In this document: positions 1 to 64,000 of the stretch, piece by piece
Layout: each line of letters begins with the position of its first letter
Numbering within the stretch: the first letter of the stretch is position 1
NCBI GenBank assembly: GCA_019637265.1
Contig: JAHBVY010000001.1
Coordinates: 1,550,001-1,614,000 of the forward strand
Length of the DNA stretch: 64,000 nucleotides
DNA from: Polyangiaceae bacterium
Lineage (GTDB): Bacteria; Myxococcota_A; Polyangia; Polyangiales; Polyangiaceae
Direction of reading: 5' to 3'
Position numbers and translations under genes: made by a program
Notes under the pieces: generated by a model
What the model saw: only the letters and a program-made list of their open reading frames with translations
Database searches by the model: none
Told to the model about the DNA's origin: nothing

Positions 1-472
1 AGGCGCAGGCCAGCACCTGGACGAAGTCGAGGTAAAGTGGGCTGACGATCGCCACCACCCGCTGCCCATCCCCCACCTCACCCCACAGGCAGCGGAGCGC
101 GACGCGCGGGCTCGCCTCGGCCTCCGCCGGGCCGATCGCCGTGAGCAAGCGCTGTCGCCGCACCGGATCGGCCTCCACCGACAAGAGCGGCGCGTAGACC
201 GCGATGCGCGGCACCGACACCCGCGGCGCGTCCTGCTCGAGCACGTCGAGCCAACGCTCGCGCCCCTCCGCGTCCAGCGCCTTGTACGCCATCGCCGCCG
301 CGAGCGCGGCCTCCGCGTCACTCGCGAGCGCGTCGAGCCAAGCACACCACGCGTCGACGACGCGCGGCTCGACCCCCACGCGCGCCGCGGTGGGCAGCGG
401 GGTGCGATCCGCTCGCGACGAGCGAAGCTCGAACGCCGAACCTACGTCAGGGGCATCGGGGGGCTCGCCCAT
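1..472 (-). CDS. Hypothetical protein, 3' end outside the window
   Basis: I read this by hand on the minus strand from an ATG at 470-472 (MGEPPDAPDV...). The frame stays open for 157 codons to the window edge, so the C-terminus is missing. The visible part is rich in Ala, Glu, Arg and Val, soluble in character, with no signal peptide, membrane segment or catalytic motif I recognise. Alternating short helical stretches such as DAEAALAAAMAYKAL suggest an alpha-helical protein. It lies 274 bp downstream of the DUF4911 gene in the same direction, so co-transcription is possible. The strong third-position GC preference supports real coding. I do not recognise the family. Confidence 0.6.
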   Translation of the reverse strand, partial: MGEPPDAPDVGSAFELRSSRADRTPLPTAARVGVEPRVVDAWCAWLDALASDAEAALAAAMAYKALDAEGRERWLDVLEQDAPRVSVPRIAVYAPLLSVEADPVRRQRLLTAIGPAEAEASPRVALRCLWGEVGDGQRVVAIVSPLYLDFVQVLACA

Positions 473-592
473 GGAGGTCGTCACCGTAAGCGATGTGGGG
501 TGGGCTCGCAACGCGCGCCGCACTCGCTCCAGTTCTCGCGGGAGTTCCAGGCTCTGCTTCCCATTGGCGCCGAGAGCTGCAGCACCTCACGC

Positions 593-618
593 TGCGGTGC
601 CGTCCAACCCCCCAAACC
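593..618 (+). repeat. Dispersed repeat family 2, copy A
   Basis: The core GCGGTGCCGTCCAACCCCCC is shared, with one variable base before the AA, with copies near 10027 (plus) and 51415-51437 (reverse complement). It lies in the gap between the two leftmost minus-strand genes. Function is unknown. The rest of the 473-746 gap shows nothing else I can support. Confidence 0.6.
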
Positions 619-746
619 CGAACCTCCACGCTCGCGGGCTTCGAGCGCCTTCACCTTGCCTTGGCAAGGCGCGTGGCGGCCATCGATCAGGATCGCCACG
701 TGTGTGAGGTGGTGTGTGGAGGTCTGCGCCGTGGTGCGCGCAGGGC

Positions 747-977
747 TCACGTGAGCCGAAGCTCCTCACGCAGCTCACCGAGGAGCTCGTCGAGCTCCGC
801 CTCGCGTGATGGGTGCACCACCAGCGTGACCTCGCCGCCTCGCTCCGCGAACAGCTGCGCGAGCCCCTCGCTCGCCTCGAGGATCCCCTTCAAGTACACG
901 ACGTCGCGCGCGGCGATCCGTAGCCGCCGGAGCGACACCTCAGGGCCCGCCACGGGCGCCGGCAGCTTGCCTCGCAT
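747..977 (-). CDS. DUF4911 domain protein
   Basis: A 76-residue protein consisting essentially of one small alpha/beta domain. The segment around residues 20-37 (RIAARDVVYLKGILEASE), followed by a GGEVTLVVHP strand and an acidic C-terminal helix, matches my recollection of DUF4911, a short domain common in Desulfobacterota and Myxococcota with no assigned function. There is no signal peptide, so it is probably cytoplasmic. The ATG at 975-977 gives the expected family length. It is divergent from the acidic protein starting at 1004, with only 26 bp between the starts, so their promoters must overlap or lie inside the neighbouring gene. Family assignment is from memory of the motif. Confidence 0.72.
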   Translation of the reverse strand: MRGKLPAPVAGPEVSLRRLRIAARDVVYLKGILEASEGLAQLFAERGGEVTLVVHPSREAELDELLGELREELRLT

Positions 978-1003
978 CGCGCCCGGCCGTACTACCCCAG
1001 CCG

Positions 1004-2086
1004 ATGCAAGGCAACACGGCAGCGCCCACGCGCTCAGCGAGCGAACCGGAGGACGACCTGATCTTGCCGGTGCTCCCGCCGCTCGAGGCAGACGACGAGC
1101 CGAGTGAGCTGCTCGATCCGAGCGAGCTGTTACAGCTGAGCTTCGACGACGCGGCGGACGACGATGAGCCGGAGGATTTCAGTCATGGCATCGAGCTCCC
1201 CGAGCTGATGGCAGGAGGCGATGACGAGCCGGACACCGCGCTGCCCCTCGATGACCTGGGGCTGATCCAACTGCCGCTCGCGAGCTCCACCGATGAAGAG
1301 GACGACGAGGCGCTGAACGTGGGTGAGCTCGTCGAGCTACCGGCCGCGGAAGATCCTGACGATCACGAGGGTCCGCTCGAAGCCTGGGCCCTCGACGGCG
1401 CGGCGCTCCCGGAGTTGGCTCCGGACGACGACGACGATCGGGAGCTGGATCTCAGTGAGCCGCTCACCGAGATGGAAGAAGAGCTGCCCGGGCTGTGGCC
1501 CGCCCGCGTGCTCTCGGAGCGACCCGTCGTCGCCATGTCCCCAGACGATCAGCCAACGGCCAACCACCCTTCGATCGCGCGCCTGGGGCACCGCAGCTTC
1601 CCCATGGTGGCGCTGGGGAGCGAGTACGAGCTGCTGCGCTCCCTCGACGATGGCGTCAGCTGGTGCCCCATCGTCAGTGACGCTGCCCCCGCCGCCTGGC
1701 TCCGCAGCAGCGACCTCAAGCTCCACGCGAGCGGCAGCTTGCTAGCGCTCGGCTCGGAGCGCCACGGCCTCGCGCTGTCCTCCGACGGCGGCCTCAGCTA
1801 CACCGAGCTGAGCCTCACCGGGGTCACGGCGCTCGCCAGCGGCCGGCCAGCGGGCGAGACCATGCTGCTGTTCGTCGCTTGTTACGATCCGCTGCTCGAC
1901 GAAGCGCGGATCCACGCGGTCGATCCGCTCGAGCTCGAGAGCCGCGTGATCGGCGTCATCCGCCCGCAGGACGCCGATCTCGATCTCCGGGTGCGCGATC
2001 TACATTACTCGCGGCGCGGGCTGATCGCGGTCGGCGACTTCGGAGCGATCCAGTTCGAGCCTCCGGCGCGCCGCGACGACGCCTGA
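1004..2086 (+). CDS. Acidic protein with C-terminal Asp-box (BNR-like) repeats
   Basis: 360 residues in two parts. Residues 1 to about 175 are extremely acidic and low-complexity, with runs such as PDDDDDRELDL and repeated ELPEL/ELVELP-like units, and are probably disordered. Residues about 185-355 resemble part of a beta-propeller: two Asp-box motifs are visible, SLDDGVSW and SSDGGLSY, fitting the BNR pattern S-x-D-x-G-x-[ST]-[WY]. Two boxes are too few for a full propeller, so it may be a partial fold or pair with another chain. There is no signal peptide or membrane segment. The acidic half suggests binding to a basic partner or metal, but that is inference. It converges on the TPR gene that follows. 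Confidence 0.75.
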   Translation: MQGNTAAPTRSASEPEDDLILPVLPPLEADDEPSELLDPSELLQLSFDDAADDDEPEDFSHGIELPELMAGGDDEPDTALPLDDLGLIQLPLASSTDEEDDEALNVGELVELPAAEDPDDHEGPLEAWALDGAALPELAPDDDDDRELDLSEPLTEMEEELPGLWPARVLSERPVVAMSPDDQPTANHPSIARLGHRSFPMVALGSEYELLRSLDDGVSWCPIVSDAAPAAWLRSSDLKLHASGSLLALGSERHGLALSSDGGLSYTELSLTGVTALASGRPAGETMLLFVACYDPLLDEARIHAVDPLELESRVIGVIRPQDADLDLRVRDLHYSRRGLIAVGDFGAIQFEPPARRDDA

Positions 2087-2178
2087 CGCTGCTCGCTTCG
2101 ACGCGCAGGCGGCCGACGCCTCGAGCCGACCGCGACCCCATCGCGACCGCGCGGAACCACGAGGGGGTGGCAGCGCGC

Positions 2179-4668
2179 TCACCCCACCACGCGCGCCAGG
2201 GCGGCGGCGTAGAGCCACGCCTCCTCTTGCGCGCCTCGGGCGAGCGCGCCATCCCGGAGCCGCACGAGCACGCCGCGGAGCAAGGCCGCGAGCTCCGGGA
2301 GCGGCGCGTCGCTGTCTTCGAGCCGCGCCGACAAGAGCGCGTAGAGCTCGAGATCGGCGCCCAATCGCTCCAAGCTGAGCGCCAGCTCCAAGGCGACGTT
2401 GTCATCTTCTGGATCCGCCTCCAAGCGCCGCCGCAAGCGCTCGGCCGCCTCGTGGAGCGCCGCCTCACCCGAGTCCTCTTCGGAGTCGAGCACGTCGGCC
2501 GTCTGCTCCGTCCCCCAAGGTATCGTCGCGCGCTCGGACTCCGCGCGCTCGGGCGCCACGCTGGGCTCAGCCGAGCGGGGGCTCGCTGGAGGCACCACGG
2601 CGCCCTCCGGCCGCGCGGCGGTGCGCGTCGCTCGCCACGGCGGTGGCACGGAGCGCGCTGCGCGCTCCGGCAAGTCGATCCCGAAGCTCGAGGGGCTGCT
2701 CGCGTCGTCCAGCGCCACCAGCCGCGTCTCCCGCGAGGCGTCTGTCAGCGGTGCGCCGTCGGGCAAGCCTGCGCGCGACCGCGCCACCTCTTCCGCCGCC
2801 GTGCGGTACGCCGCGGCGATCTCGGCGTCATGCGGCGCGAGCCGCAGCGCCACCGCCAGGTGCCGCTCCGCGGCGTGCCAGTCACCCAGCCGCTCGCGCT
2901 CGAAGCGCGCGGCCTCGGCGAGCCAAGCGGCGCCCCCCGCAGCGAAGCTGGGCTGCGCGTCGTGGCTCGTGAGCGCCTGGAGCGCCGCCCGCAGCCGCCC
3001 GTAGGCCTGACTCGCGCCCGCCAAGTCCCCGAGACGCGCGCGCAGCCGCCCCTCGAGCGCGCGGGCGCGCAGCGCGTCCGCGTCGCCGCCGGTCACCGCG
3101 CGCAAGCGCGCGATCGCCGCCGGGACATCGCCCATTTCCGCGAGGATTTGCGCCAGATCGATCAGGGCCCCTGATGGCACCCGAGCGGCGCGCTCACCGA
3201 GCTCGATGGCGCGCCCCAAGAGCGCCACGGCGCGCGCGCCGCGGCCCGCTGAGGAGAGCGCCCGCGCGAGGCCCCAGGTCGCCTCGGCGTCCTCTGGGCA
3301 GTAGCGCACCGCGCGCTCGAACCAGCGCCCCGCGTGCTGCAGGTAGCCCGCCTGAAGCAGGCGCTGCCCGGCGCGCAGGCACACCGCGTGGCGCCCGCTC
3401 ACCACGGTCTGAATCGCCTCCAGCTGCTCCAAGTCGCCGAGCGCCCCCGTGAGCTCACCCCGCTCGAGCCGGTGCTCCACCCGCGCCCAACGCGCCGCCT
3501 CCAGCGCTGGCGCCACCGCCACCGCGCGCTCGAGCGCGTGCTCCACGGCCCCCGCGGGCGCGCCCAGCTCCGCCGCGCCGGCGCGCGCCAGCTCGGCCAC
3601 CTCGAGCCACCCGAGCGCGGCGAGCGGCGCGAACACCTCGGCGCTCGCCAGCGCCTCCGCCGCCGCCTGCGCCCCGTGCAAGTCGCCCGAGTGCGCCAAG
3701 AGCTCCACCCCCACCACCCCGGCGGCCGCCACCGGACCACACTCCACCAGGAGCCCCAGCGCCGCCTCGCGCCGGTCGTCCGTCCACACGTCCAGCTCGG
3801 CGATCTGCCGCGCGATCTCCAAATGACGCGGCGCCTCACCCAGCGCCGTCAGGTAGAGCTGACGAGCCGCCGCCGCGTCCCCCGCCGCCAGCCGATCGTC
3901 CGCCTCGCGCGTCAGCTCCGCGAGCTCCAGCGCCCGCGCGACGCGCGGGCTGTACTGGAGCGGGGGCTGCCGCCGATCGAAGCGCAGGAGCAGCTCGTCA
4001 GCTCCAAGTACCAGCTCCCCGAAGCGCACCCCGCGCGCCTCGGGCGCGCGCGCGCCGAGCGCCGGCAACAGCCGCCGCGTGAGCGCCGTCGCCAGCTGGC
4101 CCAAGCGATAGCGCCGCCCCGAGCGCTCCCCCAGCCGCCCCAGGCACGAGTCCAAGGCGCGCAGCGCGCGCCCGAGCGCCGGCTCACCCAACCCCGCGCC
4201 GCGCTCGGCGCTCACCACCAAGTCGACGTCACCCTCCGCCGGCGCCCACAGGAGCTCGAAGGCCAGCGCCTGCGTCCCCGAGTGGAGACCCACCGCGAGC
4301 CCACCCGGCACCCCCCACAGCCGCACTTCGGTCAGTTGAGCTGCCTGCTCCCCGTCACCGAACGCCGCCGCGAGCCCGCGCCTCGCCCAACGCACGAGGT
4401 CCGCGAAGGCGAGCGTCAACTCCCCCCGCTCGAGCACCCCGCGCCGATGCCGAAACGCCGGCACGCCCCCAGACAAATCCACCGGGAAATTCAAGCCAGG
4501 TAGGCTCACCACCAATTCGCTCACCGAGAGCGGCCCCAGCTCGATCGGCTCGTACAGCTCCAGCGCCAGCGCCCCGCGCGCCGCTGCTAGCCGGAGCGGC
4601 GAGCGCTCGCCCAGCTCACGGGGCGACGCCGGGCTGTTGCCGAAGGCGCGGGCAGGACGGACCACCAC
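2179..4668 (-). CDS. Large TPR-type scaffold protein
   Basis: 829 residues from a GTG start (MVVRPARAFG). The first 240 residues form a separate region with several beta strands and no recognised family. Residues about 250-610 are Ala/Leu-rich paired helices of TPR type, for example AERHLAVALRLAPHDAEIAA and GRWFERAVRYCPEDAEATWG. Residues about 620-720 are a Pro/Ser/Arg-rich linker, and the C-terminal 100 residues are helical again (RRRLEADPEDDNVALELALS). There is no signal peptide. A protein-protein interaction role is the safe inference; no enzyme motif is visible. The length and the unique N-terminal region mark it as lineage-specific. Confidence 0.8.
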   Translation of the reverse strand: MVVRPARAFGNSPASPRELGERSPLRLAAARGALALELYEPIELGPLSVSELVVSLPGLNFPVDLSGGVPAFRHRRGVLERGELTLAFADLVRWARRGLAAAFGDGEQAAQLTEVRLWGVPGGLAVGLHSGTQALAFELLWAPAEGDVDLVVSAERGAGLGEPALGRALRALDSCLGRLGERSGRRYRLGQLATALTRRLLPALGARAPEARGVRFGELVLGADELLLRFDRRQPPLQYSPRVARALELAELTREADDRLAAGDAAAARQLYLTALGEAPRHLEIARQIAELDVWTDDRREAALGLLVECGPVAAAGVVGVELLAHSGDLHGAQAAAEALASAEVFAPLAALGWLEVAELARAGAAELGAPAGAVEHALERAVAVAPALEAARWARVEHRLERGELTGALGDLEQLEAIQTVVSGRHAVCLRAGQRLLQAGYLQHAGRWFERAVRYCPEDAEATWGLARALSSAGRGARAVALLGRAIELGERAARVPSGALIDLAQILAEMGDVPAAIARLRAVTGGDADALRARALEGRLRARLGDLAGASQAYGRLRAALQALTSHDAQPSFAAGGAAWLAEAARFERERLGDWHAAERHLAVALRLAPHDAEIAAAYRTAAEEVARSRAGLPDGAPLTDASRETRLVALDDASSPSSFGIDLPERAARSVPPPWRATRTAARPEGAVVPPASPRSAEPSVAPERAESERATIPWGTEQTADVLDSEEDSGEAALHEAAERLRRRLEADPEDDNVALELALSLERLGADLELYALLSARLEDSDAPLPELAALLRGVLVRLRDGALARGAQEEAWLYAAALARVVG

Positions 4669-4733
4669 GAGATGGTATCAGGCGCCGATCCCAAGGCGCT
4701 ATTTCCGCACACGCTTGCCGCAGCCACGAGTCA

Positions 4734-4754
4734 GGGCGGGTTTGAAACCCGCCC
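4734..4754. repeat. Perfect 21-bp palindrome, REP-like
   Basis: Two 10-base arms, GGGCGGGTTT and AAACCCGCCC, surround one central G and are followed by CTACC. Elements of this look (GGGCGGGTTTnAAACCCGCCCCTAC) are common dispersed palindromes in several bacterial phyla. A second hairpin, GCACCT-CGAT-AGGTGC, follows at 4763-4778. The tandem hairpins lie between the TPR gene start and the mlaC terminator. Confidence 0.6.
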
Positions 4755-4825
4755 CTACCTTCGCACCTCGATAGGTGCATATGGAAGCTCCTCGATGGCT
4801 CAGGCTGTGGACTGCACCAAGAGAC

Positions 4826-4869
4826 AAAAACGACCCGCGGCCGGCTGCTCCGAGCGCGCCGACCGCGGG
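4826..4869 (-). terminator. Rho-independent terminator of the mlaC-like gene
   Basis: On the minus strand, 31 bases after the mlaC-like stop, CCCGCGG (4869-4863) pairs with CCGCGGG (4840-4834), extended by an inner CGGC/GCCG pairing with one mismatch. It is followed by TCGTTTTTG (the T run is 4830-4826). Stem strength plus a T tract make this a good intrinsic terminator. Confidence 0.7.
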
Positions 4870-4899
4870 GGTGAAGGTGATGGGAGCTGACCTAGTGAC

Positions 4900-5490
4900 T
4901 CAGCCCTCGTCGCGCTTCTTCTTCATGGTGTCGATCAAGCCGGACCAGCCCTTCTTCTTCAGCACGCGGCGGAACTGGCTGCGGTAGCCGCGGGTGAGGC
5001 TGGAGCCCTCGGTGACGATGTCGACGATGCGCTGATCCTTCGAGCCCTTCACCAGGTAATCGATGCTGATGGGCTCCTCACGCGCGTCCTTGGTGTTCTT
5101 CGCGACGGTGCGCACCAGGGCGACGCCGTCATCCTTCGTCTCGCCCTTGAAGCTCACGGAGTAGCCGAGCGTCTTGCGGAGGTTCTTCTCGTAGGCGCTC
5201 TGGATCAGTGACTTCAGCAGCGAGGTGAACTCGGCGCGCTCCTCGGCGCTGCGCCGCTTCCACTCGGCGGAGCCGAGCGAGCGCTTCGCCAGCTCGTCGT
5301 AGTCGAGGATCTGCTCGAAGACGCCGTGGATGGCCTTGGTGTTCGCCTCGGACTTTGGCTTCTTCAGGAGACCGGTCAGCTCGGACTGGCGCGTCTTGAC
5401 GAAGTCCTCCGCGGTGCCGGCCAGCGCGACGCTGGGCAGCACCAGAGCGAGGACCAAGGAGAGGAGGCTGAGGAGGCGATGTCGGGTCAT
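4900..5490 (-). CDS. MlaC/Ttg2D-family periplasmic phospholipid carrier
   Basis: 196 residues. MlaC proteins shuttle phospholipid between the outer and inner membranes and are the soluble partner of the MlaFEDB transporter. The ATG at 5488-5490 gives a classic signal peptide (MTRHRLLSLLSLVLALVLPS, then VALAG). The mature part shows family landmarks: an early helical region with FEQILDYDELAKRSLG, the RAEFTSLLKSLIQSAYEKNL segment, then alternating strands ending in GYRSQFRRVLKKKGW. An upstream in-frame ATG at 5508 would put 6 extra residues before the signal and is less likely. Partner genes mlaD, mlaE and mlaF are not adjacent, so it is an orphan carrier. It has its own terminator and an AT-rich upstream region (5591-5630) that may hold its promoter. 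Confidence 0.85.
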   Translation of the reverse strand: MTRHRLLSLLSLVLALVLPSVALAGTAEDFVKTRQSELTGLLKKPKSEANTKAIHGVFEQILDYDELAKRSLGSAEWKRRSAEERAEFTSLLKSLIQSAYEKNLRKTLGYSVSFKGETKDDGVALVRTVAKNTKDAREEPISIDYLVKGSKDQRIVDIVTEGSSLTRGYRSQFRRVLKKKGWSGLIDTMKKKRDEG

Positions 5491-5996
5491 AACAAGCTCG
5501 CGGATCATGGGGTCTGTGCGGTGATACGCAACTGGGGTGCCAATCCATCCAAAAGCCGCCACATCAAGCCGCGTTAGCGCGCGGCCAGTCAGCGAAAAAT
5601 CTAATGATTTCAAGAGTTTAGGTAGATTGGATCGGCCACGGGGCCGCTCGAATCGAGCGAGCGAGCGCTCCCCAGCGCTCTCCCCACGCGGCCTCCAACG
5701 CGCGGCCTGTGCCTCCGCGGCACAGCGCGAGCGGCGCCGCGAGTTCACGCGGCGTGCTCGGTCTCATCCTCCCGGGCGTCACTCAGTCGCGACCGCGCGG
5801 CACCAAGCCAGCGACCTACAGTGACCTGCCAAACCCCCAACCCCAAGACCATACCATCTCCAAGGTGCGCCGGATGAACCACCTGATCGCCGTGGGCAGC
5901 GCCGAGGAGGCGCTCGACGCGGACAGGAGGACAGGGAGGTCTGTTGGAGTCAGGAGGAGGACGCCATGAGGCGACACCTCGGACGCGCTGCGTGAG
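5491..5996. other. 506-bp intergenic region between mlaC-like gene and pilS
   Basis: No convincing gene. It holds an unusually AT-rich block at about 5595-5630 with AATCTA...TAGATT inverted half-sites, plausibly promoter or operator for the leftward mlaC-like gene. It also holds a copy of dispersed repeat 1 at 5819-5838, and two tiny overlapping plus-strand reading frames: 31 codons from ATG 5873, and 9 codons from ATG 5966 behind the strong ribosome-binding sequence AGGAGGAGG. The latter two are unproven. Confidence 0.5.
5819..5838 (+). repeat. Dispersed repeat family 1, copy A
   Basis: CAGTGACCTGCCAAACCCCC. The first 19 bases occur exactly, in reverse complement, at 9612-9630 and 21566-21584. 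Shorter variants lie near 18646 and 26727. Here it is intergenic and followed by a second C tract (AACCCCAAG). Confidence 0.7.
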
Positions 5997-7295
5997 TCAC
6001 ACCGCGCCTGAATCAGGCGCGCGCGGGGTGCGCACTTGGAAGCGGGCGCCGCGGCCTTCGGCGCTGTCCACCGTGATCTCGAAGCCGTGCTCGTCGACGA
6101 TGCGCTTCACCACGGCGAGCCCCACCCCGGTGCCCTTCGAGCGCGTGGTGAAGAAGGCGTCGAACAGCTGCGCCTTGGCGGCCTCATCGATGCCGAGCCC
6201 GTCGTCTTCCACGCTGAGCAGGTAGCCGTCCTGATCTTCCTCGAGCCGCACGCGCACCTCGTCCCCCGCGCTGCTCGCCTGCACGCCGTTGCGCACCAGG
6301 TTCCACACCAGCTGCCGGAGCTGCGCGCCGTCCGCCACCACCTCCGCGTGGGGCAAGCCGAGGTACACCACGCGCACGTCGCTCACCGAGCGTCCGAAGC
6401 TCGACGCCAGCTCCACCACCTCGCGCGCGGTGACGGCGAGATCCATCGGCCTGAGGTTGGGCCGCCGGGGGCGCGAGAGATCCATCATGTCAGTCACCAG
6501 GTCATTCAGGCGCGCCGACTCACGCTGGATGATCTCGCACAGCTGCTTGTCCTCCTCGGCGAGCGCCGGGCTGTCGCGCAGGAGCTGGATGGAGCCCGAG
6601 ATGGAGCCCAGAGGATTTCGGATCTCGTGGGCGAGCCCCGCCGCCAAGCGACCGAGCGCCGCCATGCGCTCCGCCTGCTCCGCGCGCTCCTCCGCCGCCT
6701 GCAGCTGCCCCCCCGTCTTGGTCAGGCGCTCGGCCAAGGTGCCGCTCAAGAGCATCACCACGCCGATCACCAAGATGTTCACGATCGCGTGGTAACGCAG
6801 CTCGGTGGCCGTCCAGCGATAGGCCTCGATCGGCTGATCCGGAGGCGGCAGCAGCCAGCCTTGGTCAAGTGAGATGACGAGCGTCGCGTAGAACGCCACC
6901 GCGGACAGCGCCGCGATGCTGGCGCCACGAAACCCGGTGAGGAACGCCCCCACGGCGCAGCTCAGGCCGTACAGCGAGACCGCGCCGCTCGAGGCGCCGC
7001 CCGACAGGTACGCGAGCACCGTCCAAGCCAGCTGATCGAACACCAGCTGCACGTCCGCCAGCCGCTCGACGAAGCGGCCCGAGCGCAAGATCGCCGCGTA
7101 CACGCCGGCGAGCACGAACGAGCTCGCCAAGGTGAACAGCGCCGCCCTAGGGGTGAACGCGTCGAGGCTCGCGCGCACCCCGAGGCTGCCGAGCAAGATG
7201 GCGAGCAAGAGCACCCGCGCCCCCGTGAGCCACACCAGGCGCCGCGGCAGCGCCGCGCCCGCGAGCGCGTCGGGGATCCCGAGGGAGAAGCGCAT
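5997..7295 (-). CDS. pilS: PilS-type sensor histidine kinase
   Basis: 432 residues. The N-terminal 190 residues hold about six membrane segments, as in PilS, followed by a short coiled linker (GGQLQAAEERAEQAERMAAL). The kinase core is complete: H-box with His223 (LAHEIRNPLG), N-box (LVWNLVRNGVQA), G1 (VEDDGLGID), F-box (LFDAFFTTRSKGTGVGLAVV). The family autophosphorylates and passes phosphate to a sigma54-dependent PilR to control pilin expression. The gene follows pilC in the same direction (108 bp gap), as in the myxobacterial pil cluster, but no pilR or pilA follows. The assignment rests on the membrane region plus position; a generic NtrB-like kinase is the alternative. Confidence 0.8.
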   Translation of the reverse strand: MRFSLGIPDALAGAALPRRLVWLTGARVLLLAILLGSLGVRASLDAFTPRAALFTLASSFVLAGVYAAILRSGRFVERLADVQLVFDQLAWTVLAYLSGGASSGAVSLYGLSCAVGAFLTGFRGASIAALSAVAFYATLVISLDQGWLLPPPDQPIEAYRWTATELRYHAIVNILVIGVVMLLSGTLAERLTKTGGQLQAAEERAEQAERMAALGRLAAGLAHEIRNPLGSISGSIQLLRDSPALAEEDKQLCEIIQRESARLNDLVTDMMDLSRPRRPNLRPMDLAVTAREVVELASSFGRSVSDVRVVYLGLPHAEVVADGAQLRQLVWNLVRNGVQASSAGDEVRVRLEEDQDGYLLSVEDDGLGIDEAAKAQLFDAFFTTRSKGTGVGLAVVKRIVDEHGFEITVDSAEGRGARFQVRTPRAPDSGAV

Positions 7296-7403
7296 GTCAG
7301 GCCGTCAGACCAACCCCGCGAGTGGACGAGCGCCGCGGACGAGCCACGCGAGACGGACGCTGCGAACGAGCCACGCGGAAACGAACGCTCCAAGCGCGGC
7401 GCG

Positions 7404-8618
7404 CTACTCGCCCTTGATGTTCCCAGCCAGGTCGAAGATGGGCAGGTACATCGCGGCGAGCACCACGCCCACCATGCCGCCGACGCCCACCATCAAGATG
7501 GGCTCGATCATGCTGGTCATGGCGGCGACGGCGATGTCCGTCTCCTCTTCATAGAAGTCAGCTATCTTGTTGAGCATCTGATCGAGCGCGCCGGTCTGCT
7601 CACCGACGGCGATCATCTGCACCACCATGTCCGGGAAGACCTTGGCCTCCATCAGCGGGTCAGCCATGTTCTGACCCTCGCTGATGCGGCGCCTCACGTG
7701 CATGATGCCCTCCTCGATCAGCACGTTGCCTGACGTCTTCGCGCAGATCTCCAGGGCGTCCAAGATGGGCACACCGGACTGAAGCAGCGTGCCGAGCGTG
7801 CGCGTGAAGCGCGCGACCGCGATCTTGCGGAGCACCCCGCCGATGATCGGGAGGTTCAGCAGCATGCGGTGGAAGAAGCGCTTCCCCTTGGGGGTGCGGT
7901 TGGCGTAGCCCACGCCGAAGATGACGCCGAACACCACCAGCGCGATCAGCGGCAGGTAGGTGATGAAGCCGTTCGACAGCGAGATCATGAACTGGGTCAG
8001 CTTCGGCAGCTGCGCCTTGCCGCCGCCGAAGTCCCTGAACATGCCCTCGAAGGCGGGGATGACGAAGGTGAGCAAGATGGTGAGCACGCCAGCGGCGACG
8101 GTGACCACGATCGCCGGGTACACCAGCGCGCCCCGCACCTGACTCACGAGCTTGGCGCGCTTCTCTAAGTAGACCGAGAGGCGCGCCATGATGGAGTCGA
8201 GGATGCCGCCCACCTCGCCCGCTTGGACCAGGTTGACGAACAGCTCGTCGAACACCTTGGGGTGCCGGCGCAGCGAGTCGCTGAAGGTGGCGCCCTGCTC
8301 CACGGAGCTCTTCACGTCCTGCAGCACCCCAGCGAAGAGCTTGTTTTTCTGCTGGTTGGCGAGGATGTCCAGGCACTGCACCAGGGGCAAGCCGGCGTCG
8401 ACCATGGTGCTGAAGAGGCGCGTGAAGGTGACCAGCTCCTTGGTGCTCACCCCGGAGCCGAACTGGATATTGAAGCCCTTGCTGCGCTTCTTGACCTTGA
8501 CCGGGCTGAGCTGCTGCTGGCGAAGCTTGGCGTTGACGGCGTCCTCCGTCTCCGCCTCCATCACGCCCTTGCGAACCTCACCGCTCCTGGCGCGCGCTTC
8601 CCATGCAAACTCAGCCAT
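7404..8618 (-). CDS. pilC: PilC, type IV pilus inner-membrane platform protein
   Basis: 404 residues from ATG 8616-8618 (MAEFAWEARA). A longer upstream frame has no family similarity, and the chosen start gives the normal PilC length. PilC anchors the assembly ATPases PilB and PilT at the inner membrane. Two T2SSF domains are visible, each beginning with a phrase of the type LVTFTRLFSTMVDAGLPLVQ (first) and VARFTRTLGTLLQSGVPILD (second), with membrane helices around residues 175-200, 220-250 and near the C-terminus (ILMVGVGGMVGVVLAAMYLP). The opening EARARSGEVRKGVMEAE is the usual cytoplasmic start. It is first in a pilC-pilS unit; pilB and pilT are not in this window. A candidate promoter lies at 8669-8698. 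Confidence 0.93.
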   Translation of the reverse strand: MAEFAWEARARSGEVRKGVMEAETEDAVNAKLRQQQLSPVKVKKRSKGFNIQFGSGVSTKELVTFTRLFSTMVDAGLPLVQCLDILANQQKNKLFAGVLQDVKSSVEQGATFSDSLRRHPKVFDELFVNLVQAGEVGGILDSIMARLSVYLEKRAKLVSQVRGALVYPAIVVTVAAGVLTILLTFVIPAFEGMFRDFGGGKAQLPKLTQFMISLSNGFITYLPLIALVVFGVIFGVGYANRTPKGKRFFHRMLLNLPIIGGVLRKIAVARFTRTLGTLLQSGVPILDALEICAKTSGNVLIEEGIMHVRRRISEGQNMADPLMEAKVFPDMVVQMIAVGEQTGALDQMLNKIADFYEEETDIAVAAMTSMIEPILMVGVGGMVGVVLAAMYLPIFDLAGNIKGE

Positions 8619-8668
8619 CGATAACCAGATCCTGCTGGGCCCGCCTACTCGGGAGAACAGCACCTGCC

Positions 8669-8698
8669 AGCGTACCGCGCGGGCGCGCACCTGGTCAA
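8669..8698 (-). promoter_or_regulatory. Candidate sigma70 promoter of pilC-pilS
   Basis: On the minus strand TTGACC (8698-8693), an 18-base spacer, then TACGCT (8674-8669). The -35 matches the consensus at five of six positions and the -10 at three. The predicted start would leave a leader of roughly 45 bases before the pilC ATG. This is a pattern match only. Confidence 0.35.
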
Positions 8699-8811
8699 AA
8701 CCCCGCCGCGCCCGCCGCGCGCCGCCCTCGCCCGTCGGGCGCAGCATGCAGCGCCACATCCCGCTGCCACGCGGCTTGCCCGGCGGGACACGGGCGCTCT
8801 AAACCGAACGG

Positions 8812-9948
8812 GTGACGTCGCTCAGTCAGGTGCTGGACTCAACGAGCTGCCGGGCGCTCAGCCAGGAGCTGGGCGCGATCGCCCGCGAGGAGCTGCTCCC
8901 CGCCAGCCCCGGCGGTGTGCTCGCCGCCGCGCGCCGGGCGAGCGTCACCGCGCCCTGGGAGATCGGCGCCGCGGCGGTGGGTCAGCTGGCCCTTGACGAC
9001 GCCACCCCGGTCGGGCTCGACACCCTGTATGACCTCGCCAGCGTCACCAAGCCGTTCGTCGCCTGCGCCGCGCTGAGCCTCACCCGCGGCGACCCCGCCC
9101 TGCTCCGCACCCCGCTCGGCGCGCTGCTGCCCGCGGCCATCGGCACCCCGAGCGAGCCCACGCCGCTCGAGGCGCTGCTCTGCCACCGCGCCGGGCTCGA
9201 GGCGCATCGCCCGCTGTACGAGCCGCTCACGCGCGGCTCACCCGTCGATCGTGAGGCCTCCCTGCGCATCGCCGCGGAGGCCATAGGCAGCGAAGAGGTG
9301 AGCCCGCCTGCCTTGTACAGCGACCTCGGCTACCTGCTGGCGGGCGCGGCGCTGGAGCGCAGGAGCGGGCTCCCGCTCGCCGAGCTGCTCGAGCAGGTGC
9401 TCACGCCCTGGGAGCTCGGGGGCACCTGCTGCGCCGCCGCGGAGCTCACGCAGGGCGGGCGGCACGCCGCACGTCAGGTCGCCCCCACGGAGGACGTCGC
9501 CTGGCGCGGCGGACGGGTGTGGCGGGTGGTGCACGACGAGAACGCCTTCGCGCTGGGGGGTTTGGGCGTGTGCGGACACGCGGGGCTCTTCGGGGACGTC
9601 CAGGGGGTTTTGGGGTTTGGCAGGTCACTGCTCGAGGAGTTGACGACGCCGGGCGTGGGTCGCTTGCCGGCTGGGGCGCTGCGAGCGGCGCTCGAGCCGC
9701 GCGCTGGGGGTAGCTACCTGCTCGGCTTCGATGGGCGGTCCCCGGAGGGCTCCTCCGCGGGCACGCGGTTCAGCCTGGCGAGCTTCGGGCACCTGGGCTT
9801 CACCGGGACCAGCCTGTGGTGTGATCCAGAGGCTCAGGTGGTGGTGGTGGTGCTGAGTAACCGCGTGTGCCCCACGCGGGACAACCCGAGGCTCCGCGCG
9901 GCGCGGCCCCGGATCCACGACCGGGTGCACCGGCTGCTCGTGGGATGA
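8812..9948 (+). CDS. Class C beta-lactamase-like serine hydrolase
   Basis: 378 residues from a GTG start. The family includes penicillin-binding esterases, D-Ala peptidases and AmpC-like enzymes acting through an active-site Ser. The sequence shows Ser77-x-x-Lys80 (SVTK), Tyr169-Ser-Asp (YSD in ALYSDLGYLLAG), and a late H-x-G motif (GHLGFTGTSLWCDP) followed by the strand QVVVVVLSNRV. There is no signal peptide, so it is probably cytoplasmic, unlike true secreted beta-lactamases. It is divergent from pilC across about 190 bp. Residues encoded at 9612-9630 coincide with a copy of dispersed repeat 1. Substrate cannot be inferred; resistance is not implied. Confidence 0.88.
   Translation: MTSLSQVLDSTSCRALSQELGAIAREELLPASPGGVLAAARRASVTAPWEIGAAAVGQLALDDATPVGLDTLYDLASVTKPFVACAALSLTRGDPALLRTPLGALLPAAIGTPSEPTPLEALLCHRAGLEAHRPLYEPLTRGSPVDREASLRIAAEAIGSEEVSPPALYSDLGYLLAGAALERRSGLPLAELLEQVLTPWELGGTCCAAAELTQGGRHAARQVAPTEDVAWRGGRVWRVVHDENAFALGGLGVCGHAGLFGDVQGVLGFGRSLLEELTTPGVGRLPAGALRAALEPRAGGSYLLGFDGRSPEGSSAGTRFSLASFGHLGFTGTSLWCDPEAQVVVVVLSNRVCPTRDNPRLRAARPRIHDRVHRLLVG
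9612..9630 (-). repeat. Dispersed repeat family 1, copy B inside a coding sequence
   Basis: GGGGTTTGGCAGGTCACTG is the exact reverse complement of the first 19 bases of 5819-5838 and identical to 21566-21584. In the serine hydrolase it contributes the codons for the segment around GVLGFGRSLLE, where related proteins also have a Gly-Phe-Gly-like helix start. Confidence 0.65.
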
Positions 9949-10295
9949 CCTGGGTCGGTGGGCGCGCGGGCGCGCCGCGGCGCCACGTGAGGGCCTGGCG
10001 TGTCCTTGCTGGCGGTGGCGTCACAGTGCGGTGCCGTCGAACCCCCCGATCCCCCTCGAGCACAGCAACGGCGACCGCGAGCCCTGACGAAAGCCACCCT
10101 CGGGCCACCTTGTGCCTCGACCTGGGGGAGGTTTTGAGCTTTAGTGCGCCGCGCCTGAGCCCTGCTGGTGGTGTCGCTCGCCTCTCCGAGGTCGAGCGGC
10201 GCGGTCGGAGGGGGTGCGCCAAGGCCCGCGACGTGGGGCTGGAGCGCGACTCTCCTTGGCTTGAGGCCCGTTAGCAGGCAGGATTAGACGCGCCC
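9949..10295. other. 347-bp intergenic region before the FHA gene
   Basis: No coding sequence I can support. It carries a copy of dispersed repeat 2 (GCGGTGCCGTCGAACCCCCC at about 10028-10047), and an A/G-rich CAGGCAGGATTAG close to the start of the FHA gene that may serve as its ribosome-binding region. No clear promoter hexamers or terminator hairpin were seen. Confidence 0.45.
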
Positions 10296-11852
10296 ATGTG
10301 GAAGCTCTCGATCGCCGATGATCAGGCCAACACGACGGTCGTCAACCTCACCCGGGACGAGTACACCGTGGGTCGGGCTGAGGACAGCGCCGTCCGCCTG
10401 ACTGAGCGCAACATCTCGCGGCGCCACGCGCGCCTGCGGCGCCAAAGCAGCAGCTGGGTGATCGAGGATCTCGAGAGCTACAACGGCTGCTACGTGAACG
10501 GCACCCGGGTGGGCGGAGTGCACCCCCTGGAGCATGGGGACTTGGTGCAGCTCGGCGACTACCGGCTGGAGCTGCTGGACGAGAGCGCCGTGGCGGTCGA
10601 GGGTGCCCCTGGCGCCACGCTGCCCGCCATGCCGCGCGGAATCGCGCTGCTCGATCAGCCCGATCGCCTGGTGATGCTGGTGGGTCCCACGCCGGGCGCG
10701 GAGTTCCCCCTGGCGCAGGAACCGCTGATGATCGGGCGCGGGGAGGAGTGCCCCATCTCCATCAACCACAGCTCGGTGAGCCGGGCTCACGCCGAGATCC
10801 GACCCGCGGCGGGCGGCCGCTATGAGCTGCTCGACAAGGGCAGCGCCAACGGCGTCCGCATCAACGGGGTCGAGCTGCAGCAGGGCCTGGTCGACTCGCG
10901 GGATTTGATCGAGCTCGGGGACGTGGTGCTCAAGTTCATCCCCGCCGGGCAGATCTACAAACCGGGCGCCGATGAGAGCCAGCAGATCGAGATGGCGCCC
11001 GCGTCCCTCGATGGCTTCCTCGCCTACCCTCCCTCGGAGCAGGCTCGCCCGCAGGGGCTGCCCCCGGTGGCGAAGCTCGCGCTGGGCGTGCTGGGGCTGG
11101 GCGCGCTGGTGCTCCTCGGCATGTACACGCTGGGCGGCCCCAAGGCGCAGGAGACGAGCCCCGCTGCGGTGACCACCGCCACCGATCCAGCGGCGGAGAC
11201 GCTCGCCGCGGCCAAGGCCTTGCTCGACCAAGGGGACCTGGAGGGAGCGCACCGTCGCGTCAACGAAGGGATCCCGGAGAGCAGCAACGCACGCCAGTCG
11301 GACGACTTCCGCGAGATCGAGGCGAAGTGGGCAGATTCCCTGTTCAAGCAGGCGAGTGAGACGGACGACCTCGACGAGAAGAAGAAGCTGCTCGACCGCA
11401 TCGCCAAGGCCACCGGCGTCGATTCCACGCGGAGAAAGCAGGCGAGCGCCGAGCTCGAGAAGCTGAGCGGCGACGGCGTGGACGTCAGCGAGTTGCCGCA
11501 GATCCCCAAGGTGGAGGCGAGCCAGGCCGCGGCGCCCGCGAGCGCGCCGAACGACGGGCTGGTGCGCAAGAACCCCTTCGACGCCCCGGCGCCGAAGGCC
11601 GCCGCGGAGCCGAAGACCGCCGCGGCGCCGAAGGCCGCCCCCACCCCGAAGGCTCCGCCGAAGAACGCCATCGACGACGCGGCGAGCGGCGACCGAGCGA
11701 AGAAGACGGCCGCCAAGGACGCGCTGCTCGCGAAGGCCAACTCGGGCAACGCCAGCGCCCAAGAGCTGCGGATCTTACGCGGGCTGTGCCGTCAGCTGGG
11801 GGACGCTGGCTGCGCCGCGCGCGCCGAGGCGCTGCTCGCTTCAGCCAAGTGA
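10296..11852 (+). CDS. Membrane-anchored double FHA domain protein
   Basis: 518 residues. FHA domains bind phosphothreonine peptides and typically read Ser/Thr kinase output. FHA1 covers about residues 24-93 with GR at 26-27, SRRH at 41-44 and NG pairs (SYNGCYVNG). FHA2 covers about 144-214 with IGRGEE, SVSRAH and GSANGVRING. Both keep the Arg, Ser and Asn residues expected for ligand binding. A single membrane helix follows at 261-280 (LALGVLGLGALVLLGMYTLG), then an outward helical region and an Ala/Pro/Lys-rich linker (residues about 415-460). The protein would thus sense phosphorylation inside and act outside. It ends 3 bp before the SGNH hydrolase start, implying one operon. Confidence 0.9.
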   Translation: MWKLSIADDQANTTVVNLTRDEYTVGRAEDSAVRLTERNISRRHARLRRQSSSWVIEDLESYNGCYVNGTRVGGVHPLEHGDLVQLGDYRLELLDESAVAVEGAPGATLPAMPRGIALLDQPDRLVMLVGPTPGAEFPLAQEPLMIGRGEECPISINHSSVSRAHAEIRPAAGGRYELLDKGSANGVRINGVELQQGLVDSRDLIELGDVVLKFIPAGQIYKPGADESQQIEMAPASLDGFLAYPPSEQARPQGLPPVAKLALGVLGLGALVLLGMYTLGGPKAQETSPAAVTTATDPAAETLAAAKALLDQGDLEGAHRRVNEGIPESSNARQSDDFREIEAKWADSLFKQASETDDLDEKKKLLDRIAKATGVDSTRRKQASAELEKLSGDGVDVSELPQIPKVEASQAAAPASAPNDGLVRKNPFDAPAPKAAAEPKTAAAPKAAPTPKAPPKNAIDDAASGDRAKKTAAKDALLAKANSGNASAQELRILRGLCRQLGDAGCAARAEALLASAK

Positions 11853-11855
11853 GCC

Positions 11856-13355
11856 GTGGCGGCGCAGGATCAGGCTGAGGTCCGGGTTCAAGGCCCCACG
11901 CTGCAGCGGCCGGCGCGCGCGCTGCTGTCGACGCCGGTGATCACGGCGACGCTGGTGGTGGCGCTGGGCTGGCTGTTCGGGCGCGCGCCAGGGCTCGATC
12001 GCGTGGCCCTGTTCGAGCCGGTGCCTGAGCCCGCCGAAGCCACCGAAGCGGTCCCCGCGCCGGTGCTCGAGCTGGGCGAGGCGACGCTCCCCACCGAGAC
12101 CACCGAGCGCCCCGAGCTGGCGCAGCCCGAGACGGTGGATCTGAACCGCGCGAGCCGCGTGCGCCCGGGCGCACCTGGTGGTCAGGCACCGTTACCACCT
12201 ATCGAGGTGGAGAAGCCGCCGGTGCCGATCGAGGATCCGAGCGGCGTGGCGCTCGACGGCTTCTACCGCGCGCTCAGCGCCGTGCAGCGCAAGGAGCCGG
12301 GCGCCATCGCGCGGGTGCTGCACCACGGCGACTCGATCGTGGTCTCGGACTACGTGAGCGGCACCTTGCGGCGCAAGCTGCAAGAGCAGTTCGGTGACGC
12401 GGGCCATGGCTTCGTGCTGATGGCCAACGCCTGGCCCGCTTATTTCCATAACGATATTTCTCGCTTCGCCTCCAGCGGCTGGAAGGTGAGCCGCATCGTC
12501 GGCCCGCTCACCCCGGACGGGCTGTATGGCCTCGGCGGCGTGAGCTTCCGCGCGCCGCCGGGCTCCCGCGCGCGCTTCGGCACCGCCAAGAGCGGCCGCT
12601 TCGGGCGCGCCGTGTCGCGCTTCGAGATCGCCTACGTGCGCGAGCCGAACGGCGGTGAGCTGCGGCTGAACCTGAACGGCGAGCTCCACAAGACCTTGAG
12701 CACCCAGGGTGAGCGCACGGAGGTGGCCTACGAGCGCATCGAGGTGCCGGACGGCAGCCACGAGCTCGAGGTGGTGACCACGCGCGGCACCTCGCGCGCC
12801 TTCGGGGTGGTGATGGAGCGCGACACGCCGGGCGTGGTGCTCGACGCGCTCGGGGTGCAAGGCGCGCGGATCCGCTTCTTGGATCAGCAAGACGACGCGC
12901 ACTGGGCCGAGCAGCTGAGGTGGCGCGCGCCGGCGCTGCTCATCTTCCAGTTCGGCGCCAACGAGAGCGGGGATGGCTTCGCCTACCCGATGGAGGACTA
13001 TCACCGCACGATGAAGGCGGTGCTGGAGCAGGCGCGGCGCGCGGTGCCGAACGCAGGCTGCCTGGTGCTCGGCGCCATGGATCGCGCCGAGAAGCGCGGC
13101 GCGGCGCTCCAGAGCATGGCGGTGATCCCAGCGCTGGTGAAGGAGCAGCGCCGCGCTTCGGCGGAGGTGGGCTGCGCGTTCTGGGACACCTACACCGCGA
13201 TGGGCGGGCCGGGCTCGATGTCCGCTTGGGTGACGCGCGGCTTGGGCCAAGCGGACCTCACGCACCCGACGGGCAGCGGCTCGGAGGTGCTCGCGAGCTG
13301 GGTGTTCCGCGCGCTGATGGCGGGCTACGACGCGCACCTGGCGAAGGAGCGCTGA
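11856..13355 (+). CDS. Membrane-anchored SGNH/GDSL hydrolase
   Basis: 499 residues, GTG start 3 bp after the FHA gene. One N-terminal membrane helix (about residues 24-42) and a Pro/Glu-rich linker precede the catalytic region. Block I is HHGDSIVVSD with nucleophile Ser160; block III is FGANES; the Asp-His pair is DLTHPTG (Asp467, His470). Between blocks I and III a beta-rich insert (about residues 190-320) looks like an accessory jelly-roll. The SGNH family removes or transfers acyl groups on polysaccharides, peptidoglycan or lipids. The anchor and signal place it outside the inner membrane. Operon linkage to FHA suggests phosphorylation-linked envelope modification, which is inference. It converges on a second enzyme of the same kind. 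Confidence 0.88.
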   Translation: MAAQDQAEVRVQGPTLQRPARALLSTPVITATLVVALGWLFGRAPGLDRVALFEPVPEPAEATEAVPAPVLELGEATLPTETTERPELAQPETVDLNRASRVRPGAPGGQAPLPPIEVEKPPVPIEDPSGVALDGFYRALSAVQRKEPGAIARVLHHGDSIVVSDYVSGTLRRKLQEQFGDAGHGFVLMANAWPAYFHNDISRFASSGWKVSRIVGPLTPDGLYGLGGVSFRAPPGSRARFGTAKSGRFGRAVSRFEIAYVREPNGGELRLNLNGELHKTLSTQGERTEVAYERIEVPDGSHELEVVTTRGTSRAFGVVMERDTPGVVLDALGVQGARIRFLDQQDDAHWAEQLRWRAPALLIFQFGANESGDGFAYPMEDYHRTMKAVLEQARRAVPNAGCLVLGAMDRAEKRGAALQSMAVIPALVKEQRRASAEVGCAFWDTYTAMGGPGSMSAWVTRGLGQADLTHPTGSGSEVLASWVFRALMAGYDAHLAKER

Positions 13356-13503
13356 GGCGCCTCACCAGCGGGCTCCGAGGGCCTAAGCGGCGGCGTGCGG
13401 CTCAGCTCAGCAGAAGCCCAAATGGCGCCCGGCTGACTAATGCGAGCCTCCACGCCCTCAGGAGCCTCCACGCCCGACACGCGCGGATACATCGCTCACC
13501 TGA

Positions 13504-14949
13504 CTACCTCTGAGAGCCCGCGGGCGCCAGCAGCTCGAAGGCCCGCTCGCCGAGGCGCCCGTAACCCTTGGGGGTGAGGTGGATGAGGTCTTGAGCGGCG
13601 AGCGGCGGCACCTCACGTGACCAACGGAGCGCGCTCTCCTCACCCCCCATCGCCTCGAAGGTGCTGAAGTAGGCGCAGCCGAGCTCCTGAGCGACCACGC
13701 GCTCCAAGGCGTCGATCTCGACGATGCGCGGCAGCGTGCGCCCGCCGCGCACCCAATCCGTGGGGCCGAACAGGGCGCAGCTCGCTTCGGGCGCCGCCTC
13801 ACGCACCCGCTCGAGCAGCGCGCGGAAGTGCTCCCGGTAGCGCTCCACCGGGGTGTTCGCGCCGGCCTCGTTCGTGCCGTACGCCATCACCACCAAGCTC
13901 GGCGCCCGCGCGCGCAGCGCGCTGACGAACGACTCGCGCCCCCAGGCCAGCGCCGTCGCCACCCGCGCGCCGTTGATGCCCAGGGTGTCGACGACGATGC
14001 CCGGCTCGCTCCCCTCCACGGTGAGCCCGAACAGCTCGGGCTGACCACCACGGCGCGCGATGGTGAGCGCCGCGCTCGCCGGCCCGCTCAGCTGGAGCTG
14101 CTCCACCTCCCCCACCCTCCGCGCGGTGACGCGCCGCTCGTCACCGCCCAGCGACACCCCGAGGCGACTCGCGGAGTCAGGCATGCGATACCAGAGTGAC
14201 CAGCGGGCCTGACCTTTGAGCGCGCCCTCGCGCAGCCGCAGGCGCACCCGCGCGTCGGCGCTGACCGGCGCCGTGCGGATCCCCCCGAGGCCGAGCGTGG
14301 GGTCCTTCAGCGGCGATGACGAGGCGGGCTGTGACGGGAGCTGGGACCACTTGCCGTCCACCTCGATGGCCAGCGAGGCGTGGCGGTAGCGACTCAGGCC
14401 CACGTACACGAAGCCGGGGCCACCGACGCCGTAGCGCGCGCCCATTTGTTTCCTCACGGAATCAGTCCAGAAGTCGGCGGCGGTGTGCGAATCGCCGAGC
14501 CAGGCGACGCGCACCGGGGCGCTCCGCTCGCCGCTCGTGAGCGCCGCGAGCGCCGCGTGGAAGTGCTCGAGCGGCCCTGGGGCCGCCGCGGCGCCCGCAT
14601 CGCCCAGCTCCAGCGCGGCGGAGCCAGGGGGCGCCGCGCTGCCGAGCGGCTGCGCGGACGCGCTCCCCATATTACCTTGTGGAAACTCAGCGCTGCTCGG
14701 CGCCACCACGGCGGAGCCCAGCGGGGCGCCCTGCGCGCCGCTGCCCGGCTCACCTCGTGAAGGCGCCTCGGCCCCGCTCGAGGCCCGACCGCAGGTCACC
14801 ATCACCACCAGGCTCGCGACCACCAGCGCCGCCGCGAAGGGCGCTTGCAGCTTGGACGCGAGCGATCGGCGCTCCTCCGCCGGCTGCGTCGCGCAGGGCT
14901 GCTGACCGTTAGGAGAGCTGACAGGAGCCGGCGGCTCTGGGTCGCTCAC
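13504..14949 (-). CDS. Second membrane-anchored SGNH/GDSL hydrolase
   Basis: 481 residues from GTG 14947-14949, chosen because its GTGA overlaps the TGA of the upstream SDR gene by four bases, a typical coupled start (an in-frame GTG at 14985 would add 12 residues). A membrane helix lies near residues 35-52, followed by an Ala/Gly/Ser-rich linker. Catalytic motifs are WLGDSHTAADFW (block I Ser), AYGTNEAG (block III) and DLIHLTPKGY (Asp-His). The order, the central beta-rich insert and the closing segment parallel the hydrolase at 11856-13355, so the two are probably old paralogues. It is last in the operon lipoprotein-SDR-SGNH. Confidence 0.87.
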   Translation of the reverse strand: MSDPEPPAPVSSPNGQQPCATQPAEERRSLASKLQAPFAAALVVASLVVMVTCGRASSGAEAPSRGEPGSGAQGAPLGSAVVAPSSAEFPQGNMGSASAQPLGSAAPPGSAALELGDAGAAAAPGPLEHFHAALAALTSGERSAPVRVAWLGDSHTAADFWTDSVRKQMGARYGVGGPGFVYVGLSRYRHASLAIEVDGKWSQLPSQPASSSPLKDPTLGLGGIRTAPVSADARVRLRLREGALKGQARWSLWYRMPDSASRLGVSLGGDERRVTARRVGEVEQLQLSGPASAALTIARRGGQPELFGLTVEGSEPGIVVDTLGINGARVATALAWGRESFVSALRARAPSLVVMAYGTNEAGANTPVERYREHFRALLERVREAAPEASCALFGPTDWVRGGRTLPRIVEIDALERVVAQELGCAYFSTFEAMGGEESALRWSREVPPLAAQDLIHLTPKGYGRLGERAFELLAPAGSQR

Positions 14950-16067
14950 GTCGGCCCCAGGCTCGTCTCGTCTTCGCTCAGCCACTCGGGCTCCCCCTTA
15001 CGCGAGCTCTCCAGCCGGAGCCGCACGAACTCCACCATGCGCTCGAGGTAGCTCTTGAGCGGCGGGCAGCGGACGCTGCCGCTCAAGAGCTCGTCGGCGT
15101 GCGAGCTGTCGTAGCGCACGCGCGTCGCGAGCAGGTGGATCATGGCGCGCTGGCTCCCGGAGATGTGGCTCAGCCCGGGCACGCCGAGCACCGCCTGGGC
15201 GATGGGGCTCGGGATGAAGCGGGTGGAGAGCTTGCGCCCCGCGGCCGCGGCGACCAGCTCGAACACCTCGCGCACGTCGAGCGGCTGCGGATCGGCCAGG
15301 TGGAGCGTGCGCCCCACCGCCGCGGGGAGCCGGCTCACGTGCTCGGCGGCGGCCACCACGAAGTCGATGGGCACCAAGTTGAGCCGCGCGTCGCCGCGAG
15401 CCGGCAGCGGGATCGGCACCTCGCTCGGCGTGCTCAGGATGACGCGCATCATCATGTACGGCCCGTCGAAGCGATCCACCTCCCCCGTGCGCGAGTCGCC
15501 CACGATGTGCGTCGGCCGCACCACGCACAGCGGCAGCTCCCCCATCTTGGCGCGCGCGATGCGCTCGGCGCGCGCCAGCGTCTGCTCCACCGGCGAGCGG
15601 AACGACTGACCGACGTTCAGCTCGTGCTCATAGACCACGCCGCTGCGATCCCCCGCGACGCTGGCGCTCGAGTGGATGACGATGCTCTGAAGCGCGCTGC
15701 AGCTCCTGCCAAGCTCCAAGATCTCCCGCGTGGCGCCGAGGTTCACCTCCATCGCCATCGCGCGTGACACGCCAGGGTAAGTCACCTGCGCCAGGTGGTG
15801 GATGCGGTTCACGCGCGAGCCGAGCTCGCGGTACTCCGCGCCGGAGAGCCCGAGATCCATCGCGGCGGCGTCGCCCTCCATCACCACCAGCCGCTCGCGC
15901 TCCGAGTGACTCAGCCCCGCCTGGTGCAGCTCCGCCTCGCGCCGGAGCTTCTCGTGCACCACCACGTAGACCAGGCTCCGCGGCCGCACCTTGAGCAGGT
16001 GGTCGACCATCTTGCGGCCGCGGAACGCGGGGTAACCCGTGACCAGGGTGACTTCGTCGTAGGGCAT
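14946..16067 (-). CDS. Extended SDR / NAD-dependent epimerase-like protein
   Basis: 373 residues from ATG 16065-16067 (MPYDEVTLVTGYPAFRGRKM), which lies 4 bp after the preceding stop. The fold resembles the male-sterility or thioester-reductase branch of extended SDRs: early TGYPAFRG dinucleotide loop, acidic strand end (VMEGDAAAMDLG), IHHLAQVTYPG, an HSSASVAGDRSG strand, and VVRPTHIVGDSRTGEVDRFDG. The nucleotide loop departs from the usual TGxxGxxG, and the YxxxK pair is not obvious: after HSSASVAG the sequence runs VVYEHELNVGQ. It may therefore be a non-canonical reductase or a lipid/sugar modifying protein. Co-transcription with an SGNH hydrolase points to envelope acyl or sugar metabolism (inference). 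Confidence 0.75.
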   Translation of the reverse strand: MPYDEVTLVTGYPAFRGRKMVDHLLKVRPRSLVYVVVHEKLRREAELHQAGLSHSERERLVVMEGDAAAMDLGLSGAEYRELGSRVNRIHHLAQVTYPGVSRAMAMEVNLGATREILELGRSCSALQSIVIHSSASVAGDRSGVVYEHELNVGQSFRSPVEQTLARAERIARAKMGELPLCVVRPTHIVGDSRTGEVDRFDGPYMMMRVILSTPSEVPIPLPARGDARLNLVPIDFVVAAAEHVSRLPAAVGRTLHLADPQPLDVREVFELVAAAAGRKLSTRFIPSPIAQAVLGVPGLSHISGSQRAMIHLLATRVRYDSSHADELLSGSVRCPPLKSYLERMVEFVRLRLESSRKGEPEWLSEDETSLGPT

Positions 16068-16071
16068 GGGG

Positions 16072-17877
16072 CTAACGCCTGAGGAAGAGCCGCGCGGTGG
16101 ACTGCAGCGCGAGCTGATCGATGTCCACTCGCAAGGTAGCCTGACCTTCACGGCGCCCGAACACCACCAGCACGGCGGACTCCTTCCCCTGCGCGGAGCC
16201 CAGCAGGTTCGGCTGCACCAGCGCGGCGAACGTCGCCTCGAGCTTGGCCCGCTCGAGCTGCGTCGCGAAGCTGGGTTGGGCAGCCAAGCTGTCTTGCTCC
16301 GTGAGGCGGACCAAGCGGCTCAGCGCGGGCCCCGCCTCCTGCGCCAGCACCGCTTGGAAGCCGTGCTCTGGTGCGGCGCGCCACAGGAACTCGAAGCGCC
16401 GCGACTCCACCTTGAGGGCCGGCGCCTTGCCCGCGGCGGTCGCCTTGGGCAAGAGCTCGATCGCGATGCGATCGGGCGCTGGCGTCACGCCGTCGGCCTT
16501 GCCCTTGCCGAGCTGCGTCTTCACGGGCCCGATGAACTCCCGGATCGGCTCGGCGAAGGCGGGCAGCTGCAGCAGCGCGCGCGCCTCACGGATCCCACGG
16601 CTGAGCTCGGCTGCGTCCGTCACGCCGCCGCGCAGGAACACCGACAGCTCACGATCTTCCGGCACCCCCGAGCGCGCGAGGAAGAGCGCGACGTGATCGC
16701 CGCGGCCCGCGGCGAGCGCGGTGAGCGCGCTGCCGAGGCGCTTGCGATCGGCTTCGGGGAGGCGCTCACCGAGCAGCTTGGCGAAGCTCTCTTCGCTCGC
16801 CTTGGCGCTCTCGGCGCGCCCCGCCGCCGTGCTCTGACTGAACAGCGCCGCCGCGGTGTCGCGCGGCAGGGCGCCGAGCGCGGTGAGCGGCCCCACCACC
16901 ATCTCGTCGACCAGCGTCTTGGCCTCCCCAGTCGCCTTCGGCACCACGCTCAGCTCGGCCTCGAGGTGCGCCGCCTCGGGCCGCACCACCAGGCGCGCCA
17001 CCTCGGCGCCCTCGAGGATCGCCGCGAGATCACTCACGGCGCCGTCGATGCCGAGCACCGCCGCCGCCGGATCGCCAAAGTCAGGTGCCCTGCCGTCACG
17101 CTGCTTGCGCGCCTCGACGTCCGCCGCCTCCAGCTGCTCGCGGCGCTTCTTCCACACCTCGCGGATCCGCTTGGCGAGGGTGCCGCTCAGCACCTCCTTC
17201 GGCGAGGTCACCACGATGGGCTCCTTCGCGGGCGGGCTGCCTGGCAGCGTGCGTGCCACGTAGGGCCCCGCCAGGGTGAGGGCCTCGCGGCGCGAGGCGA
17301 TGAGCAGGTAGTTGCCGATCACGCCGAGCCCCAGCGTCGCGTCCTTGCCCGGGTTCTTGGCGATCAGCTCGGTGACGCCGCTCGCGGTGTCCGGCTTCGC
17401 GTCGAAGCGCGCGTCGGCGCCGCGTGAGGAGGCGGCGATCAGCTCGCGGCCGCTCCGCACGTGCACCCCGATCACCACCGCGAGCTCGGCCTCCCCCACC
17501 TCCACCAGGGCGCCATGCACGGGCACCTTGGCGTCCACGCTGGAGGACACCGTGGGCGGCAAGCCGGTGAGCGTCGTCACCAACACCGGGAAGCTCGAAG
17601 GGAGCAGCGCCGCGCCCGGGCCAGCCAGCGCGCGCAGCCGCTCCCAGGTGGCGCTCGGCGCCGCCACCGCGATGTCCGCCAGGTGAGCCGCGGGGGCCGG
17701 CACCGGCGAGAGATCGACGACCGCGCTCGCCGAGGGGGCGCCCTTGCTCGACGCTCCATCGTCACAGCCGGTCCCCAGCGCGAGCACCGCCGCGCACAGC
17801 CACCCCCCCACGCGCCCCGCCTTGAGGCGCGCCTGACTCAGGCCGCGCGCACCCAGTTCACTCGAGCTCAGTCGCAT
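16072..17877 (-). CDS. Large hypothetical lipoprotein
   Basis: 601 residues from ATG 17875-17877 (MRLSSSELGA); a TTG three codons earlier is possible. A lipoprotein signal ends at Cys38 (LALGTGC followed by DD; Asp after Cys is an inner-membrane retention signal in enterobacteria but not dependable here). The mature chain is a long alternating alpha/beta protein with repeated two-layer units, for example AAHLADIAVAAPSATWERLR and RDTAAALFSQSTAAGRAES, similar in texture to other large myxobacterial lipoproteins of unknown function. No catalytic motif was recognised. It is the first gene of a three-gene operon with tight spacing (4 bp to the SDR), suggesting a joint envelope role. Confidence 0.8.
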   Translation of the reverse strand: MRLSSSELGARGLSQARLKAGRVGGWLCAAVLALGTGCDDGASSKGAPSASAVVDLSPVPAPAAHLADIAVAAPSATWERLRALAGPGAALLPSSFPVLVTTLTGLPPTVSSSVDAKVPVHGALVEVGEAELAVVIGVHVRSGRELIAASSRGADARFDAKPDTASGVTELIAKNPGKDATLGLGVIGNYLLIASRREALTLAGPYVARTLPGSPPAKEPIVVTSPKEVLSGTLAKRIREVWKKRREQLEAADVEARKQRDGRAPDFGDPAAAVLGIDGAVSDLAAILEGAEVARLVVRPEAAHLEAELSVVPKATGEAKTLVDEMVVGPLTALGALPRDTAAALFSQSTAAGRAESAKASEESFAKLLGERLPEADRKRLGSALTALAAGRGDHVALFLARSGVPEDRELSVFLRGGVTDAAELSRGIREARALLQLPAFAEPIREFIGPVKTQLGKGKADGVTPAPDRIAIELLPKATAAGKAPALKVESRRFEFLWRAAPEHGFQAVLAQEAGPALSRLVRLTEQDSLAAQPSFATQLERAKLEATFAALVQPNLLGSAQGKESAVLVVFGRREGQATLRVDIDQLALQSTARLFLRR

Positions 17878-17993
17878 CGGCGACAATCTACCCGAGTCCG
17901 CCCGAGCAGCTAGCCCAAACAGCCCCCACGCAGGACTCCGTTCGAGCGCGCGGCGTGGTGATGATGGACGCGCCGGCTAAGACGACGGACGGC

Positions 17994-18470
17994 TTAGAAC
18001 GGGATGTCGTCGTCACCGCCGTAGTCAGCGTCATCGTAGCCGCCGCCACCGGTGGGCTCGGGGCCACCGCCACCGTAGCCGCCGCCACCCCCACCGCCGT
18101 AGCCACCACCGCCGCCCTCACGCGGCCCACCGCCGCCGCCGCCGCGCCCCGCGAGGATCACCTCACGCGCGATGACTTCCGTGCGGTAGCGCTTCTGACC
18201 ATCCACCTCATAGCTGGAGGTGCGCAGGCTGCCTTCGACGAACAGCCGCGAGCCCTTCTCCAAGAACTTCGCCAGCGCCTCACCGCGCTTGCCCCACACG
18301 ACCACTGAGTGCCACTCCGTGCGCTCTTGCCGCACGCGGTTCTTGTCCAAGTAAGACTCACTGGTGGCGAGCCGCAGCTTCAGGACCGCCTGGCCACCCC
18401 CCGTCATCCTGAGCTCAGGGTCCGCCCCGAGGTTTCCGAGTAGCATCACGCGGTTCAGTCCTTCTGCCAT
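17994..18470 (-). CDS. ssb: Single-stranded DNA-binding protein
   Basis: 158 residues. SSB coats single-stranded DNA in replication, repair and recombination and recruits partners through its tail. The OB fold is clear: [20 protein letters not shown], then [35 protein letters not shown] and [14 protein letters not shown] Gly-rich linker leads to the conserved acidic tip DDDIPF. The ATG at 18468-18470 is preceded by TAGGAGGCGTG, a strong ribosome-binding site, and gives the family's invariant start; longer upstream frames have no such site. Confidence 0.97.
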
Positions 18471-18807
18471 CACGCCTCCTAGCAAGGCGGGTGTGGTCGT
18501 TTCGGCGGAGCGAGTCAAGGCATGAGCCGCACCCTGACAAACAACGACCTACCTCCGCGCTGCTTGGCGATGGGCGCCAGCGCCATCACCTCGACGCCCA
18601 TCGCCTGGGCGCCCATCACCTCGGCCGGGTGCGCGCGGCGCGGTGCAGGCAAACCCCCAAAACCCCCGACCACCGCGTCACCCGCGTTCATCAAGCGCGT
18701 TCATCGGACCGCGCTCGTCAGACCGGCTCGTGAGGCGCGCTCGACGGCGCGATCAAACGCTGCGGCGAATCAACCTGAGGGACGGCGCGAACCAACGCCG
18801 CGGCGAA
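18471..18807. other. 337-bp intergenic region between ssb and merR-type gene
   Basis: No gene supported. It contains short degenerate direct repeats, such as GCGCC(C)ATCACCTCG twice at about 18580-18623, GCGTTCATC twice near 18683-18701, and a GCGGCGAATCAA unit twice near 18759-18810, plus a variant of dispersed repeat 1 (GCAGGCAAACCCCCAAAACC from 18646). The ssb ribosome-binding site lies at its left edge. Confidence 0.45.
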
Positions 18808-19311
18808 TCAAACGCTGCGGGACGACGCGGCTCGAGCGCCCTCGAGCTCGCGCAGCATCCCCAACACCTCGCTCCGCAGATCACGGAGCCCCAGCATGAG
18901 CTTGGCTGGCGGCTCCACAGCCTGGCGGCCCGCATCCGCCTCAGCGAGCGCGGGCGCTGGGCTGGCATCGGGCGCCACCTCCGCCACCTCGGGCGCCGCT
19001 GTTCGGAGCTGCTTGCGCGCTCCCGCGATGGTGTAGCCCTGCACGTAGAGCAGGTCCTTCACCCGGAGCAGCTTGTCGACGTCGCGCCGCGAGTAGATGC
19101 GCTGCCCCTTACGCGACTTCTGCGGGCGGATGGTCTTGAACTCCGTCTCCCAGTAACGGAGCACGTGCGGCTCCACCCCGACGATCTCCGACACCTCACC
19201 GATGCGGTAGTAGAGCTTCACCGGCGCCGCTTTGAGATCCGCCACCCGCGCATGCTCGCGCGCCGCGCCAGCCGCCGCAAGCCCCTTCCGCCGCCCACCG
19301 CGAAGGCCCAC
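18808..19311 (-). CDS. MerR-family transcriptional regulator
   Basis: 167 residues from a GTG start. The winged helix-turn-helix occupies about residues 31-105: [20 protein letters not shown] followed by [35 protein letters not shown] and [11 protein letters not shown]. This is the MerR subgroup with the RYWETEF phrase that in Deltaproteobacteria sits next to ihfA. No effector domain or metal-binding Cys residues follow; the C-terminal half is an Ala-rich linker and a short helix ([18 protein letters not shown]). It lies 33 bp downstream of ihfA in the same direction, so they are probably co-transcribed. Targets are unknown. Confidence 0.92.
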
Positions 19312-19344
19312 TCACTCCAATGACTGCCTACGATGACTGCGCCG

Positions 19345-19668
19345 TCACGCCGGGGTGCCCTCTTCGCCGCTGAGGTCGAAGTAGAGCTCCTCGTTCAGGG
19401 CCTGCTTCAAGATCTGACTCGCCTTGAAGCTCAGCACCCGCCGCTGGTGGATCACGATGGGCGCCCCCGTCTGCGGGTTCCGCCCTTGGCGCTCGCGCTT
19501 GTCGCGCAGCACGAAGTTCCCAAAACCGGAGATCTTGATCTTCTCGCCGCGCGCCAACGCCTCCTTCATCGTCTCGAAGATGTCGTCCACCAAATCCGCG
19601 GACTCCTTCTTGGAGTAGCCCCCACCCGCGTCGGCGTAGACGGCGTTCACGATGTCGGCTTTCGTCAT
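19345..19668 (-). CDS. ihfA: Integration host factor subunit alpha / HU-family protein
   Basis: 107 residues. IHF bends DNA and helps sigma54 promoters, recombination and replication. The full HU/IHF fold is present: MTKADIVNAVYADAGGGYSK with SADLVDDIFETMKEALARGE, the signature GFGNFVLRDKRERQGRNPQT, and GAPIVIHQRRVLSFKASQ. The RNPQTG arm carries the intercalating Pro. The ATG at 19666-19668 has GAGGGT seven bases upstream. Linkage to a RYWETEF-type MerR gene downstream is the conserved pairing and supports IHF alpha over plain HU. The C-terminal tail is slightly extended (LYFDLSGEEGTPA). Confidence 0.93.
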   Translation of the reverse strand: MTKADIVNAVYADAGGGYSKKESADLVDDIFETMKEALARGEKIKISGFGNFVLRDKRERQGRNPQTGAPIVIHQRRVLSFKASQILKQALNEELYFDLSGEEGTPA

Positions 19669-19792
19669 TCGACCCTCAGCGCGCCGCCGCGCAGCACAGG
19701 GCGCGGCCGCACAAACCTAGACGCCCGGTCCCCCCGCGTCCAGACCCGGATCGTTTACGAATACCCGGTGCTCTAGCTTGGCTAGCTGCAGC

Positions 19793-19825
19793 GCTCCGTG
19801 CTCCGTGCTCCGTGCTCCGTGCTCG
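19793..19825. repeat. Short tandem repeat, GCTCCGT x4
   Basis: Four head-to-tail copies of a 7-bp unit (GCTCCGT), decaying into GCTCGG units, in the gap between the ihfA start and the 3' end of the GT2 gene. It is a likely slippage hotspot. The gap also contains a GCTAG...CTAGC-type inverted sequence at about 19773-19786. Confidence 0.7.
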
Positions 19826-19846
19826 GGCTCGGGCGGCTCGCGGGCT

Positions 19847-21328
19847 TCAGGCAACGCGCGGCAGCTGCTCGGGCTCGGTCTCTTTCACGGCGCGCGAAGC
19901 CAGCTGCTCGCGCGTCACGGTGAGCGCGACGTAGCCGTACCCCAGCGCGAACAGCAGGGTGAACGGCGTCGCGAACCAGTGGCCCGTCTCGATCGAGGCG
20001 ACCACGCTCGCGATGCTCACCAGGCACAGCCCGATCTCGATGTACGGCAGCTGCGCCGCCTGGCGGTAGCGCCCGAGCTGACTCCCACGCTTCGGGGTGC
20101 GCACGAACTCACCGCTCATGTTCTTGAGCCCATCGAACACCGCTCGCGTGAGGTGGGGGCTGAGACCCGCGCCGAGCGCGATCAGCGCCGGCAGCCGCTT
20201 CAGCGCGCCGAACACGCTGCGCCCCTGCGCGCGCTCCGCCAGGCAGTAGAAGGTGGCGAGCGACCCGGTGGCGCCGAAGCACAGCGGGAGATCGACGATG
20301 AACATCGTCTTCACGTCCACCGCGGGCAGCAGGATGAGCGCGGGGAGGATCAAGATGCTGAGCAGGAGCATCAGCGGGTAAGCGAAGTGCGGCGTCAGGT
20401 GGAAGAACGCCTCCACCCGCTGGGTGAGGCCCAAATCCGAGCGCATCACGCGCCCCAACAGCTTACGCGCCGTCTGCACCGTGCCCTTGGCCCAGCGGTA
20501 CTGCTGCGCGCGGAAGGCGGACAAGTCCTCCGGGACCTCAGCCGGGGTGACGACGTCCTGACGGTACACGAAGCGCCAGCCCTTCAGCTGCGCGCGGTAC
20601 GAGAGATCCAAATCCTCCGTCAGCGTGTCGTGCTCCCAGCCGCCCGCGTCGTGGATCGCCGCGACGCGCCAGATCCCCCCGGTGCCGGAGAAGTTGAAGA
20701 AGCACTGCGACCCATAGCGCGCGCGGTTCTCCACCATGTGATGCCCGTCGAGCATCAGCGCCTGCACGCTGGTGAGGAGGCTGTGGTCGCGGTTCATGTG
20801 ACCCCAGCGCGTCTGCACCATGGCCGTGTTCGGGTTCTGGAAGTGCGGCACCACGCGCCGCAGGAAGTCAGGCTGCGGAACGAAATCCGCATCGAACACC
20901 GCGACCAGCTCGCCGCTCGCGCGCGCCAAGCCATAGTCCAGCGCGCCGGCCTTGTAGCCGTGGCGGTTGGGGCGACGGATGTAGACGATGTCCAGCCCCT
21001 GCGCAGCCAGCTCACGCACCTTGGCCTCGGCGATGCTGCGCGTCTCGTCGGTCGAGTCGTCGAGCACCTGCACCTCGAGGCGGTCCGCCGGGTAGTCCAT
21101 GAGCGCCACCGCATCGAGCAGGCGGGCCGTCACCGTGGCCTCGTTGTAGAGCGGCAGCTGCACCGTCACCCGGGGCAGCTCGTCCTCCGGGACGGGCGCC
21201 ACCTCCGCCACGCGGTCGATCCGCCGGCGGTGGCGGGCGCAGGACATCACCAAGTGGAGGCGATGCAGCCCGTAGGCGCAGAGCAAGATCAGGACACCGA
21301 AATAGAGGACGACGAAGGCAGTCACCAT
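19847..21328 (-). CDS. Cellulose-synthase-like processive glycosyltransferase (GT2)
   Basis: 493 residues. It has an N-terminal membrane helix (residues 3-22) and a cytosolic GT2 domain with all four signatures: Asp-Asp at 90-91 (VLDDSTDET), Asp-x-Asp at 146-148 (FDADF), TEDLDLSYRAQ, and QQYRW. Four or more C-terminal membrane helices follow (for example FAYPLMLLLSILILPALILL). This layout is that of CslA/mannan- and cellulose-type synthases, which build and export polysaccharide from nucleotide sugars. There is no PilZ domain and no neighbouring bcs genes. Sugar specificity cannot be read. The gene stands alone, leftward from an AT-richer upstream region (21360-21420) probably holding its promoter. 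Confidence 0.9.
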   Translation of the reverse strand: MVTAFVVLYFGVLILLCAYGLHRLHLVMSCARHRRRIDRVAEVAPVPEDELPRVTVQLPLYNEATVTARLLDAVALMDYPADRLEVQVLDDSTDETRSIAEAKVRELAAQGLDIVYIRRPNRHGYKAGALDYGLARASGELVAVFDADFVPQPDFLRRVVPHFQNPNTAMVQTRWGHMNRDHSLLTSVQALMLDGHHMVENRARYGSQCFFNFSGTGGIWRVAAIHDAGGWEHDTLTEDLDLSYRAQLKGWRFVYRQDVVTPAEVPEDLSAFRAQQYRWAKGTVQTARKLLGRVMRSDLGLTQRVEAFFHLTPHFAYPLMLLLSILILPALILLPAVDVKTMFIVDLPLCFGATGSLATFYCLAERAQGRSVFGALKRLPALIALGAGLSPHLTRAVFDGLKNMSGEFVRTPKRGSQLGRYRQAAQLPYIEIGLCLVSIASVVASIETGHWFATPFTLLFALGYGYVALTVTREQLASRAVKETEPEQLPRVA

Positions 21329-21674
21329 GCGGGTGGACGCCTCGTACCATCGCCGCTCCGGCCGATTGTCACCACAATGTAATTGTTTGCATGAGGTTGT
21401 AGGGAAGTGAATTCGCCTGTAAGTTCAATGAGTTACGCGAGCGCGCCCATCCGTGAGGGGTCGACTGGCGCCTCGATCCGACGCTCGAGGGGCCCGTGAG
21501 GGGTGCCCGCCAGCTCCTGGCCGGCCAGTCGGACAGGTGTCGGCTGTGGGCCGTTTTTTTTGGGGGGGGTTTGGCAGGTCACTGCGCTGACGGGGGTGGC
21601 AGCTGGAGGTGCGCCCCAGCGCTCCCGTCCAGGTAGCGCCCCACGTCGCCGCCCGATTCGGCTAGAGCCTCGGC
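21329..21674. other. 346-bp divergent region between GT2 and polA
   Basis: No gene seen. The part at 21360-21430 is markedly AT-rich (CACAATGTAATTGTTTGCAT) and is the likely promoter area of the leftward GT2 gene, though no confident hexamer pair was found. At 21553-21569 a T8G8 tract follows a short CGGC/GCCG hairpin and runs into dispersed repeat 1. Confidence 0.5.
21562..21584 (-). repeat. Dispersed repeat family 1, copy C, with G8 tract
   Basis: A G8 run is followed by TTTGGCAGGTCACTG; the last 19 bases equal 9612-9630 and the reverse complement of 5819-5837. It is directly preceded by eight T residues and a weak hairpin, an arrangement echoed at 51382-51437. It lies about 90 bp upstream of polA. 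Confidence 0.7.
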
Positions 21675-24404
21675 ATGGCAACCAGGCTGTTCGAGGCGGG
21701 CGCGCCCGACGTGGTCTACATCGTCGACCTGAGCGGCTACCTGTTCCGCTCCTACCACGCCATCGCGCCCCTCACCTCGCCGAGCGGCGAGCCGACCCAC
21801 GCGGTGTTCGGCACCGTCAACATGCTGGAGCGCCTGGTGCGCCAGTGCCGCCCGGCGATGCTGGCGGTCGCGATGGACGCCAAGCGCGGTAATTTCCGTA
21901 CAGAAATTTACCCCAAGTACAAGGCCAACCGGCCCCCGACGCCGGACGATCTGAAGTCCCAGGTGGGGCGCGCCCGGGAGGTGATCGACGCCTTCAACAT
22001 CCCGGTGCTGATCCAGGACGGCGTGGAGGCGGACGACCTGATCGCGACCTCGGTCGCGCGCGCTCGCGAGCTCAAGATGCGGGTGGTGATCGTCAGCGCC
22101 GACAAAGATCTGATGCAGCTGGTCGGTGACGACGTGGTGATGTGGGACACCATGCGCAACAAGGTGTTCGGTTTGCCGGAGGTGGAGGAGCGCTTCGGGG
22201 TGTCGCCGGCGCAGCTCCGCGACCTGCTGGCGCTGATGGGCGACACCTCGGACAACGTGCCCGGGGTGCCCTCGGTGGGGCCAAAGACGGCGCGCGACCT
22301 CTTGGTGCAGTTCGGTGGGTTGGAGCAGGTGTACGCCGGGCTGGAGCAGGTGGCGCGGAAGAAGCTGCGCGAGACCTTGGCGGAGCACCGCGAGCAGGCC
22401 TTCTTGAGCCAGCGGCTCGTGACCCTGAAGTCCGACTGCCCCATCGCGTTCAACCGCGAGGCGCTCCACTACGGCGGCCGCGACGTGGGGAGGCTCCGCG
22501 ATCTGTACGCCGAGCTCGGCTTCTCACGGCAGCTGGCGGCGCTCGATCAAGAGGAGCAGTACGCGGCGGCCTCGATGGACCCCAGCGCGGCGGTGGATCC
22601 CGAGCCGAAGGAGGCCGCCGAGCTCACGCTCGAGTGCGTGGTGAGCGCGGAGCGCCTCGCCGAGCTCGTCAGGCGAGCGGTCGATGAAGGGCGCCTGGGG
22701 CTGCACGTCCAGGCGGACGTGGAGAACGCGCAGAGCCACGCCCAGCTCGTCGGGCTCGGCCTCGGTTTGTCGCCGACCGAGGGCTACTACGTCCCGATCG
22801 GCGGTGATCCGAGCGCGCTCGACCTGACCGCGGTGCACCAGGCGCTGGGGCCGCTCTTCGCCGACAGCAAGACCAAGAAGGCCTGCCACCGCAGCTCCGG
22901 GGACGAGCTCTTGCTGCGGCGCCACGGCTTCAGCCTGAGCGGGCTCGCGTTCGACGCCAGCATCGCGAGCTACTTGCTCGATCCGGAGTCGCCGCCCGAG
23001 CTGCCCCAGATCGTCGCGCGCGAGTTCGACGCGCGCTTCGTGACATCAGAGAGCCTGACCAAGCGCCCACGCGGCGGGCCGCTGCCCTTCTCCCAGGTAC
23101 CGCTCGGCGACGCGACGCTCCACGCCGCGGCCGCCGCGGTGTTCACGCTCAGGCTGTGGGACCGCCTGGGGCAGCGCGTGGCGGACGAGGGGATGACGGA
23201 GGTGATGGAGGAGCTGGAGCTGCCGCTCACCAGCGTGCTGAGTGAGATGGAGGGCCGCGGCGTGCTCGTGGACACGCAGAAGCTCGAGGCGCAGAGCGTG
23301 GTGTTCGAGCGCGATCTCGCGGCGCTCGAGGCGGAGGCGCACGAGCTGGCGGGCAAGGAGTTCAACGTCGCCTCGCCGCGCCAGCTCGAGACGCTGCTGT
23401 TCGATGAGCTGAAGCTGAAGCCGCTGAAGCGCACGAAGACCGCGCGCTCCACCGACGCGGCGACGCTCGCGGCGTTGGCCGAGCAGAGCCCGCTGCCCCA
23501 CGTCATCTTGGAGCACCGCCAGCTCGCCAAGCTGAAGAACACCTACATCGACACGCTGCCCACGCTGGTCAACCCAGAGACGGGGCGCATCCACACGCGC
23601 TGGCGCCAGACGGTGGCCGCCACCGGCCGCATCAGCTCGGTCGAGCCCAACCTTCAGAACATCCCCATCCGCACCGAGCTGGGGCGCGGGATCCGCAGCG
23701 CGTTCATCGCGCCGAAGGGCCACCAGCTGGTGAGCGGCGACTACTCCCAAATCGAGCTCCGAGTGCTCGCGCACCTGAGCCAAGACCCGGTCTTGATCGA
23801 CGCCTTCAACTCGGACCAGGACATCCACACCCGCACCGCGATGGAGATCTTCGAGGTGGAGGCGAGCGAGGTGGACGCCGAGCACCGGCGCCGCGCCAAG
23901 GCGGTGAACTTCGGCGTGATCTACGGTCAGGGGGAGGCGGCGCTCGCGCGCAGCTTGAAGATCCCGCGCGCCGAGGCGAGCTCCTTCATCGCCGCCTACT
24001 TCCGCCGTTACCGCGGCGTGCGGCGCTTCCTGGATGAGACCCTGGAGCACGCGCGCGCGGGCGGCGCGGTGCGCACCCTGCTCGGGCGCCGGCGCCTGAT
24101 CCCCGACCTTCACAGCGCCAACCGGGGCAAGCGCTACGCCGCCGAGCGCATCGCCATGAACACCCCGATTCAAGGCAGCGCAGCTGACATCTTGAAGCTC
24201 GCCATGCTCGCGCTGGGTGAGCCGGTGACCCCCGGCGCGCGCATGATCTTGACGGTGCACGACGAGCTGGTGTTCGAGGTGCCAGAGGCAGAGGTCGCGG
24301 AGGCGAGCCTCGCGATCAAGGAGCGGATGGAGAGCGCCTACACCTTGGACGTGCCCTTGGTGGTGGAGGTGGGGCACGGCGCCACCTGGATGGAGGCGCA
24401 CTGA
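21675..24404 (+). CDS. polA: DNA polymerase I with degenerate proofreading site
   Basis: 909 residues. Pol I fills gaps and removes RNA primers. Residues 1 to about 290 form the 5' nuclease (VYIVDLSGYLFRSYHAIAPL; VSADKDLMQLV; DTSDNVPGVPSVGPKTA). Residues about 325-510 match the 3'-5' exonuclease fold, but catalytic acids are lost: the DTE position reads HVQ, the late Asp in the AAEDAD-like helix is Ala (LHAAAAAVFTLRL), and only the middle Asp (SSGDELLL) remains. The polymerase domain is intact: DYSQIELRVLAHLSQD near 689, RRRAKAVNFGVIYGQG near 742, VHDELVFE near 860. It is therefore predicted to lack proofreading, as in Taq and Bacillus enzymes. Confidence 0.96.
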   Translation: MATRLFEAGAPDVVYIVDLSGYLFRSYHAIAPLTSPSGEPTHAVFGTVNMLERLVRQCRPAMLAVAMDAKRGNFRTEIYPKYKANRPPTPDDLKSQVGRAREVIDAFNIPVLIQDGVEADDLIATSVARARELKMRVVIVSADKDLMQLVGDDVVMWDTMRNKVFGLPEVEERFGVSPAQLRDLLALMGDTSDNVPGVPSVGPKTARDLLVQFGGLEQVYAGLEQVARKKLRETLAEHREQAFLSQRLVTLKSDCPIAFNREALHYGGRDVGRLRDLYAELGFSRQLAALDQEEQYAAASMDPSAAVDPEPKEAAELTLECVVSAERLAELVRRAVDEGRLGLHVQADVENAQSHAQLVGLGLGLSPTEGYYVPIGGDPSALDLTAVHQALGPLFADSKTKKACHRSSGDELLLRRHGFSLSGLAFDASIASYLLDPESPPELPQIVAREFDARFVTSESLTKRPRGGPLPFSQVPLGDATLHAAAAAVFTLRLWDRLGQRVADEGMTEVMEELELPLTSVLSEMEGRGVLVDTQKLEAQSVVFERDLAALEAEAHELAGKEFNVASPRQLETLLFDELKLKPLKRTKTARSTDAATLAALAEQSPLPHVILEHRQLAKLKNTYIDTLPTLVNPETGRIHTRWRQTVAATGRISSVEPNLQNIPIRTELGRGIRSAFIAPKGHQLVSGDYSQIELRVLAHLSQDPVLIDAFNSDQDIHTRTAMEIFEVEASEVDAEHRRRAKAVNFGVIYGQGEAALARSLKIPRAEASSFIAAYFRRYRGVRRFLDETLEHARAGGAVRTLLGRRRLIPDLHSANRGKRYAAERIAMNTPIQGSAADILKLAMLALGEPVTPGARMILTVHDELVFEVPEAEVAEASLAIKERMESAYTLDVPLVVEVGHGATWMEAH

Positions 24405-24490
24405 CGTCCTGCGTGAAGCGACGGCGCTCGAGCCTCCGACGGGAGCGATGAGCGAGACGAGAGCGCAGAGGAGCGCCACGTTGGCCGCGC

Positions 24491-24519
24491 TTTACACCTC
24501 ACCCCGCATTCTCTAGCGT
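24491..24519 (+). promoter_or_regulatory. Candidate promoter of the FAD oxidoreductase gene
   Basis: TTTACA (24491-24496), a 17-base spacer, TAGCGT (24514-24519). It would start transcription only about a dozen bases before the ATG at 24539, giving a very short leader without a Shine-Dalgarno site. Pattern match only. Confidence 0.3.
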
Positions 24520-24538
24520 CCCGCCCCTGTAACCCGCC

Positions 24539-25864
24539 ATGCCGCTGCCCCCTCGCACCGACGTCGCCATCTTGGGCGCTGGCCTGACTGGCCTCGCGGC
24601 GGCGCACCGCCTGGCGCAAAAAGGCGTCGATTTCGCGCTGTTCGAGCGTCTGCCCCAGGTGGGCGGCCACGCCATCACCTTGACGGAGCAGGGCTACCGC
24701 TTCGACCGCACGGGGCACCTCTTGCACCTGCGTGATCCGGAGGTGCGCGCGGAGGTGCTGGGCTGGCTAGGTGGAGACGTGGTGGAAGTCGCGCGCCGGA
24801 GCCGCGTGTACTCCCACGGGGTCTACACGCGCTACCCGTACCAAGCGAACACCTTCGGGCTGCCGCCCGAGGTGGCGGGCGAGTGCTTGCTCGGCTTTTT
24901 GCGCGCGCATTTTCAGCCGGAGCCAGCAGAGCCGCCGCGAGATTTCGAGGCCTACTGTCGCCGCCACTTCGGCGATGGCATCAGCGATCACTTCATGATC
25001 CCGTACAACCAGCGGCTGTGGGGCGTGCACCCGCGGGAGATCACCGCCGCCTGGTGTCAGCGCTTCGTCCCGCTCCCCAAGCTCGAAGACGTGGTCGCCG
25101 GCGCCGTGGGGATGAACGATCGCGAGCTCGGCTACAACGCGCACTTCCTCTACCCGCGCCTTGGCATCGGCGAGCTGCCACGCGGCATGCTGGAGGCGCT
25201 CCCCACCCAAGCGCGCGAGCAGGTGCACCTCAGCGCGAGCCCGGTCGCCATCGACGTGGCGCGCCGCGAGCTCCACTTCGAGGGCGGCCACGTCACGCGC
25301 TATCAGCAGCTCATCAGCAGCGCGCCGCTCAATCGGCTGCTCAGCCTGATGGAGCTCCCGGCGGAGGTGCAGCGCGCGAAGGAGCTGCTCCGGTGCACCC
25401 ACCTCTACTACCTGGACGTCGCGAGCTCGGCTCCGTGCGGAAACGATCTGCACTGGGTCTACGTGCCGGAGGCGCGGCTGCCGTTTTACCGCGTGGGTTG
25501 TTACTCCAACTTCTCCGAGGAGATGGCGCCGCCCGGCGGCTCCTCGTACTACGTGGAGCTGGCCGATCGCAGCGAGCCCGATCTCGCGACGCTGCTCCCG
25601 GAGGTGACGGCGGGCCTGGTGGAGCTCGGCCTGTTGCCCTCCGCCGAGGCGCTCCGCTTCGCGCGCCTACGCCGCATCGATCACGCCTACGTGATCTACG
25701 ATCACCACTACTACCCCGCGCTGGAGGTCATCCGCCCCTTCTTGGAGGCCGCGCAGGTCCACTCCACCGGGCGCTACGGCGGGTGGAACTACTCGTCGAT
25801 GGAAGACGCGCTCTTGTTCGGCAGGGAGGCGGCGCGCGCGGCCGCAGCTGGGCTGACCGCCTGA
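24539..25864 (+). CDS. FAD-dependent amine-oxidase/protoporphyrinogen-oxidase-like protein
   Basis: 441 residues. The N-terminal Rossmann motif is GAGLTGLAAAHRL (Gly13-Gly15-Gly18), then the ribose-binding Glu in FERLPQVGGHAITL and a second nucleotide motif RFDRTGHLLHL. The region YPYQANTFGLPPEVAGECLL and FMIPYNQRLWGVHPREIT resemble proteins around polysaccharide loci related to UDP-galactopyranose mutase and other NAD(P)/FAD proteins. It ends with GRYGGWNYSSMEDALLFGRE, a typical FAD-closing segment. The downstream neighbour is a GT2 transferase 103 bp away, suggesting a shared role in a sugar or lipid-linked pathway. The exact reaction is not determinable. Confidence 0.82.
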   Translation: MPLPPRTDVAILGAGLTGLAAAHRLAQKGVDFALFERLPQVGGHAITLTEQGYRFDRTGHLLHLRDPEVRAEVLGWLGGDVVEVARRSRVYSHGVYTRYPYQANTFGLPPEVAGECLLGFLRAHFQPEPAEPPRDFEAYCRRHFGDGISDHFMIPYNQRLWGVHPREITAAWCQRFVPLPKLEDVVAGAVGMNDRELGYNAHFLYPRLGIGELPRGMLEALPTQAREQVHLSASPVAIDVARRELHFEGGHVTRYQQLISSAPLNRLLSLMELPAEVQRAKELLRCTHLYYLDVASSAPCGNDLHWVYVPEARLPFYRVGCYSNFSEEMAPPGGSSYYVELADRSEPDLATLLPEVTAGLVELGLLPSAEALRFARLRRIDHAYVIYDHHYYPALEVIRPFLEAAQVHSTGRYGGWNYSSMEDALLFGREAARAAAAGLTA

Positions 25865-25967
25865 CCCCCTATTCGAGAGCCGCCCTCACTAGACTTCCAT
25901 CCTGACTACTCACCCTCGCGCCGGACACGCCGCTCAGTCTGCTCTTCTGACATCATCGCTTGAGCCC

Positions 25968-26672
25968 ATGGCACCCGAGATCTCCATCGTCATCCCCGTC
26001 TACAACGAGGAGCGCATCTTAGAAGCCGCCGTCACCGAGCTGCTGGAGCGCCTGAGCCCGCTCGGCTGGCGCTTCGAGATCATCCTCGCGGAGAACGGCT
26101 CCAAGGACAGCACCCCTCAGCTCGCCGAGGCGCTCGTCGCGCAGTTTCCCGAGGTGCGCACGCTCTCGGTCGGTGAGCCCAACTACGGCCTGGCGCTGCG
26201 CCGCGGCATCCAGGCGGCGCGCGGCGAGCTGGTCTTGTGTGACGAGATCGATCTCTGTGACACCGAGTTCCATCAGGCCGCGGTGGAGCTCTTGCGCCAG
26301 GGCGAGGCCGAGCTCGTGATCGGCTCCAAGCTGATCGCCGGGGCGGCGGACGAGCGCCCGTTCACGCGCCACGCCGCGAGCATCGCCTACACCACCCTGC
26401 TGCGGCTCTTGCTCGGCTTCCGTGGCACGGACACCCATGGCCTCAAGGCCTTCCGCCGCGCGGCGCTGATCGATCTGGTGGATGCCTGCGTGGTGGACAA
26501 AGACGTGTTCGCCAGCGAGCTGGTGATCCGGGCTTACCGCGCCGAGCGCCAGGTGGTGGAGATCCCGGTGCAGCTCTCCGAGAAGCGCCCGCCCTCCATC
26601 CACCTGTGGCGCCGCGTCCCCGGCGTGCTGAAGAGCGTCGCCAAGCTGACCTACGCCATCCGCCTGCGCTGA
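25968..26672 (+). CDS. GT2 glycosyltransferase, dolichol-phosphate-mannose-synthase-like
   Basis: 234 residues, a single GT-A domain with no membrane helices. It starts EISIVIPVYNEERILEAAVT, followed by ILAENGSKDSTPQLAE, PNYGLALRRGIQAARGELVL, and a metal-site motif reading CDEIDLCD, where DADLQ is usual in the family. Later parts read GSKLIAGAADERPFTR and GTDTHGLKAFRRAAL, as in polyprenyl-phosphate glycosyltransferases. The enzyme probably transfers a sugar from a nucleotide donor to a lipid phosphate at the membrane face. It follows the FAD oxidoreductase and is followed by a terminator. Confidence 0.88.
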   Translation: MAPEISIVIPVYNEERILEAAVTELLERLSPLGWRFEIILAENGSKDSTPQLAEALVAQFPEVRTLSVGEPNYGLALRRGIQAARGELVLCDEIDLCDTEFHQAAVELLRQGEAELVIGSKLIAGAADERPFTRHAASIAYTTLLRLLLGFRGTDTHGLKAFRRAALIDLVDACVVDKDVFASELVIRAYRAERQVVEIPVQLSEKRPPSIHLWRRVPGVLKSVAKLTYAIRLR

Positions 26673-26726
26673 AGCGCGCTCCAGGCGCACCCCCAGCGCA
26701 CGAGCCTGCTACGAGGCAATCAGTCT

Positions 26727-26747
26727 CACTGCCAAACCCCCAAACCC
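26727..26747 (+). repeat. Dispersed repeat family 1, diverged copy
   Basis: CACTGCCAAACCCCCAAACC shares the CTGCCAAACCCCC block with 5819-5838 but lacks the GACCT step. It is intergenic, between two convergent genes and just before the terminator hairpin. Confidence 0.5.
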
Positions 26748-26764
26748 AGATCCAAGTCCCATTC

Positions 26765-26787
26765 CATCAGCTAAGCTGATGTATTTT
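26765..26787 (+). terminator. Terminator after the GT2 gene
   Basis: CATCAGCT and AGCTGATG form an 8-bp perfect stem around a single A (26765-26781), followed by TATTTT. With one central base the real loop must open to at least three or five bases. It is placed about 90 bases after the GT2 stop and before the convergent lipoprotein gene end. Confidence 0.6.
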
Positions 26788-26814
26788 GGGGGCGCTCACT
26801 CATCGGCCATCGGC

Positions 26815-29232
26815 TCACGGATCCGGCTGACGCACGCAGCGAACCCGGTTGACGTTCGCTACTGGGTGGACGGCAGCGTGGCCATTGCCGGCGAACACCA
26901 CCCAACCACCCGAGGCGCCCGAGACGAGCGCGTTCGACCAGGTGGTCACGTCGGGGAAGGGGGTCGCCGCCGGGAAAATACTGGTGTCTTGATAGGGTGA
27001 GGTCGACTTACGACCTGGCACCAAGCCGTGCAGCTCCAGCAGGGTGGGGACCCGCCAGCCGGTCTTGGCGTCCAGCGTGAGCCCCGCGCAGTAGTCGCCG
27101 GCTCCCACCTGGCTGTACCCAAAGGCCGAGACCTCCCGCTGCCACTCGAGGCCGGTCGCCGCGTCGAGCACCGTGTTCCCGGTCACCTCGAAGAAGTGGC
27201 CGCTCGCCGGCACGGGAGCCTGTGGCGTGGCGTCGGCCACGCAGCGCACGTGACGCGCGGCGGTGGTCGCGATCACGTGGGCTATGCCTTGCGCGAACGC
27301 CACCACCCACCCCTGGCTCTCCCCAGGGCGCGCCGTCTCCGACCAGAAGTCGATGTTCGCGCCATGCGGCGTGCTCGGGAACGCAGCGCCATCGATCGCT
27401 GGATCCCGCTGGGTGAGGTCGACGATGGAGAGCAGCTCCATCCGGGTGGGCAGCCGCCAGTCGCTGCGCCCGCCCCAGACCAGGTTGCTGCAATAGGTCT
27501 TCCCTGCGCTGAAGCTGTGCGTGCCGGACGCCACCTCCTGCTGCCATAGCAGGCCCGTCACGTTGTCCAGCACGGTTTTGTCAGTGTTATTGACGGTATA
27601 GCTGACGGCGTGCCCAGGCGAGCCGGGCAGCGGCCCGCGCGCGTAGCCCTCGTAGTCGACCAGCGGCGCAGGCTGGCATGAGCCCAGCTCGCAATGCGGC
27701 TCAGCCCCGCTGCAGGTCTCGACCACCGAGATAGTCAGTCCATCTGCCGCGCACTGCAGCACCTGAGCGCCGTCACAGCTCCGCTGGTTCGGCGTGCAGC
27801 AATTGCCCCCGGCGCAGGTCAGCCCGCCCGAGCACTCTGCGCCTCGCGGCGAAGCGGCGAGGCCGTCCGCCGCGCAGACCATCGGCACGTTGTCGTCGCA
27901 GTAGCTCGTGCCCGCTGCGCACACCCAGGGCTCGCACACCCCGGCGACGCAGGTCGTGCTGCCGCTGCAGGCGCTCCCATGGTCCTCATACCCCAGTCCA
28001 TCCGCGCGGCAGCGTCGGGGCTGCTGCCCCGCGCACTGAGAGGCGCTGGCCTCCGGCGTGCACGTCTGCGGCTGACACACGCCGCTGACGCAGGTCTCCC
28101 CCGCCGCGCAGGCAGCTCGGCTCAGCTCGCTCAGCCCATCCACCGAGCACACGACGCGCTCGTTGCCATCGCAGAAGATGGACTGCGGCTGACAGACCCA
28201 GTCCACGCACGAGCCGCCGACGCAGCCCTCGGCGCAGAGCGCGCCGTCATCGACGAAGCCATCGCCGCTGGTGTTGCAGATCCTCCGTTGGCGACCATTG
28301 CAGATCACCTCCCCTGGCGCGCACGCGGTGGGCTCGCAGCCTCCCATCACGCAGCGCTCCCCCGCCGCGCAAGCGCTGCGGCTCGCCTCGCTCAAGCCAT
28401 CAGTAGCGCAGATGACGCTACTGTTTCCATCACAGAACACTGCGCCCGGATCGCAGACCCAAGGCTCACAGGCGCCCTCCACGCAGGTCGCTTGGTCGCA
28501 AGACTGACCATGATCTTCGAGGGCCAAGCCGTCGGCGCGGCAGCGCTGCGGCTGGTTCCCCTGGCAGCTCGCGGCCCCCGGCGTGCACTCCCAACCCACG
28601 CAGGCACCCTCCACGCAGCTGGTCCGCGTCGCCGCGGTGCAGCGCTGCACCTCTCCCCAGCCCACGCGGCTCACGTGGCAGGCCATCACCACGTCACCCT
28701 CGCAGTAGGTGTCGCCCGCCGCGCAGGATTCCCAGTCGGAAAAATTCGACTCGGAGCTGCTCACGCACACGTTGGCGATGCAGGTGTGCTCGTTGCGCGG
28801 GCACTGCGCCGTGGCGCTGCACGGCATGCGGCACTTCCCGTCGGGCGCGCACGCCAGGCTGGTGCTGCAAGGCTGGTGACTCGAGCAAGCCATCTCGCTC
28901 GGCAGCGAGCAGCCGTAAGGCTTGCGATCGCCGAGGCACAGCGCCCCCTGAGGGCACTCCGCGTCCGTCGCGCAGCCATGACGGCAGAACCCCATCACGC
29001 ACACCCCGCCCGGGCCACAGCCCGTGTCCTCCGGGCCGCTGCACTGCTTACCCACCTCCACCTGGATCGACTGACTGACGTGATTGTCCTTACTGCACCC
29101 CCCCGCGCTGAGCGCTCCCAGCGCGAAGAGCACCGCCGCGCTCAGGACTCCAATGGGTCGAATCGCCGGTCGGGGTGCTCGCGCACCGAGCTGTGAGCCC
29201 AAATGGCGTACCCTGACAGCCTGCTTCATCAT
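26815..29232 (-). CDS. Cys-rich lipoprotein with two DUF1566 domains
   Basis: 805 residues. A lipoprotein signal ends at Cys46 (LGALSAGGC). Residues about 55-540 are eight or more tandem Cys-rich modules of roughly 40 residues, with phrases such as CDGNERVVCSVDGLSELSRA and CAAGERCVMGGCEP repeating with spaced Cys residues, likely disulfide-bonded knots outside the cell. Two DUF1566 (Lcl C-terminal) domains follow: the first with TGLLWQQEV, WRLPTRMELLSIVD and FWSETA, ending HVRCVAD; the second with TGLEWQREVS, WRVPTLLELHGLV and TWSNALVSG, ending RVRCVRQPD. Such proteins are abundant at the myxobacterial cell surface and may act in adhesion or predation, which is inference. GAAAGGCAG lies just upstream of the ATG at 29230-29232. 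Confidence 0.85.
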   Translation of the reverse strand: MMKQAVRVRHLGSQLGARAPRPAIRPIGVLSAAVLFALGALSAGGCSKDNHVSQSIQVEVGKQCSGPEDTGCGPGGVCVMGFCRHGCATDAECPQGALCLGDRKPYGCSLPSEMACSSHQPCSTSLACAPDGKCRMPCSATAQCPRNEHTCIANVCVSSSESNFSDWESCAAGDTYCEGDVVMACHVSRVGWGEVQRCTAATRTSCVEGACVGWECTPGAASCQGNQPQRCRADGLALEDHGQSCDQATCVEGACEPWVCDPGAVFCDGNSSVICATDGLSEASRSACAAGERCVMGGCEPTACAPGEVICNGRQRRICNTSGDGFVDDGALCAEGCVGGSCVDWVCQPQSIFCDGNERVVCSVDGLSELSRAACAAGETCVSGVCQPQTCTPEASASQCAGQQPRRCRADGLGYEDHGSACSGSTTCVAGVCEPWVCAAGTSYCDDNVPMVCAADGLAASPRGAECSGGLTCAGGNCCTPNQRSCDGAQVLQCAADGLTISVVETCSGAEPHCELGSCQPAPLVDYEGYARGPLPGSPGHAVSYTVNNTDKTVLDNVTGLLWQQEVASGTHSFSAGKTYCSNLVWGGRSDWRLPTRMELLSIVDLTQRDPAIDGAAFPSTPHGANIDFWSETARPGESQGWVVAFAQGIAHVIATTAARHVRCVADATPQAPVPASGHFFEVTGNTVLDAATGLEWQREVSAFGYSQVGAGDYCAGLTLDAKTGWRVPTLLELHGLVPGRKSTSPYQDTSIFPAATPFPDVTTWSNALVSGASGGWVVFAGNGHAAVHPVANVNRVRCVRQPDP

Positions 29233-29337
29233 GTGTACTGCCTTTCATGTCCGCTGCTCACGCGGTGTGCCCCCGAACCCAACGGGTAACCCACTCCAAA
29301 AGGCAGCTTCGCCTCCCGTTGAGTCCCACGCGCCGTC

Positions 29338-30135
29338 TCAATGCGTCACCTCGGACGCGGCCTGGTCGTAGAAGACCGCGCACGGCTTGTCGTCGACGAG
29401 GTTGAGTTCGCCATTGACCTGCATGGTCTTGTCCCCCAACGAACGGATGCTCACGCGAAAGGACATGCGGCCCCCATACCCAATAGGCTCAAACCCCTTC
29501 GTCTCGGCCGAAACGGGGGGAGGCTGTGCGGTGTTCTCGAGCGGCCCGACGAAGCTCCAGCGCCCCGGATTCCCACCGTGCTTGGCGATCAACTCCTCGC
29601 GCGTCGGCACCGGGGGAAAGGAGCCGCCCACACGCAGCGTCTCCACCACGTAGTACCCGTAGTCGCGAAGCTCAGGGAGCGCCTTCGCGAAGCTGTATCC
29701 TTTGACATCGGTACCGCTAGCGCCCGCACACCCTCGAACGGAGGAGAGGTGCGCCACACCATCGGGCAGCGCCGTGATGATCAGAGTGCACTCCGTGCCT
29801 CCGCGGACCACTACATTGTGGAGCGTGACGGCGGCAACTTGCGCTGGATCCGATGATGGCACTCCGAAGATGGTGCCCCGAAGCTTGCTCGTGCTGGGTG
29901 GGGTCTGCGAGCAGATGAAGCGCGACCCCTCCTTCGGCTCCTTACCCAGACCGTAGGTGAGCGCTAGCTCGCCCAACTCGCGCAGCGCCGCACCGAGCCG
30001 CTTGTCACTCCCCTGGGCGAGGCGCTTCGGATCGGCTTCCTCATCTTCGCCGCCACCGTCACCCGGCCCCTTTTTGCAGGCAAGGGTGGCCGCGAGGATG
30101 AGCAGGAGCGACGCGATCGGAAAACGCTTCGGCAT
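29338..30135 (-). CDS. Hypothetical lipoprotein
   Basis: 265 residues from ATG 30133-30135 (MPKRFPIASL); an in-frame ATG three codons upstream (30144) is equally possible. A lipoprotein signal ends at Cys20 (LILAATLAC), then KKGPGDGGGEDEEAD, an acidic linker typical of exported lipoproteins. The mature part has beta-rich segments (VAAVTLHNVVVRGGTECTLI, MSFRVSIRSLGDKTMQVNGE) and a few Cys residues that could pair. Codon use is slightly less GC-biased than its neighbours. It lies 105 bp upstream of the DUF1566 lipoprotein in the same direction, so the two may share a transcript. No family recognised. Confidence 0.78.
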   Translation of the reverse strand: MPKRFPIASLLLILAATLACKKGPGDGGGEDEEADPKRLAQGSDKRLGAALRELGELALTYGLGKEPKEGSRFICSQTPPSTSKLRGTIFGVPSSDPAQVAAVTLHNVVVRGGTECTLIITALPDGVAHLSSVRGCAGASGTDVKGYSFAKALPELRDYGYYVVETLRVGGSFPPVPTREELIAKHGGNPGRWSFVGPLENTAQPPPVSAETKGFEPIGYGGRMSFRVSIRSLGDKTMQVNGELNLVDDKPCAVFYDQAASEVTH

Positions 30136-30201
30136 ACGCCGCATCTACCCAAGCGCGCCGCTGAAGCCTCCCTGAAATCCGCCTTAAATTCGGCCCGGGC
30201 G

Positions 30202-32730
30202 CTACGCTGGGTCCAGCTGGAGCGCCACCTCCAGCGAGAGGCTGTAGCCTAGGTCGCTCCTGACGATGACGTCGCGCAGGCCGAGCTTGCGGAGCGTGGC
30301 CACCGCGACCCACACCCGCTGCGCGCCCGCCGCCGCGATCAGGCGCTGCCCCGGCCAGCCCGCGGACACCAGCTCCGCGGTGGTCGTCGGCTGCCCTGGC
30401 GCGGCGGCGTGGCGCTCTGCCAGGTGCCGGATCAAACGGGCGAGCGGCTGACGACGCCGCAGGTCGATCCGCAGCTCCCCCACGCGCACCTCGTGCCCCC
30501 CGGCGCTGACCCACAGCCGCTGCACCGAAGCGCTCCGCGCGCGGGCGCTCACGAAGCCGAGCCGCTCCGCGGCCTCGAGGAAGAAGCGGACGTCGCTCGA
30601 CACCTCGGCGCGCGTCCGCGCGCACTGCACCACGTCGCGCGCGAGCTCATACCCCCCGCCGCGACGCAGCTCCTCGAGGACCTCAGTGCACACCGCGAGC
30701 ACGCACTTGAGATTGGGGTTCACTGGCCCCGCCGCGAGCTCCCGCGCCTCATCCAGGGCCTCGCGCGCCTCCGCGAGCCGCTCCAGCTTCGCCAGGCTGA
30801 GCGCCCGCGCCGCGAGGAACACCGTCGTGCGATACACGTCGCGCGCGGCGCGCAGCGTGGGGATGGCCGAGTCGCCCGCGACGAGCGCCTCCTCCGGGCG
30901 CCCCGCCAAGAGCAGCGCAACTGACCGATAGCCGCTCGCCGACGCGCAGAACACCACCATCCCGGCGCGGTCGAGCCGCGCCTGAGCGCTCGCCATCGCC
31001 TCCGCGGCCTCATCCGGGCGCGCCTCGTCCAGTAGGACGAAGGCCTGCCAAAGGCTCGCGATCGCGGCGAACGTCTCGTCCTTCGTGTCGGCGAACAGCG
31101 CGAACGCCTGCTCGAAGTGGGCGCGCGCCGAGCGCCGCTCATCGCACTCGTGAAACAGCAGCGCGCGCAGCGCGAGCAGCCGCGCCTGCTGCGTGAGATC
31201 ACCGGCGAGCCGCGCTTGATCGAGGCCGCGCGCCGCCTCCCGGATCGCCACGTCGAGATCGCCGCGGTGGAGCGCGAGCAACCCGCCCGCCAAGAACGCG
31301 AACGGCGCTCGTGGCCCGAGCGGCGGCGGCCCCGCGGCCACGACGTCACCGCGCCACTGCGTCGCCAGCATCAAGGTGGTGCGCGCGCGGTCCGCGCAGG
31401 TCGCGTCCCCGTGCTCCGACGCCAAGCGGAACGCCTCCGTGAGATCGCCCTGCGCCGCCTCGAGATCGAAGCGCATGAACTTCGAGGTGCCGGACTCGAG
31501 CAGCAAATGCGCACGCAAAGGATCGGCGCCGAGCTCGAGCCCCTGAAGGCAACGCGCCAGCCGCGCCTCGTGCGCTTCCAGCGGGCCGCGCGCCAGGGCT
31601 AGCGGCGTGAGGCTCAACGCGAGGCGCGAGGCGAGCTGCGCGTCGCTCTGCGCCAGGTGCTCGAAGGCCTGCGCGAGCTCTGGCGCGCAGCCGGCGAGCA
31701 GCTCGAGCACGCTCCCGCCTTGCTCGCCCGAAGCCGCCGCCGCCAGCTCTTCGCCGCGCTCCACGAAGTAACGCGCGTGGGCCGCGCGCGCCTCGGCCAC
31801 CTCAGCCGCGGCACCCCCCATGGCAAGCTCGCGGATCGTCTCGAGCACCTCGAAGCGCGCCACGCCATCAGCGCGCGTCTCCGCGCGGTGCAGCATCGAG
31901 CAATCGAGCAGATCTTGCACCACGTCGAGCGCGACGGCCGGCTCGAGCTCGAGCACCCGGGCGGCGTCGGCGCAAGAGAACGGCGTGGTGAACACCGAGA
32001 GCCGCGCCAGCGCGCCCCGCTCGTTCGCTCCGAGCGCGTCGAGCGACGTGCGGATCGCCGTCTCCAGGCTCAGGTGCCCATCACCCTGCTGCTTCGTCCG
32101 CAGCCACTGAAAGCGTTGGTCCATGATGCTGACCAACTCCGTGACGGAGAGCGCGCGCGTTCGCGCCGCCGCCAGCTCGAGCGCCAGCGGCAGTCGATCG
32201 AGCCGCTCCACCAGCAGCTCCACGTCAGCGTCCGAATCAACCCCGCCGCGCCCTGGGCTCGCCCGCTCCGCCAGCCGCACGAACAGCTGCTTGGCCGCCG
32301 CCAGCTCGAGCAGCGGCAAGTCGAAGCAGCGCTCCTCCGGCGAATGCAGGCGCACCCGGCTCGTCACCAGGAGCCTCGTGCGCGCGCTGCTGAGCAGCTC
32401 CGCCGCCACTTGGGCCACCACCTCGGGCAGCGCGTCCGCCTCATCGAGCACCAAGAGCGACGCCTGCTCACCGAGCAAGGCGATGACCTCGCTCGTCGAC
32501 GCGCGTCCATCGGCGACCACCGCCGCGCGCAGCCGCGCCAACACGTCACTCGACGTCCGCGCCCCGCGCAGCTCGACCACCAAGCTCGGCTCCGACCAGC
32601 TCGCCGCGAGCGCCTTGGCGATCGCCGTCTTACCGACCCCAGGCGGCCCGAGGACAGTGACCCAGCGCCCCTCGCGCACCCAGCGCGTGAGGGTCCGTAG
32701 CGCCTCGTCTCGTCCGATCAGATCGTGCAT
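30202..32730 (-). CDS. STAND-type ATPase with TPR-like region and C-terminal winged helix
   Basis: 842 residues from ATG 32728-32730 (MHDLIGRDEA); a GTG at 32787 would add 19 residues of poor character. Walker A is GPPGVGKTAIAK (residues 28-39), Walker B is LLVLDEADALPE, then the sensor LLVTSRVRLHSPEERCFDLP and GLPL-like RLPLALELAAARTRALS, as in AfsR/LuxR-type signalling ATPases. Residues about 340-740 are helical repeats of TPR type. The last 95 residues resemble an OmpR/PhoB-type winged helix (VGELRIDLRRRQPLARLIRH; AQRVWVAVATLRKLGLRDVI; GYSL). In AfsR/SARP regulators the DNA-binding domain is N-terminal, so this order is reversed. It is probably a signal-gated transcription factor; ligand and targets are unknown. 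Confidence 0.85.
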   Translation of the reverse strand: MHDLIGRDEALRTLTRWVREGRWVTVLGPPGVGKTAIAKALAASWSEPSLVVELRGARTSSDVLARLRAAVVADGRASTSEVIALLGEQASLLVLDEADALPEVVAQVAAELLSSARTRLLVTSRVRLHSPEERCFDLPLLELAAAKQLFVRLAERASPGRGGVDSDADVELLVERLDRLPLALELAAARTRALSVTELVSIMDQRFQWLRTKQQGDGHLSLETAIRTSLDALGANERGALARLSVFTTPFSCADAARVLELEPAVALDVVQDLLDCSMLHRAETRADGVARFEVLETIRELAMGGAAAEVAEARAAHARYFVERGEELAAAASGEQGGSVLELLAGCAPELAQAFEHLAQSDAQLASRLALSLTPLALARGPLEAHEARLARCLQGLELGADPLRAHLLLESGTSKFMRFDLEAAQGDLTEAFRLASEHGDATCADRARTTLMLATQWRGDVVAAGPPPLGPRAPFAFLAGGLLALHRGDLDVAIREAARGLDQARLAGDLTQQARLLALRALLFHECDERRSARAHFEQAFALFADTKDETFAAIASLWQAFVLLDEARPDEAAEAMASAQARLDRAGMVVFCASASGYRSVALLLAGRPEEALVAGDSAIPTLRAARDVYRTTVFLAARALSLAKLERLAEAREALDEARELAAGPVNPNLKCVLAVCTEVLEELRRGGGYELARDVVQCARTRAEVSSDVRFFLEAAERLGFVSARARSASVQRLWVSAGGHEVRVGELRIDLRRRQPLARLIRHLAERHAAAPGQPTTTAELVSAGWPGQRLIAAAGAQRVWVAVATLRKLGLRDVIVRSDLGYSLSLEVALQLDPA

Positions 32731-32963
32731 GCGTGCGGCCGCTTGGTCCCTCGATCGCCACCATACAAGCTCGAAGCGCCCCCGCACACCCGCGCCGCAA
32801 ACCCGACGCGCCTCGGCCGCGCGGAACCACGCAGCCCGCCTCGAGGCGAGCGGCGCGGATCCTCAGCGGGATTCAGCTTGAAATCCACACGAAAACTCAG
32901 GAGGTCTCATGAAGGGGTTCGCGTCGCTCGCAGTCCAATCGGCGCTGACGCAGCGCTCGACGT

Positions 32964-33650
32964 CTACCACTGCTCGATGCGCCAGCCGCGTTGGCTCGCC
33001 AGGCGCCGGAGGCGCGGGTCGGGGTTCACGGCGACCTGGGTGCTCACGCGCTCAAGCAGGGGTAAGTCCGTGATGCTGTCCGTATAGAAGGCGGCGTCAT
33101 CCAGGCTCAGGCCTCGGCGCGCGGCCTCCTGCTCCGCGAGGACGACCTTGCCGGGGCCGTAGCACATGGGCTCCACCACGCGTCCGGTGAAGCGCCCCTC
33201 CGCGACCTCCACTCGAGTGCAGATCAGGTGGTCGATGCCGAGCTCGGTGGCGAGCGGCTCCGCGGAGTAGCGCGTGGCCCCGGTGACGATCGCGACCCAG
33301 TCCCCGGCGGCTTGGTGACGGCGCACCGCCGCCCGCGCCAAAGGTGATACGAGCTGACGACCGTAGAGCACGTACACCTCGCGCATGATGCGCTCGAGCG
33401 ACGCCTCCGAGCGCCCCGCCATGCTCGCCATCGCCTGAGCCGCGACGCGCTGAGCGTCCACCACTCCGAAGGTGTACTGGAGCAGCCAGTAGGCGACGCG
33501 CGCGGTGTCGCGCAGGCGCACTCGGCGCTGACTCCGCTGGTGCTGCATGTAGAGCGAGGCAGTGTCGCGGCGGATCAAGGTGCGATCGAGATCGAACAGC
33601 GCCAAGCGGCGCCGCGCGTGGGAGAGAGGTGGGTCGCCCGGTTGCGTCAT
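32964..33650 (-). CDS. HAD-IB family phosphatase (SerB-like)
   Basis: 228 residues from ATG 33648-33650. Catalytic Asp20-x-Asp22 sits in ALFDLDRTLIRRDTA, motif II in VAIVTGATRYSAEPLA, a Lys in GPGKVVLAEQEA, and motif IV in FYTDSITDLPLLERV. A helical cap (residues about 30-105) is of IB type. Family members dephosphorylate phosphoserine or similar small phosphomonoesters, or act on lipid phosphates; specificity is not readable. The start is divergent from hrpB with only 31 bp between the two, so their promoters overlap. An unpaired ribosome-binding sequence and ATG on the other strand at about 32899-32911 precede its 3' end. Confidence 0.9.
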   Translation of the reverse strand: MTQPGDPPLSHARRRLALFDLDRTLIRRDTASLYMQHQRSQRRVRLRDTARVAYWLLQYTFGVVDAQRVAAQAMASMAGRSEASLERIMREVYVLYGRQLVSPLARAAVRRHQAAGDWVAIVTGATRYSAEPLATELGIDHLICTRVEVAEGRFTGRVVEPMCYGPGKVVLAEQEAARRGLSLDDAAFYTDSITDLPLLERVSTQVAVNPDPRLRRLASQRGWRIEQW

Positions 33651-33681
33651 CACCCCCTTGGTGACAGAGGCAGGCCGCCCA

Positions 33682-36417
33682 ATGCAAGCCCTGCCCATCG
33701 ACGACTGTCTCCCGGAGCTGGTAGCGCGCCTCGGTGAGGCGCGCGCGGTGCTGGTGGAGGCGCCACCCGGCGCGGGCAAGAGCACCCGGGTGCCGCTGGC
33801 GGTGGCCGGGGGCTCCTGGGGCGATGCGGCGCGCGCTGGCTCCTCACCGAGCGAGCGCGTGAGCGCTGCGCGTCAGGTGTGGGTGAGCGAGCCGCGGCGG
33901 CTCGCGGCGCGGCTCTTGGCGCATCGCGTGGCGGCGGAGCTGGGCGAGCCGGTGGGTGAACGGGTGGGCTACGCGGTGCGCTTCGAGCGCCGGGTGAGCG
34001 CGCGCACCGAGATCGTCTACGTCACCACCGGGGTGCTGCTGCAAGAGCTCTTGTCGACGCCGGGCGCCGCGCTGCCGTCCCATATCAAAGCGGTGATCGT
34101 CGACGAGGTGCACGAACGCAGCGTGGAGACGGACTTGCTCCTGGCGCTGCTGCGAAGGGAGATGGAGCGCTCACCGCACTTCAAGCTGGTGGTGATGAGC
34201 GCCACCCTGGATGCCGCGCCCATCGCCGCCTTCTTGGGTGAAGGGTTGAGGGGTGGCTGCCCCAACGTGCGGAGCGCAGGGCAGAGCTACCCCGTCAGGA
34301 TATCTCACGAAGAGGCGCCCGACGACCGCGCGCTCGAGCGGCGCGTAGCGAGCGCCGTGCGGCGCCAGCTCTCCCAGGGACCGACGGGCGACGTCTTGGT
34401 GTTCCTGCCCGGGGCCCGCGAGATCCGCGCGGCAGCGAGCGCGCTGGCACCGCTCGCTGAGCAAGGGATCCGCGTGCTGTCGCTCCACGGTGAGCTCCCG
34501 CTGAGCGAGCAGAGCCAGGTGCTGAGCCCGGGGCCCGAGCGCCGCGTGATCTTGAGCACCAACGTCGCGGAGTCGTCGGTCACCGTGCCGCGCACCACCA
34601 GCGTAGTGGACTCCGGGCTCGCCCGCGTCGCGCGTCACTCGCCGTGGTCCGGCGTCACCTCGCTCCAAGTGGAGCCCATCAGCCAAGCGTCGGCCACCCA
34701 GCGCGCCGGCCGCGCGGGACGCACCGCGGCGGGCGAGGTGGTCCGGCTCTACAGCGCCCTGGATCTGAGCCAGCGCCCGGGGCACCTCGCGCCCGAGATT
34801 TTACGCGCGGATTTGGCAGAGCTGGTGCTGCAGCTCGGGCGCGGCGGCCTCACGCCAAGTGAGCTCTGCTGGCTCTCGCCGCCCACGCCGAGCGCGCTCA
34901 GCGACGCCTACGCCCTGCTCACGCGGCTCGGCGCGACGGACTCCTCAGGGAAGCTTACCCATATCGGACACCGGATGGCGAAGCTCCCGCTGTCACCCAG
35001 GGCCGCTCGGGTGACGATCGCTGCCTGTGAGCTGGGCGTGGGAGAGACGGGCGCGCTGGCGGCGACGCTGCTCACCGAGCGCGACCCACGGGAGCGCGGC
35101 GAGCTCGAGCGGCAGCGCGCCCGGGGTGCGCGGGGCGACTCCGATCTCGAGGAGCGCATCGAGTGCTTTCGTGAGGCACAGGATCGCGGGCTCGATCGAC
35201 GCGCGTGTCGCGCGGTGGGGCTCTCTCATGAGGCAGCTCAGCGCATCGCGCGCGGCGCCGAGCAGCTCCGACGGCTGCTGAAGGTACGCCATGATGACTG
35301 TCAGCCCAGTGAGGTGTCGGCGCGGCTCAGCCAGGCGCTGCTCACGGGCTACGCCGATCGCGTCGCTGGGCGCCGCTCCGGGCGCGCGCTGGTGCTCTGC
35401 ACGGGGCAAGCAGCGCGGCTCGCGGAGGAGAGCGTGGTGCACGACGCGCCGCTCTTGATCGTCTTGGAGGCGAGCCAACGCGCAGCGCGCGGCGTGGAGG
35501 TGAGCCTCGCCTGCGCCATCTCCGAGGAGCAGCTGTTCGAACAATGCGCTGACGAGTTTCGCGACCAGGACACACTCACCTTCAACCCAGAGACCGAGCG
35601 CGTGGAGCTCACCGCGCGGCTCTACTACGGCTCCATCTGCCTCGATGAGCGACGCGCGGCGGCGCCACCTTCAGAGGCTGCCACCCGGGCCCTCACCGCT
35701 TGGGTGCTGGAGCGCGGCCTCGCGAGCCTCGACCCGGACGACCGCCTGGGTGAGCTCGCCGCCCGCGTGAGCCTGCTCGCCGAGCTCGATGGACCGAGCG
35801 CTGAAGCGCAGCGCAACGACGACGAGCACCGGAGCGCACCGAACCGCGGAGGTCCACAGCGCGAGGGTGCTGTTCGTGGCGCGGATGCGAAACTCAGCCA
35901 GCGCGATGCCAGTCACGCTGACGTCCTGCGAAGCAGTGAAGCTGACCACCAGCCGATCACCCGCGAGGCCTTGCTCACCGCCGCCCTCGAAGGCGCCATC
36001 GACCTGCGAGGCGTCGACGCCCGCGCCCTCGAGGGCCGCGCCCTGGTGTCCCTACCCCCACCCTTGACCGCGCGACTCGAGCGCGAGCTACCGCGCGAGC
36101 TGAAGCTCGCCTCGGGCCGCCGCCTGACCATCCGCTACGCCGCCGGCAAGGAGCCCTGGGTGGAGTCGCGCCTGCAAGACTTCTTCGGCTGCGTGGACAC
36201 ACCCCGCATCGCCTCAGGCCGCCTGCCCCTCACCCTGCACCTCTTAGCCCCCAACCGCCGCGCCGTCCAAATCACCCGCGACCTAGCCGGCTTCTGGCAA
36301 CGCGGCTACCCCGAGCTCCGCCGCCAACTGAGCCGCCGCTACCCCAAACACGCCTGGCCCGAAGACGGTAAAACGGCTACCCCACCCGCACCCAGGCCAC
36401 CTGCACCCAAGCGCTAA
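33682..36417 (+). CDS. hrpB: ATP-dependent helicase HrpB
   Basis: 911 residues from ATG 33682 (MQALPIDDCL), the standard HrpB opening; the longer frame upstream overlaps the divergent phosphatase start and is unlikely. A DEAH/RHA-type superfamily 2 helicase: Walker A APPGAGKSTR (27-36), motif II VDEVHERS, motif III MSATLDA, motif V STNVAESSVTVP, motif VI QRAGRAGR. After the helicase core come the HA2/ratchet region and the HrpB C-terminal domain (PRIASGRLPLTLHLLAPNRR; LAGFWQRGYPELRRQLSRRY). Family length is about 820; the extra length is mainly a hydrophilic insert near residues 715-760 (RNDDEHRSAPNRGGP). HrpB is non-essential in most bacteria and linked to RNA handling; substrate unknown. 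Confidence 0.95.
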   Translation: MQALPIDDCLPELVARLGEARAVLVEAPPGAGKSTRVPLAVAGGSWGDAARAGSSPSERVSAARQVWVSEPRRLAARLLAHRVAAELGEPVGERVGYAVRFERRVSARTEIVYVTTGVLLQELLSTPGAALPSHIKAVIVDEVHERSVETDLLLALLRREMERSPHFKLVVMSATLDAAPIAAFLGEGLRGGCPNVRSAGQSYPVRISHEEAPDDRALERRVASAVRRQLSQGPTGDVLVFLPGAREIRAAASALAPLAEQGIRVLSLHGELPLSEQSQVLSPGPERRVILSTNVAESSVTVPRTTSVVDSGLARVARHSPWSGVTSLQVEPISQASATQRAGRAGRTAAGEVVRLYSALDLSQRPGHLAPEILRADLAELVLQLGRGGLTPSELCWLSPPTPSALSDAYALLTRLGATDSSGKLTHIGHRMAKLPLSPRAARVTIAACELGVGETGALAATLLTERDPRERGELERQRARGARGDSDLEERIECFREAQDRGLDRRACRAVGLSHEAAQRIARGAEQLRRLLKVRHDDCQPSEVSARLSQALLTGYADRVAGRRSGRALVLCTGQAARLAEESVVHDAPLLIVLEASQRAARGVEVSLACAISEEQLFEQCADEFRDQDTLTFNPETERVELTARLYYGSICLDERRAAAPPSEAATRALTAWVLERGLASLDPDDRLGELAARVSLLAELDGPSAEAQRNDDEHRSAPNRGGPQREGAVRGADAKLSQRDASHADVLRSSEADHQPITREALLTAALEGAIDLRGVDARALEGRALVSLPPPLTARLERELPRELKLASGRRLTIRYAAGKEPWVESRLQDFFGCVDTPRIASGRLPLTLHLLAPNRRAVQITRDLAGFWQRGYPELRRQLSRRYPKHAWPEDGKTATPPAPRPPAPKR

Positions 36418-36469
36418 TCAGTTGCCCACCCCGTTCCGTGCTCGGCCCACAGGGGCCTGCGCGCGTCCT

Positions 36470-36537
36470 ACCCCTCCCCGATGTCCGTCCTCGGGGGACA
36501 AGCCCCCTGCGGGCGGCCATGGGAGGGGTGAACGGAC
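36470..36537. other. Interlocked inverted repeats, possible pseudoknot or terminator region
   Basis: ACCCCTCCC (36470-36478) pairs with GGGAGGGGT (36521-36529), and GTCCGT (36483-36488) with ACGGAC (36532-36537). The arms are ordered A-B-A'-B', the arrangement of an H-type pseudoknot. A GGGGG/CCCCC hairpin (36493-36507) lies between. It is located in the gap between the convergent hrpB and the small membrane gene. Confidence 0.4.
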
Positions 36538-36667
36538 AGTAAGCTGCTCGCGACTGGATAAATGTGGGGCGCCTGGATGACTAGTGTGAAGATGAGCGCT
36601 TGGACAGGACGCCAGAGCTCTTGCAGGGACCTGGGCGCGACTGATCAGGACTATGCTCTCAATTTGG

Positions 36668-36949
36668 CTAATTATCACGCTTTACAAACAAGTGCCAGAT
36701 GATGGCATGCGCAATACCTGGCACCGACCCCCAATCCAGCACGAGCGGCATCCACCAGAACCTGGCCAAATCTAGAGGCACCAATAACACCGCAGCCGTA
36801 CCGAGCAGCCCCGCCAATAACGGCGTCCAGGACGGGGCTTTGACGCGCCGGACATGACCCAGCCAGAAAACCGCCCAGTTAAGCGAACCAATCCATAGAA
36901 ATCCGGCACAGCAGATGACACCAAGCGACCAGCGAACGAGAAGAACCAT
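36668..36949 (-). CDS. Small membrane protein of the accessory patch
   Basis: 93 residues from ATG 36947-36949 (MVLLVRWSLG); a TTG at 36958 could add three. Three hydrophobic segments are visible: VRWSLGVICCAGFLWIG, LLAGLLGTAAVLLVPLDL and GIAHAIIWHLF, with short basic loops (HVRRVKAPSW) and a basic end (KRDN). GC content and codon choice are clearly lower than in flanking genes, suggesting transfer. Small three-helix proteins of this kind occur as orphan or immunity-like genes in accessory regions, but I cannot assign a function. Its start shares an A with the TGA of a 30-codon frame that is visible only if the neighbouring insertion sequence is removed. Confidence 0.65.
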   Translation of the reverse strand: MVLLVRWSLGVICCAGFLWIGSLNWAVFWLGHVRRVKAPSWTPLLAGLLGTAAVLLVPLDLARFWWMPLVLDWGSVPGIAHAIIWHLFVKRDN

Positions 36950-37015
36950 CAAGGACAACCGAGCACCTCACCATGTTCTCGGAGAGGCTGCGACACTGGA
37001 ACATGCCTCAACTTC

Positions 37016-37023
37016 AGCATTTC
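37016..37023. repeat. Left 8-bp target duplication of the insertion sequence
   Basis: AGCATTTC lies directly outside the left terminal repeat and is identical to 38671-38678. Eight base pairs is the duplication length expected for ISL3-family insertion. Confidence 0.9.
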
Positions 37024-37047
37024 GGCTCTTCTGGGAAAGTGGGGCCA
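37024..37047 (+). repeat. Left terminal inverted repeat of the IS
   Basis: It starts GGCTCTTCTGGGAAAGTGGG and ends GCCA. Compared with the reverse complement of 38647-38670 it matches at 19 of 24 positions; both ends of the repeat are conserved, with differences in the middle. Confidence 0.88.
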
Positions 37048-37144
37048 ATGGATAGCGTAGTTTCTGGCCGCCCGTCACGGCGCTCGCAGCGCTGGGATCG
37101 AGTAAACGTCCCACTAGCGAGCGCCGCGCCGGTCTCCGGGGGCG

Positions 37145-38479
37145 TCATGAGGCCCTCCGGTGGGGCGTGGGGAGGCCGAGAGCTAGGAAGCGCTTCACAC
37201 CATCGTCAGTACGCACTGGGTTGGCAACCATGAAGCGGAGCTTGCGGAAGAGATGCTGGTGATCACGATAGCCGCGTCCTCGACGTACGAGGGTCTCCCA
37301 GTTGTTGTTGAGAGCCTCAATGCGGCCGGTCGGTGGACGATGTTCGGCAAGCGCGATGATCTCGTGCCAGTGTCGTCCAAGCGAGTCGTGAAGCTTGCGC
37401 ATGGGGATGTTGGCGCGTCGCTCCGTGCGTCGGAGGATGTGCATGAGCCCTGCCGTGATCGAGGCCCTGTCTGGTGCGCGAAGGACCAGCCGCAGCTCCT
37501 CAAGTACCTGATACGCGCGGGCGAGCTTGCCGTTCAGCCTGAAGACCTGGGTCAGTCGTTTGCGGTCGTCCTCCTTCACCCGTTCCCAGGGCCGAAGCAC
37601 GAGCCACCGCGTGCCACACCCGACAGCGCGCAGCGTAGGGCCTGCACGGAAGAAGATCGAGCGGCGCAGCTCGGAAACTGCCTCCCCGGCCCGCTTGATG
37701 ACGTGAAACGGGTCGTGGACGAACGGGACCTTTGCGAGCACATCGTCGCCGCGAATGGCATTGAAGAAGGGCCGATGCATGTCAGCAGCCACGACGCGAA
37801 TCGCCTCCTTCTGCTCCCTCAAGAGAGACGCCAGCCAGGTTGCCACCGTGACCTCGCTGCGTCCATAGCCCCACCAGACGGGCTCCCCGGACTCGAGGTC
37901 GCTGATGATGGTGACGAACTTGTGCTTCCCGCGGTGGCGGCGGCCGAGCCACTTCTCATCGATCCCGACCTTCGTGAGCGTGGGCTGCGGACGCGTCCTC
38001 TCCCACCGCTCGATCGCCGCACACTCCGCGCGTCGAACCGTGCTCCAGTCGAGTCCGTACTTCGTTGCGACATGCAGCACTGGCATCGAGAACGCATCCA
38101 ACGCGACGTGCTGCTGGAAGCGCTTGGTTTGCCGCTGATGTGGCTCAGCCCAGCTCAGCTGCTCGACGGAGTGGCCGCGACATCGTTTGCAGTCAACGCG
38201 GATCGGCGCGTAGACAAGAGTCACCTCACGCCCCGCCCACGGCAGATCTCGCCAGCGGCGGGGCGCGAGCTGCTCATGGCGGCGGCCCCCGATGGCACCA
38301 CACTTCGCGCACCGCGGCGACCACCGACGCCTCAGCGTGATCTCCAGGCTGCAAGATGGCGGCGGCGTCTCGCCACGCTGTTCCACGACCTCGCCATCCT
38401 CGTTCTTGAAGGTCACGTCCATCACTTTGAAGCCCGGAAACCCTACGATCTGTGTCAGAATCCTGCTGCGCTGTCCCAT
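37145..38479 (-). CDS. ISL3-family transposase
   Basis: 444 residues. An N-terminal zinc-finger pair (Cys57-x2-Cys60 and Cys97-x2-Cys100) precedes a helix-turn-helix-like part (LHVATKYGLDWSTVRRAECA) and the ISL3 DDE domain: Asp164 in VGIDEKWLG, Asp223 in VVAADMHRPF, Glu378 in GRIEALNNNWE. The spacing and the NNNWE phrase are typical of the family, as is the length near 440. The frame is intact from ATG 38477-38479 to the stop at 37145. It catalyses cut-and-paste movement with 8-bp target duplication, and the flanking duplication confirms that outcome here. Confidence 0.96.
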   Translation of the reverse strand: MGQRSRILTQIVGFPGFKVMDVTFKNEDGEVVEQRGETPPPSCSLEITLRRRWSPRCAKCGAIGGRRHEQLAPRRWRDLPWAGREVTLVYAPIRVDCKRCRGHSVEQLSWAEPHQRQTKRFQQHVALDAFSMPVLHVATKYGLDWSTVRRAECAAIERWERTRPQPTLTKVGIDEKWLGRRHRGKHKFVTIISDLESGEPVWWGYGRSEVTVATWLASLLREQKEAIRVVAADMHRPFFNAIRGDDVLAKVPFVHDPFHVIKRAGEAVSELRRSIFFRAGPTLRAVGCGTRWLVLRPWERVKEDDRKRLTQVFRLNGKLARAYQVLEELRLVLRAPDRASITAGLMHILRRTERRANIPMRKLHDSLGRHWHEIIALAEHRPPTGRIEALNNNWETLVRRGRGYRDHQHLFRKLRFMVANPVRTDDGVKRFLALGLPTPHRRAS

Positions 38480-38646
38480 TCCTGTTCCTCCCGATTCCTC
38501 TGGTGGAAGCGAAGAAGAACAGCCGGATGGTCCGGTGTCGATGGGGCAGCGCGCCTACAAAGACATTCGCCTCGGCTACGCGGTACCGCCACCCCCAAGG
38601 ACGAACTCGTTTGGCCCTCCAGAGGCCACCGATCCCCCCTCAACCG

Positions 38647-38670
38647 TGGCCCCAGTTCTCAAGAAGAGCG
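38647..38670 (-). repeat. Right terminal inverted repeat of the IS
   Basis: On the minus strand it reads CGCTCTTCTTGAGAACTGGG then GCCA, matching the left end at 19 of 24 positions without gaps. It ends exactly at the second AGCATTTC. Confidence 0.88.
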
Positions 38671-38678
38671 AGCATTTC
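38671..38678. repeat. Right 8-bp target duplication of the insertion sequence
   Basis: AGCATTTC directly follows the right terminal repeat and is identical to 37016-37023. With one copy and the element removed, the flanks join as CTTC-AGCATTTC-GATC. Confidence 0.9.
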
Positions 38679-38778
38679 GATCTGCTCTTCCACCATACGC
38701 CACAGTCATATTCCATCTCTAACATCCCAAAACCGCTCGGACCGAGAGTCCTCGCCTCCCACCCAGCCGACGAGCCGA

Positions 38779-39201
38779 TCATCCTGGAGAATCTCTCTTA
38801 TCCTCACCTGGGACCGACCACCCGACGCCTCCACACTCACAAATGATCTCCGGCGCCCTCACCCATGTCCCAGTGCCTCCGCAAACTTGGCACGTGACGG
38901 CTTCGGCGGGCCGCGGTGGAAGCAAAGCCCCGAGCTCCGGGTGCTCCTTGATACCCCGACAGACCGCCAGCCGCTGCCAGAACGGGCTCGCGAGCAGTCG
39001 CAAGCTGGGTGGCGTCGCCTCCTGATCCCATCGAACGAACGAACCATCGGGGCGCAGGCCGAGCGTCGACATCCACCCGACGTAGAGCGGCAAAAACCGA
39101 TGAAGCCGCACCGGCGCCTTCAACCACTCCTTCCTAGGATCAGTCGAAGCGAGGAAGTCAGCGATCCACTGCTCGATGAGCGCTGGAGGAAGCAATGTCA
39201 T
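38779..39201 (-). CDS. Hypothetical protein with C-terminal CxxC pair
   Basis: 140 residues from ATG 39199-39201, with TAGGAG seven bases upstream. The N-terminal 100 residues are helical, with phrases such as LIEQWIADFLASTDP, RPDGSFVRWDQEA and PFWQRLAVCRGIKEHPELGA. The C-terminus has CQVCGGTGTW and ICECGGVGW, two Cys-containing CGG-like turns that could bind zinc in a rubredoxin- or DnaJ-like manner. Related short proteins of unknown function occur in many Proteobacteria and Myxococcota accessory regions. Base composition is lower in GC than the backbone. It starts 33 bp from the divergent gene at 39235, and the IS lies just beyond its 3' end. Confidence 0.72.
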   Translation of the reverse strand: MTLLPPALIEQWIADFLASTDPRKEWLKAPVRLHRFLPLYVGWMSTLGLRPDGSFVRWDQEATPPSLRLLASPFWQRLAVCRGIKEHPELGALLPPRPAEAVTCQVCGGTGTWVRAPEIICECGGVGWSVPGEDKRDSPG

Positions 39202-39234
39202 GGCAACTCCTACAGCTTGGAGTAGAGTTCGGCG

Positions 39235-39687
39235 ATGAGCCCTTCAGTTCCTAAATCTGCCGAGGATATCGTGGGGCTTGAGTTCGACTGGCTCGGGTGC
39301 GATGAAGTCGGACACGTTGCGCTGTTTAGCACCGCCGGAGCAGGACACGCGCCAGCAGTGTTCTTGCGCAACACCGCGGCTCATGACGCAGCGATTGATA
39401 TGGTACTTGGTCTCCCCGCCTCGACTACGGCCAAATTCTACCCTACCCTTCCCCCTGGTACCATCAACACCTGGAGGCTCGTCGCGGAGCGCGGGCTGTA
39501 CGCGTTCGACTGCGACCCAAATGGTGGACCCTATCGATTAGTCGCAGAGCCAATCACTCCAGTCAAGCTCGACAAGCTACCGGTCTCGGTGACTGACCTG
39601 GCATCTCAAACAAGGGTCAAGTCACGCTTTGGGGATCGTCAGATCATATCGGATGATATGCTGTCGATCCTAGACAGCGATTGCTGA
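39235..39687 (+). CDS. Hypothetical protein, possibly immunity-like
   Basis: 150 residues, soluble. The opening EFDWLGCDEVGHVALFSTAG resembles a group of small proteins beginning with a D/E-x-x-G-HvA-FsTAG phrase that often lie near polymorphic toxins, which is why an immunity role comes to mind; no toxin gene is present here. The second half has strands (TWRLVAERGLYAFDCDPNGG) and an RVKSRFGDRQIISDDM end. It is lower in GC than its neighbours, with codon use to match. It converges on mutS with 7 bp between the stops. The family is recognised only by resemblance. Confidence 0.65.
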   Translation: MSPSVPKSAEDIVGLEFDWLGCDEVGHVALFSTAGAGHAPAVFLRNTAAHDAAIDMVLGLPASTTAKFYPTLPPGTINTWRLVAERGLYAFDCDPNGGPYRLVAEPITPVKLDKLPVSVTDLASQTRVKSRFGDRQIISDDMLSILDSDC

Positions 39688-39694
39688 GATCCGG

Positions 39695-42388
39695 CTAAAG
39701 CTTCTTCTTCAGGCGCACCAAGAGCTCGAGCGCCGCGAGCGGTGTCAGGCGGTTGACGTCCACGTGGCGCAGCGTGCTCAGCACTTCGTCGCCGATGGGT
39801 TGCGGCGCCGGCGCGCCGAACAGATCGAGCTGCGGGACGCGGGGCGCGGGGGCGCGACGCCGCGGGCGCGGGCTTGGCTCCTCCAGCGCGCGCTCACTCG
39901 CGGCGCTGCCGTCCGGCGGGCGTCCGTTCACGGCGCGCTCGTCCACGAAGCGCGCTGAGCCCTCGAACCCCTCCAGGAGGCCCCGCGCCCGCGCGAGCAC
40001 CGACTCTGGCAGGCCCGCGAGCTTCGCCACCTGCACGCCGTAGCTCTGGCTCGCGGGCCCTGGCACCAGGCGGTGCAAGAACACCACGTCGCCGTCCAGC
40101 TCACGCGCGCTCACGCTGAAGTTCACCACGTGAGGGCTCGCCTCACCGAGCGCCGTGAGCTCATGGTAGTGCGTCGCGAACAGCGCGCGGCAACGCACGG
40201 CCTCATCCAAATGCTCCGCCACCGCCCAGGCGATGGCGAGGCCATCGAAGGTGGAGGTGCCGCGGCCAATCTCGTCCAAGATGACCAGCGAGCGCGCGGT
40301 CGCGGAGCGCAGAATCTCCGCGGTCTCCCGCATCTCCACCATGAAGGTGCTCTCGCCGCGGGCCAGGTTGTCGCTGGCGCCCACCCGCGAGTGCACACGA
40401 TCCGTCAGGCCCACCCGCGCGCTCCGCGCCGGCACGAAGCTGCCCATCTGCGCCAGGATGGTGATGAGCGCCACCTGACGCAGTAAGGTGCTCTTACCAG
40501 CCATGTTCGGGCCGGTGACGATCATCAGGCGCTCGCCCTCGGCGTGGAGCGTGACGTCATTCGGGACGAAGCGCCCCGCCGCCGCCAGGCGCTCCACCAC
40601 TGGGTGCCGACCGTCCTCGATCGCGATCTCGGGCGCGTCCACCACCTCCGGGCGACCGTAGTCGTAGCGGTGCGCCACCTCCGCCAGGCTGGACGCGACG
40701 TCCCACGCCGCCACCCGGCGCGCGAGCTCGCGGATCGGGTCCGCCTGGGACGCGGCGTGGGCGGTCAGCTCGGCGAGCAAGGCCAGCTCACGCTCGCGGT
40801 GCAGGTCCTCCGCGTTGGCGATCGCGTCCGCCAAATCATCCAGCTCGGGCAGCGTGTAGCGCTCACCGCTGGCCACCGTCTGCTTGCGGCGCCACGCCTC
40901 CGGCACTTGGCGCGCCTGCGAGCGCCCCACCTCCACGTACCAGCCGAACACCCGCGTGTAGCGCACCCGCAGCTTGGGCAGGCCGAGCTCCTCCCGAAGC
41001 CGAGCCTCCAGCGCGGTGATGGCGTCGGCGCCGCTGTGCTTCAGGTCGTCGAGGCGCGCGAGCTCCTCGTCGTACTCGGGGCGGAACACCGCGCCGTCCT
41101 TCGCCTGCGCCGGGGGGCGCTCGGTGAGCGCGCGGCACAGCGTCTCCGTGAGCGCGCCGAGCGCGGGGACCAGCCGGCTCCCCTCCGGCGCGTTGTCGAT
41201 GCCGAGGGTGACGCGCGCGGCGCTATTTGTTTCCGCATGTAAAAGCTCCAGGGCGCCCTTCGCGGCGACCAGGCCGTCACGCAGCGCGCCCAGGTCGCGC
41301 GGGGTCGCCTCCGCCAGCTCGGCGCGGGTGGTCAGGCGCTCCAGATCGCCCACGCCGGAGAGCAGCTCCGCGAGCTCACGCCGGAGCCGCGGTGAGGCCA
41401 CGAACAGCTCCACCTGATCGAGGCGGCGCCGGATGGGACCGAGCTCGAGCAGGGGCGCCAGCAGGCGACGCCGCAGCAAGCGCGCGCCGAGCGGGGTGCG
41501 CGTCAGATCGATGACCGCCAGCAACGTCCCCTTGCTGTCGCCGCTCATCGACTCCACCAGCTCCAGGTGGCGCTGGGCGATGGCGTCGATCACCAAGTGA
41601 CCGCGCGGATCCCAGCTGGACACGCGCCGCACGGGCAAGGAGCGCTCCGGGTTACACGCCGCGGCGAAGCGCAGCGCCCGCGCGCAGGCGCGCGCCGCCA
41701 GCTCCCCGAGGCCCGCGGCATCCGCCGCCACCCCTTCGAGCCGAAGCGTCACCTCCTCCGCGCTGAGCGCCGTGTCTTCACGCTGCGCGGCGCCCGGGAG
41801 CACCTCCGTGAGCGCGGCGCGCGCCGCCGTGAGCTGCTCCTCCGGAGCGCCCTCGGCGGGGCCGAGCACCAGCTCGCGCGGCGCTGCGCGGCTGAGCTCG
41901 CCGAGCAAGGCGGTCAGGTCCGTCAGCTCGGCGCAGCTCAGCTCCGCCGTCGACAGATCGAGCAGCGCGATGCCCACCCTACCCTCCCCCAGCTCCAACG
42001 CCGCGAGCCAGTTGTTGCGTGAGGCGTCGAGCTGCTCGCGGTCCGTCACGGTGCCGGGCGTGAGCACCCGCACCACCTGACGCGGGACGATCCCCTTCAC
42101 CTTGGAGGGGTCCGCCATCTGCTCGCAGATGGCGACCCGATACCCCTGCTCGAGCAGCCGCGCGACGTAGCCGTGCGCCGCGTGGTGCGGCACGCCGGCC
42201 ATCGGGATCTCGTCCGGCTTGCCCTTGTTGCGGCTCGTGAGCGTGAGGTCGAGGGCGCGCGCGGCGATCACCGCGTCCTCCTCGAACATCTCGTAAAAAT
42301 CCCCCATCCGAAAGAACAGGATGGACCCCGGGTAGGCGCGCTTCGCAGCGTAAAACTGCTGCATCAACGGGGTGCTGCGCGCGCTCAT
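39695..42388 (-). CDS. mutS: DNA mismatch repair protein MutS
   Basis: 897 residues. MutS recognises mispairs and recruits MutL. The mismatch-binding Phe-x-Glu is Phe31-Tyr-Glu33 (RMGDFYEMFEEDA) in domain I. The connector, lever and clamp domains follow. The ATPase has Walker A TGPNMAGKSTLLRQ near residue 623, the Walker B region LVILDEIGRGTSTFDGLA and the signature FATHYHELT. A Pro/Arg-rich linker (residues about 825-865) separates the ATPase from a final segment that ends HVDVNRLTPLAALELLVRLK, the dimer/tetramer contact found in MutS1. The length is standard. A 264-bp gap with tandem repeats separates it from the lipoprotein gene upstream. No mutL is nearby. Confidence 0.97.
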   Translation of the reverse strand: MSARSTPLMQQFYAAKRAYPGSILFFRMGDFYEMFEEDAVIAARALDLTLTSRNKGKPDEIPMAGVPHHAAHGYVARLLEQGYRVAICEQMADPSKVKGIVPRQVVRVLTPGTVTDREQLDASRNNWLAALELGEGRVGIALLDLSTAELSCAELTDLTALLGELSRAAPRELVLGPAEGAPEEQLTAARAALTEVLPGAAQREDTALSAEEVTLRLEGVAADAAGLGELAARACARALRFAAACNPERSLPVRRVSSWDPRGHLVIDAIAQRHLELVESMSGDSKGTLLAVIDLTRTPLGARLLRRRLLAPLLELGPIRRRLDQVELFVASPRLRRELAELLSGVGDLERLTTRAELAEATPRDLGALRDGLVAAKGALELLHAETNSAARVTLGIDNAPEGSRLVPALGALTETLCRALTERPPAQAKDGAVFRPEYDEELARLDDLKHSGADAITALEARLREELGLPKLRVRYTRVFGWYVEVGRSQARQVPEAWRRKQTVASGERYTLPELDDLADAIANAEDLHRERELALLAELTAHAASQADPIRELARRVAAWDVASSLAEVAHRYDYGRPEVVDAPEIAIEDGRHPVVERLAAAGRFVPNDVTLHAEGERLMIVTGPNMAGKSTLLRQVALITILAQMGSFVPARSARVGLTDRVHSRVGASDNLARGESTFMVEMRETAEILRSATARSLVILDEIGRGTSTFDGLAIAWAVAEHLDEAVRCRALFATHYHELTALGEASPHVVNFSVSARELDGDVVFLHRLVPGPASQSYGVQVAKLAGLPESVLARARGLLEGFEGSARFVDERAVNGRPPDGSAASERALEEPSPRPRRRAPAPRVPQLDLFGAPAPQPIGDEVLSTLRHVDVNRLTPLAALELLVRLKKKL

Positions 42389-42434
42389 GGCGCTTTATCT
42401 CAGAGCTCCGAGAGCGCCGCAACGCCGAGCGAGG

Positions 42435-42640
42435 CACACCCAACGCCCACGCTCAGCGCGCTCACTCAGCGCGCTTCGGTACACCCAGCGCCAAGCAGCG
42501 CGCTCACTCGGCGCGCTTCGGCGCACACCCCGAAGCACACCCAGCGCCCACGCTCAGCGCGCGCTCACTCAGCGCGCTTCGGCACACCCAACGCCAAGCA
42601 GCGCGCTCACTCGGCGCGCTTCGGCGCACACCCAGCTCAC
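42435..42640. repeat. Tandem repeat, 101-bp unit, two copies plus a partial
   Basis: The unit starts CACACCCAACGCCCACGCTC at 42435 and again, with CACACCCAGC, at 42536; a third start appears at about 42627. Inside each unit the block GCTCACTC(A/G)GCGCGCTTCGG occurs twice, giving four copies. It fills the gap between the mutS start and the lipoprotein gene end. It has no CRISPR features: the repeated units are long and no unique spacers separate them. Confidence 0.8.
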
Positions 42641-42652
42641 GCCAGGCGCACC

Positions 42653-45600
42653 TCAATAGAACACGCGCGACACCGCCAGTGAGCGCAGGTTCACCATCAA
42701 GAGCCCCTGCGTCGCCGCGTCGGTCACCGCCAGCTCCCCCGTCTGTGGCAGGAGCTGCATCGAGAGCGGGCTCACCGCGGAGCTCTCCGCGGCGAGGCTG
42801 ATGCTGAGCGGCGTGAAGCCGCCCGCCACCTGCCACGTGAAGCGCATGTCGCGCTCGCTCGGCAGCGCGCCGCGATACACGACGAAGCGGTGAGTCAGGT
42901 TCTGGAACACGCACTCGCGCGGCGGGTTGCTCGAGCTGGTGAGGCAGGCCACCGCGTCGGTGTCCGGCACGCGGCGCCCCTGCTCATCGAAGCGCGTCGC
43001 CTGACCAATGCCGCCGCACGCCGAGCCCGCGCAGCTCACCTCATAGGCGCGGCTCCGATGGTGAGCCTTGGCGCCGCTCGGATCGGGCACGCAGCGCCCG
43101 GTGTCCGGGTCCGGCATCACCTGGTGTCGGAAGCCGCTGCGCGACCCCGTGAGCACCCAGTGACGCCCCGCGCGCACGCTGTACTTGGTGGCCGAAGGGA
43201 AGCAGCACTTCATCACCTCGGCGGCGCGCGGCGTCTCACGCGGCGTGACGACGAGCTCCCGCTCGCTGGCCTCCACGATGGTGAAGTCGCGCGCGGTGGT
43301 GGGCGTCTCCGGTGTGCCGAAGCCAGCGCGGCAGGCATCGTAGCTGCACCCGAGGCCCTCGCGCCGCGCGAGATCCCAGTACGCGTCGTCCTCGTCCAAG
43401 AGCGGCTCGGTGATGGCAACGTAGTCGCCGTGGCTCCGCGCGAAGGTGTCGAGCGCCTCCCCCTCGAGCCCCAGCTCCTCACCGGCGAGCCGCGCCAGCG
43501 CCTGATCGTGGACGCCGCGGCGGCAGTAGGCGCCGCTCGTGTCCTCGAGCTTCCTCGCGTCGGCGCTCAGGTAGCCCGCGGGGCGCTCGACGATCGCGCC
43601 CTCATAGGTGAGCCGCAGCTCCTCCTCCAAGGGGAAGGCGCGCACCTCGTCCGTGATCAGCGCGAGCGAGTTGGTGGTGGCGCTGCTCGGGCTGGTGGGC
43701 AGGAGCGGCTCCGCGCCGGTGCTGAACAGGCGACCGGCGACGAACAGCTCGGGGGCCTTACCGTCAGCGAAGCTGGTGGCGAGCAGCTTCGGGTGGTTCG
43801 CCGCGTCGCCCTCGAAGCCCACCGGCAGCGCGGCGCCGTCCCGGCTGAGGCGCGGCAGCGAACGCAACCCGGGCGAGCGGATCCCCGAGCGCGTGGAGGT
43901 GCTCACCATCACGGCGCTGCGCGCGCGGTGCGGCGTCACCACGTGGCAGCTGGCCTCACCGCTCACGGTGGGCGTGCCGTCCGCGCGCCCATCCTCCGTG
44001 AAGAAGGCGACCTGGCTCGGGTCCCCGGCGCAGCCGCGGAAATCCGGCGTGGCGTTGGCGTTCGCCGCCACCGGGCGGCGGCAGGGCGCGTCGTAGTCCT
44101 CCACGTCGATGACGGCGATCTGACCGCTGGTCAGCGCCAGCATGCCGAAGATGCCGCGCAGCTGCCCCGGGCGCGCGCCGGCGGTCAGCTGCCCGTTCGG
44201 ACGGTACTCCGCGCCCAGGCTGTCCGTGATCGGGTCGCATAGGCGACCGCCGATGCCGACCCCGTTGCCGTCGAGCACCGGGATGTCCCGCTGGACGAAG
44301 GTGAGCGCCCGCACCGGCGCGTCGAAGCGGATGCGATCCGCGGGCTCGAACGGGGTGCGCTCGCTGCGCGGGCGCACGAGCGGCGTGAGGTTCGAGGCGC
44401 CCTCGCTGACATCGAACGCCATCACGCTGCCTTCCAGCTCATCCGTCGCGTACAGGAAGCGCTCCCCAGAGCGCGTGATGGGGCTCACCGCCAGCTGGGA
44501 GGTGAGCACCGTGGTGCCAGGGCGATCCAAGCGCACCGGGAACAGCGGCTCGATCTCCTGCGGCGCGCACACGTCGCGCACGTCGATCCGGTGCACCAGC
44601 GGCGCGCCGCGATCCGCGACGTAGAGCGTCCCGCGCGACTCCGTGATCCCCGCAGGGTACGGCGCCCAGTCCGTCTGCTCGTAGGCCACCGGCTCGGGCG
44701 CCTCACCCAGCTCCGCCGGGACCTCTTGCGCGGGGGGCGCGGCGGGCGTCGCGCCGCTCAGCTTCACCACCACCTCGGGCTCGCAGTAGTCGAACGAGCC
44801 CGGCTCCGCGTCGAGGATCCGCTGCGCGTCGAGCAGCCACAGCTCACCCCAATCAGGCAAGCTGACGAGCAGCTTGCGGCGCCCGGGCGGCCCAGGCTCC
44901 TCGCTCAAGTCGGCGGGGCAAGCGCGGCCCAATTGAGCGCCCGGCTCGGTCGCCGCCCCCGAGCAGCTCTCGCGCACGCTGCCATCGGCGGCGGGCGCGT
45001 CCAAGAGCACGCGCAGCTCAGCGGGCGGCACCGGCAGCGCGCAGGCGGACCAAGTCGTGAGATCGCGCGGCGCGTCGCCCGCCTGAGGCCGCGTGATGCA
45101 CGACGAGGGCAACGCGAAGATCGCCTCGCGGCCGAGCTCCCCAGCGCCCACGAAGGTGGCGTGCCCGCCGGGCGTCGCGGCGATGCCGGTCGGCTGCGCG
45201 CCCACCGGGAGGAAGTTGAAGCCGGGCGAGCCCGGATCGATGTCCTCCACGCGACCGCTCGAGAGGTTGACCACCGCCACCTCCCCGCGCGCCGTCTGGG
45301 TGACGAGGGCGAGCAGCTGGTTCAGCTCCCCGCCATCATCGGTCTCATCGAAATCCGGGCAGTCATCGATGGAGCGACCCTCGGGCGCGCCGCCCGCGCG
45401 GTTCACGCACACGAAGGCGACCTCACCGCTGCGCTCGAGCGACCGGAGCGGCAGCGAGACCGGCGCGTCCTGACAAGCGAGCTGGGTCGCCGCGTAGGCC
45501 GTGATGGCGACCAGCGGCAGCCGCGCGCCGAGCGCGCGCAGGGCGTCTGCTGCTGACCAAGTGGACCGCGCAGCTGACCAAGCAGACCGTACAGCTGACC

Positions 45601-45673
45601 AACCCGGCGACACCGCGTGCAGCGAGCCAGCAGCGCGCGGCGCGGCGCGGAGGGGAGCGCGTTGGATCGTCAC
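42653..45673 (-). CDS. Large propeller-like lipoprotein
   Basis: 1006 residues from GTG 45671-45673, chosen because its GTGA overlaps the upstream gene's TGA by four bases. A lipoprotein signal ends at about Cys67 (AYAATQLAC), giving a very long n-region; a GTG at 45613 would shorten it to a more normal 47 residues. The chain contains YncE/NHL-like phrases (ARGEVAVVNLSSGRVEDIDP; RGTLYVADRGAPLVHRIDVR; SGQIAVIDVEDYDAPC; TGELAVTDAATQGLLMVNLR) spread over several hundred residues, consistent with one or two beta-propellers, plus Cys pairs suggesting an extracytoplasmic location. It is coupled to the upstream lipoprotein, which has the same kind of propeller motifs. Role unknown. Confidence 0.8.
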   Translation of the reverse strand: MTIQRAPLRAAPRAAGSLHAVSPGWSAVRSAWSAARSTWSAADALRALGARLPLVAITAYAATQLACQDAPVSLPLRSLERSGEVAFVCVNRAGGAPEGRSIDDCPDFDETDDGGELNQLLALVTQTARGEVAVVNLSSGRVEDIDPGSPGFNFLPVGAQPTGIAATPGGHATFVGAGELGREAIFALPSSCITRPQAGDAPRDLTTWSACALPVPPAELRVLLDAPAADGSVRESCSGAATEPGAQLGRACPADLSEEPGPPGRRKLLVSLPDWGELWLLDAQRILDAEPGSFDYCEPEVVVKLSGATPAAPPAQEVPAELGEAPEPVAYEQTDWAPYPAGITESRGTLYVADRGAPLVHRIDVRDVCAPQEIEPLFPVRLDRPGTTVLTSQLAVSPITRSGERFLYATDELEGSVMAFDVSEGASNLTPLVRPRSERTPFEPADRIRFDAPVRALTFVQRDIPVLDGNGVGIGGRLCDPITDSLGAEYRPNGQLTAGARPGQLRGIFGMLALTSGQIAVIDVEDYDAPCRRPVAANANATPDFRGCAGDPSQVAFFTEDGRADGTPTVSGEASCHVVTPHRARSAVMVSTSTRSGIRSPGLRSLPRLSRDGAALPVGFEGDAANHPKLLATSFADGKAPELFVAGRLFSTGAEPLLPTSPSSATTNSLALITDEVRAFPLEEELRLTYEGAIVERPAGYLSADARKLEDTSGAYCRRGVHDQALARLAGEELGLEGEALDTFARSHGDYVAITEPLLDEDDAYWDLARREGLGCSYDACRAGFGTPETPTTARDFTIVEASERELVVTPRETPRAAEVMKCCFPSATKYSVRAGRHWVLTGSRSGFRHQVMPDPDTGRCVPDPSGAKAHHRSRAYEVSCAGSACGGIGQATRFDEQGRRVPDTDAVACLTSSSNPPRECVFQNLTHRFVVYRGALPSERDMRFTWQVAGGFTPLSISLAAESSAVSPLSMQLLPQTGELAVTDAATQGLLMVNLRSLAVSRVFY
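45552..45602. repeat. 21-bp in-frame tandem repeat in the lipoprotein n-region
   Basis: GCTGACCAA recurs at 45552, 45573 and 45594, a 21-bp period. On the minus strand it encodes repeated Trp-Ser-Ala-x-Arg-Ser units (SAVRSAW, SAARSTW) ahead of the lipoprotein hydrophobic core. Repeat expansion may explain the unusually long signal region. Confidence 0.7.
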
Positions 45674-47355
45674 TTGGAGGCCCTCGGGGGGGTGGGCGTG
45701 CCGAGGTTCGCGATGAAGGTGCCGTAGCTCGGGCTGCCCTGATCGAGATCGAGCACGCCGATGTAAGAGTCCGTGAAGTGCGCGAGGTAGCCGAGGGCGT
45801 GCGACGCGCCGGCGGTGCTCACGTCGGTCGCGAACGCGTGCGGCCCGCGGCCCGTCTGGATCACGGACTCCACGCGCCCCGTGGTGGGCTGCACCACGTA
45901 CAGCTTGCGCGAGTCGAAGCAGAGCACGAACAGCCGCGCCTCCCGGCGGCGACACGGGTCCTCCGCGGCTTGCGTCGGGCTGCAGCGCGCCAATACCTCA
46001 CCCTGCACCACCCGGCTCGGCCCCGGGCTGAGCACCAAGGAGTCGTAGAACAGCGGCAGCTCCGAGCCATCTTCCCGCGTCTGCCCGCGCAAGAGCGACG
46101 CCGGCGAGCGATTCGCCACGTACACGTCGAGCGACACGTCCGTCACGCAGTCTTCCAGGCAGCCGAGCTGCTCTTCCAGCGCCTCACGGCTCACGCCGCT
46201 CGCCGCCGCGACGCAGCGCGCCTCGCACTGCTGCCGCCGCGTGGCGTCCACCCCGATGCCGCGCGAGTCGAAGCTCAGCGAGTTGATGGTGATGGGCACG
46301 CTGCCCGAGCGGTTCAAGAACGGCCGCGGCACGCTCGACTCGGTGTCGTCGAAGTAGCGGAGCAGCTCGATGCTCGGCGAGTTACGGAAGCTCATCAGGA
46401 AGGAGGGCCGCCGGCTGCCGCTGAGCTGCGCGCCGAGCGGCTCGGGCGAAGCCGCCACCCCCACCGCGCCCGAAGGTAAGCCATCCACCACGAACTCCAG
46501 CCGCGGCCCGCTCACCCACGAGTTCACGAACAGCGACGCGCGGCCCTCACTCTGGTGCGAGACGACGATCGCCTCCGAGTCGGCGCTGGCCGCGATGCCG
46601 TAAGGCTCCGGCGGCATCCGCAGGCCCCGCGTGTTCTCCTGCTGGGGATCATCCCCACGGCGGTGGTTGTCATCGCAGGCGCCGCTCGCGCCGCGCTGAC
46701 CGCAGTCGTAATCACCCCCCTGCGAGTCGATGAAGTGCAGCGTGGCGTCGCCGCGCACCGGGATGAACACCCGGAACCCCCGCGGCACCGCGCAGTAGCC
46801 GCGATAGCTCACGCCGGGCTCGCTCGCGTCCACCGCCACCCACGGGCGACACACACCCTCAGCGCAGTCCCCTTGCTCCGCGCCGACGCTCGCCTGACAG
46901 CCCGTGAGCTCACGCTCCGGCGTCGCTGGGTCGTCCCCATCGTCGAAGCGCTCGCGCAGCAAGATGTCCGTCGCGAAGGCGCCGATGGAGATGCTCTCCT
47001 GGAGCAGCGTGCCGCCGCCGGGCGGCGACGTGGGGCTCACCGCGCGACACCGCCCCGGCGTCAGCGCGCGATCGGCGACCGAGCGCTCACCGAGCGCACC
47101 ACAGCCCTCGGCGTCGTGTGTCTCCCGCGCCAGCTCGCGCAGCCGCGTGAGATCGAACACCTGGAACGAGCCCGCGTTGAACTGGAGATCGAAGTCGCTG
47201 TTGACCACGAGCAGCTGGCTCTGGTCGGGCGACACCGCGACCCCCACCGGGAAGTAGATGCGATCGAGCGGCGGCTCGGCCCCATCCCCAGGCGGGTAGC
47301 AACCCGCGGCGAGGAGCGCGCCCCAGACGGACAGGCAGGTGACTTGACTTCGCAT
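45670..47355 (-). CDS. Propeller-like lipoprotein, partner of the following gene
   Basis: 561 residues from ATG 47353-47355 (MRSQVTCLSV), which places a lipoprotein signal ideally (GALLAAGC, Cys19). A longer frame upstream adds 38 residues of poor character. Propeller-type strands are visible: FPVGVAVSPDQSQLLVVNSD, GSFQVFDLTRLREL, EPYGIAASADSEAIVVSHQ and SYIGVLDLDQGSPSYGTFIA. Several Cys-rich inserts (for example CGQRGASGACDDN; RRQQCEARCVAAASG) suggest disulfides. It overlaps the next lipoprotein gene by four bases, so they are translated together and probably form one complex on the membrane surface. The same start-of-blade phrasing appears in both, so they are likely paralogues. Function unknown. 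Confidence 0.83.
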   Translation of the reverse strand: MRSQVTCLSVWGALLAAGCYPPGDGAEPPLDRIYFPVGVAVSPDQSQLLVVNSDFDLQFNAGSFQVFDLTRLRELARETHDAEGCGALGERSVADRALTPGRCRAVSPTSPPGGGTLLQESISIGAFATDILLRERFDDGDDPATPERELTGCQASVGAEQGDCAEGVCRPWVAVDASEPGVSYRGYCAVPRGFRVFIPVRGDATLHFIDSQGGDYDCGQRGASGACDDNHRRGDDPQQENTRGLRMPPEPYGIAASADSEAIVVSHQSEGRASLFVNSWVSGPRLEFVVDGLPSGAVGVAASPEPLGAQLSGSRRPSFLMSFRNSPSIELLRYFDDTESSVPRPFLNRSGSVPITINSLSFDSRGIGVDATRRQQCEARCVAAASGVSREALEEQLGCLEDCVTDVSLDVYVANRSPASLLRGQTREDGSELPLFYDSLVLSPGPSRVVQGEVLARCSPTQAAEDPCRRREARLFVLCFDSRKLYVVQPTTGRVESVIQTGRGPHAFATDVSTAGASHALGYLAHFTDSYIGVLDLDQGSPSYGTFIANLGTPTPPRASK

Positions 47356-47484
47356 GAGGCAGCTCGAGGGACGCCGCTCAGAGCCTGCTCGGGCGTGCGC
47401 CAAGGCACCGCCGAGCGACGCCGAGCGCGACGCCTCGGGCCTCATAGCCGATAGTCGCCCCCCTTTCACTAACGAAGCGCCACC

Positions 47485-47661
47485 TCACACGATGTCGAGG
47501 ATCACCACCCCACGCTCGGGCTTCTCTTCCTCGCGCTCGCGGCGCGGCCGCGGCATCCCCGAGTCGAGCGGCAGCTCCAGCCGCGGCTGATCGCCCTCGC
47601 GCTGACGGCGCGCCTCCTCTTCCAGTCGGCGGATCTGCTCGATGATGAAGGGCGGTAGCAT
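47485..47661 (-). CDS. Small conserved-looking protein, 58 residues
   Basis: Read by hand on the minus strand from ATG 47659-47661 with GAGG nine bases upstream (GCGAGGTCGCGCATG). The product starts MLPPFIIEQIRRLEEEARRQ, has a charged middle with LELPLDSGMPRPRR, and ends KPERGVVILDIV. The hydrophobic first residues, heptad-like Arg/Glu helix and VVILDIV end recall a group of very small proteins widespread in Myxococcota, with no known function. No signal peptide. It stands alone, 129 bp upstream of the lipoprotein pair in the same direction. An AT-rich segment with a TGAAC...GTTCA dyad (47731-47750) lies about 70 bp upstream and may control it. Confidence 0.7.
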   Translation of the reverse strand: MLPPFIIEQIRRLEEEARRQREGDQPRLELPLDSGMPRPRREREEEKPERGVVILDIV

Positions 47662-48280
47662 GCGCGACCTCGCTCGGTGATGGACGCCTTCAGGGCGACC
47701 AGGGCACTAATCCAACTACTCTAATAACGCTGAACCTGTGGTCAAGTTCACTTCAAGCGCGAGGCCTGAAGGCCGGGGTGGTGACGAAACTGATGACGCC
47801 GCGAGGTCACGCGCCGCGAGCGCGGCCTGGCGGTGCACGTGGGTGTAGACGAACCAAGGGCTGAGGTCCATGCAGTGTCGCTGAGGCAGCGTCACCAGGC
47901 TTCAGAGTCACCAAGCGACCGCATCGCTGGGCCACGGAGCTGCCGGGCATCGTCACCCGGCGCCTGCAGCGACGCGCTGCGACACGGAGCGGGACCAACC
48001 CCCCCCCCCTCCCCTACACCCTGTGACGCTGACAGCGGCAGCACACCACACTTCGTTCTCGTCGACCCGGACACCGCGTCACGTCGAGGCCCTGATCGCG
48101 CTGCCATACCCGCGCCTCGCTCTGGGACCGGCCGAACCGCCGAATCTTCCCCTGAGGGCATCGATCGATCAGGGTTTGGGGGTTCGCCCCCGCTGCCCGC
48201 CCCGCGCGACCCTGCGAGCCCGCCCCGGCGGCGCCTTCGCGGTATGGTGCACCGCCTTGCCTCTCCCCTCGCCTCCCCTC
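47662..48280. other. 619-bp divergent region with possible operator
   Basis: No gene supported. An AT-rich segment at 47708-47756 contains TGAAC-(10)-GTTCA, an inverted pair, overlapping TTGACC on the minus strand, a plausible promoter/operator for the 58-residue gene. A C-run lies at 48000-48010 and a GGGGG-TTCG-CCCCC hairpin at 48178-48191. The start of the rightward DUF4350 gene is uncertain, so its true 5' end may lie inside this region. Confidence 0.4.
48178..48191. other. GGGGG-TTCG-CCCCC hairpin, copy 1
   Basis: A perfect 5-bp G:C stem with a TTCG loop, preceded by GGGTTT. The same 14 bases plus a following G occur at 56813-56826. Here it lies about 90 bp ahead of the proposed DUF4350 start; no T run follows, so a terminator role is unsupported. 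Confidence 0.45.
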
Positions 48281-49675
48281 GTGCGTCGTGCGCCGACGCC
48301 CCGCTCGGAGCACACGTCACGCGCCGAGCCTCGGCGCGCGCGGCCACGGGGCAAGCTCGGGAAGGCGCTGGTGAGCCTGCTGCTGGCGCTGGGGGTGCTG
48401 TTCGGTAGCCTGCCTGTCCATGCCGCGTTCGGCTTCAACGACACCACCTGGGAGGGGATGAGCGACTTCCTGACCTTGACGCGGGAGCGCCTCGGTGAAG
48501 GCCGCGTGAAGCTGGTGGCGACGCTCGACTGGGACGAGCTGACCGAGAAGGACGCCGTCATCGTCGTCCACCCGGAGGTGGAGATCGACTACGCGGAGGC
48601 CAGCGCCTTCATGCGCGACGGCGGGCGCATGGCGGTGCTCGACGATCATGGACGCAGCGCGGCCTTCCTGCGGCGCTTCCAGATCGAGCGCATCCCGGCG
48701 CCGCTCCGGCCGGCGATCGCGCTGCGCGACAACCCGAACCTCGCGGTGGCGCTGCCCGCGGTGCAGCACGTGGCGGGGCACGAACAAGGGCGGCACCCGG
48801 TGGTGCGCGACGTGACGCAGGTGGTGACCAATCACCCCTCGGCGCTCAAGCACCCGAACCTCACCGCGGTGCTCACGCTGCCGGCGAGCGGCGAGCCGGA
48901 CGCGACGCTGGCGGTGACCGGCATCATCGCGGAGCGGGGTCGCCTGTTCGTGATGGGGGATCCTTCTGCCTTCATCAACCTGATGCTGCGCTACCCCGGC
49001 AATCGCGCCACGGCGGAGGGCTTGCTCGATTACTTGGTGGAGGATGATTCCTGGGGGAAACGCGGGGGGCGCGTGTTCTTGGTGGTGGGGCGCTTCAAGC
49101 AGACGGGGCACTACGGCGGCGCGCCGAGCTTCGCGGATGAGCTGAAGGACTACTGGGAGGGCTTCCTGGAGCTGCTCGACGACACCCGCGCCGAGGGCCT
49201 GCCCGATTGGGTGGCGCTGGCGCTGGGCGCGCTGGTGGCGCTGGGCGGCGCGGTGTTCATGGGGAAGATCGGCGCGCGCGCCTACGGGCGCATCTTGCCC
49301 CGCTACACGCGGCGCACGCCGCTCGTGGCGCAAGGGGGCATCGCGGGGCGCGCGGCGGTGCTGGCGGCGCCCACCACGCACCGCGCCTTGGCGATGCTGG
49401 AGCTGAAGAGCGCGCTGGTGGAGTCGCTCGGGGAGCGCCTGGGCGCGGAGCAGCTCGCGGGACCGAACGAGCTGGTGACGCGCCTCGAGGGGCGCGGCGT
49501 CTCGCGGGAGGCGCTGAGCGCCTTGAAGCGCACCTTGGAGGAGCTGGCCCACGTGGAGCGCCGCGTGGTCACCTCGCAGTCGATTCGCGTGACGAGCGGG
49601 GGGGTTCAGCGTATGCGGGAGCAGGTGAGCCAGCGGCTCGCGGAGATCGAGGCGGAGCTCGGGAGCGTGACGTGA
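48281..49675 (+). CDS. DUF4350 domain membrane protein
   Basis: 464 residues from GTG 48281, a low-certainty start without a clear ribosome-binding site. A signal-like helix (KALVSLLLALGVLFGSLPVH, cleaved after AA) precedes a periplasmic DUF4350 domain: TTWEGMSDFLTLTRERLGEG, KDAVIVVHPEVEIDYAEASA and GGRMAVLDDHGRSAAFLRRF, ending GRLFVMGDPSAFINLMLRYP. One membrane helix lies near residues 308-328 (WVALALGALVALGGAVFMG), then a cytosolic helical tail. DUF4350 proteins accompany MoxR ATPases and DUF58 proteins, a set thought to assemble or modify envelope proteins. A moxR-type gene follows after 124 bp. Confidence 0.8.
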   Translation: MRRAPTPRSEHTSRAEPRRARPRGKLGKALVSLLLALGVLFGSLPVHAAFGFNDTTWEGMSDFLTLTRERLGEGRVKLVATLDWDELTEKDAVIVVHPEVEIDYAEASAFMRDGGRMAVLDDHGRSAAFLRRFQIERIPAPLRPAIALRDNPNLAVALPAVQHVAGHEQGRHPVVRDVTQVVTNHPSALKHPNLTAVLTLPASGEPDATLAVTGIIAERGRLFVMGDPSAFINLMLRYPGNRATAEGLLDYLVEDDSWGKRGGRVFLVVGRFKQTGHYGGAPSFADELKDYWEGFLELLDDTRAEGLPDWVALALGALVALGGAVFMGKIGARAYGRILPRYTRRTPLVAQGGIAGRAAVLAAPTTHRALAMLELKSALVESLGERLGAEQLAGPNELVTRLEGRGVSREALSALKRTLEELAHVERRVVTSQSIRVTSGGVQRMREQVSQRLAEIEAELGSVT

Positions 49676-49799
49676 AGCAAGCGGTTCGAAGCCATGAGAT
49701 GCAAGCGCCCGCCGCGAAGCTCGGAAACCAGACGACCTTCGTTTCCGTAGTCCGCCGGTCGTGCGTGGAATGCGGGCGCGCGCCGCTCGGGAGCAGGAC

Positions 49800-50771
49800 G
49801 TGAATCAACCGGTTCAAATCAACGAGATTGAGGCCGCGCGCGAGCGCCTGGGTGAGGTGCGGCGCCAGGTGAGCCGCGTGTACGTCGGCCCGGTGGAGCC
49901 CATCGATCAGCTGCTCGCCTGCCTGCTCGCCGGGGGCCACGTGCTGCTCGAGGGGGTGCCCGGCGTCGCCAAGACGACGCTGGTCAAGGCCTTCGCTGCG
50001 GTGCTCGGCTGCTCCGTGCGCCGCATCCAGTTCACTCCGGATCTGCTGCCCGCCGACATCACCGGCACCTACGTGCTCTCGCCGCGCGACGGCACCTTCT
50101 CGCTGCGCCCGGGCCCGGTGTTCGCCAACGTCGTGTTGGCTGACGAGATCAACCGCGCCCCCGCCAAGACGCAGTCCGCGCTGCTGGAGGCGATGCAGGA
50201 GCGCCAGGTCACCATCGAGGGGGACCGCTTCGAGCTGCCGAACCCGTTCTTCGTGCTGGCGACGCAGAACCCCATCGACCTCGAGGGGACGTACCCGCTC
50301 CCGGAGGCGCAGATCGATCGCTTCCTGGTGCGCGTGCCGATGGACTACCCGAGCGCCAGTGAAGAGGTCGCCATGCTCAAGGCGCACGGCGTCAGCGCGC
50401 CCGAGCCCGGCGTGGTGCTGAGCCCGGAGGACGTGCTGCGGCTGCAGTCGGTGGCCGCGCGCGTCCACGTGGAGGACGACCTCTACGACTACGCAGTGGG
50501 CCTGACGGCCTTCACGCGGCGCCACCCCAAGGTGGTGCTCGGCGCCTCACCGCGCGCCTCCCTCGGGCTGCTCCGCGTGGCCAAGGCGCAGGCGGTGCTC
50601 GCGGGGCGACCCTACGTGAGCCCTGACGATCTCAGCCGCTCGGCGGCCGCCGTGCTCGCCCACCGCCTGGTGCTGCTGCCCGAGCTGGAGGGCGACACGA
50701 GGGCGCGCGACGCGGTGATCCAGGACGCCCTGAACAAAGTGGGCTACCGCCGCGCAGTTAGGCCAGTATAG
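49800..50771 (+). CDS. MoxR-family AAA+ ATPase
   Basis: 323 residues from GTG 49800 (MNQPVQINEI), preceded by GGGAGCAGG; the alternative ATG at 49761 adds a basic stretch not seen in the family. MoxR proteins act as chaperone-like ATPases with DUF58/von Willebrand partners. Walker A is EGVPGVAKTTLVKAF (near 51-65), followed by QFTPDLLPADITG, Walker B VVLADEINRAPAKTQSALLE, sensor 1 FVLATQNPIDLEGTYPLPEA and the Arg finger QIDRFLVR. The C-terminal lid has LGASPRASLGLLRVAKAQA. All key residues are present. Its DUF4350 neighbour is upstream; the DUF58 gene lies 3 kb further on, after intervening envelope genes. Confidence 0.95.
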   Translation: MNQPVQINEIEAARERLGEVRRQVSRVYVGPVEPIDQLLACLLAGGHVLLEGVPGVAKTTLVKAFAAVLGCSVRRIQFTPDLLPADITGTYVLSPRDGTFSLRPGPVFANVVLADEINRAPAKTQSALLEAMQERQVTIEGDRFELPNPFFVLATQNPIDLEGTYPLPEAQIDRFLVRVPMDYPSASEEVAMLKAHGVSAPEPGVVLSPEDVLRLQSVAARVHVEDDLYDYAVGLTAFTRRHPKVVLGASPRASLGLLRVAKAQAVLAGRPYVSPDDLSRSAAAVLAHRLVLLPELEGDTRARDAVIQDALNKVGYRRAVRPV

Positions 50772-50915
50772 CGCCGCGGGCGGCGCGCTGGTCAGCACCC
50801 CTGATCGAGCCGCCCGCGTGGAGCCCACGAGACCTCAGGACCCGAGTGGTCCGCTCCACGGCTCATCGTTCACCCCCGATCACGAGATCCAATCAGACAT
50901 CAAGGAGGACCGTTC

Positions 50916-51224
50916 ATGCGTCAGGTTCACATCGCGCTCGGTGCGCTCGCGCTGCTCGCCAGCGCCTGCGGCGGCAGCGCCATTTCCCCTCAGATGGTGC
51001 AGCGCGCTCAGGCGCACGACTCCAGCGCCTCCGAAGCCACCCTCACCCAGGGCAAGGCGCTGTACGAGCAGAAGTGCGGCACCTGCCACGAGCTGTACCC
51101 GCCCAGCTCCCACAGCGCGGAGAAGTGGCCCGGCATCGTCGAGCGCATGGGCCCCATGGCGAAGATCTCCAAGGACGAGGAGCGCGCCGTGCTCCACTAT
51201 GTCATTGGCGCCGGCGGCGAGTGA
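50916..51224 (+). CDS. Small haem-c lipoprotein
   Basis: 102 residues. The strong site AAGGAGG nine bases before the ATG fixes the start. A lipoprotein signal ends at Cys18 (ALLASAC). A class I cytochrome c fold follows with one haem site, Cys54-Gly-Thr-Cys57-His58 (YEQKCGTCHELYPPSSHSAE), and a probable axial Met in RMGPMAKIS. The protein would sit on the periplasmic side of a membrane and carry one electron, but its partner is not evident in the window. A perfect terminator follows at 51382-51413. The last 21 bases of the gene region are duplicated 39 bp downstream. Confidence 0.9.
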   Translation: MRQVHIALGALALLASACGGSAISPQMVQRAQAHDSSASEATLTQGKALYEQKCGTCHELYPPSSHSAEKWPGIVERMGPMAKISKDEERAVLHYVIGAGGE

Positions 51225-51266
51225 GCGCCGCCCGCGGCAGTGATCGGCGCCGGCGGCGAGTGAGCG
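51207..51266. repeat. Direct repeat of the cytochrome gene's 3' end
   Basis: The 21 bases at 51207-51227, covering the last codons and stop, are repeated exactly at 51246-51266 (GGCGCCGGCGGCGAGTGAGC then G). The 39-bp offset means a duplicated fragment, not a second gene. Confidence 0.8.
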
Positions 51267-51381
51267 TTCAGGAGGCTCTAGGCAGGTACGCTGTCTAGCT
51301 CGGTACGCGCTCTGAGGTGCCCCGAGCAGTCAGATGCACTGGCTGGGTCCATCGCGCCGCGCTGCGCCGCGGGCAACCAGG

Positions 51382-51413
51382 CAGGCACCCTAACTAGGGT
51401 GCCTGTTTTTTTT
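51382..51413 (+). terminator. Rho-independent terminator after the cytochrome gene
   Basis: A 10-bp perfect stem CAGGCACCCT / AGGGTGCCTG with an AACT loop, followed by eight T residues (51406-51413). It is the cleanest terminator in the window. A G7 tract and a copy of dispersed repeat 2 follow at once. The convergent barrel gene ends 35 bp further on. Confidence 0.9.
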
Positions 51414-51414
51414 C

Positions 51415-51437
51415 GGGGGGGTTAGACGGCACCGCGC
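51415..51437 (-). repeat. Dispersed repeat family 2, copy C, after a terminator
   Basis: GGGGGGGTTAGACGGCACCG then CGC. Reverse complemented it reads GCGGTGCCGTCTAACCCCCC, matching the copies near 593 and 10028 except at the variable base before AA. It abuts the T8 tract of the terminator. Confidence 0.65.
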
Positions 51438-51448
51438 CGGGCGGCGCC

Positions 51449-53287
51449 TCACGGCTCGAGCAGCGAGAAGCCGGTGCTGACGTCCGGCACCGTGAGCTGC
51501 GGTAAATCGAAGGCCTGAGCGAAGGTGAACACGAAGTTCCCCGGAAGGGTGGTGTACTGACGACTGGCGATGGGGAAGCCCCAGTCCACGCGGAACACCG
51601 CGCGATCGAACATCGGGAGCAGGCCGCGCACCCCGGCGCCCACCGAGTGATTCAGCGCGAAGCGCTGGTAACCGTTGAAGGCGCTGGCCGCGTCGTAGAA
51701 GGCCACCGCCCCCAGCTCGGCGCCCCACAGCCGCACGGCGGTGGAGCGGTACTCCACGCTGCTCGCGACGCGATCTTTACCGATGAAGGCGAAGCTCGGG
51801 TAGCCGCGGGGCCGCGTCTCCCCGCCCAAGCCGTAGCGATCGTTCAGGTAGTTTCGGTAGCGGTTGCCCACCAGCGCGTCGTAGTGCAGGCGCCCGGCGC
51901 CGAAGCGCGGGCTCACCACCCGGAGCTGCGCCGTCACCTCCGCGTCGGAGCGCTCGCCCGCGAGCTCCGTCAGGGATGAGCCGAGCAAGCGAATGAGCCC
52001 ATCGCCGAGCGGCAGGCTGTAACCCAGCGCCGCGAAGCTACCGAGCAGGTCGCGACTGGAGCCGAGCGCCTCCGCCGCGGGGTACAACTTGAGCGCCACT
52101 TGGTGCCCCAGGCGCAGATCCTCCTGGAGGCCGAGCGTCTCGATCTCGAGGCTCCGGTGGTAGCGCGTGGAGTAAGCCTCCAGCTGCACGAAGGGGCTCG
52201 CCCGGGTGTCTCCGCGCGGCACCGCGCGCGCCGTGAACTCCTCGGCAGCGGCGGGCGCCACGCCGCGCACCGCGAACACGCGCCGCGTCGCCTCGGCGCC
52301 GATCGAGAGATCGAGCTTGTTCAGGCGCCCGAACGATCGCCGGAGCCGGTAGTCACCGGCGACGCGCTCCGCGTGGTACTCGTAAGGGATACGGCCCACG
52401 CTGGTGGGATAGGTCGCGAGCACCCCGCCGACGTAGCGGCGCACCACCTCGCTGCGCCACGCCAGGGTGACGCCGAAGGACCACTCGTCCTGGCTGCTGT
52501 AGAGCGGCTGCCCGAAAGACATCCCACCATACGAACCCTCGGTGCGCCCGGTGTCGCGGTTGAAGATCAGGTTGGCGTAGGCGCTGCTCTGGAGCCCGGT
52601 GCCCACCACGCGCGGGTTGATGTAGGCGGCGCCCGCGACGTAGCGATCGAGCTGCAGCGCGAACAAGCCGCTCAGCGTGAGGTGCGTGCCGAACAGGTTC
52701 TGCTCGCTCGGCTGGATCAAGAGCCGCTCGAGCTTCCCCGCTTGAAACCGCGCGTCCCAGTTGAGGCGCAGGCTCCACACGTCGCGCGCGATGACCAGGA
52801 GCCGCACTTTGTCAGGGGTGCTGCCTACGAGCGGCACCAGCAGCACCAGCGAGAGCTGGCGCGCGGCACGCAAGTTGCGCTCGCTCTCGCGCGCGAGATC
52901 CCCACGGAACCTCCCCCCCTGCTGGAGCAGCAGCTCCCGGCGGATCACCCGCTCGCGCGTCCGCACGTGCAGCTGGTTCACGAACAGCGGCACCGGATCC
53001 TGCTCGTCGAAGACGTCGAGCACCACCACCTCGATCGACTCGATCGTCTTGCCCTCGGGCGCCTCGTCGACTACCGGGCGCACCCCCACCTCGGTCAGGT
53101 GATCGAGCTCACGCTCGAGGGTGTACTGCTCGAGCTCGGAGTACTCCTCGTCCTCCGAGTCGTCGGCGGCCCAGGCGCGCGGCGCCAAGGCGAGCAAGAA
53201 GCCCAGCGTGAGCCGTGACAACGCGGCGGCGCGCGAGGCGCGCTTCGCCCAGCGGGGCTTCGTGGAGGCTCGCTCGCGCGGAGTCAC
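51449..53287 (-). CDS. BamA/TamA-family outer-membrane barrel protein
   Basis: 612 residues from GTG 53285-53287; a GTG at 53302 would add five. A signal peptide (SRLTLGFLLALAPRAWA) is followed by an acidic stretch (DDSEDEEYSELEQYTLEREL), then one POTRA-like domain (VVVLDVFDEQDPVPLFVNQL; IRRELLLQQGGRFRGDLARE), and a C-terminal beta-barrel of alternating strands (RVFRVDWGFPIASRQ; FTFAQAFDLPQL). BamA has five POTRA domains and TamA three, so this is a reduced family member for outer-membrane insertion or lipid/protein export. The usual VRGF loop motif appears altered as TRPRGYPSFAF. Its start is almost back to back with the Sel1-like gene. Confidence 0.82.
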   Translation of the reverse strand: MTPRERASTKPRWAKRASRAAALSRLTLGFLLALAPRAWAADDSEDEEYSELEQYTLERELDHLTEVGVRPVVDEAPEGKTIESIEVVVLDVFDEQDPVPLFVNQLHVRTRERVIRRELLLQQGGRFRGDLARESERNLRAARQLSLVLLVPLVGSTPDKVRLLVIARDVWSLRLNWDARFQAGKLERLLIQPSEQNLFGTHLTLSGLFALQLDRYVAGAAYINPRVVGTGLQSSAYANLIFNRDTGRTEGSYGGMSFGQPLYSSQDEWSFGVTLAWRSEVVRRYVGGVLATYPTSVGRIPYEYHAERVAGDYRLRRSFGRLNKLDLSIGAEATRRVFAVRGVAPAAAEEFTARAVPRGDTRASPFVQLEAYSTRYHRSLEIETLGLQEDLRLGHQVALKLYPAAEALGSSRDLLGSFAALGYSLPLGDGLIRLLGSSLTELAGERSDAEVTAQLRVVSPRFGAGRLHYDALVGNRYRNYLNDRYGLGGETRPRGYPSFAFIGKDRVASSVEYRSTAVRLWGAELGAVAFYDAASAFNGYQRFALNHSVGAGVRGLLPMFDRAVFRVDWGFPIASRQYTTLPGNFVFTFAQAFDLPQLTVPDVSTGFSLLEP

Positions 53288-53307
53288 CGTGCGATGATGC
53301 ACGTTAG

Positions 53308-53880
53308 GTGGCGCAGGTGTCGGAGAACAAGCACTGGATGTGGGGCGCCCTGGTGGGCGCGGCCGCCGGTGCGCTGATCGCGCTCGCGCTGGGGCGCCCC
53401 GAGGCGCCGGCGCCGCGTGAGGCCCTACCCACCGAAGCTCGGCCAGAAGTGCTGCCAAGCTCCGTGGTTCCGCGCACGCCGGATCCACCCGCACCGGTGG
53501 CGCTGAAGCCGCCCGCGCTCACGACGGCGGCGCCGAAGGCCACCCTCAAGGCCCGGCCGCTGCTCGCGGCGAGCGACGTCGCGAACGCGGAGCTGCGCTG
53601 CGCGCGCGGCGCGCCCGAGCCCTGCCTCGACGTGGGTCACTACTACGCCGAGCAAGGGGGCCAAGAGACGAAGTCCCTCACCTTCCGCCGCCGCGCGCTG
53701 GTGCTCTACGCGGAGGCCTGTCAGCGGCGCGAGGCCCCGGCGTGCCGCCAGCTGAGCCAGCTGTACGAGCACGGCATCGGGGTGAGCCGCGACGCCAACA
53801 CCGCCGCGGCGCTGCTCCAACGCTACCTCGAGCTATGCGCCAGCGGCGCGCGCTGCGGCGACGACCCAGAGCCGCTATAA
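53308..53880 (+). CDS. Membrane-anchored Sel1-like repeat protein
   Basis: 190 residues from GTG 53308; an ATG at 53338 (MWGALVGAAAGALIALALG) is a good alternative and would leave room for promoters. One N-terminal membrane helix is followed by a Pro/Ala-rich linker (residues about 30-85), then two Sel1-type helical pairs: CLDVGHYYAEQGGQETKSLT and CRQLSQLYEHGIGVSRDANT, each ending near paired Cys residues (CARGAPEPC; CASGARC). The Cys pattern suggests disulfides and so an outward orientation. Sel1 repeats mediate protein contacts. It lies 18 bp upstream of the DUF58 gene, in the same direction. Confidence 0.82.
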   Translation: MAQVSENKHWMWGALVGAAAGALIALALGRPEAPAPREALPTEARPEVLPSSVVPRTPDPPAPVALKPPALTTAAPKATLKARPLLAASDVANAELRCARGAPEPCLDVGHYYAEQGGQETKSLTFRRRALVLYAEACQRREAPACRQLSQLYEHGIGVSRDANTAAALLQRYLELCASGARCGDDPEPL

Positions 53881-53898
53881 CCCCGCCCGAGGCACCGC

Positions 53899-55476
53899 TT
53901 GCAGATCCACCCCACTCGCGCCGCCGTCGATCTGACGATCGCCGCCATCCTGGCGGTCGCCGCGGCGGTGGCGCTGCGCCTCACCGCGGTCCTGGCCTGG
54001 GCGGGCGCGCTCCTCTTGGGCCTCGCCATCGCGCGCGCGGTCACGCGGATCGCCGTCGCGCGGATCCGCGCGGCGGGCTTCGAGATGCTGTGGCGCGAGC
54101 CCGAGCGCGCGCGGCGGATCGCGCGCGGTGAGCGGCTCTTGCTCCGCGCGGAGGTGCGTAACCGCGACACGCGCGCGGCGCGCTACGTGGGGCTGCGCGC
54201 GGTGGCCTCACCGCACCTGTCGCTCAGCGTCGATCCGGCGGAGGGCGAGGTGCCAGCGGGGGGCCGCATGGAGGTCACCGTCACCGTGACGGCGCCGCGC
54301 GTGGGGCGCCATGGCATTCATGGCCTCTCGCTCGAAGTGCAAGGCAGCCCGGGGCTGTTCGAGGTGCCGCTCACCTTCGCCAACCCGTACGGCATCGAGG
54401 TGCTCCCCGGGCCGGCCGCGCTGAGCATCCACAGCGCGCGCGGCGGTCGCAGCCGTCAGGTGAGCGAGAGCGGGCGGCCGGGGCGCCCGGCTGGTGAGGG
54501 CTCCGAACTGAAGGAGCTGCGCGAGCTGAGCCCGGGGGATCCGTTCAAGCGCATCGCGTGGAAGGCGAGCGCGCGCCGCGGCAAGCTGATGGTGCGCGAG
54601 TACGAGCAAGACGAGCGCGACGTGGTGTGGTTGATCCTCGACGCCTCGGTGGAGCTCTGGTCCGGGGTGCCCGGCGGCGCGCCGCTCGACCTCGCGATCG
54701 ACGAGGTGGCGGCCGCGGCGAACCGACACCTCCGCCGCGGTGATCGCGTGGGCCTCGCCATCTGCGCGGCCCGCGTCTTGAGCTGCCTCCCCCCCGCCTC
54801 GGGCCCAGCGCAGCTCGCCGCCATCCACGCGGCGCTGGCTCACGACACCGCGACCCTCGACGCCGATCGCTCCGATCTCGACGAGGCGGACGTCGCGCTG
54901 CGGGTGCTCGAGCACCTGCGCCCGCTCGACCCCGAGGGCGCCTCGGACGTGCGCGTGACCGAGCTCGATCGCCTCGCGCGCCGCGCCGTCGAGGTGAAGG
55001 GCCGCGCGCCGTTCGACCTCCCGGAGCCGCGCGCCATGACGCCCCGGGAGCGGGTCCTCCGCGGTTACTTGGCCGCCTTCGGGATGGGCTCACCGCCACG
55101 CCAGGAGCCGGAGCAGGCGCACACGGATCGCTCCATCATCAGCGCGCTACGGCGCGCGATGAGCGAGCGCCCCAAGCCGACCAGCGTCCTCATCTGGTCC
55201 ACCGCGGGGGATCTGAGCGGCCGTCAGGAGCTCGAGGCCCAGCTCAAGAGCACCCCGCGCCGCGGTTGCCAGCTCACCTGGGTCCCGATGCGCTTCGGGC
55301 CCGGCCTCACCCGCGGCGGCGACGTGGAGCGCGCCGTCGCCGACGCGCTCGAGCTGCGCGCCGAGGTGCAGCGCGCCAAGGGCGAGCGCGCGCTCCGCCG
55401 CCTGGGCGTGAAGGTCGCGCGGCCCCGCGCCAAGGCCGCGCCCGCTCGTCAGGAGGCGGACGGTGTCAGCCGCTGA
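53899..55476 (+). CDS. DUF58 (von Willebrand-like) protein
   Basis: 525 residues from a TTG start. Two membrane helices lie at about residues 10-45 (LTIAAILAVAAAVALRLTAV), then an Ig-like region (about 70-165) and the DUF58 signature ELKELRELSPGDPFKRIAWK with ASARRGKLMVREYEQDERD. A vWA-type fold follows with WLILDASVELWSG; the Asp-Ala-Ser run stands at the MIDAS position, where the usual pattern is D-x-S-x-S. A C-terminal segment with LIWSTAGDLSG continues to a basic tail. Such proteins are the partners of MoxR ATPases. The last 14 bases overlap rsmA. Confidence 0.88.
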   Translation: MQIHPTRAAVDLTIAAILAVAAAVALRLTAVLAWAGALLLGLAIARAVTRIAVARIRAAGFEMLWREPERARRIARGERLLLRAEVRNRDTRAARYVGLRAVASPHLSLSVDPAEGEVPAGGRMEVTVTVTAPRVGRHGIHGLSLEVQGSPGLFEVPLTFANPYGIEVLPGPAALSIHSARGGRSRQVSESGRPGRPAGEGSELKELRELSPGDPFKRIAWKASARRGKLMVREYEQDERDVVWLILDASVELWSGVPGGAPLDLAIDEVAAAANRHLRRGDRVGLAICAARVLSCLPPASGPAQLAAIHAALAHDTATLDADRSDLDEADVALRVLEHLRPLDPEGASDVRVTELDRLARRAVEVKGRAPFDLPEPRAMTPRERVLRGYLAAFGMGSPPRQEPEQAHTDRSIISALRRAMSERPKPTSVLIWSTAGDLSGRQELEAQLKSTPRRGCQLTWVPMRFGPGLTRGGDVERAVADALELRAEVQRAKGERALRRLGVKVARPRAKAAPARQEADGVSR

Positions 55477-56311
55477 GCCGCGCGGACCGAAGAGCGAGCT
55501 CCAGAGCTTGGGGCTCACCGCCAAGCGCAGCTTCGGTCAGAATTTCCTCGCGGATAAGAACATCGCGCGGCGCATCGCCGAGCTCGCGGCCGAGGACGCG
55601 AAGACGGTGGTGGAGCTGGGCGCGGGCATGGGCGCGCTGACGGCGCCGCTGCTCGCGCACCCGGCGCGCGTGATCGCCGTGGAGCGCGACCGCGACCTGG
55701 TGCCCTACCTCCACGCCCGCTTCGCGGCGGAGCTCGCCGCGGGGCGTCTCCAGGTGCACGAGGCCGACGCCAAGACCTTCGACTACCCGGGGGCGTTTCA
55801 GCGCGCAGAGCAGCCCATCGTGCTAACCGGCAACCTCCCTTACCAACTGACGGGCCCGCTGTTGTCGCTCACCGCCGGGCTGGCGCGCGAGCTCTGCCGC
55901 GCGGTCTACATGGTGCAGCTCGAGGTCGCGCAGCGCGTGGTCGCGGCGCCGGGCGAGGCCGACTACGGGGCGCTCAGCGTGTTCATGCAGGCCGCCTTCC
56001 GCTGTGAGCGCGCGCTGACGGTACGCCGCACGGCCTTCTACCCCCAGCCGCGCGTCGACTCCGCCGTGCTGCGCCTCACCCGCCTGGAGACGCCCATCGC
56101 CGAGGAGACGCCGCTGTTTCGTCAGCTGGTGCGCCAAGCCTTCGAGCAGCGCCGGAAGACGCTGCGCAACGCCTGGCGCGCGCTGGGCCTAGCGGAGGTG
56201 GAGGCCGCGGCGGCGCGCGCCGACATCTCGCTCGATCTGCGCGGGGAGGCGCTCCACGCGCGCGACTTCGCGCGAATGGAGCGCTGCTTCACCGCGGTGG
56301 GGGCGCCGTGA
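55463..56311 (+). CDS. rsmA: 16S rRNA dimethyladenosine transferase (KsgA/RsmA)
   Basis: 282 residues from GTG 55463, with AGGAGG six bases before it. The enzyme dimethylates two adjacent adenines near the 3' end of 16S rRNA using S-adenosylmethionine. Signatures: KRSFGQNFLADKNIARRIAE at the start, SAM loop VVELGAGMGALTAP, acidic VIAVERDRDLV, the catalytic TGNLPYQLTGPLL, and FYPQPRVDSAVLRL. The helical C-terminal domain (FRQLVRQAFEQRRKTLRNAW) completes the family length. It overlaps the DUF58 gene by 14 bp and the following lipoprotein gene by 4 bp, so all three are probably on one transcript. Confidence 0.95.
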   Translation: MSAAEPRGPKSELQSLGLTAKRSFGQNFLADKNIARRIAELAAEDAKTVVELGAGMGALTAPLLAHPARVIAVERDRDLVPYLHARFAAELAAGRLQVHEADAKTFDYPGAFQRAEQPIVLTGNLPYQLTGPLLSLTAGLARELCRAVYMVQLEVAQRVVAAPGEADYGALSVFMQAAFRCERALTVRRTAFYPQPRVDSAVLRLTRLETPIAEETPLFRQLVRQAFEQRRKTLRNAWRALGLAEVEAAAARADISLDLRGEALHARDFARMERCFTAVGAP

Positions 56312-56808
56312 GCCGAGTCATCAGGCTCACTGCCTTCCTTGGCTTGGCGCTCGGCTTCACGCTCGGCGGCTGCCCCGCACCAGAGAAGCAGCGCCCCGAG
56401 GTCCGCGCCTCGTTCGGGATCTTCTACGGGGGCCAGGTGCAGGAGCGCGACGAGATCCCGTTCGAGATCGACCGCGCCAAGCAGAGCCAAGGTTTCCGCC
56501 TGGAATTTCCAGCGCCGCTCGCCGCCGCGCGCCGCGTGACCTGGGAGGTGGATCAGCCGGCGCCGCGCGGCAAGCGCCCCACCCCCACCTCGCGCATCAC
56601 CGCCCTGGGGGAGGCAGAGGTGCGCCCCGGCACGGATCGGCTGGAGGTGCCGCTCGAGCTCGCGCCGGGGGACCCGCTCGGCGAGTGGAACATCCGGGTC
56701 TTGGTCGATGGCGAGCTGGTGCTCGATCAGCGCTTCGCGCTGTATAGCGCCGCCGCGCGGGCGCGCGCCCAACGCTCCGCCGAAGAGCAAGCCGAAGACG
56801 ACGAGTGA
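56308..56808 (+). CDS. Small hypothetical lipoprotein
   Basis: 166 residues. The GTG start overlaps the rsmA stop (GTGA), indicating translational coupling. A lipoprotein signal ends at Cys22 (LGFTLGGC). The mature domain is beta-rich (ASFGIFYGGQVQERDEIPFE; DRLEVPLELAPGDPLGEWNI; RVLVDGELVLDQRFALYS), reminiscent of an Ig-like or cupredoxin-like sandwich, and ends with an acidic helix (RAQRSAEEQAEDDE). No motif identifies a function. Confidence 0.78.
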   Translation: MSRVIRLTAFLGLALGFTLGGCPAPEKQRPEVRASFGIFYGGQVQERDEIPFEIDRAKQSQGFRLEFPAPLAAARRVTWEVDQPAPRGKRPTPTSRITALGEAEVRPGTDRLEVPLELAPGDPLGEWNIRVLVDGELVLDQRFALYSAAARARAQRSAEEQAEDDE

Positions 56809-56812
56809 GCGG

Positions 56813-56826
56813 GTGGGGGTTCGCCC
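56813..56826. other. GGGGG-TTCG-CCCCC hairpin, copy 2
   Basis: The same perfect G:C hairpin with TTCG loop as at 48178-48191, here five bases after the lipoprotein stop. No T run follows. It may stabilise the 3' end of the rsmA-lipoprotein mRNA. Confidence 0.5.
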
Positions 56827-57072
56827 CCGATGCATGAAGCCGCGCGGCGGCGCGAGCCCACTGTCAACCGACGCGCCGCGCAGCGCCACGCGGCTCAGTC
56901 AGTGACGCGAACCATCTCCCGGCTCCAACCGAACCCCCTGCCCTCACCCTACCCCGGGATATCGCGGGTGACGCACGTTCGCGGCCCCCGCGATGTCACA
57001 GGCTCACAGACGACGTGATGTCACAGACGACGTGGGCTCACAGAGCGATGTGGGAGGCGGGGTCGCGACGCC

Positions 57073-57594
57073 TCACGCCTCGTCGTCGGCTTCTGCAGCG
57101 GCGGCTTCGGTGCTCGCCTCGCCGTAACCTTCGGGGTCCGCGCTCGCGAAGGTGAAGGTGCGCACGATGGGCGGCGGCGGATCGCCGTAGAGCTCGAGCT
57201 GGGTCGCGGCCCACAGCTCCGCGGCGACCAGCTCGAGGTGCGCTGGGCTCCCGGGCTCACCCTGGAAGCGATCGAGCGCCTCGTCCGTCTCCTTGAGCTC
57301 GAGGCGGGCGCGCACCGGATCCACGTCCGGCTTGGCGATGAAGCGCTCGGTCAGGAGCACGGCCTTGTCGTGGTTCACCTCCACGAAGCCGGGGCCCACC
57401 GCCACCTTCGCCTCCTCACCCCCGACGCGGTAGCTCACGATCCCGGTGGCCAGCGCCGCGAGCAGCGGCCGGTGACCCGGGAGCACCCCGAACTCGCCGT
57501 CCACGCTGGGAGCGGTGAACTCCGTCACCCGCTCGTCCAGCACCAGGCCATCCGGCGTGACGATCTCGAGCTCGATGGTGGTTTGAGTCGCCAT
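57073..57594 (-). CDS. atpC: ATP synthase F1 subunit epsilon, C-terminally extended
   Basis: 173 residues. Epsilon joins the F1 stalk and can inhibit ATP hydrolysis. The N-terminal beta-sandwich is typical: LEIVTPDGLVLDERVTEFTA, GEFGVLPGHRPLLAALATGI and VGPGFVEVNHDKAVLLTE. The two-helix C-terminal domain follows (VRARLELKETDEALDRFQGE; HLELVAAELWAATQLELYG). An extra acidic tail of about 35 residues (ADPEGYGEASTEAAAAEADD) exceeds the usual length near 135-140. It follows atpD by 14 bp in the same direction, the standard last position in an atp operon. Confidence 0.93.
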   Translation of the reverse strand: MATQTTIELEIVTPDGLVLDERVTEFTAPSVDGEFGVLPGHRPLLAALATGIVSYRVGGEEAKVAVGPGFVEVNHDKAVLLTERFIAKPDVDPVRARLELKETDEALDRFQGEPGSPAHLELVAAELWAATQLELYGDPPPPIVRTFTFASADPEGYGEASTEAAAAEADDEA

Positions 57595-57608
57595 ACCTTA
57601 CTTCTCGC

Positions 57609-61402
<3,794 letters not shown>

Positions 61403-61475
61403 GCGGGCTCTGGCGCCGCTCGGTCATCAGAGAGGAGCGCCCACCGCGGCAGCGGTCGGCGGCCCGGTGTGAGCC

Positions 61476-63251
<1,776 letters not shown>

Positions 63252-63261
63252 CCGCGCAGCG

Positions 63262-63419
63262 ACTCGTTAGCGTCTCTGACAGACGTGCGGTGCTCCCCAA
63301 CCCCCCCAAAAGAAGCCCTATCCGAGGGATCGGGACCCGGGCTCGCGGGACGCCAGAGGCGTACGGTGCCTTGTCAGTGACGTTGACCAAGCGAGTCACT
63401 CGTTAGCGTCTCTGACAGA
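63262..63419. repeat. Pair of 22-bp direct repeats after rpoD
   Basis: The sequence starting ACTCGTTAGCGTCTCTGACA and ending GA occurs at 63262-63283 and again at 63398-63419, 136 bp apart, with an AACCCCCCCAAAA tract between them (from about 63299). The first copy can form CGTCT-CTGAC-AGACG. Together they fill the gap between the rpoD end and the convergent TPR gene end. Confidence 0.8.
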
Positions 63420-63424
63420 GCGCC

Positions 63425-64000
63425 TCAGGGGCCGTCCCAGGGACGACCCAGGCGCTTCAGGGCCTCTTTCGCTTCCGCGCGGTAAGGGGAGTCACGCGGG
63501 CCGTCACGCAGGAAGGCCTCCCAGTGGCGCGTGGCCTCTTGGCTGCCGCCCAGGGCCTTGGCGTAGAGGCGATGCGCCTCCCACAGCCAGCGCGGCTTGG
63601 GCGTCTCCTGCTCGCCGACCTCGAGCGCCTTCTGCAGCTGCTCGCGCGCCTCACCGTCTTGGCGGTTGGCGGCCAGCAATTTTCCATAACGGAAACGCCA
63701 GGTGGCGTTCTTCGGATCCGCCTCGATCGCCTTGCGCCACTCCTCCAGCGCGTCACGCTCGCGCCCCAGGTCGTAGTAGGAGTCGGCCAGCGCCGCGTGG
63801 GCCTCGAAGCGCGAAGGGCGGAGCGTGAGGGCGCGCTGCAGGTCGGCGATCGCGTCCTTCACTGCGCCTTGGCGGTAGCGCAAGATGCCGCGCTGCCAGT
63901 ACGCATCGGCGAGGCCTTGGTCGAGCCCCAGCGCCTTGGCGAGCGCCTCCTCGGCGATCTTGTGATTACCCGCCTCGTTGGCGGCCCAGCCGACGTAGAG
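63425..64000 (-). CDS. TPR-repeat protein, 5' end outside the window
   Basis: The frame is open from the window edge (64000) to the TGA at 63425-63427: 191 residues without the N-terminus. Three or four tetratricopeptide motifs are visible, for example AEEALAKALGLDQGLADAYW, AIADLQRALTLRPSRFEAHA, ALEEWRKAIEADPKNATWRF and EQLQKALEVGEQETPKPRWL, with the small-residue pattern W-L-G-Y-A-F-A-P. TPR proteins serve as adaptors. Neither signal peptide nor partner domain can be judged, since the start is missing. The gene converges on rpoD. Confidence 0.88.
   Translation of the reverse strand, partial: LYVGWAANEAGNHKIAEEALAKALGLDQGLADAYWQRGILRYRQGAVKDAIADLQRALTLRPSRFEAHAALADSYYDLGRERDALEEWRKAIEADPKNATWRFRYGKLLAANRQDGEAREQLQKALEVGEQETPKPRWLWEAHRLYAKALGGSQEATRHWEAFLRDGPRDSPYRAEAKEALKRLGRPWDGP

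Follow-up and report, generated by a model that had tools for sequence, protein, structure and literature searches.

The 19-mer GGGGTTTGGCAGGTCACTG that lies inside a serine hydrolase gene of a Polyangiaceae bacterium genuinely belongs to a dispersed family of motifs that is species-specific and present in high copy number. With roughly even confidence, our model suggests that it arose there by in-register replacement of existing codons, without net insertion. A preliminary description of this DNA had proposed that either an element inserted and was tolerated, or the intergenic copies derive from a coding source; in-place replacement fits better than either of these options. Copies in conserved genes directly test how a repeat spreads, as insertion leaves gaps in alignments and replacement leaves none. 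In this case the evidence tends towards replacement, an unusual outcome for a repeat otherwise resembling a small copied element.

The window, that is, the whole stretch of 64,000 nucleotides analyzed, carries the hydrolase gene at 8812..9948 (+), an ORF of 378 aa with an intact frame and a beta-lactamase fold (PF00144). The Pfam profile PF00144 matches the protein with 105.1 bits (cut-off 27; E 5.7e-30), and the SVTK, YSD and HLG residues, which are expected for this fold, are present by inspection. As first described, GGGGTTTGGCAGGTCACTG occupies positions 9612-9630 (+), in frame, as part of GVLGFGRSLLE. The family match reaches past these 19 bases, since the preceding G/T tract belongs to the motif. 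The in-gene copy, defined by exact match, motif score and rare codons, consists of the end of this tract plus GGGGTTTGGCAGGTCACTG (9604..9630, +), where the codons GGG GTT TTG GGG TTT GGC AGG TCA CTG encode GVLGFGRSL. No close paralogue of the hydrolase was found in its own genome, which gave a single weak partial match at E<=0.001, and a plasmid search returned one partial match, which gave no information on the motif. Solved structures resembling the protein numbered 0 at 1e-8 and 11 at 0.01, and in none of these 11 did the best stretch span residues 255-275.

The same 19-mer had been noted as intergenic elsewhere, and this was confirmed by exact occurrences between genes at 5819-5837 (-) and 21566-21584 (+), within class A copies at 5808..5837 (-) and 21566..21595 (+). 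A further intergenic class A copy, at 26711..26740 (-), has a different 3' half. Intergenic class B copies lie at 582..611 (-; GGGGTTGGACGGCACCGC), at 10016..10045 (-; GGGGTTCGACGGCACCGC), just downstream of the hydrolase gene, and at 51418..51447 (+; GGGGTTAGACGGCACCGC). Other variants, all of them intergenic, are GGGGTTTGCCTGCACCGC at 18628..18657 (-), the spaced form GGGGTTGGTCCCGC...GCGTCGCTGCAGG at 47973..48002 (-), GGGGTTCGCCCCCGCTGC at 48179..48208 (+) and GGGGTTCGCCCCCGATGC at 56816..56845 (+). In total, 14 heads were found in the window and 11 were counted as family members; those left out are at 28964 and 33021, which are in genes and lack a known continuation, and at 56908, where the continuation is unclear. 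The window also holds imperfect tandem repeats of GCGCGCTCACTCAGCGCGCTTCGG-type units (42414-42633) and spaced direct repeats, mostly ~130 nt apart, inside a called gene on the minus strand (27889-28618).

All family members share a head, composed of a G/T tract followed by GGGGGTT. After the head, class A continues with TGGC and a variable half, class B with GGACGGCACCGC, and further variants differ again. Read on the opposite strand, the elements end in AACCCCC; among 761 intergenic AACCCC-type tracts in 2.464 Mb, some of them perhaps outside the motif family, 381 have exactly five C, and in 237 AAA follows. Class B occurs at 332 places within one mismatch in its own genome, and perfect intergenic copies of the class B 19-mer (78) outnumber singly mismatched ones (49). 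Several families have just the head in common and do not reduce to one short consensus, though the motif is over-represented. Folding of the copies in the first 864 kb revealed no hairpin excess (mean z -0.71 to 0.07 against mononucleotide shuffles). A tRNA-like reading of GGGGTTCGACTCCC variants was considered; six loci gave one ordinary tRNA at Rfam gathering scores.

Longer forms also exist. A repeat of ~170 nt has at least 40 copies in its own genome (40 of 416 candidates scored), for example at L065:6425-6617. When 43 of these long units were aligned, 33 began, on the element strand, with the class B sequence GGTGCCGTC(C/T)AACC and 3 with GACTACCCGTCCAACC, 34 ended in GGGAGTG(A/C)ACCC, and 32 combined the class B start with such an end; the long-unit consensus showed no terminal inverted repeats by eye. 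Near C1:948.17-948.62 kb, three fused units follow one another head to tail, repeating every 144-148 nt. Given these constant ends and tandem units, the forms, short and long alike, look as if a common start and a common end enclosed zero, one or three units. The family is modular, its elements measuring ~20 to 450 nt.

The whole genome (5.71 Mb) contains 8 exact 19-mers, and 136 places match within 3 mismatches, compared with 1 for the reversed pattern; at that tolerance no more than 2 places were found in any of 19 relatives. All 8 exact copies fall within the 2.464 Mb analyzed, 6 of them intergenic and 2 in called genes. A 30-position matrix, derived from 51 intergenic copies, ranks the hydrolase copy seventh in the first 864 kb (38.7), where the reversed control produced 0 matches scoring >22. 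Across the 2.464 Mb, 97 sites score >30, against 0 for the reversed control; called genes contain 13 of the 97, and 8 of these lie 60 nt or more inside. Genes were called by codon usage and the calls may over-extend at gene ends, so the in-gene counts are upper estimates.

In the same 2.464 Mb, 82.5% coding by these calls, 124 of the 130 class B cores and 136 of the 175 class A cores lie between genes; class A is represented by a 10-mer core, part of whose coding matches is expected by chance. Copies occur alike in divergent, convergent and tandem intergenic regions, and no gene-orientation preference was visible in the first 864 kb (class A, 24 versus 28; class B, 21 versus 20). With no orientation bias visible in these 864 kb, a Rho site, a terminator and a promoter were rejected. 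A sigma-54-like reading of TTGGCA...TGC was likewise rejected, as its spacing is one base short and there is no orientation to genes; so was an integron attC reading of GTTRRRY, which class A does not fit. GC skew flips sign on C1 somewhere from 600 to 1000 kb, a hint of a replication origin or terminus. No consistent strand bias of the copies was seen on either side of this switch, and a polar segregation motif was discarded for that reason.

The family seems to be linked to the genus. Within one mismatch, the 19-mer occurs at 20 places in its own genome, and among 182 other genomes of the order 2 have it once each; class B at the same tolerance gave one match each in 6 of these 182. The 3' pattern CNAACCCCCAAANCC is found 244 times in its own genome, 22 times in a same-genus genome, each time as CTAAC, and at most once in any of 37 other relatives; thus, we consider the motif family genus-linked, apparently with species-specific variants, on the basis of one other genus member examined. 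In that genome the 3' motif AACCCCCAAANCC stands at 22 places, always with CT before it, which makes it another variant, in a sister species. A search of a species-genome collection, from which the organism's own records were possibly excluded, recovered the exact 19-mer in one stretch, from an unrelated Paracoccaceae genome. Among viral contigs, 8 stretches were found with one pattern match each and no array of family copies. Among the papers listed, the literature search returned nothing on a described repeat in this group, although different wording might reveal one.

We then turn to the hydrolase homologues. The protein search gave matches in 37 of 39 genomes, its own included, and the loci of the best 29 of the 36 other genomes with a match were aligned. 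Residues 255-275 are free of gaps in all 29 relatives, hence there is no sign of net insertion in the hydrolase. Of the residues encoded by the motif, V266 and G270 recur in 27/29 relatives apiece, F269 in 16/29 and S272 in 0/29. The homologous nucleotides of the 29 relatives differ from the 27-nt motif at 11 or more positions (median 14); for 20,000 random windows from the same loci the mean was 19.8 differences and the minimum also 11. Four codons of the motif are rare: GTT, TTT, AGG and TCA are used at 2-9% of the commonest synonym, whereas GGG, TTG and GGC are less unusual. An 8-codon window, the lower of two tried, falls at the 0.0009 quantile of 555,832 coding windows, and a 10-codon window over the motif at the 0.003 quantile of 200,457 windows. 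The ungapped alignment, the lineage-only nucleotides and the rare codons together indicate an old protein framework bearing a new nucleotide string.

These results separate the parts of the preliminary interpretation. Capture of the repeat in this lineage is supported, since the homologues differ at so many positions of the 27-nt string and codon choice is atypical. Distant homologues with an identical nucleotide string, named there as the finding that would speak for simple conservation, do not occur among the 29 aligned relatives. Insertion into the hydrolase finds no support, given the ungapped relatives, and neither does a coding origin of the intergenic copies, given the many variants and the intergenic position of most class A and class B cores.

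Other in-gene copies gave divergent answers. In trpE (C12:642553-643923, -), an in-frame class A copy encodes PIAPPNPQKLP. Among the 7 closest relatives, 6 show no gap across the motif and one has a single-residue gap just ahead of it, and 12/12 more distant relatives spanning the site are gapped somewhere within the stretch shown; the codons of this copy are just mildly unusual (quantile 0.07). In dnaE2 (C1:955038-958577, -), an in-frame class A copy encodes RSALPNPQKTQ, and the stretch around it exceeds that of 8 relatives by 33-40 residues, as read from the coordinates of broken alignments. Further relatives, among them the same-genus one, align across it in one piece, and the extra length is several times the motif length. 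Judged by these alignments, the trpE copy would agree with overwriting of existing codons, and the dnaE2 copy would not. The exact 19-mer at C1:982584 lies in a gene (C1:981626-983080) for a membrane protein, as named by eye, within an island of non-coding-like codons. Further copies were seen in two radical-SAM proteins and a sulfatase-activating-like protein, names again assigned by eye from the sequence.

How could the hydrolase codons have been replaced? Successive substitutions, kept for improving the motif, would be one route; short-patch copying from other copies, by gene conversion or recombination, would be another. Either way, the motif would be readable as G-V-L-G-F-G-R-S-L, and the hydrolase copy may have survived because this fits the enzyme-family pattern xVxxFGxxLL. 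Neighbouring copies are no more alike than distant ones, which leaves local gene conversion without support. As the relatives are only ~41-51% identical to the hydrolase, gradual substitution, a one-step patch and insertion with equal deletion cannot be told apart. We infer that replacement is a general way in which the family spreads and that recognition by a putative DNA-binding or uptake machinery maintains the motif. Against replacement stand the absence of S272 from all relatives, the extra length at the dnaE2 copy, the gaps in the more distant trpE relatives, the excess of perfect over singly mismatched class B copies, and the long units, most of which have constant ends. Our confidence in replacement goes no higher than an even split because the class B copy-number pattern and the fused long units weigh against it.

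The same observations lend some weight to a different history, less probable in our view, in which insertion of a small mobile element was offset by the loss of as much target sequence, so that frame and length stayed intact. The ~170-nt units, mostly with constant ends and in one locus fused as three in tandem, would suit such an element, as would the extra length coinciding with the dnaE2 copy, the island of non-coding-like codons around the exact copy in C1:981626-983080, and the surplus of perfect class B copies. However, for the hydrolase this history requires that a deletion balanced the insertion exactly and that the element happened to fit the conserved V, F and G positions, and trpE is also gap-free in 6/7 closest relatives. 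Nor were the traces of a mobile element found: there were no target-site duplications, the flank matches of 114 class B and 175 class A sites equalling those of mismatched-pair controls; the genome, 98.5% complete, had no match at E<=0.001 to the Y1 transposase profile PF01797 or the reverse transcriptase profile PF00078, for which 5/14 and 3/14 control genomes, respectively, were positive. A search for empty paralogous sites of 220 elements yielded 13 candidate rows, all from C1:569056, with unconvincing matches of 23-33 nt. The two repeats of a diverged tandem duplication, at C1:203.9 and 207.0 kb, both show homology starting at a class A copy; breakpoints may thus occur at such sites as well.

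Somewhat unlikely, too, is that the motif is a putative binding site of a chromosomal protein, for organization, segregation or regulation, built by selected point mutations, with the gene copy as one such site. The class A 3' half does have a degenerate, position-specific consensus, the motif is present alike in all three kinds of intergenic region, and the 3' motif is repeated too in the one same-genus genome. In contrast, polar segregation motifs would show a strand preference beside the GC-skew switch, where none is consistent here; for a regulatory site, the class B consensus is very strict, and the copies show no visible orientation relative to genes.

Chance resemblance within a G/T-rich stretch of the gene is very improbable. 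Codon usage is generally weaker in the second half of the hydrolase gene, as such a resemblance might have it, but on the sense strand of 1456 called genes 12 matches score >20 and 3 >30, with the hydrolase as the maximum (38.5), whereas 25 synonymous-codon shuffles of these genes gave 0 matches >20 and a highest score of 18.3. On the antisense strand, 9 matches in called genes exceed 30, compared with one across all 25 shuffles. Moreover, the hydrolase copy exactly matches the commonest 9-nt variant (8 copies). That the hydrolase gene was the source of the intergenic copies can be dismissed almost entirely: its copy does coincide with the commonest class A variant, but many variants unlike the gene have the same G/T tract and head as the intergenic copies, those inspected lack flanking hydrolase sequence, and the gene is not a likely source when most copies are intergenic and of several variants.

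Returning to replacement, we tentatively propose, as a possibility that we rate clearly below even, that a genus-restricted system writes itself into DNA, conserved enzyme genes included, by in-place replacement, its variants sharing the end AACCCCC-AAA-CCC, with an optional ~150-nt unit present 0, 1 or 3 times. If true, this would be a further uptake-like or recombination-driven motif, outside Pasteurellaceae and Neisseriaceae. Replacement at the hydrolase site, if confirmed, would link a lineage-specific repeat expansion to a replacement process, with trpE, dnaE2 and the hydrolase as natural recorders.

Known uptake sequences offer the closest comparison. In a Haemophilus study, uptake signals in genes were shown by a gap test not to be insertions, and an excess of perfect copies, called typical of elements that multiply by copying, was shared by uptake signals (PMC1626085). 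For Neisseria, many new uptake sequences are reported to be too unlike their homologues for point mutation, and recombination was proposed (PMC2397512). Our family resembles USS (Pasteurellaceae) and DUS (Neisseria) in high copy number and tight consensus. As with uptake signals, its in-gene copies lack a net insertion in the hydrolase (29/29 relatives) and, for 6/7 closest relatives, in trpE, but the dnaE2 copy comes with extra length. Unlike USS and DUS, this motif is longer, 78-95% of its cores are intergenic depending on class, it has several variants, and its longer forms carry one or three ~150-nt units; uptake is a candidate role. Because the family is longer, mainly intergenic and modular (~20 to 450 nt), its membership of the USS/DUS group is not established.

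Like HIP1 of cyanobacteria, the motif is highly repeated. HIP1 reportedly propagates via nucleotide substitutions, going by the title of Robinson et al. 1997 (cited in PMC4390886). It is described as an 8-nt palindrome linked to methyltransferases, whereas this motif is no palindrome, exceeds that length and lies mostly between genes.

REP elements with RAYT transposases, and MITEs, are short, intergenic, high-copy repeats without coding capacity, and in all these respects the family is like them. It differs from REP/RAYT elements in showing no hairpin excess and no Y1 transposase (PF01797), two absences that ruled out a hairpin/REP reading, and from MITEs in having no target duplications and no terminal inverted repeat visible by eye. 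Though no Y1 transposase was found, a second, palindromic family, GTAGGGGCGGGTTTCAAACC, is strongly over-represented in the intergenic regions of the first 864 kb.
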